A program made the translations under genes and the position numbers. Under the pieces are notes generated by a model. That model did not search any database, was not told the DNA's origin, and worked only from the letters and a program-made list of their open reading frames with translations. Of a stretch of 45,018 bases of DNA, positions 1 to 45,018 are shown one piece after another. Position 1 is the stretch's first letter, and each line of letters starts with the position of its first letter. Location: assembly GCA_028696455.1 (NCBI GenBank), contig JAQVGZ010000012.1, positions 1 through 45,018 on the forward strand, in the 5' to 3' direction. This stretch comes from Desulfotomaculaceae bacterium. Its GTDB lineage: Bacteria > Bacillota > Desulfotomaculia > Desulfotomaculales > Pelotomaculaceae.

Positions 1-126
1 CAAAATAGCTACCAAAGGGCCTAAAAAGAAACCTATCTCTCTTCTTCTCTGCTCAAATTTAATCTCGGCCGGCGATAATCTGGATTTCATTTCCTCCAGG
101 GAAACATATTCTTTGCGTTCTGCCAA
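1..126 (-). CDS. Probable SLC13/DASS-type anion permease, N-terminus only (partial)
   Basis: The minus strand reads 42 uninterrupted codons from a TTG at 126 to the window edge. The peptide is hydrophilic for about 30 residues (charged, with an SLEEMKSRLSPAE stretch), then enters a hydrophobic run GFFLGPLVAIL. A short charged leader followed by a first membrane segment of this kind resembles SLC13/DASS sodium:carboxylate or sulfate symporters, but too little is present to be sure. A GGGATGAGA stretch about ten bases upstream could serve as ribosome binding site; the ATG inside it is out of frame and soon stops. It lies directly downstream of the UbiD decarboxylase on the same strand, so it may import that enzyme's substrate. 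That link is inference. Confidence 0.5.
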   Translation of the reverse strand, partial: MAERKEYVSLEEMKSRLSPAEIKFEQRRREIGFFLGPLVAIL

Positions 127-191
127 AGCTATCTCATCCCTTCAAATGAATAGGATACTATCAAAATGTCCTAAACAACTATTTAACAAGT

Positions 192-231
192 CCTCAAAGG
201 GAAGGGCTATTTTTTATAACCCCTCCCACTT
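192..231 (-). other. Imperfect hairpin between ubiD-like gene and permease
   Basis: GGGAAGGG and CCCCTCCC face each other across a short AT-rich loop (about 199-229), one mismatch in eight pairs. Read on the minus strand there is no clear U-run after it, so it is a weak terminator at best; it may be a leader hairpin of the permease gene. The rest of 127-326 shows no gene I can support. Confidence 0.3.
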
Positions 232-326
232 TATAAGGTTAAAAATATTGAAAATAGATGGATATGGTTAATAATTTACATGATATATTTGGGTCTGACA
301 ATCCAGAATGTCCGGACAACCTAGTT

Positions 327-1709
327 CTACAGAAAATCTTTTAAGAAAACTACGCCGTCACCAACGGGACGAATGCGTTCAAATTCTTCCTCTTCCTCCG
401 GGAAACAATGCGGCGGTTTGGTCGCATCAATCACTATCTTTCCGCCAACTCGCTGCCAATTCGCCGTGCCCGGTGGCACCAACTCATCACCATTGGGATC
501 CATAGGATGATATCGCAAGCCGTCTATTATCGACATATCCTTTGAGGGGTTTGTACGGGCGCTAATTGCCCATAAGACCTGCCAGTAGTCAAAGATGTTA
601 ACATCCGGATCCACCACAACGACAACTTTCGGATGTAAAATCGGGCAGCTTAATGCCGCTAAGCCGACATTCTTCGCTTCTCCGGCAAAACGTGGCACCA
701 TCTGAATGGCAACACCGAAGATTCCTGGCAAAACCAAAACATTTCTTAAATCCACATATCCGCCAACACTTTTAATGTGATTGTAAATCGAAGCGCCGAA
801 CGGCACCTTGTGAAACAGGCAGCCTTCCGTCTCGCTACCGTTTTGGATGTTCTTAAAAATGGGATTACGACGCGTTGTCACCTTATCGATGACAACGATG
901 GGGTTCATGCCTCTTCCTGCCACATAATAATCCTGAAATTCTGAAAATGGTCCTTCGGGATGACGTTGATGAGGAGGTATATGCGCTTCTATAATGATTT
1001 CCGCATCCGCCGGCACGTAGATGTCACTGTTCTCTGACTTGACCATGTTCACCGGCTCTCCCATTAAAGCACCGGCAATGTCCATCTCATCCACACCAAA
1101 AGGTGCTGTCATAGCCGCCGCCATATAGTAAAGCGGGTGGTGTCCGATCATGATGGATACTGGCATCGCCATATCTCTTTCTTCATACTTCGAGTAAATC
1201 ATTCTGGTATGGCGGGGCACCATCAGGATACCGGTTTGGCGCGGGCCTTGAACTTGCAGGCGGTGGAAGCTTACGTTCTGAATACCAGTGTCGGGGTCCT
1301 TGGTGAAAACCAGACCTGAACCTATAACGGGTCCAGCGTCTTTTGTTCCAGCCTGATGCGCAGGCCACTTGTTCAAATCAATTTCATCCCCACTTAAGAC
1401 AACTTCCTTAACTGGCCCAGTTTCAACCTTTTTCCAGGGAATCCGCTCCGAAAGCTTTTGGGCAACGAAGGGGACCACTTCTTCCTTGGTCATGCCAAAA
1501 GCCAACCCGACGTGGTCAAGGTTAGCAGGGGAATTTCCAATAGATGTCCATCCCGGGCATCCGGTTAGATTATGAAACATAAGTGCTTTGTCGCGTGATT
1601 GATACAGAAGCGAGCCCATTTGAGAACGTGGATCAACAGGCTTTTCAATGTGCAGCAGATTTCCACTTTTCTCCAATGTCTCAATCCATGTACGCATGTT
1701 CTGACTCAT
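327..1709 (-). CDS. UbiD family decarboxylase
   Basis: A 460-residue protein of the UbiD family, enzymes that reversibly (de)carboxylate aromatic or unsaturated acids using prenylated FMN. The catalytic E-R-E set is visible: R150 in NVSFHR and E252/E257 in PEGPFSEF, with spacing close to fungal Fdc1 (R173, E277, E282). Length is normal for the family. The ATG at 1709 follows a strong AAAGGAGG seven bases upstream. No flavin prenyltransferase (UbiX) is in the window, so cofactor must come from elsewhere. The true substrate cannot be read from sequence; many anaerobe paralogues act on hydroxybenzoates, phenylphosphate-type compounds or related acids. Upstream palindromes suggest substrate-responsive repression, and a transporter-like gene follows. 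Confidence 0.9.
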   Translation of the reverse strand: MSQNMRTWIETLEKSGNLLHIEKPVDPRSQMGSLLYQSRDKALMFHNLTGCPGWTSIGNSPANLDHVGLAFGMTKEEVVPFVAQKLSERIPWKKVETGPVKEVVLSGDEIDLNKWPAHQAGTKDAGPVIGSGLVFTKDPDTGIQNVSFHRLQVQGPRQTGILMVPRHTRMIYSKYEERDMAMPVSIMIGHHPLYYMAAAMTAPFGVDEMDIAGALMGEPVNMVKSENSDIYVPADAEIIIEAHIPPHQRHPEGPFSEFQDYYVAGRGMNPIVVIDKVTTRRNPIFKNIQNGSETEGCLFHKVPFGASIYNHIKSVGGYVDLRNVLVLPGIFGVAIQMVPRFAGEAKNVGLAALSCPILHPKVVVVVDPDVNIFDYWQVLWAISARTNPSKDMSIIDGLRYHPMDPNGDELVPPGTANWQRVGGKIVIDATKPPHCFPEEEEEFERIRPVGDGVVFLKDFL

Positions 1710-1727
1710 TTTCGTCCTCCTTTAATC

Positions 1728-1796
1728 TGTAGTCTTTGTATAGCGTTATACAAATTATATGTATAAAATTATACAAGATCAGTAGTTTAGACTACA
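1728..1796 (-). promoter_or_regulatory. Nested palindromic operator region upstream of the UbiD gene
   Basis: Two 14-bp palindromes with the same arms, GTATA-N4-TATAC, lie at 1738-1751 and 1761-1774, centre to centre 23 bp. The first extends to TTTGTATA-N4-TATACAAA (1735-1754). Both are enclosed by an outer inverted repeat, TGTAGTCT (1728-1735) and AGACTACA (1789-1796). The region starts 19 bp before the start codon and contains TATAAT-like -10 candidates on the minus strand, so a dimeric repressor bound here could block transcription. The regulator is not in the window; GntR- or MarR-type proteins use operators of this general form. Confidence 0.7.
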
Positions 1797-1945
1797 CAAA
1801 TGAGCTTGTTACCAGCAATGGGCAGACTAATAATAAACCTTTTAAATCTGCCGATTAACTTCTTAATTTGCACAATTGCTTATGGTTATCTCGCCAACAC
1901 TTCCATACTTCTGGGCCTAGAATTACCATAACAATAATTTTCTTA

Positions 1946-2000
1946 ATAAAAAAAGACTTTAAACATAACCGTCAAATAGACAGTTCATGTTAAAAGTCTT
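1946..2000 (-). terminator. Long AT-rich hairpin with U-run downstream of ylmC/ymxH
   Basis: Arms 1953-1966 (AAGACTTTAAACAT) and 1987-2000 match at 13 of 14 positions, and the interior adds an AAC-GTC/GAC-GTT helix. On the minus strand the hairpin ends in seven T residues. It sits about 65 bp past the ylmC stop, so it probably ends the spoIIGA-sigE-sigG-ylmC block. The rest of 1797-2065 shows no supported gene. Confidence 0.6.
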
Positions 2001-2065
2001 ACCAACCCCACCAATAAGGCCAGACTGCCAACTGTATGTTGGCTATCATGTTATTAATTAATAAA

Positions 2066-2323
2066 TTAGGTAACTCGGTTAAAATCTCTCACCTCAACCA
2101 GAATAACATCCATGCCAATTTTCACTATCTTATCCCATGGAATAATAATTTCCTCTTCTTTTCCGAGGAAACCTAAAAATTTTCCTCCGTTTAAGCCAGG
2201 CAGAATAATGGCATCAATCCTGCCTGCCTCCAGGTCAATGTCTATGTCTTTGAGCATGCCAAGCCTTCGCCCATCCACTATATTTATAATCTCCCGCAGC
2301 CGCAGATCAGAGATTTTTACCAT
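2066..2323 (-). CDS. ylmC: YlmC/YmxH family PRC-barrel sporulation protein
   Basis: An 85-residue single PRC-barrel protein. The opening MVKISDLRLREIINIVDGRR and the later pattern of beta strands ending in IIIPWDKIVKIG are typical of the YlmC/YmxH family. These small proteins are found in spore formers; the mechanism is not well defined. In Bacillus, ylmC lies just downstream of sigG, as here, which strengthens the assignment. The ATG at 2323 follows GGGGGAGG at nine bases. A terminator separates it from sigG, but it may also be reached by read-through. Confidence 0.85.
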   Translation of the reverse strand: MVKISDLRLREIINIVDGRRLGMLKDIDIDLEAGRIDAIILPGLNGGKFLGFLGKEEEIIIPWDKIVKIGMDVILVEVRDFNRVT

Positions 2324-2376
2324 TCTGGATACCTCCCCCTACATTTATATGTGCAAATACTAAGGCTAATACCGCT

Positions 2377-2407
2377 AAAAAAATAAGGCAGCTATATTCG
2401 GCTGCCT
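2377..2407 (-). terminator. Rho-independent terminator after sigG
   Basis: AGGCAGC (2386-2392) and GCTGCCT (2401-2407) form a perfect 7-bp stem with an 8-base loop; on the minus strand it is followed by a T-rich tract (2377-2383). It lies about 30 bp after the sigG stop codon. Confidence 0.8.
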
Positions 2408-2438
2408 AAAATGAGATTACTTTTTTCCCCAAAGTTTT

Positions 2439-3212
2439 CTACATTAATTTACGCATATGGCTTAATGCCGCTTTTTCAAGCCGCGACACCTGCGCCTGTG
2501 ATATGCCAATTTCTTCTGCTACCTCCATTTGGGTCTTGCCCTCATAAAACCTTAAGGTAAGAATTAACTTTTCACGGCTACTCAACTTTCTAAGAGCGTC
2601 CTTAATGGCTATATCTTCGAGCCAGCTCTGATCTAAATTTTTATCATCGTGAATTTGATCCATTACAAAAATAGTGTCACCACCGTCGTGATAAACCGGT
2701 TCAAAGAGCGACACCGGTTCTTGAATTGCATCAAGGGCAAACACTATTTCTTCCCGCGGTATATTGAGTGCGCCGGCTATTTCATTAATGGATGGTTCTC
2801 TGGAGTATTTATTTACCAGGGTGTCCCGTACCTGGAGCGCTTTATAAGCCACATCCCGCAGGGACCGGCTAACCCTGATGGGGTTATTGTCCCTTAAATA
2901 GCGCCGGATTTCTCCAATGATCATCGGCACCGCATAGGTTGAAAATTTTACATTTTGGGAAAGGTCGAAATTATCTATGGCCTTCATTAAGCCAATACAT
3001 CCCACTTGAAACAAATCATCCACATACTCTCCCCGGTTGTTGAACCGTTGGATTACACTTAGCACCAGACGAAGGTTCCCGCTTATGAGTTGCGTTCGTG
3101 CAGAGGTATCCCCTTTTTGCATGGCCTCGAACAAGGTTCGCATCTGACTTCCCTTAAGTACCGGGAGCTTTGATGTATTGACACCGCATATCTCAACTTT
3201 ATTAACCAGCAT
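2439..3212 (-). CDS. sigG: RNA polymerase sporulation sigma factor SigG
   Basis: A 257-residue sigma-70 family protein. The N-terminus MLVNKVEICGVNTSKLPVL is diagnostic for sigma-G. Region 2 (LFQVGCIGLMKAIDNFD, KFSTYAVPMIIGEIRRYLRD) and region 4 with the helix-turn-helix MEVAEEIGISQAQVSRLEK are complete. In sporulation SigG acts in the forespore after engulfment and drives spore-protection and germination genes. The ATG at 3212 has GGGAGG nine bases upstream. It follows sigE on the same strand but has its own sigma-F-like promoter in the 147-bp gap, as expected for spoIIIG. Confidence 0.97.
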   Translation of the reverse strand: MLVNKVEICGVNTSKLPVLKGSQMRTLFEAMQKGDTSARTQLISGNLRLVLSVIQRFNNRGEYVDDLFQVGCIGLMKAIDNFDLSQNVKFSTYAVPMIIGEIRRYLRDNNPIRVSRSLRDVAYKALQVRDTLVNKYSREPSINEIAGALNIPREEIVFALDAIQEPVSLFEPVYHDGGDTIFVMDQIHDDKNLDQSWLEDIAIKDALRKLSSREKLILTLRFYEGKTQMEVAEEIGISQAQVSRLEKAALSHMRKLM

Positions 3213-3296
3213 AGACGACAGCCTCCCATTTCTTCCCGGGCTAGGGTTTGTGACAGGCTATTACTTTGGCAACAAATCGTATAGTCTTTTCCCACA

Positions 3297-3326
3297 CATT
3301 ATTTCCTCAGCCGGATCGAATTATAC
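3297..3326 (-). promoter_or_regulatory. Sigma-F-type promoter of sigG
   Basis: On the minus strand GTATA (3322-3326), a 15-base spacer and GGAAATAATG (3297-3306) match the sigma-F consensus GYWTA / GGNNANAWTR at all defined positions. The site lies 85 bp before the sigG start, as expected for forespore expression of sigG. Confidence 0.75.
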
Positions 3327-3359
3327 ATGGGCAACTGCCAGCTTATCTGACCTTATACT

Positions 3360-4082
3360 TTATTCCATGCGGTGAATCTCCTTTTGCAGTCTCTTGATAA
3401 TCCTTTTTTCCAGCCTGGATATGTAAGACTGGGATATTCCCAATAGATCGGCCACCTCTTTCTGGGTTTTTTCTGCTCCGTTTTCCAGCCCAAAACGCAG
3501 TTCCACGATCTTACGCTCGCGGCCCGATAGTTTTTGTAAGGCGAGATATAGTAGCTTTTTCTCTACCTCATCCTCGATATATTTATAGATAACGTCATTA
3601 TCTGTGCCTAAAACATCAGATAACAGCAACTCGTTGCCATCCCAATCTATGTTTAATGGCTCATCAAAGGATACCTCGGTGCGCGTTTTATTCCTTCTCA
3701 AATACATTAAAATTTCATTTTCTATGCAACGTGATGCATATGTCGCTAGCTTAATCTTTTTTACTGGATCAAAAGTGTTAACCGCCTTAATTAAACCAAT
3801 GGTTCCGATAGAAACCAGATCTTCTATACCTACCCCGGTGTTTTCAAATTTGCGGGCAATATAAACAACCAGCCGCAGGTTCCTTTCAATTAGAACGCTC
3901 CTAACCGCTGCGTCCCCGGATTCCAAACGACTGATCAAAAGGGACTCTTCATCAGTGGTTAAAGGTGGGGGCAAAGCCTCGCTACTCCCAACGTAATAAA
4001 TCCGGGGACGGCGACCAATCCAGACCAGAAAGCGTAAAATCGCCAGGTTAATTTTCCATCTTATACGCCAGAAGTACCTCAA
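3360..4082 (-). CDS. sigE: RNA polymerase sporulation sigma factor SigE (pro-sigma-E)
   Basis: A 240-residue mother-cell sigma factor made as an inactive precursor. The first ~28 residues are a basic, membrane-associating pro-sequence ([18 protein letters not shown]), followed by [13 protein letters not shown], the conserved processing-site region cut by SpoIIGA. Regions 2 and 4 follow; the helix-turn-helix is [17 protein letters not shown] near residue 215. The start is TTG at 4082 with AAGGAT eight bases upstream. spoIIGA lies 37 bp upstream, so protease and substrate are co-transcribed, as in Bacillus spoIIG. Confidence 0.97.
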
Positions 4083-4119
4083 TCCGGATCATCCTTAACT
4101 GTATTATTTTTTAATATCC

Positions 4120-5031
4120 TTAAGATATATTTAATAGTTGCGGGTGCATTAAAGCATGGTACGAATCAGCGGGATCTATCCTTTTCTGATGAATGGCTAT
4201 GACAACCCGGCTAACCCGTATCTGGTGTTCATGACGATTAATTACCACCTCATCCGGCCGAAAACCCACCATTAATCCCTCTGCACAACCCAGTGAGCTG
4301 AAAGGGACCACACCGAAACGTGATCTCCACTGGCTCTCACCCATTGTGCTAAGAATGCGCCACACATCCGGTTCTTCTGGCCCCTCATAATAGACTTGCA
4401 ACTCTGCAGGCAGAAGGGGCTTTAAGACCCTGTATTCCACAACGATTACTGCTTGTTTTGTCATGGGATCAATAAGCTGGTTGCCTGTATCAAAAATAGC
4501 ATCTACCTGAACCTGAACCCCTTGTAGTTTTATTAAAATAACTGTTTTAAAGGAATTTTCAAAAATCCGCTTATGCATTAAAACCGCAATACTTTTGCAT
4601 GCTGCCCCAAAGCTTACAATCCCTAAAACTAGTCCGGGCCAAAAATTTTCAGAATCTGCCCAACCGCTGCTGTTAAGACCGGCAATTTGAGCCGGTTGAA
4701 TAAAATAAATCATCCCGAAAATCAACCCGCCAAGGGCAAAAGAACATAAATAAAAGCTGCCCAAACACGCCAGGAATTTTTTTGGTTGAAGTGGTGCAAA
4801 GGTAACAGCAGTAATCATCAAGGAGGCAATGATTTTGCACCATACCGACATGAATATGTTGACTGGTGTAAACAAAGCCAGCGAATAAACAGCCCCCATT
4901 GCCGAGCCTGCTACCAGACGTCCTTTACCGGCCGGTGTCCTGATTATTCTTGCGGCAGCCCATAGGATAATATAATTCATAATAAAGTTTCCGAAAAAAA
5001 CTTGGTCGAGGTAAACAGTATAAAGTACCAC
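4120..5031 (-). CDS. spoIIGA: Sigma-E processing peptidase SpoIIGA
   Basis: Membrane-embedded aspartic protease that cleaves pro-sigma-E at the sporulation septum. Five or so hydrophobic segments fill the N-terminal half; the C-terminal half carries IFDTGNQLIDP with the catalytic aspartate near residue 181 (Bacillus D183). I chose the GTG at 5031, preceded by AGGGAT, because it gives VLYTVYLDQVFFGNFIMNY, the usual family N-terminus, and 303 residues, close to the normal ~300. An in-frame ATG at 5079 would add 16 residues but has a poor ribosome binding site. sigE follows after 37 bp. Confidence 0.92.
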   Translation of the reverse strand: MVLYTVYLDQVFFGNFIMNYIILWAAARIIRTPAGKGRLVAGSAMGAVYSLALFTPVNIFMSVWCKIIASLMITAVTFAPLQPKKFLACLGSFYLCSFALGGLIFGMIYFIQPAQIAGLNSSGWADSENFWPGLVLGIVSFGAACKSIAVLMHKRIFENSFKTVILIKLQGVQVQVDAIFDTGNQLIDPMTKQAVIVVEYRVLKPLLPAELQVYYEGPEEPDVWRILSTMGESQWRSRFGVVPFSSLGCAEGLMVGFRPDEVVINRHEHQIRVSRVVIAIHQKRIDPADSYHALMHPQLLNIS

Positions 5032-5126
5032 AGCCAGATCCCTAACTTCCAGGTAGAATTTAAAAACACTTACTACCATTCTATTACTTTAATTAATTAG
5101 TTATGACAGTTCAGTAAAATGATAAC

Positions 5127-5157
5127 AGCCCTGGCCTTATTATACATTGCCAGGGCT
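5127..5157 (-). terminator. selD terminator hairpin
   Basis: AGCCCTGGC (5127-5135) and GCCAGGGCT (5149-5157) form a perfect 9-bp stem with a 13-base loop. On the minus strand it is followed by a T-rich stretch (TGTTATCATTTT). It lies 40 bp after selD. The loop contains TATAAT, a possible -10 box of the next gene. Confidence 0.75.
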
Positions 5158-5171
5158 TGAGAATTTGTCGG
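5139..5171 (-). promoter_or_regulatory. Candidate Spo0A-type promoter of spoIIGA-sigE
   Basis: TATAAT at 5139-5144 is a perfect -10 and sits in the loop of the selD terminator. CCGACA at 5166-5171 is 21 bp upstream and resembles TTGACA. Such over-long spacing is known for the Bacillus spoIIG promoter, which needs Spo0A. The complementary strand over the -35 reads TTTGTCGGG, close to the 0A box TTGTCGAA. Assignment is inference from position and spacing. Confidence 0.45.
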
Positions 5172-5197
5172 GTCTTGTTTTTGATGGCTATAAATTC

Positions 5198-6253
5198 CTA
5201 ACCTTTTTCTATTAAAATTTGCGGTAAGGTCGATTCTATGATTTCACCAATTTTACGCCCGTTCAATCCTGCCGCAGATAGAAGCCTTACGGCCAATGCC
5301 GCCTGCTCTCTGGGCACAGCTATCAGGAGGCCTCCTGAGGTCTGCGGGTCTGCCAGAATGAGCCTATCAATTTCTTCAATGGAGTTCTCCCACTTTAACA
5401 TCTGATCAAGATACTGCAGATTCCGGTAGGCGCCTGCTGGGATCATACCCATAGCGGCAAGGGACCTGGCTTGTTCTAGCACCGGTATATTGCTGAGCCA
5501 CAACTTTGCGCCTACACCACTGGCAGCCACCATTTCGTATAGATGACCGAGCAGGCCAAAACCAGTCACATCCGTACAGGCGCTTGCTTTGGATTCTATC
5601 ATAACCCGGGCAGCCCGGTCGTTAAGAGCAACCATCAGGTTAACAGCTTCCTGGTAAGCTAGTTTATCAGCCAGATCACCCTTAATTGCTGTTGTTACAA
5701 TTCCGATACCAAGTGGTTTCGTCAAAAACAGGGAGTCTCCTACCCGGGCGCCAGCGTTGGTAATAATACGCTCCGGGTGAACCAGGCCGGTTACAGCTAG
5801 CCCGTATTTCGGCTCTTTATCCTCGATAGTGTGGCCGCCGGCTAAAAGAGCCCCTGCCTCCTTTATTTTGTCCGCACCACCCTTTAATATTGCCACAAGC
5901 ACTTCCAAGGGTAGAACTCCGGTCGGAAACCCAATAATATTCAGTGCCAATAACGGCTTTGCGCCCATAGCATAAATATCGCTTAAGGCATTGGCAGCAG
6001 TAATTGAGCCAAAGGTATAAGGATCATCAACAACTGGGGTAAAATAATCAACAGTCTGCACAACCGCCATATCATCATTCAGACGAAAAACGGCTGCATC
6101 ATCACAGGTGGAAGAACCTACTAACAAGTCCGGATCTTCCACAGGGTCTAACTGGCACAGCACCCGCGCCAGGTCCTGAGGACTAAGTTTGGCTGCTCAT
6201 CCGGCGCAACTTACCATTTGGGTAAGGCGGTATTCCTTTTCCAGTGTCATCAT
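5198..6253 (-). CDS. selD: Selenide, water dikinase SelD, selenoprotein with in-frame UGA
   Basis: SelD makes selenophosphate from selenide and ATP, the selenium donor for selenocysteine and selenouridine. From the ATG at 6253 (AGGAGG just upstream) the frame reads MMTLEKEYRLTQMVSCAG, then TGA at 6197-6199, then AAKLSPQDL and the rest of SelD. The position matches the catalytic CAG(U/C)xxK motif, so the UGA is Sec19 and K22 is the catalytic lysine. Total length is 351 residues with Sec counted, normal for the family. The part after the UGA alone (from GTG at 6163) would lack the active site. It lies between ftsZ and spoIIGA, each separated by a terminator, so it is probably its own unit. Confidence 0.93.
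6169..6199 (-). promoter_or_regulatory. UGA selenocysteine codon with candidate bacterial SECIS hairpin
   Basis: The UGA is 6197-6199. Nineteen bases further on the minus strand CAG-GAC-CTG (6170-6178) can form a short stem with a G-first loop, similar in position and loop to the Escherichia coli fdhF SECIS (CAG-GU-CUG core). An alternative GTCC-TCA-GGAC hairpin overlaps it. Which forms cannot be decided by eye. Confidence 0.5.
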
Positions 6254-6328
6254 TTTCCCTCCTCTTCAAGTAACTGTAATAATTTGTCATGAGTGAAGAA
6301 TTACCTGAGCTTACAGTATATTTTAATC

Positions 6329-6358
6329 AAAAACCCCTACCTTTAGGTAGGGGTTTTT
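6329..6358 (-). terminator. Strong terminator at the end of the dcw cluster (after ftsZ)
   Basis: ACCCCTACC and GGTAGGGGT form a near-perfect GC-rich stem with a tiny loop, flanked by A-runs and T-runs on both sides, so it could work in both directions. It starts five bases past the ftsZ stop and ends the long dcw transcription unit. Confidence 0.92.
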
Positions 6359-6363
6359 CGTAT

Positions 6364-7413
6364 TTATCGTCGTCTCAGAAAAGCAGGTATATCCAGGTCC
6401 TCGTGGTGGGAAAATGGCTTAATTTCAAGATCAGGCTTTGCTGGCTCCTTCTTGCGGCTCACCTGGTCAAATCCGGTAGCAATTACAGTCACCCTAACTT
6501 CCTCTTCCATATTCTCATCAATCACAGCACCGAAAATGATGTTAGCTTCCTGATCGGCAGCCTGTGCTATGATTTCGGCAGCCTCGTTCACTTCGAATAA
6601 TCCCAGTGAAGTTCCCCCGGTGATATTTAAAAGGACTCCCCTGGCCCCCTCAATAGATGTTTCCAATAACGGGCTGGAAATCGCTACCCGGGCAGCTTCA
6701 GTGGCACGGTTGTCTCCTACAGCACTGCCTATGCCCATTAACGCTGAACCGGTTTCCTTCATAATGGTCTTTACATCAGCAAAATCCAGGTTAATTAAGC
6801 CGGGAACAGCAATTAAGTCAGATATCCCCTGCACACCCTGACGCAATACGTCATCTGCAATCCGGAAAGCTTCAACAATTGAAGTGTGCTTGTCAATAAC
6901 CTGTAGAAGACGGTCGTTGGGAATAGTAATTAAAGTATCTACCTTGGCTTTTAATATGTCAATACCATTATCTGCCTGGTTAGCACGCTTGCGTCCTTCG
7001 AAAGTAAACGGCTTAGTTACCACTCCAACAGTCAGGGCTCCCAGCTCTTTTGCAACCTCAGCTACAATAGGCGCAGCTCCGGTTCCAGTGCCCCCGCCCA
7101 TTCCGCATGTGACGAAAACCATATCAGCGCCTCTAACAGCCTGAATTATTTCATCCCGGCTCTCTTCAGCAGCTTTTTGCCCAATATCTGGATTACCACC
7201 TGATCCCAGGCCTTTGGTCAATTTAATGCCAACCTGTATCTTTTGATTCGCCTGCGCCAAGTGAAGAGCCTGGGCGTCAGTATTAACCGCGATAAACTCT
7301 ACGCCTTTGAGTCCCGCGCTAATCATCCGGTTTACTGCGTTATTACCGCCACCCCCGACCCCGATAACCTTAATGTTGGCAAATTGGTCAAGGTCGAGTT
7401 CAAAGTCAAGCAT
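6364..7413 (-). CDS. ftsZ: Cell division protein FtsZ
   Basis: Tubulin-like GTPase that forms the Z-ring. The GTP-binding signature GGGTGTG is at residues 106-112, preceded by [13 protein letters not shown] and followed by the T7-loop region. The C-terminal conserved peptide [11 protein letters not shown], which binds FtsA and other partners, is intact. The length of 349 residues is typical. The ATG at 7413 follows GGAGGAGG. The gene is 31 bp downstream of ftsA, in the same operon. Confidence 0.99.
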
Positions 7414-7444
7414 GCATTAGCCTCCTCCACTCAATATACATTCT

Positions 7445-8626
7445 CTAAAATGCGTCTATTGTAGTCTTAATCTTATCCTGGAACCAGTGATAAACCCGAT
7501 CTATTATTTTACCGTTAAACTCATGATAACCATTACTCGTGCTGCCAGGTTTCACATTTTGCATAGAACCATAAACAACAAGACCAAAAGCGTTTGCAAG
7601 ATCCGGTCCGAGAACCTGCTTTGCAGCTTGCGGTACTCCGATTCTTGTAGCTAGCTGCAGGCTTTCTTCAGCTATATTTGTAAGCCCGTCCATCTGGGCA
7701 ACACCACCGTACAAAACAGCCCCTCCCGGCAGTTGACCAGGGTAATTAAAACTTTTTACCTCCCCAGCTATCATGTGAAAGATCTCCTTAATCCGGGCTT
7801 CAATTATAGACTTTACAAAAGTACTGGATACTTTCCGAGATGCCATTTCATCGGTCCCGGCTATTTCAATATTATCTTTCCCGGCGCCGTCCAGGCCTTT
7901 GTAACGCTTCAATACCTCCTGGGCCTGGGCCATGGAAATATGTAGACCTATGGCCAAATCGCTGACCAGGTGTTCACCCCCTATGGACAGTACAGCGGTC
8001 TCCCGGATTAGACCCCGTTCATGAATACTTACTGTCACTGTTGAGGCTCCGATGTCAATTAGTAACGTCCCAAATTCTCTTTCGAAGGGACTTAGCAGTG
8101 CTCCAACTGCTGCCAGCGGGCTGTATACTACATCCTGTACTACAATTTTAGCTAACCTGGCACTCTCAAAAATATTCTTGATATTATGGTTAACAGTTGT
8201 TATTGCCCTGGCTTCCAGTTCAGTGTCCGGCCATGACAGAGTAACCATATTTCTAGGAGGCATAATTGTTAATAATGTTTCACTTACTGGTGTCCCGCTT
8301 GCGGCCCCGACCGGGTCAAATTGAACTAGTTTACCGGCAGCGCCAGTTACGTGGCAGGCCCTAATCAGTATATCAGTGCTGTTATAACCTATAAATGCAG
8401 TATTTGCTTTTACTCCAGCCATCTCCTCGGCTTTATCCAGTGCCTGCCGAATAGATGCAGCTGCTGCAGTGACGTCATTTATAGAACCTTTTTGCATCCC
8501 TATAGTTGGACTTACCCCTACCCCCACTGCCTGCAGGGAACCATTTTTTATCTGGACAATGATCGCCGCTGTTTTAGAAGTACCTAAATCAAGACCGGCC
8601 AGTGTATCAGGATGTCTTTTAGACAA
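7445..8626 (-). CDS. ftsA: Cell division protein FtsA
   Basis: Actin-like ATPase that tethers FtsZ to the membrane. Visible features are the phosphate-1 loop AGLDLGTSKTAAIIV near the N-terminus, the second actin motif LLIDIGASTVTVSIHERG, and a C-terminal amphipathic end (VYHWFQDKIKTTI) that suits membrane attachment. I place the start at TTG 8626, preceded by GGGAGGTG at seven bases; this gives LSKRHPDTLAGLD, as in relatives. An upstream ATG at 8656 adds ten residues that contain the ribosome binding site itself. The protein is 393 residues. Confidence 0.96.
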   Translation of the reverse strand: MSKRHPDTLAGLDLGTSKTAAIIVQIKNGSLQAVGVGVSPTIGMQKGSINDVTAAAASIRQALDKAEEMAGVKANTAFIGYNSTDILIRACHVTGAAGKLVQFDPVGAASGTPVSETLLTIMPPRNMVTLSWPDTELEARAITTVNHNIKNIFESARLAKIVVQDVVYSPLAAVGALLSPFEREFGTLLIDIGASTVTVSIHERGLIRETAVLSIGGEHLVSDLAIGLHISMAQAQEVLKRYKGLDGAGKDNIEIAGTDEMASRKVSSTFVKSIIEARIKEIFHMIAGEVKSFNYPGQLPGGAVLYGGVAQMDGLTNIAEESLQLATRIGVPQAAKQVLGPDLANAFGLVVYGSMQNVKPGSTSNGYHEFNGKIIDRVYHWFQDKIKTTIDAF

Positions 8627-8673
8627 TCGTCCGCACCTCCCGATCGCATTTCCCATAATTAATCATGATTCCA

Positions 8674-8705
8674 ATTATAGAATTTCCACATAAAATAGAA
8701 TTTCC
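8674..8705 (-). repeat. Two 11-bp direct repeats and a TATAAT upstream of ftsA
   Basis: ATAGAATTTCC occurs at 8677-8687 and again at 8695-8705, an 18-bp period. On the minus strand the downstream copy runs into TATAAT (8674-8679), a plausible -10 for an internal ftsAZ promoter; the matching -35 is weak. Confidence 0.5.
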
Positions 8706-8716
8706 CTTTAAAAAAA

Positions 8717-9058
8717 TTATTTTTTTAACAAATGCCTCCGTATAATGGCAATATTGTTAAAGATCCTGACTCCGAAAGCAACAACAGCGGCCAGATAAAG
8801 GTCAATACCAAGTCTTTCACCTACAAAGGCCAGGCCTGCCGCTAATAATGCATTACTAAAGAAACCTGAAATAAAAATCTCATTATCGAAGTGGTCCTCC
8901 ATAGCTGCTCTAATACCCCCTAATACCGAATCTAAAGCAGCCAGTGCCGCTACCGATAAGTACTTGGCATAGGCATGGGGCAATACAAGAGGAATGTTCA
9001 GCCCTACTATAATCCCCACTCCCAGACCTAAAACGGCCAACCAGAGTCCTAACCACAT
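8717..9058 (-). CDS. sbp: Small basic protein Sbp (DUF1290)
   Basis: A 113-residue membrane protein of the DUF1290 family, called small basic protein (Sbp) in Bacillus, where it lies close to ftsA. Three to four hydrophobic helices are visible: residues 1-20, about 30-45, about 63-80 and 84-100. The protein ends in the basic tail RRHLLKK. The molecular role is unknown; constant linkage to division genes suggests a role at the septum or envelope. The ATG at 9058 follows GAGGGTGAG. It is 15 bp downstream of a DUF881 gene and in the same operon. Confidence 0.88.
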   Translation of the reverse strand: MWLGLWLAVLGLGVGIIVGLNIPLVLPHAYAKYLSVAALAALDSVLGGIRAAMEDHFDNEIFISGFFSNALLAAGLAFVGERLGIDLYLAAVVAFGVRIFNNIAIIRRHLLKK

Positions 9059-9073
9059 AAAAGCTCACCCTCT

Positions 9074-9769
9074 TTATGTTGTTGTGGCATAGTCAAATCG
9101 CAAGCCACCGGTATAAGCAGGAACTAAAATTTCTTCTTTAATATTTACATTAATTACAATCCCCCGGTCATTTAAATATTCTGCCAGTCCTCCTTTAATT
9201 TCCAGACTGCTTTTTAAAGTGGTGGCGTTCCCAATAGCTATGATCTGATAAGGAGCTGAGATATTAACCATGTTTACAACAATATGCTTTCCCGCCAGGC
9301 GTATCTCACTGGTAGCGAGAATGCGCTGATTATTTATCGCCATAGCCTCAGCCCCGGCCCCACGCAGTTCGTTAATCACACGTAGTAAATCGTCATCCTT
9401 GATGGAATTGCGTTCGGGATAGCTATCCTGCTTTTCATCAGGAAGGTTTTCCAGGATCACCTCCACGCCGGGACCCACAACCGGAACTAGTCCTGCATAA
9501 TGTTTTATTTTTGACAACTCGCTTTCAAATGCATCAACTGCCGCAGAGTGGCCTTTACCAACTTCTTCAAGCTTTGCAGAGAGGTCGGATGACTCTTCAC
9601 GTAAATGGGCCAGGTCCTTCTCTAGCTGCAATTTTTCAACTGTTAATTCCTGTTCACGGCCATACGGCACTCCTTGCTCGACGCTGCTGGAGGTGCGATA
9701 CTGAAATGCCATCATTAGGCCCAGGCTCACTGCGACTAAAATTATAGACACATATATTGATTTATGCAT
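9074..9769 (-). CDS. DUF881 family protein (YlxW/YlxX-like), copy 2
   Basis: A 231-residue single-pass protein: an N-terminal membrane helix (YVSIILVAVSLGLMMAF), a coiled coil of about 60 residues rich in E/K/L, then the DUF881 domain with GPGVEVILEN, DLLRVINELRGAGAEAMAIN and a C-terminal TGGLRFDYA. I use the ATG at 9769 because TAGGAGAG precedes it; an upstream in-frame ATG lies inside the neighbour gene. DUF881 proteins (Bacillus YlxW, YlxX) sit in dcw clusters of many spore formers and have no firm biochemical role. It is a clear paralogue of the gene just upstream. Confidence 0.88.
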   Translation of the reverse strand: MHKSIYVSIILVAVSLGLMMAFQYRTSSSVEQGVPYGREQELTVEKLQLEKDLAHLREESSDLSAKLEEVGKGHSAAVDAFESELSKIKHYAGLVPVVGPGVEVILENLPDEKQDSYPERNSIKDDDLLRVINELRGAGAEAMAINNQRILATSEIRLAGKHIVVNMVNISAPYQIIAIGNATTLKSSLEIKGGLAEYLNDRGIVINVNIKEEILVPAYTGGLRFDYATTT

Positions 9770-9782
9770 AATTGAATCTCTC

Positions 9783-10484
9783 CTAGCCGGCAACCAACGA
9801 GTATTCATATTTAATACCGGGGCTATATGCCGGGATTTTAACCTGGTTTAATTTTTTCACAGAAACTTGAATCCCCCAAAATTGAAGAGTCTCGGCTACG
9901 CCGCCCTTCATCTTCAATGATTTCTCCAGCGTATCAGGATTTCCTATGGCCGAAATGACATAGGGAGGCGCCAGACGGTAATTCTTATTCAAAACAATTG
10001 TTGGCCCAGTGCAGCGAACCTCAGTGGTTGCAAGCAGCCTTTGTCCGTTAATGGAAATTGCCTCAGCCCCTGCCGCCTTTATTTCATTTAAAACTCGCAA
10101 CAGATCCTCATCATGCAGAACATAAAGGTTTGGGTTCTCACCCGGTCTGATTGTAATTGTGCTGTCGTTAAGAGTAACCTCAACACCCGGTCCGGTCAAT
10201 TCAGAAACACCAGCTAACACCTTTGCTTTAGCCAGTTCTTCCTTCAATTCATCTGTCAAAGGAACGCTGGCAGCTCTGTCCAGATTATTGCGCAAGGTAT
10301 CGATCTCCGCCTGCAAGGACTTACGATCTTCTTTCATCTGGTTTACCTGTTCCGATAGTTCTGTCACCCTTTGTACCGATTCAGTATGCTGAATTTCTCT
10401 GGTAAAGCGAAATTGGAAGGCCAGCAAGATCCCCAGAATAAGGCCAACCATTAACAGCATCAAGTGAGCGCTTTTCAAATTCAT
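9783..10484 (-). CDS. DUF881 family protein (YlxX/YlxW-like), copy 1
   Basis: A 233-residue protein with the same build as the next gene: a membrane helix (LMLLMVGLILGILLAFQF), a coiled coil, and the DUF881 domain (GPGVEVTLND, DLLRVLNEIKAAGAEAISIN, ISAIGNPDTLEKSLKMKGG). The two adjacent copies align across their whole length and probably arose by tandem duplication, a pattern also seen as ylxW-ylxX in Bacillus. The ATG at 10484 follows GGAGGGGTGAGG. It sits between divIB/ftsQ and the second copy. The predicted topology places the domain outside the membrane, near the septal wall. The function is unknown. Confidence 0.88.
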   Translation of the reverse strand: MNLKSAHLMLLMVGLILGILLAFQFRFTREIQHTESVQRVTELSEQVNQMKEDRKSLQAEIDTLRNNLDRAASVPLTDELKEELAKAKVLAGVSELTGPGVEVTLNDSTITIRPGENPNLYVLHDEDLLRVLNEIKAAGAEAISINGQRLLATTEVRCTGPTIVLNKNYRLAPPYVISAIGNPDTLEKSLKMKGGVAETLQFWGIQVSVKKLNQVKIPAYSPGIKYEYSLVAG

Positions 10485-10529
10485 ACCTCACCCCTCCTTT
10501 AACAAAGGTTAACTCCTTATGTATTCCCA

Positions 10530-11276
10530 TTACTTAGAATCCATATATTTCACTACCGGCATACTGGCACTGGATAAATCGATATAGCTAATTTTGGCCC
10601 CCTGTTTTTTTATCTCCTGAAGAACTTGTACTAAAACTATACCCTTTTCAGAAATTTCCGTAGCCTGTCCCAAGCGGCATTGAATTCGTTCCATTGTATA
10701 AACTTTAATCTGATTATTAAGGTCAACATGCACCTCGGACAGTATGCTCAGAGCATCTTCCGGAAGGCCGCTAAGTACCGTCAGAGCATAGCTTAGCCTT
10801 TCAGCCTTGACCACTTCTCCTGGTGTTGATTGATCTATTTCAACACCAGTTATCACCGGTAAACCGGGAGTGCTTACGCTAGCCTTTTGCAGGCAAAAAC
10901 CCTCCTCATCCACTTCTATAAAACCCTCACTTGTTGGTAATAGTCCCAGTGGGCGCCGCTCTAGAATGGTTATTTGAACCGTTGCTGGTAATGCTCTGGT
11001 AACCTGTACCTCCTTAATCATTGGAATCATCTTTAAGTTTTCTTCTATTGTAGAAAGATTTAGCTTAAAAATATTCAGCCCGATACCTATATCGGCAATA
11101 TTACGTATTTTTTCTTCTGCAAGATACTGGTTGCCACTGACTAAAACCTGTCTTACTTCAAAAAGTGGCGAGCGCAAAAGAATAAAACCAGTCAATAGAA
11201 ATATTAAAATCCAAAAAATGCTTTCATATACATTCCATTTTTTCTTTATCGTATTATTCCCTGTTATACCGGTCAA
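10530..11276 (-). CDS. divIB: Cell division protein DivIB/FtsQ
   Basis: A 248-residue bitopic division protein. A short cytoplasmic N-terminus is followed by one membrane helix (SIFWILIFLLTGFILL). Then comes a POTRA domain beginning LFEVRQVLVSGNQYLAEEKI, and a FtsQ domain with PATVQITILERRPLG and FIEVDEEGFC. It works with FtsL and DivIC to recruit and control the septal synthase. The start is TTG at 11276 with GGGGGA about eight bases upstream. The gap to murA (328 bp) holds a terminator, so divIB may start a new transcription unit leading to ftsAZ. Confidence 0.93.
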   Translation of the reverse strand: MTGITGNNTIKKKWNVYESIFWILIFLLTGFILLRSPLFEVRQVLVSGNQYLAEEKIRNIADIGIGLNIFKLNLSTIEENLKMIPMIKEVQVTRALPATVQITILERRPLGLLPTSEGFIEVDEEGFCLQKASVSTPGLPVITGVEIDQSTPGEVVKAERLSYALTVLSGLPEDALSILSEVHVDLNNQIKVYTMERIQCRLGQATEISEKGIVLVQVLQEIKKQGAKISYIDLSSASMPVVKYMDSK

Positions 11277-11524
11277 AAAATGGTCCCCCGTTACCGTGCA
11301 AATTTTTGCATCTGTAAATAATTATATCAATCGTTTCCTGCTTGTCCAAGATAAACTTGAAGATTTACTTATATTTACTACAATATAACTTTCATATAGC
11401 TTTCCAGCTGTTCGTATATTAAGAGTCAAAAGTCAAAATTTAAATTATTATCAACTTGTTAACATGTTGAATAACAAACTCTTTTGTTTTCTCTTAAAAT
11501 CATTTTCGCATGTCCACAATAAAA

Positions 11525-11554
11525 CTAAAAAAGAATCACAATGATTGTGATCTT
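11525..11554 (-). terminator. Terminator after murA
   Basis: ATCACAAT and ATTGTGAT form a perfect 8-bp stem with a single-base centre (extended by AAG/CTT), followed on the minus strand by six T residues. It lies 50-80 bp past the murA stop codon. The rest of the 11277-11604 gap is AT-rich and contains a 14-bp palindrome TGCAAATTTTTGCA near 11297, but no supported gene. Confidence 0.75.
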
Positions 11555-11604
11555 TAAGATTGTATCATATAAACATATTAAACCTTTTGAGGTATTCATA
11601 AAAG

Positions 11605-12864
11605 TTAATTCTGAACTCTTATTATTCTAGCCCCAAGGGCATTATATTTAACTTCCAGACGGTCGTATCCACGGTCGATGTGTTGCACATTCTCCAATAC
11701 ACTTCCGTCCTCGGCTGCCATGGCTGCCAGCACCAACGATGCGCCTGCCCGGAGATCACTGGCTTCAACACAGGCCCCGCTAAGTCTGTCAACCCCCTTG
11801 ATAATTGCCGTCCTGCCCTCAACCTTGATGTCAGCGCCCATCCGCCGGAGTTCTCCGACATGTTTAAACCGGTTTTCAAATATAGTTTCTGTAATAACAC
11901 TGGTGCCTTCCGCCAGGCTTAATAAAGCCATCATTTGCGGCTGCATATCGGTTGGAAAACCCGGGTAAGGCATCGTCTTGATGTCTACCGCTTTGACTCT
12001 GCCATTTCCCTGTACTCTAACATAGCCATTGCCAACTGTAATACTGACACCTGCCTCGCGCAACTTCGCCAACAGGGGGTCCAGGTGCTCCGGAATCACA
12101 TTTGTTACTGTCACATCACCACCGGTAATGGCTGCTGCCACCATATATGTGCCAGCCTCAATCCGGTCCGGGATGATCGTATGATAGGCCGGTCTAAGGT
12201 CTTCCAGACGCACACCTTCAATTCTTATAGTATCTGTTCCCGCACCTCTGACATGACCTCCAATGCTGTTGAGATAATTCTGCAAATCTACTAATTCAGG
12301 CTCCTTGGCAACATTCCGGATTGTTGTCACTCCGTCAGCCAGTACCGCTGCCATCATTATATTTTCTGTAGCGCCAACACTAGGCAGATCCAGGTGAATA
12401 TCTGCACCAGTCAGTCTATTTGCTTCAGCTATTATATAGCCGAATTTTTCTTGAATCGTGGCGCCAAGCAATTGTAAACCTTTTAGATGGAGATTCATTG
12501 GCCGGCTTCCGATTTGACAGCCACCTGGATATGCTATTTTAACATAGCCGAATCGGCCCAACAAAGAGCCCAATACAAGATTTGACGCGCGCATCCGGCG
12601 CATTAAATCTTCGGAAATCCCGACAGGCTCAATTTTTGAGCTATCCACCTCAATAATGTCTTTATCACAGTTGACTTTTGCCCCGAGATGGACCAGCACA
12701 TCTTTCATCACTGATACATCTACCAGTTTCGGTACTCCTCTGATTACGCTGTTAGCTGCGTTTAAAATGGAGGCTGCTAAAACTGGCAGTGTGGCGTTTT
12801 TTGAACCGCTAGAGCTAACAGTACCATTCAAGCGACTGCCGCCCGAAATTATAAATTTTTGCAT
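11605..12864 (-). CDS. murA: UDP-N-acetylglucosamine 1-carboxyvinyltransferase MurA
   Basis: First committed step of peptidoglycan synthesis: transfers enolpyruvate from PEP to UDP-GlcNAc. The active-site loop AYPGGCQIGSRPMNLH carries the catalytic cysteine at residue 116 (E. coli C115), so a fosfomycin-sensitive type is expected. The substrate-binding SSGSKNATLPVLAAS near residue 18 is intact. The start is ATG 12864 with GGAGGTG five bases upstream, giving 419 residues; an upstream in-frame start lies in the murB end. It is 13 bp from murB and ends a unit closed by a terminator. Confidence 0.97.
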   Translation of the reverse strand: MQKFIISGGSRLNGTVSSSGSKNATLPVLAASILNAANSVIRGVPKLVDVSVMKDVLVHLGAKVNCDKDIIEVDSSKIEPVGISEDLMRRMRASNLVLGSLLGRFGYVKIAYPGGCQIGSRPMNLHLKGLQLLGATIQEKFGYIIAEANRLTGADIHLDLPSVGATENIMMAAVLADGVTTIRNVAKEPELVDLQNYLNSIGGHVRGAGTDTIRIEGVRLEDLRPAYHTIIPDRIEAGTYMVAAAITGGDVTVTNVIPEHLDPLLAKLREAGVSITVGNGYVRVQGNGRVKAVDIKTMPYPGFPTDMQPQMMALLSLAEGTSVITETIFENRFKHVGELRRMGADIKVEGRTAIIKGVDRLSGACVEASDLRAGASLVLAAMAAEDGSVLENVQHIDRGYDRLEVKYNALGARIIRVQN

Positions 12865-12877
12865 AAGGCACCTCCGC

Positions 12878-13795
12878 CTATTCTTGCCCGGCAAACTTCA
12901 CCTCAGGCTGGAGTTTTACACCAAACCGCCTATTTATTGTTTCTTTAACCTGATCGATTAAACCAAGGACATCCCTGGCAGTAGCTGACCCCAGGTTAAT
13001 GATAAAATTAGCATGAAGTGGAGAAATCTGAGCGTCTCCCACCCGCAATCCCTTTAACCCTGCAGCTTCGATTAGACGCCCGGCGGAATCTCCAGGCGGG
13101 TTCTTAAAAACACTCCCGGCATTCGGGTAGGCCAGTGGCTGCGAAGCCTTGCGCCTGGCAAGAAAGATAGCCATTTCTTGCTTGATTTGCTCTTTATCCC
13201 TGGGGTAGCTGGTAAAGATGACTTCAACAACAATCGCCGGATCAAATTGTAATATACTGGTGCGATAGCCAAACCTCATTTCTTCATTGCTTATACATTC
13301 ATAGTTTCCGTCCAGATTCAGGATTAATACCTTTTTTACTAATTCACTCACAGATGAGCCATTAGAGCCAGCATTCATGAACACTGCTCCCCCGATATTA
13401 CCTGGTATGCCTGCTAAAAACTCAAATCCCCCCAGGCCCGCATCCCTGGCCGCTGCTAATACCTGCGCCAACCTGGCCCCGGCTTCTACTTTGATTTCAT
13501 TATCAACAATAGACAACCGGTCCAAACCGCTGCTTATTTTGACTACAATCCCCCTAATCCCGCTGTCAGATATCAAGAGGTTTGAACCGGCCCCGATAAC
13601 GAACAAGGGGACTCCCCGATCACGGCTGTAATTAACAATAGTATAGATCTCTTGACGGTTTATTGGTTCTACAAATATATCCGCAGGCCCACCAATACGC
13701 CAGGTAGTATGCTTTTTCATTGGCTCAGCAGACCGCACCCGACCAGGTAACAGTGCGCTTAATTCGTTGAAAATGGCTAAATTAGCCTGCATCAT
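12878..13795 (-). CDS. murB: UDP-N-acetylenolpyruvoylglucosamine reductase MurB
   Basis: FAD enzyme that reduces the MurA product to UDP-MurNAc with NADPH. The FAD-binding [30 protein letters not shown] and the catalytic segment [15 protein letters not shown] with its serine are present; the C-terminal domain is the short type (305 residues). ATG at 13795 follows GAAGGAG and overlaps the murC end by 14 bp, so the pair is translationally coupled. Murein genes murC-murB-murA form a run here. Confidence 0.97.
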
Positions 13796-15167
13796 AATTC
13801 TCCTTCAGTCTTTTAACCAGTTCGACACCCGCTCTCCATATATCACCAGCACCTAAAGTAAGGATTAGATCACCTGGACGGGCTGCTTTAGCCAGATAAT
13901 CAACAATTTCCTGTCGGGTAGATAAATAAATTACCTCGCGATCAACATTCTTTTCAATTTCAGATACGATATTTCTGGCAGTTACCCCAATAATCGGCTG
14001 CTCTCCAGCGCTGTAAATATCACTGACAATAATCAAATCCGCGTCGCTAAAAGCGGCGCCAAAGCGTTTGCCTAAAAGTAAAGTGCGGGTATAGCGGTGC
14101 GGTTGGAAGACACCCACCACCCGGCCTTTCTTCAGCTGCTGAGCTGCTTTCAGAGTTGCCTTTATTTCTGAAGGATGATGGGCATAGTCGTCTATAACCT
14201 TAATTCCCCTAACTTCGCCCAGGTATTGGAACCTGCGCCCTGCACCCTTGAACTTCTTTAATGCTGCTGCGATTCCGCTAAAGGGGATACCAGCAAACAT
14301 CCCTACCACAACGGCGGCGAGGGCATTGGATAAGTTATGCCGGCCAGGGATACTTATTTCAATACATCCCAAATAATCTTCTTTATAGTAAACGTCACCA
14401 GCAGTACTTGAATCATTCAGCCGGAGGTTGCGCAAGGTGTAATCGGCTTTTTGCTGTCCGACTGCATAAGTCTGAAAAGGCCGGTCATACTTGGGCAACA
14501 GTCGGCTTATTGTTGGGTTATCAAGACACATTACGGCTAGCCCTTCATCAGGTACTTTGTCCATAAATCTCCGGAAGGCGGTTATTATATTCTCAACATT
14601 TTTATAATAGTCTAAGTGGTCATCTTCAATATTGGTAATGACTTCAATAAAAGGTTCTAGTTTGAGAAATGATCCATCACTTTCATCTGCTTCTGCAATT
14701 AAATATTCCCCACGGCCTAATTTGGCATTGCCACTGATTTCTGGCAATTCACCTCCAATAATTATGGTGGGGTCCAAACCGTTCATTTCAAATACCAGGG
14801 CAATCATGGAAGTTGTGGTAGTTTTTCCGTGCGACCCAGCGATGGCAATGCCCTTTTGTCTGTTCATCAGCCGCGCCAGCATTTCACCTCGATGGATTAC
14901 CGGCAAGCCTTTCTTTTTCGCTGCAACCAATTCTACATTAGTGGCTGGAATAGCCGTGGAAGACACAACTAGATCAGCTGCTCCCAGGTTTACCTCAGCA
15001 TGCCCGGCATAGCAAGTCACCCCAAGTGCTTCCAGCCTCTCGGTTACGGCAGTAGTTTTTAGGTCCGAACCGGTAACTTTATAACCTAGCTCCAGCATAA
15101 TGCCGGCAATACCGTTCATACCTGAACCACCGATTCCGATAAAATGAACATGCTGTGTTTTTTGCAC
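13782..15167 (-). CDS. murC: UDP-N-acetylmuramate--L-alanine ligase MurC
   Basis: ATP-dependent ligase adding L-Ala to UDP-MurNAc. The N-terminal UDP-binding [14 protein letters not shown], the P-loop [15 protein letters not shown] and the Mur ligase motif [14 protein letters not shown] are all visible; 461 residues is normal. The start is GTG 15167 with AAAGGTAG upstream. A promoter-like TTGTGC-N16-TATATA lies about 25-50 bp before it, in the 339-bp gap after murG, so murC-murB-murA may be separately transcribed. Confidence 0.97.
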
Positions 15168-15194
15168 TAATCACATCTACCTTTCTGTATATAG

Positions 15195-15222
15195 TGAAAT
15201 ATATTTTCGGCACAAGTCTGCT
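15195..15222 (-). promoter_or_regulatory. Candidate promoter of murC-murB-murA
   Basis: On the minus strand TTGTGC (about 15217-15222), 16 bases, then TATATA (about 15195-15200) lie just before murC. The remaining gap 15223-15506 between murC and murG shows no terminator or gene that I can support. Confidence 0.4.
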
Positions 15223-15506
15223 TCAAATTCGCTTAGACAACATGTTTATCATTTGTTATGAAATGTGCTTCTGCCTAGCCCCAGCCGTCTTTATGGCTTA
15301 CGATCATAATAATACCTTTGAGGCTATAACCAGCTCCTTCCACCCGAATCTATACCCTTATAACGGCTTTAGGCGCTTAAAAGATAAAATATACTATGCA
15401 TATTTCAGAAAAACGTTACATTCATAACCGCTGCTTGTCCAATTTAGGGGTTTGGTAATACTGTATTTTCTTATTTAAGCTCATAATTGAGATTAATCTG
15501 GTCAGT

Positions 15507-16628
15507 TCAGCCGTTTTTGCCTTTAATCAACTCATCAGCAAAATCCATTATATCCTCCAGGGCATGTTTTTTGCCCATCCTTTTGCTGGCAGCGCCCATT
15601 GATAACAACCTGTCCCGGTCGCCAATCAGCTCAGTTACCATGGTACACAGCACATCTCCATTCAAATCGCGGTCCAGCACAACCAATGACGCCTTTTCTT
15701 TTTCCAGAGCTCGGGCGTTAAACTCTTGGTGATTTTCTGAAGCATAGGGGTATGGTATTAGAATTGAAGGGATTCCCAAAACAGTTAATTCAGCAAGAGT
15801 GGCCGCACCAGCACGGCTGATAACCAGATCAGCTGCTGCCAGGGCATCCTGCATATTATATAGATAAGATGCAATGGTAACATTCCTAATGTCACACAGA
15901 TTTATTCCTGAAGCGGCGCATCTATCATGGAAATCCAGGTGCCCAAGCTTACCAGTAACGTGCAACATATGCAACCGCGGGTCATTTGCATAAAACTTTA
16001 TTACCTGCACCATGGCTTCATTGAGAGTATGTGCCCCCCGGCTGCCGCCAAATGATAGTAATAGAAAACCATTGTCTGGTAAACCCAATTTTTTTATGGC
16101 CTTTACCCGGTTAGCCGTCAGAATTTCCGGCCGCACAGGTAGCCCGGTCAATCTTACTTTTTCCTGGCGTGGAAAGTACTGAATTGAATCAGCAAAGGTA
16201 ACGGCAACCCGCCCGGCAAAGCGCGATAGAATCCGGTTAGTTACGCCGGGAAACGCGTTCTGTTCATGGATTAGGGTGGGAACCTTACAAAAGGCAGCCG
16301 CCAGCACCACCGGACCGCAGACATATCCCCCTGTTCCAATCACCAAGTCCGGCCGCCAGTTCCTGACGATCTCCAGAGTTTGCAGAAAACCCCGGCCAGC
16401 CTGCCATAACACCATTAAGTTTCGGAATGATAGTTTTCGTTCCAGACCGGCCGCTGTTATACCTTTAAAGGGCAACCCCTCTTTGGGAACAATATCCGAC
16501 TCCATCCCGCGGGTGGTACCTACATAAAAGATTTTTGAACCAGGGTACCTGTTTTGTAACCCCCGGGCTATCGCCAGGGCGGGATAAATATGCCCGCCGG
16601 TGCCACCACCGGCTACTATAAAGCGCAA
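15507..16628 (-). CDS. murG: UDP-GlcNAc--lipid I GlcNAc transferase MurG
   Basis: Peripheral membrane glycosyltransferase that converts lipid I to lipid II. The GT-B motifs are visible: [16 protein letters not shown] at the N-terminus, [12 protein letters not shown] in the acceptor domain, and [13 protein letters not shown] and [19 protein letters not shown] in the donor domain. TTG at 16628 gives the usual MRFIVAGGG start and follows GAGGTGA; ATG 16649 is an alternative overlapping the upstream stop by four bases. The protein is 373 residues. It sits between the SEDS gene and murC in standard dcw order. Confidence 0.96.
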
Positions 16629-16645
16629 AGAATTCACCTCATTTA

Positions 16646-17749
16646 TCATCGAGCAACAGTAAAGCGGGATATATTAAGCAACATCCCCACCCCAGTCATC
16701 GTAAAAAGGAGAGACGTTCCACCGTAGCTGATAAAAGGCAGCGGAATGCCGGTTACCGGTAAAGAACCGGTAACGACACCAATATTAATTACGGCCTGAA
16801 CGCCGACCCAGGCAGTAATCCCGGTTGCTAGCAAACTGGCAAAAGAATCGGTAGAGGTGACAGCTATTTTTAACCCTCTCCAAATGAAAATAGCAAAAAG
16901 GAGAATTACCAGTGAAGCGCCAATAAAACCCAACTCCTCCCCAATAATGGCAAAGATAAAATCGGTGTGGTTCTCGGGAAGGTAAAGGAACTTTTGCTTG
17001 CTTTGTCCCAAACCTAGCCCGAAAAGACCCCCTGAGCCAATGGCATAAAGCCCCTGCACTGTCTGAAAACCATCGCCCAGCGGGTCAGCCCAGGGATCTA
17101 AGAAAGCCAAAAATCGTTTCATGCGGTATGGTTCCAAAGCGATTGCCAGCCCTACCGCAAACACACCGCTTGCTGCCAGGCTGCCCAGATGGGTCATTTT
17201 GGCGCCTGCAGCAAAAAGCATAACAAACACAATTCCTGCTAAGGACAGGGCCGTCCCCAAATCAGGCTGCTTTAAGATTAGTCCTGCGGCTAACCCCATG
17301 ACAAGTAGGTAAGGAAAAACTCCCTTGGAAAAGTTTTTAATCCGGTCTTTTTGCTGTGATAGACCGTAAGCGGTGAAAATGATGATGCACAGCTTTACAA
17401 GCTCTGCCGGGGCAAAAGGCAACGGTCCCATTGCAATCCAGCGCTGCGCACCTTTGACCTCATGGCCGATGCCCGGTATTAAAACCATGACCAACAGCAC
17501 AAAGGCAGTGATTAATATTGGAAGGACATAATGTTTTAGCCGCCAGTAGTCATATCTTACCATTATGAACATGGCCGTAAGTCCAAGCAGGGCCCATACC
17601 AACTGCTGCTTTAAATAATGAAAGCTGTCATTGTAATTGACCATGGTACTGTACCCACTAGCGCTGAAAACCATGACTAGACCAAGGCTCAACAGGCTCA
17701 TTACCGTTAAAAAAAGTATAAAGTCAGGAGACTTCTTTTTTTGCCGCAT
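16646..17749 (-). CDS. spoVE: SEDS family peptidoglycan polymerase, FtsW/SpoVE type
   Basis: A 367-residue protein with about ten membrane helices. The SEDS features are [15 protein letters not shown], the large extracellular loop with [20 protein letters not shown], the [13 protein letters not shown] motif and [16 protein letters not shown]. These proteins polymerise lipid II together with a class B PBP; the partner is probably the SpoVD-like PBP of this cluster. Location between murD and murG matches Bacillus spoVE, but sequence alone does not separate FtsW from SpoVE. ATG at 17749 follows AGGAGGG at a rather long spacing. Confidence 0.92.
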
Positions 17750-17800
17750 GGTTTTAGCTTGCCCTCCTTTTTTAGAACAGCCGCATGTTCGTGGTGATTT

Positions 17801-19165
17801 TTAATTAACTTCGGAAAAATCCAGGACTATCTTTTTAAAAAGTTCGCCGCGCTCTTCATAATTATTAAACATATCCCAGCTGGCGCATGCCGGGGATAAG
17901 AGGACTACATCACCAGTTCGGGCAGACTTGTGGGCTAAAAACACAGCTTCTTTAAAGTCGCTGGCATATAAAATGCTATTGAACCCCCTGGCTTTAGCAG
18001 CATCCGCAATTTGCCCCGCACACTGGCCAAGAACAATTAGGACCCTGACCCGCTCAATTATTTTTTCGGCGAATCCACCAAAGTCGTTTCCTTTATTTTT
18101 ACCACCGGCGATCAGTACGATCGGCTTATCATATGCTTCCAGTGCTTTAATTGAGGAAGCAGGATTGGTTCCTTTGGAATCGTTGATGTACTGAACACCG
18201 TTAATTTCTGCAACAAACTCCAGCCGGTGAGCTACTCCCTTAAAATTCTTCAAGGTACTGGCAATTGAGTCGCTGGCGATACCCATTATCTTTGCCACAG
18301 CGACTGCGGCCAGCGCATTTTCAAGATTATGCGCGCCAGGGATGGCCAACTCATGTACTCCGCATATATTCTCCAGTTTCCCGTCCAACTTCGCTACAAT
18401 ATTTCCTTCCTTGACACATACACCAGTATTTAATTCGGCCTGTCTGCTAAAAAAGACAGTTTTGCCACGTGACTTGCTAGCCAAAGCGGCAGTGGGTGGA
18501 TCGTCATAGTTCAACACAGTAGCATCGTCCTGCTCCTGGTTGGCAAATATTCTTGCTTTGGCCGCGATATAATTGCCCATATTTCCGTGGCGGTCCAGGT
18601 GGTCGGGGGTAATATTTAAAACTACTGCCACCTTCGGTCTAAATGTACAGGTAGTTTCCAATTGAAAGCTGGAAACCTCAGCTACGATCACATCCGACGG
18701 ACTATATCGCTCTACTTCTGTGACCAGAGGAAGACCAATATTACCCCCAACCAGCGTTTTGTGGCCAGCATCCTGAAAAATTTCACCGGTAAGGGCAGTG
18801 GTAGTGGTCTTACCATTCGTTCCAGTGATAGCCACTATCGGAGTCCTGGAAAAACAGTAAGCCAGTTCTAGTTCTCCGATAACCGGTATGCTGTTTTTTA
18901 TGGAAGCCCTGGCCGGATCTGCCGTGAGAGGTACCCCGGGGCTGATCACCACCAGATCAAAGCTTCCCCGATTAACCTCTGGGTTACCACCCAGAGCAAG
19001 CCTGACCCCCGCAGCCGTTAGTTGTTGAAGCATAGCTTCCTGCCCGGTCATATTGTTAGAGTCTGTTAAAACGGCAGAAGCCCCTTTTTCTATTAGAAAG
19101 CGGGAAACAGCCATGCCGCTCCGGCCCGCCCCAACAACCAGAATCTTTTTGCCCGCAAGCTCCAT
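17801..19165 (-). CDS. murD: UDP-N-acetylmuramoyl-L-alanine--D-glutamate ligase MurD
   Basis: ATP-dependent ligase that adds D-Glu to UDP-MurNAc-L-Ala. Motifs are VVGAGRSGMAVSRFL, the P-loop ITGTNGKTTTTALTG, the HNLENALAAVAVAKIMG motif and YINDSKGTNPASSIKAL. I place the start at ATG 19165, giving MELAGKKILVVGAG and 454 residues, the family norm; a TTG at 19195 would add ten residues but has no good ribosome binding site. It follows mraY by 84 bp. Confidence 0.96.
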   Translation of the reverse strand: MELAGKKILVVGAGRSGMAVSRFLIEKGASAVLTDSNNMTGQEAMLQQLTAAGVRLALGGNPEVNRGSFDLVVISPGVPLTADPARASIKNSIPVIGELELAYCFSRTPIVAITGTNGKTTTTALTGEIFQDAGHKTLVGGNIGLPLVTEVERYSPSDVIVAEVSSFQLETTCTFRPKVAVVLNITPDHLDRHGNMGNYIAAKARIFANQEQDDATVLNYDDPPTAALASKSRGKTVFFSRQAELNTGVCVKEGNIVAKLDGKLENICGVHELAIPGAHNLENALAAVAVAKIMGIASDSIASTLKNFKGVAHRLEFVAEINGVQYINDSKGTNPASSIKALEAYDKPIVLIAGGKNKGNDFGGFAEKIIERVRVLIVLGQCAGQIADAAKARGFNSILYASDFKEAVFLAHKSARTGDVVLLSPACASWDMFNNYEERGELFKKIVLDFSEVN

Positions 19166-19249
19166 AGCACCGTAACCTGCCTTCCCAAACTGCAATATTA
19201 GCTTGTAATATGTATCCTCACTTATTGACCATAACCAGCTATTAGTATA

Positions 19250-20239
19250 TTACCAATGTCCCAGCCCGTATAACCCGGCCAGTCCAACTAGAGTAAATGC
19301 CAGAGTGAACGCCGTGAAAGTGAGTACAACCCGGTTTTCCCCCCAACCGCTTAATTCGAAGTGGTGGTGTAGCGGACTCATAAGAAAAACCCGGCGTCCT
19401 CTGGTTTGAAAAGAGATGACCTGAATAATTACAGAAAGCGTTTCTATAACAAAGATGCCACCAATAACAATTAAAAATAGCTCGCTGCCAGTAACTACGG
19501 CAGCTGCGCCAAGCCCTCCTCCCAGTGCCAGAGAGCCCGTATCACCCATAAATACCTTTGCCGGGTGACGGTTAAAAAACAAAAAACCAAGACAACCCCC
19601 TGCCAGTGAAGCCATCACCAAAGCTACCCCGGATTTGTCTAAGAATAAAGCAATCATGACCATCCCCAGGGCCACCAGCATGCTTACCCCGGCAGCCAGG
19701 CCATCCAAACCATCGGTAAGGTTGACCGCGTTGGCCATACCGACAACAAGAAATACCGTAAAAGCCAGATATAGCCACCAGCCCAACTCAACTTGCATCC
19801 CTCCGGGAGTAACCAGGCCTGAAAAGGGGATCATCAGACTCGTGCCGCTATCTGACCTGAACATCTGCCATATGGCCAGCCCACTGGCAAGAAGCACCTG
19901 CCCAAAAAGTTTCTCCCTGGCTCTCAAACCGAGAGAGCGCTTTAATACAACCTTAATATAGTCGTCAATAAACCCGATCAAACCGAATCCCAGGGTCATT
20001 ACCAGCACAACCAATTCATTTACCACCCAGTTGGCCAGCAATAACGTCCCCGTAGTAGCGCCAGTCAAAAAAATCACCCCGCCCATGGTAGGGGTGCCAG
20101 TCTTTTGCAGGTGCCGTGCAGGACCGTCTGAACGGACATTCTGACTGAACTTCAGCTTTCTCAAAACTGGTAATATCAGAGGCCCAAGAATTAATGTTAC
20201 CAGTAGAGAGGCAGCAAATGCTATTGATATTTGTTGCAT
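19250..20239 (-). CDS. mraY: Phospho-N-acetylmuramoyl-pentapeptide-transferase MraY
   Basis: Integral membrane enzyme that makes lipid I by moving phospho-MurNAc-pentapeptide to undecaprenyl phosphate. Ten hydrophobic helices are apparent. Diagnostic motifs are HLQKTGTPTMGG, GFIDDYIKV (catalytic aspartates), NAVNLTDGLDGLAAG, VFMGDTGSLALGG and SPLHHHFELSGW. ATG 20239 has GGAGG six bases upstream and gives 329 residues; a TTG at 20251 lies inside that ribosome binding site. Confidence 0.97.
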   Translation of the reverse strand: MQQISIAFAASLLVTLILGPLILPVLRKLKFSQNVRSDGPARHLQKTGTPTMGGVIFLTGATTGTLLLANWVVNELVVLVMTLGFGLIGFIDDYIKVVLKRSLGLRAREKLFGQVLLASGLAIWQMFRSDSGTSLMIPFSGLVTPGGMQVELGWWLYLAFTVFLVVGMANAVNLTDGLDGLAAGVSMLVALGMVMIALFLDKSGVALVMASLAGGCLGFLFFNRHPAKVFMGDTGSLALGGGLGAAAVVTGSELFLIVIGGIFVIETLSVIIQVISFQTRGRRVFLMSPLHHHFELSGWGENRVVLTFTAFTLAFTLVGLAGLYGLGHW

Positions 20240-20305
20240 GAATGCCTCCAAATATGTTAGCGATATGCTATCAAAAATGTGTTTTCTATGCGCACATTAC
20301 AGCAT

Positions 20306-21697
20306 TTACCTTGGGGCCTGATCCAAAGTACTTTGCAGGCTCTCAACAATCTGCTCCATCCGCATTCCCCTGGAACCTTTTACTAGTACCACGTCCCCAC
20401 CCCTCAGAATGCTGTCTAGTACCGCTATAGCTTCAGTGTTGCCTGCACAGCGATAGATCTTTCCTGCTGGCAGGCCGGCGCATAATGCCCCATCCGCTAT
20501 ATCCTTGGCCAGGTCCCCCACCGCTACCAGGCGGTCTATCCCATATTCAGCAACCGCCTCACCCACTTCCCGGTGCCCTGACACAGCCCGGGGCCCAAGT
20601 TCGAGCATATCGCCAAGCACGGCCACCATGCGCCTTTCTCCAGCCAAATCTTTTAATAACTGGAGTGCTGCCCCGGTTGAGGCCGGGCTGGCGTTATAAG
20701 CATCGTTGATTATTTTTACATTGCCAGCCTCGGTAATTTCCTGGCGCATCCCGGTGATTGTGACCGCAGCCAGACCCCTGTTTATATCCTCACTAGACAG
20801 TCCAAATTCCAAGCCAACAGCGATAGCGGCCAGAGCATTCAATACATTGTGCCGGCCTGGAACCGGCATAAAATAATCATTCTTTTTTCCGGCCACTACT
20901 GAAGTAAAATAGCTTCCGCCATCTTCTGCCTTAATATTTTCAACTGCTATATCGCAACTCTGCCCAAGGCCAAAAAAAACAACCTTTCCGCAACAGCGCC
21001 CGGCTTCCCGCCGGGCAAAAGGACTGGCAGCATTGATGACTGCGAAACCATCTGGCGGCACATAATCCAGGATCTCCCCTTTGGCGGATGCTATGTTGCT
21101 AATACTACCCAGTAGTTCCAGGTGGGTTTCGCCAATATTAGTTATTACGGCTCCATTAGGCCGGGCAATGCGGCATAGGTCTGTGATTTCACCTGGCCCC
21201 CTCATGCCCATTTCCACAACCGCTGCTTCATGATGGGCATCGATCGCCAGAAGCGTTAGGGGAAGGCCAATTTCGTTATTTAAATTACCCGCGGTTTTTA
21301 TAGTATGCAGGCGGGTAGACAATACAGAGGCGATAATATCCTTTGTCGTTGTCTTGCCTGTACTTCCCGTAACACCAATTAAACGTACCCCACACCGCTC
21401 CCTGTTCCACAAGGCTAACGCCTGCAGCGCAGCCACGGTATCCCTGACTTTTACTAGCGGTATGTCTTCAGGTACATCTACTGCCCGGCTGGCTACCACG
21501 CCTCCTGCCCCAGCCATTACCGCCTGCGCTAAGAAATCGTGGGCATCATAACGCTCACCTTGCAGAGCCAGGAAAAGCTCGCCAGGTCTAGTTTTACGCG
21601 AATCTATGGAAATCTGATTAAAAGTAATGCCGGGCTCACCCTGAATTATTTCACCGGCAGTCGCTGCCGCTATCTCAAATAAAGTTGCCGGTCTCAT
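20306..21697 (-). CDS. murF: UDP-MurNAc-tripeptide--D-alanyl-D-alanine ligase MurF
   Basis: Adds the D-Ala-D-Ala dipeptide to complete the cytoplasmic precursor. The P-loop VTGSTGKTTTKDIIASVL, NNEIGLPLTLLAI, the GRHNVLNALAAIAVG motif and INDAYNASPASTGAAL identify MurF. It has 463 residues. ATG 21697 overlaps the murE stop by four bases (ATGA), so translation is coupled. It is followed by mraY after a 66-bp gap. Confidence 0.97.
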   Translation of the reverse strand: MRPATLFEIAAATAGEIIQGEPGITFNQISIDSRKTRPGELFLALQGERYDAHDFLAQAVMAGAGGVVASRAVDVPEDIPLVKVRDTVAALQALALWNRERCGVRLIGVTGSTGKTTTKDIIASVLSTRLHTIKTAGNLNNEIGLPLTLLAIDAHHEAAVVEMGMRGPGEITDLCRIARPNGAVITNIGETHLELLGSISNIASAKGEILDYVPPDGFAVINAASPFARREAGRCCGKVVFFGLGQSCDIAVENIKAEDGGSYFTSVVAGKKNDYFMPVPGRHNVLNALAAIAVGLEFGLSSEDINRGLAAVTITGMRQEITEAGNVKIINDAYNASPASTGAALQLLKDLAGERRMVAVLGDMLELGPRAVSGHREVGEAVAEYGIDRLVAVGDLAKDIADGALCAGLPAGKIYRCAGNTEAIAVLDSILRGGDVVLVKGSRGMRMEQIVESLQSTLDQAPR

Positions 21698-23193
21698 TTT
21701 ACACCCCGCTCATTTTTTCTGGCCAGGGCAACCAAGGCTTCCCTGCGATCATCAAAAGGATGTTTTTGCAAACCAATAATCTGGTAATCCTCATGACCCT
21801 TCCCAGCTATAATAACTACATCACCTGGTTTCGCTTCACTTACTGCAAGCTGGATAGCCTTGCGCCGGTCCTGCTCAATTATGTAACTCCCCTTTCCGGC
21901 CAGCGGCTGAAAACCTACCTCAATGTCCTTAATAATTTGTACCGGATCTTCCGTGCGTGGGTTATCCGAGGTAATGACCTGAAAATCACTGTACTTAGCC
22001 GCAATGCTACCCATAATCGGCCGTTTAGTCCGGTCGCGGTCTCCACCACAGCCAAACACTAAGAGCAAGCGCCCCCCGGCAATCTGACGGGCTGTTTTCA
22101 GAGTGTTCTCAAGCCCGTCGGGTGTATGTGCATAATCAACGATTACAGTAAAATCTTGCCCGGCATCTATCCGCTCAAAACGTCCCGGCACTCCCTGGAT
22201 GTTCTCGAGGGCCTCTTTAATGATCTCAACCGGCACCCCCAGCGCTGCCGTGGCAGTAAAAGCAGCAAGGACATTATACACATTAAAAAGACCTGTAAGC
22301 TGAAGATTTAAGAAACAGCGACCCCATTTACCAATAGCTGTAAAGCTAGTTCCCCGGCTATCAACGCTAATATCCATAGCTCGAACGTCGGCTGGATTCA
22401 TTACCCCAAAGGTATAAACAGATTTACCGGCGGCTAAAGAAAAACGGTCGGCAGCCGGATCGTCGGCATTAACGACAGCATATTTAACGGACCCCTTTCT
22501 GCCTGGAACAGTTAGTCCGCTAAACAACCTCAGCTTCGCCTCCAGATAATTTTCCATGTTACAGTGAAAGTCAAGGTGGTCTTGTGATAAATTAGTAAAG
22601 ACAGCCAGATCAAACTCGCAGCCATCCACCCGGTGCAAGGCCAGGGCATGAGAAGATACCTCCATAACGCAAGTCTGTACTCCTTCATTAACCATATCTG
22701 CTAATAGTTTCTGTAAATCCGCTGATTCTGGTGTAGTATGCTTAACTGGCAAAATATGCTCACCAACCCGGTTAAATATTGTGCCGATTAAACCCATCTT
22801 TTGGCCGGATGCACTGAGCACAGCAGATATAAGATTCGTTGTTGTAGTCTTGCCGTTAGTACCTGTTACACCGATCATTTTTAAACGTGTGGAGGGAAAG
22901 CCAAAGAAACAGGCTGATAACCTTGCTAAGGCACTTCTGGTGTCTGGCACAAGAGCCCAGGCCGTTCCCGGCGGCATTGCTACCTCCCGCTCAATTACGA
23001 CTGCTCCGGCGCCTTGAACAAGCGCCTGCTGCACATAGTCATGCCCGTCGAACTTCAAGCCTTTGATAGCAACGAATAAATAACCCGGACGCACCAGTCG
23101 TGAATCGTAGGCTACCCCCTGAATCCTAACGTTATGGTTGCCACCACTGGACAGTACACCTGCTGCAGAGAGCAATTCCTGAAATAGCACCAT
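21694..23193 (-). CDS. murE: UDP-MurNAc-L-Ala-D-Glu--meso-diaminopimelate ligase MurE
   Basis: Adds the third peptide residue. The motif TSDNPRTEDP near residue 408 is the DNPR signature of meso-diaminopimelate-specific MurE, so the wall is DAP-type. The P-loop VTGTNGKTTTTNLISAVL and the terminal AGKGHEDYQ are also visible. It has 499 residues. ATG 23193 follows AGGAGG closely. In the 122-bp gap upstream, a TTGAAT-N17-TAAACT pair could be an internal promoter. Confidence 0.97.
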   Translation of the reverse strand: MVLFQELLSAAGVLSSGGNHNVRIQGVAYDSRLVRPGYLFVAIKGLKFDGHDYVQQALVQGAGAVVIEREVAMPPGTAWALVPDTRSALARLSACFFGFPSTRLKMIGVTGTNGKTTTTNLISAVLSASGQKMGLIGTIFNRVGEHILPVKHTTPESADLQKLLADMVNEGVQTCVMEVSSHALALHRVDGCEFDLAVFTNLSQDHLDFHCNMENYLEAKLRLFSGLTVPGRKGSVKYAVVNADDPAADRFSLAAGKSVYTFGVMNPADVRAMDISVDSRGTSFTAIGKWGRCFLNLQLTGLFNVYNVLAAFTATAALGVPVEIIKEALENIQGVPGRFERIDAGQDFTVIVDYAHTPDGLENTLKTARQIAGGRLLLVFGCGGDRDRTKRPIMGSIAAKYSDFQVITSDNPRTEDPVQIIKDIEVGFQPLAGKGSYIIEQDRRKAIQLAVSEAKPGDVVIIAGKGHEDYQIIGLQKHPFDDRREALVALARKNERGVK

Positions 23194-23315
23194 AAATCCT
23201 CCTGAACTAACAACCAGACTTTTAAAGTTTAACCCGTTTTATAAAATAATTCAAACTAGTATTGCCAGTAATGGATATTTTATACTGCACATAAATCTTA
23301 ATTTGGCAGGGATAG

Positions 23316-25433
23316 CTAAGGCTCTTCCCTGAATTCAACAGTAATTGTTGTACCTTTAGCTACTTTGGATCCGGGCGCCGTTTGCTGGGCAAAAGCAAAA
23401 CCGGTTCCTAGCGGATTTACATGGAGTCCCAACTTCTCCAGAATCCCGCCCGCCTCCTTTATAGTCAGACCTCTTAGATCGGGTACAGTTGGCTCGTTAT
23501 CTTCGCCAGATTCCAAAGGCCGCAGTTCCAAAATTACGGTTGTTCCGGCAGTTACTTGCACACTGCCTTTTGGCACCTGGCTGCCCACAATAGTGCCATC
23601 TCCTCTGGTTTGAACAACAAAACCCGCATTTACTAATATGTTTTTGGCTTCTTCTGCCGGAAAGTGTTCTAGATTGGGTACGATAACCTTTAATTCTGGC
23701 TGTTCATACACAAATGGTAACTTTGGCTTCTCCACCTGAGGCCTTTCAGGTACCTGCAGGTAGCGCAGAGTATCCTGGGCGACTGCCTTAAAAGCAGGTG
23801 CTGCCACCTGACTCCCGAAGTATTCTGCTCCCGTGGGTTCAGCCACCATCACCAGAGCAGCTATCTGCGGGTCGTCCGCCGGTGCGTAACCCATAAAAGA
23901 AGCGACATATTTTCCACTAACATAACCTCCCCGACCGACCACCTGAGCTGTGCCTGTCTTGCCTGCAGCACCGTATCCATCTACAAAAGCATTCTTCCCC
24001 GAACCTTTTTGCACCACACCAGTAAGCAGACTCATTAGAGTCCTGGCGGTGTTTTCGGAAATCACCTGGCGAATCTCCTCAGACTTAAATTCCTTGATTA
24101 CGTTTCCTTCAGGATCAGTAATAGCCTTTACCAGGAGAGGTTTAAGCAGAACTCCCCCATTGGCTACCGCCGAGGCAGCGGTGATCAACTGAATAGGAGT
24201 AACCGCAATGGATTGACCAATCGACATTGTAGCAATATTAAGATCGGTTGCTTCATTTTGTGGAATTTGAATGCCTAACTCCTCGCCGGGCAGGCAAATC
24301 CCTGTTTTCCGAGTAAAACCGAAAGCATTTATGTATTTATAAAACTTATCCTTTCCCAACCTTAGGCCTACAGTAACAAAGCCCGGGTTACAAGAGTTCT
24401 GACAAACTTCCTCAAAAGTCTGCGAGCCATGCCCGCCGGCATACCAGCAGCGAATGTTACGGTCTGCAACCTTTATAAAACCGGGGTCATGAAATGAATC
24501 GGACGTTCGAACAGCGCCTTCTTCCAGCGCAGCAGCAGCGGTGATTATTTTAAATGTTGATCCCGGCTCGTAATTGTACCAGACACTCGGGTTACGATCC
24601 CAAATAGACTGGGGGTACTGCCTCCAGTCCGCTGGCTTAAAGGTCGGCCGGTTGCCCATAGCGAGGATCTCGCCACTTTTTGGGTTCATAACAATAATCA
24701 CAGCTAACTTGGGATTGTGTTTTTCCACTAGATTATCCAGTTCCCGCTCCACAAAAAACTGGATGTTCTGGTCTACAGTCAGCACAAGATTGTTGCCTGG
24801 CACCGGTGGAATATACTTGTGCATTGCCTCGGGTATGTCGCTGCCCAGAGCGTCTTTCTCTATCACAATCCTGCCGGGGGTACCCTTTAGTTCCTGATCA
24901 TATATACTTTCCAGACCAATCAACCCCTGGTTATCATCACCGGCAAAACCGAGCAAGTGCGCTGCAAGACTTTCCTGACGGTAAAAGCGCTTGCTTTCTT
25001 CCACCAACTGAACACCATCTAGATTAAGCTCCTTCAATTTTTGCGAAGACTCATGGTCAATTCGCCTTTTAAGCCACACAAAGCCCACATTTTGAGTGAG
25101 CTTGTTATAAACATCTTCCTTATCCATATCCAAAGCATATGCTATCTTGTCTGCTATTTCCCGCCGATCTTCATCAATCTGGGGGGGAAAGGCATAAGCT
25201 GAATCCACACTAACACTGGACACCAGTTCATTGCCGTTACAATCAAATATTGTCCCCCTCTTGGCTTCCACCGGCACATCACGCATCCGTATTTCCTGAG
25301 CCTCCGCCCTCAATCTATCTCCCTCAACAAGCTGCAGCCAGGCTAGGCGAACAATTAGAAAAAAAAGTACTGCTGAAACTACAAAAAGCAATATAGTAAT
25401 TCTCTTACGAATTAATATATTTGTTGTTTGCAT
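23316..25433 (-). CDS. spoVD: Class B penicillin-binding protein with two PASTA domains (SpoVD/FtsI type)
   Basis: A 705-residue bitopic transpeptidase. It has an N-terminal membrane helix (ILLFVVSAVLFFLIVRLAWL), a dimerisation domain with RGTIFDCNGNELVSS, and a transpeptidase domain. The active-site motifs are SxxK in EPGSTFKI (near 300), SCN in QNSCNPGF and KTG in AAGKTGTAQVVG. Two PASTA repeats follow (from about 575 and 640; VPNLEHFPAEEAK and VPDLRGLTIKEAG). Position next to murE fits SpoVD, the spore cortex PBP, though in organisms with a single such gene it can also be the septal PBP. ATG 25433 follows GGGAGTGG. Confidence 0.93.
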   Translation of the reverse strand: MQTTNILIRKRITILLFVVSAVLFFLIVRLAWLQLVEGDRLRAEAQEIRMRDVPVEAKRGTIFDCNGNELVSSVSVDSAYAFPPQIDEDRREIADKIAYALDMDKEDVYNKLTQNVGFVWLKRRIDHESSQKLKELNLDGVQLVEESKRFYRQESLAAHLLGFAGDDNQGLIGLESIYDQELKGTPGRIVIEKDALGSDIPEAMHKYIPPVPGNNLVLTVDQNIQFFVERELDNLVEKHNPKLAVIIVMNPKSGEILAMGNRPTFKPADWRQYPQSIWDRNPSVWYNYEPGSTFKIITAAAALEEGAVRTSDSFHDPGFIKVADRNIRCWYAGGHGSQTFEEVCQNSCNPGFVTVGLRLGKDKFYKYINAFGFTRKTGICLPGEELGIQIPQNEATDLNIATMSIGQSIAVTPIQLITAASAVANGGVLLKPLLVKAITDPEGNVIKEFKSEEIRQVISENTARTLMSLLTGVVQKGSGKNAFVDGYGAAGKTGTAQVVGRGGYVSGKYVASFMGYAPADDPQIAALVMVAEPTGAEYFGSQVAAPAFKAVAQDTLRYLQVPERPQVEKPKLPFVYEQPELKVIVPNLEHFPAEEAKNILVNAGFVVQTRGDGTIVGSQVPKGSVQVTAGTTVILELRPLESGEDNEPTVPDLRGLTIKEAGGILEKLGLHVNPLGTGFAFAQQTAPGSKVAKGTTITVEFREEP

Positions 25434-25489
25434 TTGTCCACTCCCAAAGAATGAATTCTACTGAATTCTGGTTGCACCCAAGCCAAATC

Positions 25490-25996
25490 TTAACTTTTTT
25501 CCAACCGGTTAACTAGTTCATCAAAGACCTGAATCAGCCGGCTTTTTTCTTGACTGCCGCGGGAAGCAAGCGCTTGTAGGCCGTTTCGTTCAACCGGAGC
25601 GACCTCGGTTTCGTTAGTCTTGGTTTCGGGGACAGTAACAACCAAGATGTTATTGGCCTCCGGTTTAACCATATGAAGCTTATTTATTGCATAATATTCT
25701 ATATATTCCAGGGAACCTAGCCGCTGAATTTCCTCTGTCAGGTTATTGTTATCAACACGGAGAACGGCAAGTTCCTTATTTAGAGAACTGATTTGATAGC
25801 CTAGAGTAAATAAATGAGAAAAGTAATAGGTAATCAGTAACCCAACTAAAAAACAGGCTACAATTAAACTGATCAGTTTCAGTTTATGACCTTTAAATAC
25901 ATAAGTGTAACTGCGCCTTTTTACCTTCCGCGGCAAGTGCCGCGGTAATTGTCCCAAAAATTCCTTATGGCCTGTCTTCTCCCGGGCTACAATCAA
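25490..25996 (-). CDS. ftsL: FtsL-like septum formation initiator protein
   Basis: A 168-residue bitopic protein. It has a basic cytoplasmic N-terminus (about 45 residues, PRHLPRKVKRRSYTYVFKGHK), one membrane helix (LISLIVACFLVGLLITYYF), and a leucine-rich coiled coil with LAVLRVDNNNLTEEIQRLG and the DivIC/FtsL motif IEYYAINKLHMVKPE. It belongs to the FtsL/DivIC group that scaffolds the divisome and activates the septal synthase. Its place between rsmH and the PBP gene is that of ftsL. The start is TTG 25996 after GGGAGG at a long spacing. The tail after the coil is longer than usual and of low complexity. Confidence 0.82.
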   Translation of the reverse strand: MIVAREKTGHKEFLGQLPRHLPRKVKRRSYTYVFKGHKLKLISLIVACFLVGLLITYYFSHLFTLGYQISSLNKELAVLRVDNNNLTEEIQRLGSLEYIEYYAINKLHMVKPEANNILVVTVPETKTNETEVAPVERNGLQALASRGSQEKSRLIQVFDELVNRLEKS

Positions 25997-26058
25997 TTCT
26001 ATTCAAACCTCCCAAGCTATAGAACTCATATTATGTAAACATAGTTTAAACTGCATAA

Positions 26059-26994
26059 TTATAATTTTTCTGCAATCCTAAGTTTCGCACTTCTAGATCT
26101 GGGATTCCGCTCTAATTCTAGAACACTCGCCATTATTGGCTTTGCTGTAATTATTTTTAATGTTTTTTTTCTACCACATATACATACCGGAAAATCTTTC
26201 GGGCAAGAGCAAGGTGAAACCAACTCTCTAAACAAATCTTTTATTATGCGATCCTCCAGCGAGTGGAAAGTAATAACACAAATTCTTCCACCGCTGCGCA
26301 GAATATGTACTGCGCCACGAACCGCTTCAGCCAAAATATCAAGCTCTCTGTTCACTGCTATACGCAATGCCTGAAAGGTACGCCTAGCCGGATGCGGCCC
26401 ATTACGCCTGGCTCCCGCAGGTATAGCCTTTTTAATCAATTCAACCAGTTCTCCGGTAGTTTTAATATATCGCTTCGCTCTTTCCGCTTGAATAAAATCC
26501 ACAATTCGGGACGCCCAGCGCTCTTCACCATAATCCCTGATAATCCTGGTCAGTTCTTTTGCAGGTAGCTTATTCACAACCTCTGCAGCAGTAACCTTTT
26601 GACCGGGATTCATACGCATGTCTAGAGGGGCATCGTGCTGATAACTAAACCCCCTGGCAGGATTGTCCAGTTGGTACGAGGACACCCCGAGATCAAACAA
26701 AACGCCGTCCACGGATTTAATTTTTAATTGAACTAGAACCTCAGGCAAGCGGATAAAATTAGCATGGATCAGTTCCAGTCTGTCCCGGTAAGGTGACAGT
26801 TTTTTTCTTGCTGATGCGATAGCCTCTGGATCCTGATCTAGTGCTATCAAACGCCCGTCAGGCCTGGTTTGTTCCAATATGGCAATAGTATGCCCGGCGC
26901 CGCCAAGCGTGCAATCCACATAGAGGCCTCCCGGCCTGAGTTCTAGCCCTGTCAAGACCTCATCCATCATCACGGGCACATGAACAAAATCCAT
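26059..26994 (-). CDS. rsmH: 16S rRNA (cytosine(1402)-N(4))-methyltransferase RsmH (MraW)
   Basis: S-adenosylmethionine-dependent methyltransferase acting on C1402 of 16S rRNA. Motifs: [13 protein letters not shown], the SAM loop [21 protein letters not shown], and [14 protein letters not shown]; the C-terminal [16 protein letters not shown] is also diagnostic. It has 311 residues, family length. It follows mraZ by 69 bp, the invariant first pair of dcw clusters. Confidence 0.97.
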
Positions 26995-27063
26995 TAAACT
27001 AACCTAATCCTCATATTAACATATTTGTTGTCATAATGGAAAATTTTTTGTAGAATTACCTCA

Positions 27064-27495
27064 TTAAAATCCAAAGTCAACAATCTTTTCCGCTATTTCC
27101 TCATAGGAGGTGGCTGCTTTAGCTCGATAAACTTCCCATACCTTAGCAGACCAAATTTCAACGCGGTTTGAAACACCAATAACAACAGCATCTCTTTCTA
27201 TTTTGGCATACTCACGCAAATTACCTGGTATTAATACTCTTCCCTGTTTATCCACTTCACACTCACTAGCTCCCGAGAAAAAAAACCGAACGAAGGCCCG
27301 GGCATCACCCCTGGTAAAGGGAAGCGACTTAAGCTTCTGTTCCAGATCCTGCCACTCCTGGCAGGGATACGCGAACAGACAGCCATCGAGACCTTTTGTT
27401 AAAATAAAAAGGTCTCCCAGGCCTTCTCGGAGACGGGCTGGTATAAAAAGCCTTCCTTTTGCATCTACGCTGTGCTGGTATTCTCCCATAAACAT
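27064..27495 (-). CDS. mraZ: Transcriptional regulator MraZ
   Basis: A 143-residue protein, exactly family length, built from two SpoVT/AbrB-like halves each carrying the motif [14 protein letters not shown] (about 12-25) and [14 protein letters not shown] (about 83-96). MraZ binds repeated boxes before its own gene and controls the dcw operon. I chose ATG 27495 ([14 protein letters not shown]), the usual N-terminus, with TGAGG upstream; the longer frame to 27552 runs through the operator repeats. It is the first gene of the cluster. Confidence 0.96.
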
Positions 27496-27526
27496 GGCAG
27501 TTTGCCTCATTAAACAATTTAACGAT

Positions 27527-27550
27527 CCACTACCCACCACTTTCCACCAC
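27527..27550 (-). promoter_or_regulatory. MraZ operator: three GTGG boxes at exact 10-bp period
   Basis: GTGG (minus strand) occurs at 27547-27550, 27537-27540 and 27527-27530, one per helical turn, the first two as GTGGTGG. MraZ operators in E. coli and Mycoplasma are likewise runs of short direct repeats spaced about one turn, including AAAGTGG-type boxes; AAAGTGG itself occurs here. The array lies 32-55 bp before the mraZ start, just past the promoter. Confidence 0.8.
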
Positions 27551-27557
27551 AATTAAT

Positions 27558-27587
27558 TCTATATTTGAACGCGAACTCCTTTTACAA
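27558..27587 (-). promoter_or_regulatory. Candidate promoter of the dcw operon
   Basis: TTGTAA (27582-27587), 18 bases, then TATAGA (27558-27563) on the minus strand. Transcription would start at about the first MraZ box, so bound MraZ would cover the start site. Confidence 0.5.
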
Positions 27588-27627
27588 AACTTATATTAGT
27601 TAAAAAATTTAATAAATGTTATAAAGA

Positions 27628-27659
27628 TAAAAAACCGGACGGTCAAAGATCCGTCCGGT
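27628..27659 (-). terminator. Terminator after the PHP phosphatase gene
   Basis: ACCGGACGG and CCGTCCGGT form a perfect 9-bp GC-rich stem with a 8-base loop, followed by a T-run on the minus strand. It insulates the dcw operon from the gene upstream. Confidence 0.9.
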
Positions 27660-27710
27660 AATCCACAATCTCTATTGATTTCTACTGAAACTAATCAATA
27701 ATTATTACCA

Positions 27711-28514
27711 TTACAGCATGTTATTTATAATCCTATCCCTGCGTTTGAAAGAAGCAATTTCCGAATAACCGGCAGCCTTAAGAAAATTAACTGCCTCAGG
27801 CAATCCCGCGCCTACCTGTTCCGGGTGATGGGCGTCAGAACCTAATGTCACCTCTACCCCCTGGCTAAAAGCTGCCCTCAAAAAGCCCGGCGCAGGATAA
27901 ATCTCCTGAACCGGGCACCTAAGTCCTGCGGTATTAACCTCCATGCATACTCCTGCCCTTTTAAATATTTGCACAGTATCTTCATACAGTGGCATCAGGT
28001 CCTGCGAAGGTAAATAATTAAATTTCTTAATCAAGTCCGGGTGGGCCATAATGTCAAATAAGCCAGTCATGGCAGCCTGCTGGATCAGGGTAAAATATCT
28101 TTCATACAATTCCCAGATATCCCACTGGCTGTACCTGTCTATCTCTTCCTGATTGTCGAAGCTCCAACCATCAATAAAATGGACTGATCCAATAACGTAA
28201 TCGAAAGGATACGCCTTTAAGAGTTTTTCTAATTTACTTTCGCAACCCGGGACATAATCAGCTTCCACGCCCAATTTAACCCGCACCGGACTCGTTTCCT
28301 GCAACCTTTGTACCGCATCGACATATACGGGTAGATCTGCCTCCGTCATGGCATAACCGACGGGTATAGCCGCAGGGGGCAGAAAGTAAAGAGGCAGGTG
28401 GTCGGAAAAGCCGATTTCCTCCAGCCCATCCCTGATAGCCACAGCAAGGTAATCCTCAAGGTCACCTGTTGCATGTCCGCACATTTTAGTGTGAATATGG
28501 TAGTCTGTGATCAC
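27711..28514 (-). CDS. hisK: PHP-domain histidinol-phosphatase family protein
   Basis: A 267-residue PHP phosphoesterase of the HisK/HisJ type, which dephosphorylates histidinol phosphate using a trinuclear metal site. Metal ligands are visible in DYHIHTKMCGHATG (residues 4-17), GFSDHLP, GVEADYVPG, GSVHFIDG, MAHPDLIKKF and LGSDAHHPE. The start is GTG 28514 with AAAGGTC upstream. No other his gene is nearby, so the specific substrate is less certain than the family. It has its own strong terminator. Confidence 0.85.
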   Translation of the reverse strand: MITDYHIHTKMCGHATGDLEDYLAVAIRDGLEEIGFSDHLPLYFLPPAAIPVGYAMTEADLPVYVDAVQRLQETSPVRVKLGVEADYVPGCESKLEKLLKAYPFDYVIGSVHFIDGWSFDNQEEIDRYSQWDIWELYERYFTLIQQAAMTGLFDIMAHPDLIKKFNYLPSQDLMPLYEDTVQIFKRAGVCMEVNTAGLRCPVQEIYPAPGFLRAAFSQGVEVTLGSDAHHPEQVGAGLPEAVNFLKAAGYSEIASFKRRDRIINNML

Positions 28515-28594
28515 TTCTATCAGACCTTTCCTTGAATCTCTCTAATTAAACGTTTAAATTCTTTGGAGAATATCAACCATGCCACCAAGATAAA

Positions 28595-28636
28595 TAAAAA
28601 ATTCCATACCAATACTTTTCAGCTAAGGTGTGGAAT
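28595..28636 (-). terminator. Terminator after fur
   Basis: TTCCATACC (28602-28610) and GGTGTGGAA (28627-28635) pair with one wobble position; a six-base T-run follows on the minus strand. It lies 22 bp past the fur stop codon. Confidence 0.8.
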
Positions 28637-28657
28637 AACAGCAATTGGGCGCCACAA

Positions 28658-29095
28658 TCAAACACAGTTTTTGCAAAGACCAAATATCTTCAATTGGTGG
28701 TTAGTTATAGTAAAGTTGTGCTTCCGGCTCACTCTAATTTCTAGATCCTCTAGTAAATCTTCATTTACTTCAATGATAGCACCGCATTTTGTACAAATGA
28801 GATGGTGATGGTAATGGTTTAACCCTTCCTCCCTACCGAATTCATAGCGCTTGCGTCCATCTCCAAAATCCATGCTGTGGATGATTTCAATCTCCTGAAA
28901 TAGCTCCAGGTTACGGTATACCGTAGCTATTCCTATATCCGAATCATTTCTCTTCACCAGATTATATACATCCTCAGCACATAAGTGATTTCCCTTGTTT
29001 TCCAGGAGTACTTTTAAAATATGCTCCCGGCTTCTAGTAAATTTACAATCTTTCTCTTTCAGTTTTTCGCCGATATCATAAATAACTTTATTCAC
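28658..29095 (-). CDS. fur: Fur family transcriptional regulator (Fur-like)
   Basis: A 145-residue metalloregulator. The winged helix spans about residues 10-80 with CKFTRSREHILKVLL and IGIATVYRNLELF; then the metal region KRYEFGREEGLNHYHHHLIC and two CxxC pairs (CTKCG and CKNC) for the structural zinc. A glutamate in RYEF, where PerR has an aspartate, favours iron-sensing Fur over PerR. GTG 29095 follows GGTGGTGG and is my start; a GTG at 29107 is possible. Two strong Fur boxes before feoA in this window are its likely targets. Confidence 0.87.
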   Translation of the reverse strand: MNKVIYDIGEKLKEKDCKFTRSREHILKVLLENKGNHLCAEDVYNLVKRNDSDIGIATVYRNLELFQEIEIIHSMDFGDGRKRYEFGREEGLNHYHHHLICTKCGAIIEVNEDLLEDLEIRVSRKHNFTITNHQLKIFGLCKNCV

Positions 29096-29108
29096 TAAAA
29101 CCACCACC

Positions 29109-29156
29109 AGTATAATACTTTTCTTGTAGTATAAGTAAAGCTCCTATATATGTCAA
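29109..29156 (-). promoter_or_regulatory. Consensus promoter of fur with a palindrome before the start codon
   Basis: TTGACA (29151-29156), exactly 17 bases, TATACT (29128-29133): a near-perfect sigma-A promoter on the minus strand. Just downstream, AGTATAATACT (29109-29119) is a perfect 11-bp palindrome at the start of the transcript, and it also repeats the AGTATA of the -10 region. It could be an operator, but it is not a Fur consensus box. Confidence 0.8.
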
Positions 29157-29189
29157 CATAAGACCAGCCTTGATCATAGATTTGGGAAA

Positions 29190-30401
29190 CTAATAGTATT
29201 TACGCCTGTTATACTGGACATAGTGACGCCGCCGGACATGACTGTGGTAACGAACAATTGACCGCAAGGTTAAAAGTGCCGCAACTACCAATACCCAAGG
29301 CCACCACATAAATAGTATTTTTCTTTGTACAGCCTGATTACTTACTAGGGATACTTTACCGATCTCCTGCTCTCCGATATAATACATTACTTCACCTAAT
29401 TCATCCCCTGCCTCAATCGGTGCAGTAATCTTTTCCTTTAGCTTTACTTCTTTTCTTATTACGAATGGCTCATCCCGGGAAATATTATAAGTTAGTGAGT
29501 AACCGGCCAGGGCGGATATTGTATCAGACACCCCATACCTAACCCGAACATCTGTAATATGGCTCCCACTTTCAGCAACTTTGATGAGTTCAAAATTATT
29601 AAACCCGTAGTCTAAAAGTGTCGAGGTATCGTTCCAAATACTGTTTCCCTCACTGCCAAGAACCACTGTAATTAACTCCCTGCCCTGCCTAACTGCAGCA
29701 GCGACCAGGCACTGTCTGGCAGCTTCCGTATAACCAGTCTTAATACCGACAGCACCATCATAGCGCCAGAGCAGTTTATTAGAGTTCAACAGATAAGTTT
29801 GTGCCTTTGGGTCCTCACGCTGGATGGTTTTCGTTTTAGTAGCCACTATCTTCCGGAACTCCTCATTCTTCATGGCATGACAGGCAATCAGGGACAGATC
29901 GTAAGCAGTAGTATAATGCTCGGGATCTGGCAGCCCGTTGGGGTTTTTGAAGTGGGTATTAACCGCCCCAAGTCCAGCCACCTTTTCATTCATCAACCTA
30001 ATAAATCCATCTACGGTGCTGTCATAATGACTGGCAATGGCAACCGCTGCATCGTTTCCCGAAATCAACAGCAGAGAATACAAAAGGTGCTCCATAGAAA
30101 TTACTTCACCCTCCTGCAGACCGATCGCTGATCCCTCAATATTACATGCATTCCTTGGGATAGTCACCAAATCGGAAAGCTGGAAGTTTTCTAGGGCGAT
30201 AATGGCCGTAAGGGTTTTTGTTGTGCTGGCCGGGTACATTCTCTGGTGCGGGTTTTTTTCAAAAAGCACTTGTCCATTTTTACTGTCAATAACTACTGCA
30301 GCTTGCCCCACTATTTCAGGCCCGGCAAAGGCGAGTGGTAAACCTGATAAAATTAGTAAAGGTAATACAAAAAAGACCAACAGGCCTTTTTGATAGTGCA
30401 T
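29190..30401 (-). CDS. dacF: D-alanyl-D-alanine carboxypeptidase (S11, DacF/DacB-like)
   Basis: A 403-residue low-molecular-weight PBP that trims the terminal D-Ala of stem peptides. It has an N-terminal signal peptide (LLVFFVLPLLILSGLPLAFA), the SxxK motif S59-T-T-K62, SGNDAAVAIA, and KTG in GIKTGYTEAARQCL. A C-terminal beta domain is followed by a membrane helix (MWWPWVLVVAALLTLRSIV) and a basic tail. That places the enzyme outside the cell, anchored at its C-terminus. ATG 30401 follows GGGTGA. An extended -10, TGCTATAAT, lies about 50 bp upstream (30447-30452). The sporulation-type symbol is a guess from resemblance. Confidence 0.9.
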   Translation of the reverse strand: MHYQKGLLVFFVLPLLILSGLPLAFAGPEIVGQAAVVIDSKNGQVLFEKNPHQRMYPASTTKTLTAIIALENFQLSDLVTIPRNACNIEGSAIGLQEGEVISMEHLLYSLLLISGNDAAVAIASHYDSTVDGFIRLMNEKVAGLGAVNTHFKNPNGLPDPEHYTTAYDLSLIACHAMKNEEFRKIVATKTKTIQREDPKAQTYLLNSNKLLWRYDGAVGIKTGYTEAARQCLVAAAVRQGRELITVVLGSEGNSIWNDTSTLLDYGFNNFELIKVAESGSHITDVRVRYGVSDTISALAGYSLTYNISRDEPFVIRKEVKLKEKITAPIEAGDELGEVMYYIGEQEIGKVSLVSNQAVQRKILFMWWPWVLVVAALLTLRSIVRYHSHVRRRHYVQYNRRKYY

Positions 30402-30491
30402 GCTGTTTCACCCAAATAGATAACTTTTAATAATTCTGGACAATTAATTATAGCATACAATTCACATGTTAGATCCGGGTAAAATACGATC

Positions 30492-30523
30492 TTAAGCTGC
30501 CCTTTTCGGCTGAAACAGCTTAA
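30492..30523 (-). terminator. Hairpin at the end of the feo operon
   Basis: TTAAGCTG and CAGCTTAA form a perfect 8-bp stem around a 16-base loop. On the minus strand it is followed by ATCGTATTTT, a weak U-tract. It overlaps the stop codon of the disrupted small ORF downstream of feoB. Confidence 0.55.
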
Positions 30524-30613
30524 TCACGGCCATGATAGCGGCTAAAACCAGAATACCCCCCCAAACAGTGCCGTAACTTGCACAGAGTCAGGCCTGCTAA
30601 ATGCTTCCAACAA
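30492..30613 (-). pseudogene. Disrupted or slippage-dependent small membrane ORF downstream of feoB
   Basis: Just after feoB, TTG at 30613 or 30610 opens EAFSRPDSVQVTALFGG, which runs into a run of seven G residues (plus-strand C at 30556-30562) and soon stops. In the next frame the same spot continues ILVLAAIMAVIKLFQPKRAA and a stop at 30492. One extra G would join both parts into a ~40-residue protein with one membrane helix and a basic end. It could be a decayed gene, a base-calling slip in the homopolymer, or a gene expressed through slippage. No known FeoB-associated Cys-rich motif is present. Confidence 0.4.
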
Positions 30614-30625
30614 GCGGGTTGCTGC

Positions 30626-32434
30626 TCATCCAATAATAAAGGCCATTACATAAACAATTGCCCAGACAAACAATCCCTCTCGCCAGCCACGCTCCTTTAA
30701 AATTACCATTGTTGAAGCAATACAAGGCACTGTTAGGGAAAGGGTAAGCATCACGATAAAATTTTGGAGAGGGAGCATCTGCAAACTTAAAACAGCGGCA
30801 GCACCAAATTCCTTCCTAATTAAACCCATGATAAAAATGTCCGCCACCTCTGCAGGCAGATGGAGCCAGCTTACTGTTACCGGCGCTAGAAGGTTTCTTA
30901 AACTCCACAAAATACCATATGCATCTAACAGGCTTAACATCAAAGCCCCTCCGGCAAATATGGGAAAAGCCTCTCTAATAAACTGGTATGATTTAGTCCA
31001 GGTCTTTTTCCAAACATTTTGCAGACCGGGCAGCCGCAAGGGCGGTAATTCGATCAGTAAGGGAGACGACCTGCCGGGTAAAAAGCGCTGCAACAATACG
31101 CCGGCGCCAACAACAATGACAAACATAAATAAAAGGTAAAGCAACATGAAATACTGGCTTGTACCGGCAAGAACCGCAGTAATAATGGCTAACTGAGCGG
31201 AGCAGGGGATGCCTAGCGCCAGGAGAAAAGTTGAGATCCGCCGCTCCCGCTCAGTTCCCAGCATTCTGGTAGTAATTAATGCCATCGTCACACAGCCAAA
31301 ACCAAGAATTAGAGGAATAATAGCCTGACCATTCAAACCGAGACTGCTCATAGTGCGGTCCACCAGAATGGCAGTACGGGGGAGATATCCAGTATCCTCC
31401 AAAACGGATAGGACCAGGAAAATACCCAGTACTAGCGGGAGTAAAAGCCCGATTAAATAAGTAACAGTTAAAGTCAGCACCCCGTACTGACCGGCCAAGA
31501 CCGTGTTTAAAACTGATTCTGGCGGGATAAACCAACCCACTATGAACCGGATTGCCGGCTCATAATAGGCAACCATCACATTGTCGGCCAGATCAATTAC
31601 AAATTGAGCTAGAAAAACTCCCACCAGTTCATACACAATCCACAGAACCAGGGCCAAAATTGGTAAACCTGTTAACGGTTGTAACATCCAGTTCCCTAAC
31701 CTGGCAGCAATGCTCTTGCTCTTGTATACTTCTTTGACAACTTGCTCTGCAATCAGATTTGCTCTACTCCGGCGTTCGCGAAAAATGGTTTCCCGTCCGG
31801 TTCCAACTGCTAGTCCCAGGCGCTGCCCGATCTCTTTATCTCCTTCAAGAAGAAATAGCGCCTCTCTTCTGCCTGCCTGTTGACTCACCTTTTTTAGAGC
31901 TTCCATTACTGCCGGATCAACAAGGCCGGGCCGGGCAAAATACATTCCTTTCTTTAATGCGTCTATACCATGCTTATTCACGGCATCAGTAGGAAATACC
32001 CGCACACCTAACAGCTTCTCTAAAAGAGCTACATTTATTTTAAGCCCTTCCTGTAAAGCTTCGTCAATCATATTCAGGGCTACGACGACGGGAATACCCA
32101 GATCAATTAGCTGTAAGGTAAAAAATAAATCCCGGTTTATATGGACCGAGTTAACAACATTAATCACCAGATCAGCTGCCAGGATAATATCCCTGGTAAC
32201 CCTTTCCTCCTCACTCGAGGAAGTGAGGCCATAAACCCCCGGTGTATCGATTATAACATCACCTTTATAGCGGCCGCAGGCCATACCAAGTGTCGTCCCG
32301 GAGTAATTTGAAACGTCTACGTAAAGCCCGGTCAGGTTATTAAAAATAGCGGACTTACCAACATTAGGATTACCAGCCACAACTATCTTTTTACCGCCGG
32401 GTGGAATCTTAGTTTCTATACCACCACTCTCCAC
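30626..32434 (-). CDS. feoB: Ferrous iron transport protein B (FeoB), short divergent form
   Basis: A 602-residue GTP-gated Fe(II) permease. The N-terminal G domain has GNPNVGKSAIF (G1), DTPGVYGLTS (G3) and ALNMIDEA (G4). The C-terminal half holds eight or so membrane helices with two Gate regions. Where classical FeoB has GFGCNVPA and SCSARLP, this protein has GFGCVTMALITTR and PCSAQLA, marking a distinct FeoB subgroup; it is also shorter than the ~660-770 of common forms. GTG 32434 follows GGAGGTG. It is 32 bp after feoA under Fur boxes, so iron is the likely substrate. Confidence 0.9.
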   Translation of the reverse strand: MESGGIETKIPPGGKKIVVAGNPNVGKSAIFNNLTGLYVDVSNYSGTTLGMACGRYKGDVIIDTPGVYGLTSSSEEERVTRDIILAADLVINVVNSVHINRDLFFTLQLIDLGIPVVVALNMIDEALQEGLKINVALLEKLLGVRVFPTDAVNKHGIDALKKGMYFARPGLVDPAVMEALKKVSQQAGRREALFLLEGDKEIGQRLGLAVGTGRETIFRERRSRANLIAEQVVKEVYKSKSIAARLGNWMLQPLTGLPILALVLWIVYELVGVFLAQFVIDLADNVMVAYYEPAIRFIVGWFIPPESVLNTVLAGQYGVLTLTVTYLIGLLLPLVLGIFLVLSVLEDTGYLPRTAILVDRTMSSLGLNGQAIIPLILGFGCVTMALITTRMLGTERERRISTFLLALGIPCSAQLAIITAVLAGTSQYFMLLYLLFMFVIVVGAGVLLQRFLPGRSSPLLIELPPLRLPGLQNVWKKTWTKSYQFIREAFPIFAGGALMLSLLDAYGILWSLRNLLAPVTVSWLHLPAEVADIFIMGLIRKEFGAAAVLSLQMLPLQNFIVMLTLSLTVPCIASTMVILKERGWREGLFVWAIVYVMAFIIG

Positions 32435-32466
32435 ACCACCATCACCTCCACATAATCATGCTAACC

Positions 32467-32688
32467 CTACAATAGCTCAACAGAGATGACTTTAGCCAGA
32501 CTCCTGCCAATTGCAATCTCCTGTTTATCTTTAGCTACCACAACCGGGCCCGCCGGCACAACTTCCCGGCAGGTTACAACCGCTCCTTCAGAGATGCCAA
32601 AGCATATTGCTTTAACCCTAATTTGCTCGTTAGGAATCCCCGTTATTTTTATTTTTTGCCCTTTTTTTGCTTTATCCAGAGTAATCAC
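32467..32688 (-). CDS. feoA: FeoA family protein
   Basis: A 73-residue SH3-like FeoA protein, the partner of FeoB. The core reads LDKAKKGQKIKITGIPNE, GISEGAVVTCREV and AIGRSLAKVISVEL, typical of the family. I chose GTG 32688 with GAGGTGA four bases upstream; longer frames reach back into the promoter and Fur boxes. It is the first gene of feoAB. Confidence 0.92.
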   Translation of the reverse strand: MITLDKAKKGQKIKITGIPNEQIRVKAICFGISEGAVVTCREVVPAGPVVVAKDKQEIAIGRSLAKVISVELL

Positions 32689-32709
32689 AAGATCACCTCG
32701 GTAATCTAG

Positions 32710-32728
32710 AATGATAATCATTATCATT
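32710..32728. promoter_or_regulatory. Fur box 1 (perfect 7-1-7)
   Basis: TGATAATCATTATCA (32712-32726) matches the Fur 7-1-7 consensus TGATAATNATTATCA at every position and is extended to a 19-bp palindrome. It lies between the feoA promoter and its start codon, a position suited to blocking transcription when iron is high. Confidence 0.92.
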
Positions 32729-32757
32729 GGGATGATAGACCTAATCACTCTAAAAAA

Positions 32758-32786
32758 ATTATATACGAGACTTATGGTAAAATCAA
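32758..32786 (-). promoter_or_regulatory. Promoter of feoAB
   Basis: TTGATT (32781-32786), exactly 17 bases, TATAAT (32758-32763) on the minus strand. It is bracketed by Fur boxes on both sides. Confidence 0.85.
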
Positions 32787-32794
32787 TACACAAT

Positions 32795-32815
32795 TAATAA
32801 TCATTATCATTATCA
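32795..32815. promoter_or_regulatory. Fur box 2 (overlapping ATTATC repeats)
   Basis: TAATAATCATTATCA (32795-32809) matches the 7-1-7 Fur consensus with one mismatch, and a second register shifted by six bases also fits the right half. It lies just upstream of the feoA -35 and 160 bp from the divergent MFS gene, so it could affect both. Confidence 0.85.
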
Positions 32816-32850
32816 TATATTATACTGAAGGTATTGCAATTGTTCCCTCT

Positions 32851-32880
32851 CCTACCATTGTGTAGTATAATAGCGGTAGG
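32851..32880 (+). promoter_or_regulatory. Inverted repeat around the -10 of the MFS gene
   Basis: CCTACC (32851-32856) and GGTAGG (32875-32880) flank TATAAT (32866-32871), a likely -10 for the plus-strand MFS gene. The -35 is weak. A repressor or activator dimer could bind across the -10. Confidence 0.45.
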
Positions 32881-32974
32881 TTAGACATTTATGGCAATGT
32901 TCTCACTGGTGGTTTTAAGATCATATTAAGTCAGTTTACTGTTTGCCCGCTTTCGTAAAGGAGTGGCTTAATTC

Positions 32975-34165
32975 TTGCACTTACTTAAGAATATTCTAGC
33001 TTCCCCCCGAGTACCTGGCCTTTTGCTGTTGCTCTTTTTAATAGAATTTGTTCGTGGCGCTTTTTTCCTCACTTTTCTTTCTCTTTACGCAGTCAATTAT
33101 TTAAGTATATCAGTCGCGGTGGCAGGCTTTGCCGTATCAGCCCACTACCTCACAGAAACACTTTTTAAGGGCGCAGCTGGCTGGCAGTTAGATCGCCGCG
33201 AGCCGGTAATACTACAGGGTGGACTGCTGCTGGGCCTGGCCGCGCTTTTGTTAATCAAGCTGTACCCCTCAGCGCTTATTCTGACCATTGGCTCAGCTTT
33301 ATTTGGTCTGGGCGCATCGCCAGTCTGGCTTGCCGTAATCAGTGGGGTGGCGCCGGTTCAACTGCAGGACCGGGCTGCCCGGATGGGTGTTGTTTTCACA
33401 GTGTGGTTGGCCGGCTGCGGCAGCGGACCCGTGATAATTAACTTTTTTATTGCCAGGGATTATGACCTGGCCTTTTGGCTATTAATTGCCCTTTGGAGCT
33501 GTGCCTTAATTACAGCAATAGCGCTTCCTCTAAAGGCAGCCGGCAATAATAACAGCAGTGCCCCGGGTTTGACCTTCTGGCATGCAATTTCCAAGTTAAT
33601 AAAGAACCAGATAGTGACAAAAATACTTCTGCCAGGAATGTTTCTTCAAACTATGACTGGAGGGATCCTCCTGCCCCTGCTGCCAGTTTTCGCACAGAAT
33701 AAAATCGGACTTAGCCCGGAGCAGTATGCCCTGCTGCTCCTGTGCGGAGGGGCAGCAGCAGCCCTTTCCTTTTTGCCGATGGGTCGCCTGGCCGATTATA
33801 TCAGGCTAAGATATTTGCTGAGCGCTGGTTTTGGCATGATGGCCTTTTCCCTGGCAGCGTTTTCTATCGCCCAGGGGGTCTTAAGCGCGTTCCTCTTGGC
33901 TGCCCTGGTAGGGTTCTCCTATGCCATAGTCCTTCCAGCCTGGAACAATCTACTGGCCAGGACAATCCCCCCGGAAAGACAGGCTACCGGATGGGGTGTC
34001 TTTTCTACAATAGAAGGAATGGGTATCGCCATAGGCTCGGCTATAGGAGGGGTAGTGGCAAAATATTTAGGAATTCAGTTTGCCATCTTTCTGTGTACAA
34101 GCTTACTGGCAATCATGTGCTGCTTTTATTTCTTATATCCCGTAGAAAAGATTTTTAGCAAGTAA
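32975..34165 (+). CDS. Major facilitator superfamily (MFS) transporter
   Basis: A 396-residue protein with about twelve membrane helices in two bundles of six, typical of MFS drug or metabolite carriers. The N-terminal half has FFLTFLSLYAVNYL and the loop after helix 2 reads KGAAGWQLDRREP, a variant of the MFS GxxxDR motif. The substrate cannot be assigned. The start is TTG 32975 after AAAGGAG at eight bases. It is followed by the deacetylase gene 49 bp on, so both may be one transcript, the only plus-strand unit in the window. Confidence 0.85.
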   Translation: MHLLKNILASPRVPGLLLLLFLIEFVRGAFFLTFLSLYAVNYLSISVAVAGFAVSAHYLTETLFKGAAGWQLDRREPVILQGGLLLGLAALLLIKLYPSALILTIGSALFGLGASPVWLAVISGVAPVQLQDRAARMGVVFTVWLAGCGSGPVIINFFIARDYDLAFWLLIALWSCALITAIALPLKAAGNNNSSAPGLTFWHAISKLIKNQIVTKILLPGMFLQTMTGGILLPLLPVFAQNKIGLSPEQYALLLLCGGAAAALSFLPMGRLADYIRLRYLLSAGFGMMAFSLAAFSIAQGVLSAFLLAALVGFSYAIVLPAWNNLLARTIPPERQATGWGVFSTIEGMGIAIGSAIGGVVAKYLGIQFAIFLCTSLLAIMCCFYFLYPVEKIFSK

Positions 34166-34214
34166 GCTATATGAAGTATAGTAAATAATGTTCCTTAAGA
34201 ACGGAGTAACTGGC

Positions 34215-35558
34215 ATGGCATTTTGCTTATTTAAATTCTTTATAGTACTGTTACTGGCGTACGCTATTGTACCAACAATTATTATACGCCTTGGCAATAT
34301 TGGCATTCTCTCCCGCGCTCCCAGAGGGGAAGGCAGAATTGTCCTTACTTTTGACGACGGACCGGACCCCCGCTATACCCCCCGGGTGCTGGAAATCCTG
34401 GCCCGCTATCAGGTCAAGGCCTGTTTTTTTGTAGTCGGCGCCAAGGCCAAATCTTACCCGGATATAATTAAGCAAATTGCCCTGGCCGGTCATGAGATTG
34501 GCAATCATGGCTTCCGGCACCTGGCCGCCTGGCTGACAGGGCCACGTGCAACAGCAAGTGAGAATATAGCAACCAGCCGTGTTATTGAAGAGATCACGGG
34601 ACAAAAGCCGCGCTTTTACCGCCCGCCCTGGGGACTTTTTAATTTGTATTCACTCTGGTTTTTTTGGAGCAAGGGCTTAGAGGTCGCCCTCTGGACCTAC
34701 TTTAGTTGGGATTGGACTAAACATGCCACCCCGGAAAGCATTACCCGCAAGGTACTGAGCAGAATCAAGGATGGGGTTATTCTAATACTCCATGACAGCG
34801 GCTCCGGCCCGGGCGCCGCGCCAGACGGGCCGGCAAAAATGTTGGCGGCGCTGCCGCGCATCCTGGAGGAGGTGAAAAACCGCGACCTGCGGGTGGTTCC
34901 TCTTAAGGAGGTTGCGATAAAAAAGGGCAACCGACCCACTTATAAAAGATTAGCTTTATTAGTGTGGGGTTTGATAGATCGGCTAATTCGTCGTTTGTCC
35001 GGGATCAAAGACCTGGACAGTGGAAGCAAATCTATTTGGCGACTGGCACTTCGCCGCTACCGGGGCCAGGAATGGACTATGAAGGATGGTTCAGCCCTGC
35101 GTGAAGGAGATTATTACCTTGAGATCCATATCAACAATGATCGTTTATTATCCCTGATAAACCAGAACATGTCAGTTGAACGGATGAGTATAATTGCCAT
35201 GCGTGAAATTCGTAACGGTCTGCCGGAATTAGCTGAATTGATGAGGCACGACCAGCGTTACAGTATGGCCAAGATATTGCTGGGAATCACAATTCTACAC
35301 CGCGGATCAGAACGATTTGGTTTTACAGCATATGACTTAAAACCAGGCCTTTTTCGCTTTGTGTCAGGCTGTTATGAAAAAATGCTCCTTGCCCTTTTTC
35401 ATCCGGGGGGATTAAAAAATTTAAAACGCTATCGCAATGAACTTTCACCGAAATATGTCGTAATGACTAGGCAGGAAATCATGCGTCGCTACCATCCCGA
35501 CTGCAATCCAGAACGTAATAGCGCCACGTGTTTGGGCGTGGCGCATAAAGCCAATTAA
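34215..35558 (+). CDS. Polysaccharide deacetylase (NodB) with C-terminal YkoP-like domain
   Basis: A 447-residue protein: an N-terminal membrane helix, then a NodB-type deacetylase domain (about 40-240), then a YkoP-like region (about 270-430). The NodB motifs are TFDDGPD (catalytic base and metal), GNHGFRH (metal ligands), RPPWG, WDW and LILHD. Such enzymes remove acetyl groups from cell wall or exopolysaccharide sugars outside the membrane. The C-terminal region with WRLALRRYRGQEW, LEIHINNDRL and FHPGGLK resembles Bacillus YkoP; its role is unknown. ATG 34215 follows GGAG; an upstream ATG at 34188 lacks a ribosome binding site. Confidence 0.86.
   Translation: MAFCLFKFFIVLLLAYAIVPTIIIRLGNIGILSRAPRGEGRIVLTFDDGPDPRYTPRVLEILARYQVKACFFVVGAKAKSYPDIIKQIALAGHEIGNHGFRHLAAWLTGPRATASENIATSRVIEEITGQKPRFYRPPWGLFNLYSLWFFWSKGLEVALWTYFSWDWTKHATPESITRKVLSRIKDGVILILHDSGSGPGAAPDGPAKMLAALPRILEEVKNRDLRVVPLKEVAIKKGNRPTYKRLALLVWGLIDRLIRRLSGIKDLDSGSKSIWRLALRRYRGQEWTMKDGSALREGDYYLEIHINNDRLLSLINQNMSVERMSIIAMREIRNGLPELAELMRHDQRYSMAKILLGITILHRGSERFGFTAYDLKPGLFRFVSGCYEKMLLALFHPGGLKNLKRYRNELSPKYVVMTRQEIMRRYHPDCNPERNSATCLGVAHKAN
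35521..35544 (+). repeat. Perfect hairpin overlapping the 3' end of the deacetylase gene
   Basis: GCGCCACG and CGTGGCGC form an 8-bp stem around an 8-base loop, inside the last codons of the deacetylase gene. No T-run follows in either direction, so it is not a standard terminator; it may stabilise the mRNA end between two convergent genes. Confidence 0.5.
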
Positions 35559-35624
35559 AATTATATCCATTAAGCATCACTGACTGGTCAGCCTGCCCTC
35601 ATTCGATTTTCCATAGGCCTTGAT

Positions 35625-36764
35625 TTACTTAATATTCCTGGGTTTTTCAGCAACATTAATATTTATCGCGTAAAGCTGGCGGTTGCGCACAACCATCATC
35701 CCTACCTTGCTCCCTACTGGAACGTTCTTGATAGCAGCCACCAGTTCGTCGTCATTGTTGATTTTGACACCGTTAAACTCAACAATTACATCCCACATTC
35801 TCAGGCCTGCCTTCTGGGCTGGGCTACCGTTAACTACACCTGCTACTGCAGCCCCCTCTACCTGGCTAAGGCCAAGATAACGGGCAATTTCCTCATCAAC
35901 CGGCCTGACCTGTACACCTATCCAGGGCCGGGGTTCATTTTGGCCGCTTTTCAGATCCTCAAGCACTCGCTGGACCGTGCTTGTAGGTATAGCAAAGCCT
36001 ATTCCCTGAGCCTCGGCGCTAATTGCCGTATTGATCCCAATTACCTCGCCCTGTAAATTCAATAGTGGCCCGCCACTGTTGCCCGGATTGATAGAAGCAT
36101 CGGTCTGAAGCAGGTTTTCATACTGACGGTCTCCAATAATAACCGGGCGGCCTTTGGCACTGATGACCCCGGTCGTAACTGTATGATCCAAACCGTAGGG
36201 GTTGCCAATGGCAATGACCCAGTTTCCTACCCTGATCTGATCCGAATTGCCCAGATTTAAAAAAGGCAGCTCAGCTTGCGCGTTGATCTTTAACAAGGCC
36301 AGATCCAGGTCATAATCAGCTCCGGTAACACTGGCTTCAAACGTATTCTCATAACCGGAAACGGTTACGGAAATTTGCTCAGCGCCATCAATAACGTGTT
36401 CATTGGTTAAAATGTAGCCGTCACTTGAAATTAGAAAACCAGAGCCAAGTCCTTCTTCGTGCTGCCTTTGATCATAAGGCTGGCCAAAAAACTGGCGAAA
36501 AAACGGATCACTAAAAAAAGGATCCGATTCCTGGGCAGAACTTACTTTTTGGGTGGATATTTTGACCACGGCCGTACTTGAGTTGGAAACCACATCTGCA
36601 ACAGTGTCAGGGCCTACTCCCGGAAGCGAATAAGAATTGGCCGCTAACCCTGGCTGATCACCCTGGTTACTTGATTGATTATTGCAGCCCGCGATGAATA
36701 TAATCCCGGTAGTTAAAACCGCAATGGTCATGTATAACAATAAACGCCGCCATTTGGTAAACAT
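35625..36764 (-). CDS. htrA: HtrA/DegP-type serine protease with one PDZ domain (lipoprotein)
   Basis: A 379-residue extracytoplasmic quality-control protease (S1C family). The signal region ends in IIFIAGC, a lipobox, so it is probably lipid-anchored. The trypsin domain has the triad in ILTNEHVIDG (H), YDLDLALLKI (D) and NPGNSGGPLL (S); one PDZ domain follows with GSPAQKAGLRMWDVIVEFNG. ATG 36764 follows GAGGAGTG. A palindromic sequence with TATAAT precedes it. Confidence 0.93.
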   Translation of the reverse strand: MFTKWRRLLLYMTIAVLTTGIIFIAGCNNQSSNQGDQPGLAANSYSLPGVGPDTVADVVSNSSTAVVKISTQKVSSAQESDPFFSDPFFRQFFGQPYDQRQHEEGLGSGFLISSDGYILTNEHVIDGAEQISVTVSGYENTFEASVTGADYDLDLALLKINAQAELPFLNLGNSDQIRVGNWVIAIGNPYGLDHTVTTGVISAKGRPVIIGDRQYENLLQTDASINPGNSGGPLLNLQGEVIGINTAISAEAQGIGFAIPTSTVQRVLEDLKSGQNEPRPWIGVQVRPVDEEIARYLGLSQVEGAAVAGVVNGSPAQKAGLRMWDVIVEFNGVKINNDDELVAAIKNVPVGSKVGMMVVRNRQLYAININVAEKPRNIK

Positions 36765-36785
36765 TATTTCACTCCTCAACTTTTC

Positions 36786-36816
36786 TTACTATTATAACAG
36801 AAAAATGTTATAGTAA
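36786..36816 (-). promoter_or_regulatory. Palindrome containing the -10 of htrA
   Basis: TTACTAT-ATAACA and TGTTATAGTAA form an 11-bp inverted repeat with one bulged base and a six-base centre. On the minus strand the proximal arm includes TATAAT, about 22-27 bp before the htrA start. It could be an operator, or a hairpin in a transcript from further upstream. Confidence 0.5.
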
Positions 36817-36879
36817 AAAAAAGTCGCTATAACTATTGGTAACTTATAATATCTTGTAAATAAGCAATAAACTATTCGC

Positions 36880-37806
36880 TTATTTTAAAAATCCCCGCAA
36901 AATAGTTTCCTCGGCCTCCGATTCTGAAAGCCCCATAGTCATTAGTTTGGTCAGTTGCTCACCGGCAATTTTTCCAATAGCAGCCTCATGGACCAACTGA
37001 GCATCTGCATGGTTGGCGGCAATCTCCGGAATTGAACGAATTTGGGCCTGATGCATAATAATCGCGTCACATTGCACATGCGCACGGCACCGGTTCATCC
37101 CAACAGCAACCGGGTAAAAGATCTGCCGGGAGTTATCTCGGCCTACAGAGCGGGAAATAATCCGGGCAGAAGAGTCCCTCCCCAGTAGTTCAACGATTAT
37201 CTTAGATTCTGCATACTGATCGCCGTCAGTAAGCATGCGCTCAGTAACAAGCAGGTGGGCATTTTTATACAGGCGCGCCTCAGTGTCCCGCTTAGTGTCG
37301 TCGACACCGCTTATTTGCACCAATTCCATCTCTGCATAGCCATCTTCTTCAATCTCGACCACGGTCTTAGGGTTAAGTATTTTTTTACCATGGCTATCAC
37401 CCTCACCATAATGCTTTTCCACATAACGCATACGTGCACCCTTGCGGACGATAAAATTATGTATGCCATCGTGCCTGGAATTTTTATCGCCTGGGTTGTG
37501 GATACCGCAGCCGGCAACGATCAATACATCTGCTCCCGCGCCAATATCAAAACTATTATATACCATATCCTCTAAACCTTCGGCCGTCAGAATAACCGGT
37601 ATATGCACACTTTCCCCTCTGGCGCCGGGCTTGACGATAACATCAATACCTGGCTTGTCTGTCTTGGGGATAATTTCGATATTAGCCGTTGAGTTGCGGA
37701 TTATACCTTCGCCGTTTTTGCGGATATTGTAGGCTCCCTGTGGCATATCGTGCATTCCGGCAACAGTTTGCAGAATATGTTTATCTATAGCATTCAGCAA
37801 CTTCAT
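36880..37806 (-). CDS. sufB: SufB/SufD family Fe-S cluster assembly scaffold (SmsB-like)
   Basis: A 308-residue SufB/SufD-type beta-helix protein, much shorter than classical SufB (~470). It has the N-terminal MHDMPQGAYNIRKNGEG, a beta-helical core with VAGCGIHNPG and RYVEKHYGEGD, and a C-terminal ISRSVGRDNSRQIF, CRAHVQCDAIIM and AIGKIAGEQLTKLMTMGLSE. It pairs with the adjacent SufC-like ATPase as the two-gene SmsCB-like minimal SUF system known from anaerobes and archaea. I use ATG 37806 (GGGA upstream); ATG 37830 is an alternative. The gene overlaps the sufC end. No sufS or sufU is nearby. Confidence 0.9.
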   Translation of the reverse strand: MKLLNAIDKHILQTVAGMHDMPQGAYNIRKNGEGIIRNSTANIEIIPKTDKPGIDVIVKPGARGESVHIPVILTAEGLEDMVYNSFDIGAGADVLIVAGCGIHNPGDKNSRHDGIHNFIVRKGARMRYVEKHYGEGDSHGKKILNPKTVVEIEEDGYAEMELVQISGVDDTKRDTEARLYKNAHLLVTERMLTDGDQYAESKIIVELLGRDSSARIISRSVGRDNSRQIFYPVAVGMNRCRAHVQCDAIIMHQAQIRSIPEIAANHADAQLVHEAAIGKIAGEQLTKLMTMGLSESEAEETILRGFLK

Positions 37807-38533
37807 CAGTCCCTTCAGTGCATTCATCACAGTTAATGCAGCTTACTTCTTCCATAATTAGAGGCCAGATGTTAGCCCTCTTGCCTTTTTCTACAATCCT
37901 TCCATCAGCTATTAGAATAATCTCATCAGCTATACTCAATATCCTTTCCTGGTGTGATATCAGAATCATCGTTGTATCAAATTTTTCATTGATTTTTTGG
38001 AAAGTCTCTGTTAACCGGCTAAAGCTCCACAGGTCAATACCCGCCTCCGGTTCGTCATAAATGGCTAACTTAAGCTTTCTGGCCAGCAGGCTGGCGATCT
38101 CAATCCGCTTCAGTTCGCCACCGGAAAGGCTAAAATCCACCTCACGGTCAATGTAGTCCTGTGGACAAAGCCCGACATCAAGGAGCAGGTTATATTCTTT
38201 TACTTGTTTACCTTTTCCTGCGGCAAGTTGTAATAGTTCCCCTACTGTCAGGCCTTTAAAGCGGGGGGGTTGCTGGAACGCGTATCCTATTCCCAGGCGT
38301 GCCCGCTCAGTAACCCCAAGCTCAGTAATGTCTACGCCGTCCAGAACAATGCTGCCGGTAGTCGCCTGGTAAATTCCCATGATTACTTTTGCCAGTGAGG
38401 ATTTGCCACCACCGTTCGGTCCGGTAAAAACATAAAACATATGATCTTCCAAGACAAGATTAATATCCTTGAGGATCTCTACGGGGCCTTTATCCCCTTC
38501 AAGGGTTAAGGAAAGATTCTTAATTTCTAGCAA
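37781..38533 (-). CDS. sufC: Fe-S assembly ATPase SufC (SmsC-like)
   Basis: A 250-residue ABC-type ATPase of the SUF system. It has Walker A in TGPNGGGKSSLAKVIMGIY, the signature SLSGGELKRIEIAS, Walker B in LKLAIYDEPEAGID (SufC often has EPE/DEPxxGLD), and the H-loop in ILISHQER. The C-terminal tail carries a CX2CX2CX9C pattern (SCINCDECTEGTDEVAEC) that could bind a metal or cluster. The start is TTG 38533 with GAGGGAGTG upstream. An extended -10 promoter, TGGTATAAT, lies at 38566-38574. Confidence 0.92.
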   Translation of the reverse strand: MLEIKNLSLTLEGDKGPVEILKDINLVLEDHMFYVFTGPNGGGKSSLAKVIMGIYQATTGSIVLDGVDITELGVTERARLGIGYAFQQPPRFKGLTVGELLQLAAGKGKQVKEYNLLLDVGLCPQDYIDREVDFSLSGGELKRIEIASLLARKLKLAIYDEPEAGIDLWSFSRLTETFQKINEKFDTTMILISHQERILSIADEIILIADGRIVEKGKRANIWPLIMEEVSCINCDECTEGTDEVAECYR

Positions 38534-38565
38534 TGTTCAACACTCCCTCTTATACAACTGATCTG

Positions 38566-38574
38566 ATTATACCA
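38566..38574 (-). promoter_or_regulatory. Extended -10 promoter of sufCB
   Basis: TGGTATAAT on the minus strand is a perfect extended -10, about 33 bp before the sufC start codon; the -35 is weak (TTGCGA at a 19-bp spacing). Confidence 0.6.
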
Positions 38575-38626
38575 TAAACAGTAGTATTCTTCGCAAAACA
38601 AGGCTATGTAAGACATGCTGCTGCAA

Positions 38627-38700
38627 GATTGTCTAAAAACAGATCAAGGACCGGACAGCCAGAATTATAGGTGACAATATCTGGCTTCCGGCCCCTGAAG
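38627..38700 (-). terminator. Terminator candidate after the Fe-S oxidoreductase
   Basis: GGACCGG and CCGGCCCC, with inner CCAGA/TCTGG arms, form a long GC-rich hairpin at about 38651-38697; on the minus strand it is followed by TTGATCTGTTTTTAG. It closes the preceding transcription unit before the sufC promoter. Confidence 0.6.
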
Positions 38701-38711
38701 GTTGTTATTTA

Positions 38712-40766
38712 TTAGTTATTTGAAATTGAATTGGCTACCAGCTCAGCCACGTCATACACCTTAACCTGCTCCGATGCCTCTTTGTCTTTCAAGCCATCTT
38801 CCAGCATCGTCAAACAGAACGGACAGTTGCTGATAATAGCCTGAGGATTCAGTTCCAGAGCCTGTTCTGTACGAGCTACGTTGATGCGCTGCCCAATGTC
38901 CTCTTCAAGCCACATGCGACCGCCGCCCGCCCCGCAGCAGAACCCTTTCTGCTTTGAGTTAGCCATTTCCACCAGGGAAACATCCTTTACTGCGGCGATA
39001 ACGTTTCTGGGAGCTTCATATTCTTCATTGTAGCGCCCAAGATAACAGGAATCATGATAGGTTACTTTTAATTTTTCCTTAAGCGCGCCCGGTCTAATCT
39101 TACCGGCTTTGATCAACTGGTCAATTAACTGGGTATGGTGGATAACCTCAAAATCACCGTCAAGCTGCTTGTAATCTGTTTTAAGCGTTGTAAAGCAGTG
39201 CGGACAGGTAGTAACGATCTTCTTAACCCCATAGCCCTTAAAGGTCTCAATATTTTCCTCGGCGAGACTCTGGAACAGGTACTCATTACCTAAGCGGCGT
39301 GCTGAGTCGCCGCAGCATTTTTCCTCAGTGCCCAGGATGCCGAAACTTACGCCAGCCTCATTAAAGACATTAACCAGGGCTGTAGATACTTTCTTAATCC
39401 TGTCGTCAAAGGATCCGGCGCAGCCGACATATAAGAGGTACTCAACTTCTGACGGATCGTCCAGTTCACCAAGGATTTTAACGTCCAGGCCCTCAGTCCA
39501 GTTAGCGCGGTCAGCCCAACCGATACCCCAGGGGTTCGAGTTTCTCTCCATATTGGTAAAGGTCAGCTGAGCCTCGGCAGGGAAGTCACTTTCATCCAGA
39601 ACGTACGCCCGCCTGAGCTGAACGATTTTATTCGCATGCTCGTTCATATTGGGGCACTGTTCCCGGCAGGCCCGGCAAGTGGTGCAAGCCCAAATGGCAT
39701 GCTCGTCAATTACTTCACCAAGCAATTTCTTGGCATCATCATCGTCTTCCGACTTGTGCTCCTGCTCACCAAATACTACATGACCGTCAGCCATTATGAT
39801 CCGGGGCTCGCCAGGCACGATCTCTTCCAGGTGCTCCTTGATTTCAGCCAGCAGTTTCTTCGGTGAAAGGGGCTTGCCGGTCAAAAAGGCCGGGCAGTTA
39901 ATCTGACAGCGGCCACACTCGGCACAGGCATAGCAGTCCAGCAAGTCTTTCCAGGTGAAGTCCGCCAGTTTATTAACACCAAAAGTTTCTCTTTCTTCAT
40001 CCTCAAAGTCGATCTTCTCCAGCGGCTCAATTTTATTGTCTAAATACCGGAAGATAATATTGGGCACCGCCGCCATTGGGTGAACCAATGGGGAGTAACG
40101 CGGGGTACCGATAATGACAAAGGCAGCCACTATATGTACCCACCAAAAGATGTTGGAGAGTTTGATGGCCGTGACCGGATCCACTCCGGAAAAAATTAAG
40201 GCAACTATTTGACTAAACGGCGCTAGACCTAACCGCCATTGGTCAAAATATTCAGGAGACCCGACGATCCTAAACCCGTAAGTAAGGAAGTACGCGATAC
40301 AAATCAGGCTAAGGTCGGAAATTAGAAAAACAATAAACCTTTCTTGTTCCCAGGTCCCTACGTCCAGGCGGGGGATCTTTTGAATATAACGCCGGACAGC
40401 TGACCATAAGATTCCAAATAAAAGCAAGAATGCACCAATATCAGTAATTAAGTAAAAGTACGGTGATCCAAAAATAACCAGACCTATAACTTTTTCCAAC
40501 ACTAGATGAACCGCGCCAATTACAAAGAAAACTACACCAATGACAATAGGAAGGTGCATCAGAGCCGCACCCGGCTCTCTGGCAATTTTGCGCTGACAAT
40601 CATAGCGGGTGATAAACCCGATGAGGCGTTCGGCCAGACGGTCGGTACGTTCAACTGGGCGGCCTATTCTAACCCTGTTATAAAGCTTGGCTGCCCCCAT
40701 GGTCATAAAGAAAAGCGCTACTACTAAAAGTAAAATAAAAATTACGATGCCTGTAGTACTGAGCAT
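38712..40766 (-). CDS. Membrane-bound Fe-S oxidoreductase, HdrD/DUF224 type (EMO-like)
   Basis: A 684-residue protein with three parts. The N-terminus has about five to six membrane helices in a NarI-like arrangement (about 1-235). Next are two 4Fe-4S motifs, CYACAECGRCQINCP and CTTCRACREQCP. Last is a heterodisulfide-reductase-D-like region with two CCG domains (EKCCGDSARRLGN, TCPHCFTT, YHDSCYLGR, FCCGAGGGRMW, NCPFCLTM). This build matches ETF:menaquinone oxidoreductases (EMO) of syntrophic fatty-acid oxidisers, which pass electrons from ETF to quinone; no etf gene is in the window. ATG 40766 follows AAGGGGGAGTG. A terminator-like leader lies just upstream. Confidence 0.85.
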   Translation of the reverse strand: MLSTTGIVIFILLLVVALFFMTMGAAKLYNRVRIGRPVERTDRLAERLIGFITRYDCQRKIAREPGAALMHLPIVIGVVFFVIGAVHLVLEKVIGLVIFGSPYFYLITDIGAFLLLFGILWSAVRRYIQKIPRLDVGTWEQERFIVFLISDLSLICIAYFLTYGFRIVGSPEYFDQWRLGLAPFSQIVALIFSGVDPVTAIKLSNIFWWVHIVAAFVIIGTPRYSPLVHPMAAVPNIIFRYLDNKIEPLEKIDFEDEERETFGVNKLADFTWKDLLDCYACAECGRCQINCPAFLTGKPLSPKKLLAEIKEHLEEIVPGEPRIIMADGHVVFGEQEHKSEDDDDAKKLLGEVIDEHAIWACTTCRACREQCPNMNEHANKIVQLRRAYVLDESDFPAEAQLTFTNMERNSNPWGIGWADRANWTEGLDVKILGELDDPSEVEYLLYVGCAGSFDDRIKKVSTALVNVFNEAGVSFGILGTEEKCCGDSARRLGNEYLFQSLAEENIETFKGYGVKKIVTTCPHCFTTLKTDYKQLDGDFEVIHHTQLIDQLIKAGKIRPGALKEKLKVTYHDSCYLGRYNEEYEAPRNVIAAVKDVSLVEMANSKQKGFCCGAGGGRMWLEEDIGQRINVARTEQALELNPQAIISNCPFCLTMLEDGLKDKEASEQVKVYDVAELVANSISNN

Positions 40767-40813
40767 TCCACACTCCCCCTTCATGAATAAAATTTTTACT
40801 GCCCAAAAGAAAA

Positions 40814-40862
40814 CAAAAAACCCCGAGGTCCTCTTCTCATGAGAAAAAAGACCTTCGCGGCC
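40814..40862 (-). terminator. Attenuator hairpin upstream of the Fe-S oxidoreductase
   Basis: On the minus strand CCGCGAAGGTC and GACCTCGGGG pair with small defects around an inner TTCTCATGAGAA palindrome, then six T residues. It lies between a strong promoter and the oxidoreductase gene, so it probably regulates read-through. AAGACCT earlier in the leader (40922-40928) can pair with the left arm (AGGTCTT) and so compete with the terminator. Confidence 0.7.
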
Positions 40863-40938
40863 CGATCTTTAGCTTATCTTCACCACCCCTCTCGTGGCAG
40901 GTAATTGTCCGCACTTCAAGCAGGTCTTCCTTGCTCAT
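40837..40938 (-). CDS. Possible 33-codon leader peptide upstream of the Fe-S oxidoreductase
   Basis: ATG at 40938 opens MSKEDLLEVRTITCHERGG and continues to a TGA at 40837-40839, which lies in the loop of the attenuator hairpin. The codons look protein-like, and the start falls about 20 bp after the predicted transcription start, but the ribosome binding site is weak (GAAGTGAAG). Translation to the stop would place a ribosome on the terminator. It could be a regulatory leader peptide, a small protein, or chance. I do not recognise the sequence. Confidence 0.35.
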   Translation of the reverse strand: MSKEDLLEVRTITCHERGGEDKLKIGPRRSFFS

Positions 40939-40962
40939 TATCTTCACTTCGCTAAAAACTTT

Positions 40963-40991
40963 ATCATACTTTTACTACCCTGTCCATACAA
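40963..40991 (-). promoter_or_regulatory. Strong promoter of the leader and Fe-S oxidoreductase
   Basis: TTGTAT (40986-40991), exactly 17 bases, TATGAT (40963-40968) on the minus strand. No other promoter is visible between the attenuator and the oxidoreductase start, so the gene appears to depend on read-through. Confidence 0.75.
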
Positions 40992-41037
40992 ACTTTGTTT
41001 TTTAAAGCCTTAATACGCCCCCTGCTGCCAGGTTAAG

Positions 41038-42462
41038 TCATATTCTCCTGATTTGGCCTGATGGCGGTTTTGTAGTATGAGACGTGCCCCCTACAATTAG
41101 CTGTTTTATAGCCAGCGTTGGCTGCGCGTCGCTTACCGGGGCCCCCTGGCCATCCTTGCCGCAGGTACCAATAGTGAATCCTAAATCGCTCCCGACTTGC
41201 TCAACAACGCGCAACACCTCCGGCCCGTTTCCGGTCAGCGTGGCGCCACGCACCATCGTGCCTATCTCACCGTCTTTTATTAAATAACCTTCGGCCACGT
41301 CAAAGACAAAATCCCCGGTTGTGGTATTAACCTGGCCACCCCCCATTTTCTTAACCAGCAGGCCTTCTTTTGTGTCCTTGATAATTCTTTCCGGATCCAG
41401 CTTGCCGGGGGCAATAAAGGTGTTGCCCATCCGCGGAATAGGTTTGTGCTGGTAGGACTCCCGCCGCCCGTGGCCATTTGACGCCCTTCGCTCTTTCATA
41501 GCCGTAAGCCGGTCGTACAGGTAGTCCGTTAGCTCGCCGTTTTTGATTAACTCTACCCTGCGTGCCGGAACCCCCTCATCGTCAAAACGATAAGAGCCAT
41601 AGCGGTCATGTAAAGTAGCGTCATCTACTACAGTCACTTCCCGTGAAGCCACCTGCTGACCCTTTTTTCCACCATATACAGACAGGCCTTTTTGCGCCAG
41701 ATCAGCCTCCAGCCCGTGGCCGCAGGCTTCATGGACCATAGTGCCCCCTGCCTCACCGGCCATCACTACAGGCATCTTGCCTGCCGGCGCGGGCTTTGCC
41801 TGCAGCATCAGGACTGACCGGCGCGCCGCTTCCGCTGCAACCTGCTCGGGCGGGCAGCGGTCGAATAGCTCAAAGCCGCATAAGCTGCCGGCCGCCTCAA
41901 AACCGGTTTGGATAACAGCGCCTGCCCCTGCCACCGCCTGTACCGACAAGCGCGTGCGGATGCGCTCGTCCTCAACAAAAACTCCTTCACTATTTGCCAC
42001 AGTGACTTTTTGCACCACGTCCGCATAGCCAACAATGACCTGCTTAATTTGAGCAGGGTCAACTGCCCGCGCGGTGCGATCCGCTGCCGCAACTACAGCA
42101 ACCTTTTGCTCAGTGGAAACATCATCCGGACGCTCTTTATACGTAAAGTCAACCAATGGCTTCGCTCCGGTAAAATTCAGGCTAACCTCTTTCCTAGTGC
42201 CATGCGCCGCGTGGCTGACAATCCTGGCTGCTTCAACCAGGCCTTTGCGGGTTAAATCATTAGTATAGGCATAAGCTGTTGTGTCACCAGAAATAACCCT
42301 GATTCCTGCGCCGGTATCCACACCCGATTGCACCCGCTCGATCTTACCCGCCTCACAAATGATACCGGTAGTTCTTTTCTCTTCGATAAAAATATCGGCG
42401 AAATCGCCACCATTAGCCGTCGCCACATCCAGCACTTCTTTAAGAGTAGGTTGTTCAAACAA
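41038..42462 (-). CDS. tldD: TldD family metalloprotease
   Basis: A 474-residue TldD/PmbA-type zinc protease. The metal-binding HEACGHGLEAD near residue 246 is intact; the conserved C-terminal GGGQVNTTTGDFVFDVAEGY and LRVVEQVGSDLGF are present. TldD usually works with TldE on unfolded peptides or natural-product precursors; no partner is in the window. The start is TTG 42462 with GGGGG seven bases upstream; the ATG at 42489 includes the ribosome binding site in its reading frame. Confidence 0.93.
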   Translation of the reverse strand: MFEQPTLKEVLDVATANGGDFADIFIEEKRTTGIICEAGKIERVQSGVDTGAGIRVISGDTTAYAYTNDLTRKGLVEAARIVSHAAHGTRKEVSLNFTGAKPLVDFTYKERPDDVSTEQKVAVVAAADRTARAVDPAQIKQVIVGYADVVQKVTVANSEGVFVEDERIRTRLSVQAVAGAGAVIQTGFEAAGSLCGFELFDRCPPEQVAAEAARRSVLMLQAKPAPAGKMPVVMAGEAGGTMVHEACGHGLEADLAQKGLSVYGGKKGQQVASREVTVVDDATLHDRYGSYRFDDEGVPARRVELIKNGELTDYLYDRLTAMKERRASNGHGRRESYQHKPIPRMGNTFIAPGKLDPERIIKDTKEGLLVKKMGGGQVNTTTGDFVFDVAEGYLIKDGEIGTMVRGATLTGNGPEVLRVVEQVGSDLGFTIGTCGKDGQGAPVSDAQPTLAIKQLIVGGTSHTTKPPSGQIRRI

Positions 42463-42574
42463 AAGCAAACCCCCTTTAAAATTGAACAAGAATTATTTGC
42501 ATTGAGCGGATTTCTGTTGTTATAGTAGGCTAACCGTTTAATCCTTAAATATTCTACGAGAACCATACCCATTA

Positions 42575-42988
42575 TTACTCTACCAGAATACAATTCATGT
42601 GTACATTAAAAATTGCTTTTACCCCCAGGGCGTTCCGGAGTGCTTCCCTTGTAATTAACGTGCGGCCGTTTATTATTTTCGGCGGGGCTTTCAGCAGGAT
42701 AGCATGGCCGTTTTTCACACCTGTGTGTTTACCGATAGGGATCTCCACTGCCAGGTCATTTTTATTAACATACACTGTTTGGGTAATCTCATCGTAAAAA
42801 ACCACAGCGCCCAGGGCTTCAGCCACTGCCCGAAGCGGCAGCAGCACATCCCTTCCTTCTACTTCAGGTGAAACGTCAGAATAAACCGGCGCGCCATTTA
42901 CATACAGCGAAATATCTGCAGCAACAGCAGGGGCAGGTGCTGTAAGTACAAGATACACAGCCAGGACAACAAGCAACCTCAGTTTCAA
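42575..42988 (-). CDS. Stalk (copper amine oxidase N-terminal-like) domain protein
   Basis: A 137-residue secreted protein: signal peptide (LLVVLAVYLVLTAPAPAVAA), then a single stalk domain of the copper amine oxidase N-terminal type, recognised by LYVNGAPVYSDV, LLPLRAVAEALGAVVFYDE and RTLITREALRNALGV. Such domains bind cell surfaces and are common in Peptococcaceae; no enzymatic role. TTG 42988 follows GGGGGGTGA. Position 44 bp after pilO suggests it is transcribed with the pilus genes. Confidence 0.85.
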   Translation of the reverse strand: MKLRLLVVLAVYLVLTAPAPAVAADISLYVNGAPVYSDVSPEVEGRDVLLPLRAVAEALGAVVFYDEITQTVYVNKNDLAVEIPIGKHTGVKNGHAILLKAPPKIINGRTLITREALRNALGVKAIFNVHMNCILVE

Positions 42989-43032
42989 AATATCACCCCC
43001 CACATGGCGCAGGTTTTAATTTGGAAAATGAT

Positions 43033-44091
43033 CTATGGGGCAGGGTTGCTTGAGACACCGGCCTGACGGGCGATTTTTGAGCCGGTTGCTGCAGAGCCAT
43101 TGCCCCCGGAATTACTTTCACCAGCTGTTTCATCAGTTGTACCGTCACTGTTAACGGCATTAATATCGTCACCTTTCCAAACCTGACCGGTACTATTGTC
43201 CTCTCCCTCACCTAACACCTGCTCAGAACCGGTCTTACTGACCTCTACCCCACCTGCCACCTGGTCAAAAACATTATTACTACCCTCCACCTTCTGCGGA
43301 GTGTCTGCTTCCTGCTCATCAATTGCCAGAGGCATGATAAACGGGTTTAAATTTTGAACAGCCGGCTTAACTCCCGGATATGGTGATACCGGCACTGGTG
43401 ACAGAAAAGCATTATACCGCCCGACTGCCCAGCTTAAAACCTGCTCTATCTGCAGCCGGGCCTCCGGTGACGGACTGGTAAAGGTAACCAGATCAAAAGC
43501 GGCCACGACCGTACCGTCCTGCGGGGGAACAACTTCCATCGCCGGCCCCTGTTGAGAACCGGGAGCAGCAACCTCTGCCGGCGCAGCCGCCTGTACCGTC
43601 TTTATCCCCTCATAGGGCTTAATCTCTAACGTCCTGAGCTCCGATAAATCGGGCAAATCCTCTATTTTACTGATAAATTCACTGACATTACAGTAATCGC
43701 CGCGCACTTCGAAGTGAGCCGGCAGTTCCAGGTATATTCCTTTGTCAATTATGTCCGCGGGGACAAAGGAAACAATCTGCACGTTTGACTCTACAGCCTT
43801 TAAGCCAATATGGACAATAGCCAGCCCATCACCCATCACATTATTAAAAAGCGGCTTGAGTTCATCCAGCTGCCGGGTAACCTGAGCCGCCAGTTCGGTT
43901 TCTTTTTTTTGTGATCTGACCACAGCCTCAGCAACCTTGACCTTTGACTGCAGGTCATTCAACTTGTCTCTGTTTTCACCATATTTACTGAATTGAGGGA
44001 TCAGTAAATATTTAAACAATACAAAACAAAGGCAGGCCAGCGCAAGAATAGCCAGCATAATCTTTTCGCGGGGCTGCAGCTTATACAACAT
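43033..44091 (-). CDS. pilO: Type IV pilus assembly protein PilO-like
   Basis: A 352-residue bitopic protein of the PilO/GspM type. It has an N-terminal membrane helix (KIMLAILALACLCFVLFKYLLI), a coiled coil (about 35-80), and the alpha-beta domain with LPAHFEVRGDYCNVSEFISKIEDLPDL. The last ~100 residues are low-complexity, rich in S, G, D and T, an extension beyond the usual family length. PilO and PilN form the periplasmic-side alignment complex of the pilus machine. The ATG at 44091 overlaps the pilN stop by one base. Confidence 0.82.
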   Translation of the reverse strand: MLYKLQPREKIMLAILALACLCFVLFKYLLIPQFSKYGENRDKLNDLQSKVKVAEAVVRSQKKETELAAQVTRQLDELKPLFNNVMGDGLAIVHIGLKAVESNVQIVSFVPADIIDKGIYLELPAHFEVRGDYCNVSEFISKIEDLPDLSELRTLEIKPYEGIKTVQAAAPAEVAAPGSQQGPAMEVVPPQDGTVVAAFDLVTFTSPSPEARLQIEQVLSWAVGRYNAFLSPVPVSPYPGVKPAVQNLNPFIMPLAIDEQEADTPQKVEGSNNVFDQVAGGVEVSKTGSEQVLGEGEDNSTGQVWKGDDINAVNSDGTTDETAGESNSGGNGSAATGSKIARQAGVSSNPAP

Positions 44092-44822
44092 TACCGGCCC
44101 CCCTCCTTGATCGCTGCCGTCAGCTTAAATTTAATTGCCAGGGTTTTCTCGTCTTCCGCCAGCTCATTCAGGGTAATTTTGGTGAAATAGGGCATTTTGT
44201 TCAAATTGTTGATAAAAACACCAATAGAAGGCACTGTATGCGAGTAGCCTTCTATCGTCAGAGTATTGGGAACCGGAGGTGCAGAAGCCTGTGATTGACC
44301 CTGTTGGCCCGTGGGTGAAGCCTGTCCACCCTTTGTCGCCGTGGCGCCGGCCTGCGCTCCGGTCTGGCCCTGCGTCTGTGGCTGAGAAGACTGTGACTGT
44401 GGGTTAGGGTTAGGCTGCCCCGTCACCTGTCCGGTCCCGGCAGCAGCCTGAGTTTCATTATATGATAATTCTAATCTCTCCAGCCAAACATCCACCGGCA
44501 GGTTACGACTAAAATCATCCAGCACATAGGACCAGGTAAGCCTCTGATCAATCATTTCGGTAAACTTTTTAATTGTCTGCTCGTTGTCCTGCCGCTGTTT
44601 TTTGAGATCTTCAACTATCCTGACAGCTAATTGCAGTTCATTCAAGTATTTTTCCGTTTGCGCTATTTCTTTTTGCGTTTCCACATAGCTGTACAAAAAA
44701 GCTCCATAGCCCGCCAGCACAGATATTACTACCAGCGAAACAGACACCCTTTTCACCAGTTTTTTGATGTCAATGCTAATATCTCTTTGCAACTCCGGGG
44801 GCAGGAGGTTTATTTTATACAT
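44091..44822 (-). CDS. pilN: Type IV pilus assembly protein PilN-like
   Basis: A 243-residue bitopic protein of the PilN family. It begins MYKINLLPPELQRD, the conserved PilN motif that inserts in PilM, then a membrane helix (VSLVVISVLAGYGAFLYSY), a coiled coil, and the domain containing DVWLERLELSYNE. A low-complexity linker rich in Q, G, S and T (about 130-185) splits the C-terminal domain, ending in LTIEGYSHTVPSIGVFINNL. ATG 44822 overlaps the pilM end by eight bases, so pilM-pilN-pilO are translationally coupled. Confidence 0.88.
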   Translation of the reverse strand: MYKINLLPPELQRDISIDIKKLVKRVSVSLVVISVLAGYGAFLYSYVETQKEIAQTEKYLNELQLAVRIVEDLKKQRQDNEQTIKKFTEMIDQRLTWSYVLDDFSRNLPVDVWLERLELSYNETQAAAGTGQVTGQPNPNPQSQSSQPQTQGQTGAQAGATATKGGQASPTGQQGQSQASAPPVPNTLTIEGYSHTVPSIGVFINNLNKMPYFTKITLNELAEDEKTLAIKFKLTAAIKEGGR

Positions 44823-45018
44823 CTTCCACGACCTCCCGCAGGGCAGTGCCCATCACAACAGCAAAGGACGGATCAAACGGAAGCGGCTCCGCTCCATCGC
44901 CCGGCAGCCCGGGAATACCGGGGTTGCCGAAATCAACCGGCGCCTCCATGGCCTCAGCAAAAAACTCCCTGAACCCTCTCAGCTTGCTGGTTCCCCCGCT
45001 GATAATAAACCTGTCAAT
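44815..45018 (-). CDS. pilM: Type IV pilus assembly protein PilM, C-terminus only (partial)
   Basis: The last 68 codons of an actin-like pilus protein run from the window edge to TAA at 44815. It starts IDRFIISGGTSKLRGFREFF, the second nucleotide-binding region of FtsA/PilM-type ATPases, and ends DPSFAVVMGTALREVVEDV, the usual PilM C-terminus. PilM is the cytoplasmic partner of PilN; the gene overlaps pilN by eight bases. The rest of the protein lies outside the window. Confidence 0.9.
   Translation of the reverse strand: MDRFIISGGTSKLRGFREFFAEAMEAPVDFGNPGIPGLPGDGAEPLPFDPSFAVVMGTALREVVEDV

Follow-up and report, generated by a model that had tools for sequence, protein, structure and literature searches.

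The selD gene of Desulfotomaculaceae bacterium very probably encodes a selenocysteine (Sec)-containing selenophosphate synthetase. Based on the window (the whole 45,018-nt stretch of DNA that was analyzed), the remainder of the genome and related sequences, we put at about 97% the probability that this Desulfotomaculaceae/Pelotomaculum-like bacterium reads the in-frame UGA of selD as Sec by means of a SECIS hairpin with a 9-bp stem. Four things were observed directly: the reading frame, the conservation of the UGA, a covarying hairpin downstream of it, and selA, selB and selC genes within this genome.

Reading frame and neighborhood of selD

Translation of the minus strand revealed a single SelD frame, in which the only interruption is the TGA at residue 19 (Table 1). 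The original prediction had extended the frame upstream across this codon to recover a CAG-U-xxK motif, and the translation agrees. The N-terminal residues up to the Sec are MMTLEKEYRLTQMVSCAG, followed by U-AAKLSP; the active-site motif SCAG-U-AAK occupies residues 15–22, and the Cys/Sec and Lys of the N-terminal glycine-rich loop are present. The good ribosome binding site that had been claimed for the start codon is the sequence AGGAGGG; there are two candidate ATGs, of which the one at 6250 is better spaced from the Shine-Dalgarno sequence than that at 6253. The full-length protein scores above the cut-offs of the curated SelD family models, both TIGR00476 (E 1.9e-121, 405 bits, residues 9–317; cut-off 125) and PRK00943 (366.5; cut-off 299), and its alignment with the SelD structure 3u0o begins at residue 5 (E 1.2e-74). 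Plain ORF calling shortens the gene to 5198–6163 with a GTG start, as had been foreseen for automatic annotation, and the truncated frame scores 374.7 bits against TIGR00476, 30 bits below the full frame. Truncation of Sec-encoding selD genes is not universal in RefSeq, where the annotation of the Pusillibacter faecalis gene runs through its TGA. The selD of Desulfotomaculaceae bacterium should likewise be annotated at full length.

The ftsZ-selD-spoIIGA-like arrangement of the window (4120–7413) is largely preserved in the family, in which most selD loci have ftsZ or spoIIGA close by. Because a terminator-like inverted repeat separates ftsZ from selD, the latter is probably transcribed on its own.

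Table 1. Features of the selD region (window coordinates) and of the second-SelB loci (coordinates preceded by a locus label)
Feature	Position	Strand	Basis
selD, selenide water dikinase, 351 aa, predicted Sec at residue 19	5198–6253	-	Translation; TIGR00476; PDB 3u0o
TGA predicted to encode the active-site Sec of SelD	6197–6199	-	Translation; aligned homologs
Shine-Dalgarno AGGAGGG, 3–6 nt ahead of ATG 6253 / ATG 6250	6257–6263	-	Sequence
Predicted bacterial SECIS, 9-bp stem CUGGCGCGG/CUGUGCCAG, loop GUG at 6163–6161	6152–6172	-	Fold; covariation; RNAalifold; synonymous-codon control
Weaker upstream hairpin GUCC-UCA-GGAC	6173–6183	-	Hairpin search; covariation
ftsZ, upstream neighbor of selD	6364–7413	-	TIGR00065, E 2.2e-135
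spoIIGA-like sigma-E processing peptidase, downstream neighbor	4120–5079	-	TIGR02854, 207.3 bits, just below the 209.55 cut-off
Terminator-like inverted repeat AAAACCCCTACC..GGTAGGGGTTTTT between ftsZ and selD	6330–6358	-	Read from sequence
Altered second SelB copies	L103:3781–5703, L134:4745–6667, L135:4913–6835, L137:2140–4059		G1/G3 motifs; intact; monophyletic
Cys selenoenzyme versions at second-SelB loci	L103:1859–2632, L103:5823–7778, L134:6775–9852, L137:337–1113		

Sec-decoding machinery of the genome

The genome, a draft of 2.69 Mb in 167 contigs (96% complete), was searched for the decoding machinery, and all three genes were found: selA on contig C36 (600 bits), selB directly 3' of it, and a tRNA-Sec with the anticodon UCA (C42:402–495). 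In this draft, selD, selAB and selC are located on separate contigs. Two FdnG genes, two further formate dehydrogenase genes and two FlpD/MvhD genes likewise have an in-frame TGA at an established Sec position. A second, Cys-type selD was not found in the genome. The only other SelD-like match (C110, 32%) was rejected as a second SelD: it is an AIRS-fold protein without the CAG-C/U-xxK motif, which by eye we take to be ThiL-like. Given that the genome has selA, selB and tRNA-Sec(UCA), that no second SelD was found and that TGA stands at a Sec site in at least six other genes, UGA is almost certainly decoded as Sec in Desulfotomaculaceae bacterium, which supports what had been proposed from the window.

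A candidate SECIS hairpin within selD

We identified a candidate SECIS in which positions 6172–6164 pair with 6160–6152 and the loop lies 33 nt after the UGA. When folded, the 63-nt stretch from the UGA onward forms this stem as a continuous 9-bp helix, at an energy near that of shuffled sequences (z -0.82). According to published rules, a bacterial SECIS has a loop of 3–9 nt with an early G (among the first two nucleotides) and then G/U, a stem of 4–16 bp, a spacing of 16–37 nt from the UGA and a minimum free energy of -7.5 or lower (PMC13188914). The predicted selD element agrees with all of these, having 9 bp, the loop GUG, a spacing of 33 nt and, for the hairpin alone, -12.9 kcal/mol.

For comparative analysis, 28 distinct sequences from the order were aligned without gaps. 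The 9-bp stem was paired in 94% of the cells, both sides had changed in four of the nine pairs (1.8 in shuffles), and compensatory cells numbered 23 against a shuffled mean of 6.6. The covariation score was 0.305 compared to 0.154 for shuffled alignments, none of 500 shuffles being as high. When the stem columns were slid by 1–3 positions only 18–52% of cells paired, and RNAalifold, unprompted, predicted the 9-bp stem and nothing else. One relative within the order (L045) does not have this stem. Since the SECIS region is coding, synonymous-codon shuffling was used as a further control; the observed pairing averaged 8.46 of 9 pairs compared to 6.44 of 9, with P 0.035 for this sequence alone and most individual P values in the range 0.02–0.19. 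Taken by itself, the hairpin of this sequence stands only moderately above the synonymous-codon null, and its support is comparative. Our analysis gives the SelD of this order a SECIS candidate backed by covariation. Seven Sec genes of the genome, including selD, have candidate hairpins whose loops contain GU; the loops in the other genes are GUC, GUU or CGGU, which is consistent with one SelB reading all of them. Searches with Rfam SECIS_1 (RF00031) returned no match in the whole genome and none in 14 control genomes either, and are hence uninformative; an Rfam search of the window and three loci of the second SelB described below also gave no match.

The original prediction had placed a short SECIS-like hairpin at 6169–6179. 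This position did not hold up, as the 49 nt containing it fold no better than shuffled sequences (z 0.10) and the conserved element is the 9-bp stem instead. A weaker hairpin close to it, pairing within 6183–6173, could in principle be the SECIS in use. Some covariation is seen for it within this order (10 cells), and the homologous position carries a hairpin with a G-rich loop in the SelDs of Oscillospiraceae, Christensenellaceae and Mogibacterium. In the present sequence, however, it has only four pairs and a UCA loop without G, in breach of the bacterial SECIS rule; in the alignment of the order it is paired in 79% of the cells compared to 94% for the 9-bp stem, and RNAalifold leaves it unpaired. 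We therefore consider its use in this selD unlikely, and retain the 9-bp stem.

The SelDs of Oscillospiraceae, Christensenellaceae and Mogibacterium (L060–L075, L088–L095) lack the 9-bp stem and have a nearer hairpin, for example UAGGAC-CGGGU-GUCCUA, approximately 16–17 nt after the UGA. In these other clostridial lineages, the stem homologous to 6183–6173 appears to be the better SECIS candidate. Between lineages, the SECIS appears to have shifted by some 16 nt within selD.

Conservation of the in-frame TGA

Near-full-length SelD matches were obtained in 60 related genomes, and each contains an in-frame TGA. In a second set, of named genomes that range from Pelotomaculum to Megasphaera, Nitrospinaceae and Chloroflexi, the codon opposite residue 19 could be resolved at 65 loci, with identities as low as about 45%; it is TGA at 64 of them and TGC at one. 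The ratio should not be read as an unbiased Sec/Cys frequency, since both sets, which have a few loci in common, were collected by similarity searches with a Sec-type query. The context of the codon is also conserved, as (A/G/S)G-U-(A/G)xK, and 3u0o has a Cys opposite residue 19. Judged by this conservation, the in-frame TGA of selD is not due to chance.

If the TGA were a real stop, SelD would be made only from the internal GTG at 6163, as a truncated protein without its catalytic loop. This is the product of plain ORF calling, and the shortened frame still scores as selD. However, the residues on both sides of the TGA are conserved in relatives down to about 45% identity, as is the TGA itself, the GTG (6163–6161) is the loop of the predicted SECIS, and the genome has the complete selA/selB/selC set; we regard a true stop as very improbable. 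The TGA might also be a Cys codon altered by a sequencing error or by mutation in an incipient pseudogene, given that it is one base away from TGC/TGT and that Cys-SelDs are common. This reading is already refuted by the conservation of the TGA, which recurs in independent assemblies both within and outside the order and is followed by a covarying hairpin.

SelD makes selenophosphate from selenide and ATP, with which SelA converts Ser-tRNA-Sec to Sec-tRNA-Sec, and SECIS-bound SelB delivers the latter at UGA. Under the Sec reading, a ribosome starting at ATG 6253 or 6250 would reach the UGA at codon 19, where SelB on the 9-bp SECIS would bring Sec-tRNA-Sec(UCA) and allow translation of the full SelD; without Sec-tRNA, only an 18-residue peptide would be produced. 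As SelD would need Sec for its own completion, its synthesis would depend on its own product. We infer this dependence, along with Sec incorporation and SelD catalysis, from the sequences compared here.

A second, altered SelB

The genome also contains a second selB on contig C64 (G000:C64:3781–5703, locus L103). The gene is intact, and its 640-aa product scores 349 bits against TIGR00475 (cut-off 242) and contains Pfam SelB-wing_2 and SelB-wing_3. The intact G1 and G3 motifs of a translational GTPase (GHVDHGKT, DxPGH) are not retained: G1 reads GHASHGKT instead of GHVDHGKT, with loss of the Asp, and G3 reads DVPGNER instead of DVPGHER, with loss of the His, which is catalytic in translational GTPases (established for EF-Tu). 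The protein retains PVDR and AGQR, which we take to be the Sec pocket, and TSRKYALPLL, presumably the SECIS-binding helix. The same kind of SelB is encoded by relatives G002 (two copies), G013 and G017, with GHASHGKT, GHANHGKT or GHVNHGKT and always DVPGNER. These copies form one clade (support 100/99), every member of which has lost the G1 Asp and the G3 His. Of 113 genomes searched in the order, 4 carry the altered G3 motif, and these represent 2 of 55 genera; a class-wide search covered the same 113 genomes, and no match to the second SelB was obtained in viral contigs. Because dN/dS is about 0.2 compared to 0.1–0.14 for canonical SelB, the altered copies are under constraint, although somewhat looser.

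A decayed selA fragment is present 5' of the second selB in three of the loci compared, L103 (about 3660–3780), L135 and L137, which suggests that the second SelB probably arose from a duplicated selAB operon. A NifU-like CxxC gene lies between this fragment and the divergent neighbor. A conserved block upstream of the second selB was considered as a leader RNA and rejected, since the selAB operons of G003 and G013 show it to be the decayed selA piece.

A Cys version of a selenoenzyme adjoins the second SelB at three of the four distinct loci that were compared. In the window's genome, the gene is located between a Cys-FlpD (CNWC compared to CNWU) and a truncated FdnG, and Sec counterparts of both enzymes are present elsewhere in the genome. 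In G002 the FdnG beside the copy on contig C154 is complete and has Cys (ARLCHSS compared to ARLUHSS), whereas the other copy, on C218, has no Cys selenoenzyme neighbors; in G013 a Cys-FlpD is adjacent. A search for relic SECIS hairpins in the Cys isoforms found that the FdnG-Cys stem is lost and that one FlpD-Cys retains a 5-bp hairpin. The FdnG copy at L103 (5823–7778) lacks its first third and adjoins an IS3-type transposase gene (7827–8609); its truncation is either an insertion or an assembly junction.

Tentatively, and with rather low confidence, we suggest that the second SelB is a hydrolysis-impaired paralog that has kept the ability to bind SECIS RNA, Sec-tRNA or both and serves as a regulator responding to selenium status. 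Such a protein could dampen Sec decoding, that of selD among others, or could control the neighboring Cys FdnG and FlpD. Alternatively, it may be a slowly decaying duplicate, or a SelB that still works with Asn in place of the His.

Comparison with known systems

Sec-containing SelD is an established family, and the present selD is a sound additional member rather than a new family, as had been stated at the outset. Sec-SelDs of Desulfotomaculum reducens, Carboxydothermus and Moorella were listed in 2006 (PMC1794560), and in a reference set 19% of the genes for SelD encode Sec (PMC4561486). The present gene resembles the clostridial Sec-SelD/SPS2 of D. reducens in having Sec at the same single position, the same order-level lineage and a full selABC set. 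Apart from the sequence of the species itself, it differs in its SECIS: other clostridial Sec-SelDs appear to use the nearer hairpin, whereas the SECIS predicted here lies at a spacing of 33 nt. The solved SelDs 3u0o, 2yye/2zod and 2zau are homologous over most of the length, and for 3u0o and 2yye the homology extends to the catalytic loop; 3u0o differs in having Cys at the site aligned with residue 19.

The second SelB shares the winged-helix domains, PVDR and TSRKYALPLL with canonical SelB (TIGR00475) and differs from it in G1 and G3. In the paper collection that we searched, no report of a bacterial SelB duplication was found. To our knowledge, the switching between Sec and Cys enzymes by selenium supply is poorly understood in bacteria, and the broader interest of these loci is that an altered SelB paralog stands beside Cys isoforms and may bear on such switching. 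In Methanococcus maripaludis, Sec and Cys isoforms are switched with selenium supply through HrsM (PMC11097638). If the second SelB were a regulator, it would be a bacterial counterpart of this switch, although HrsM is unrelated to SelB.
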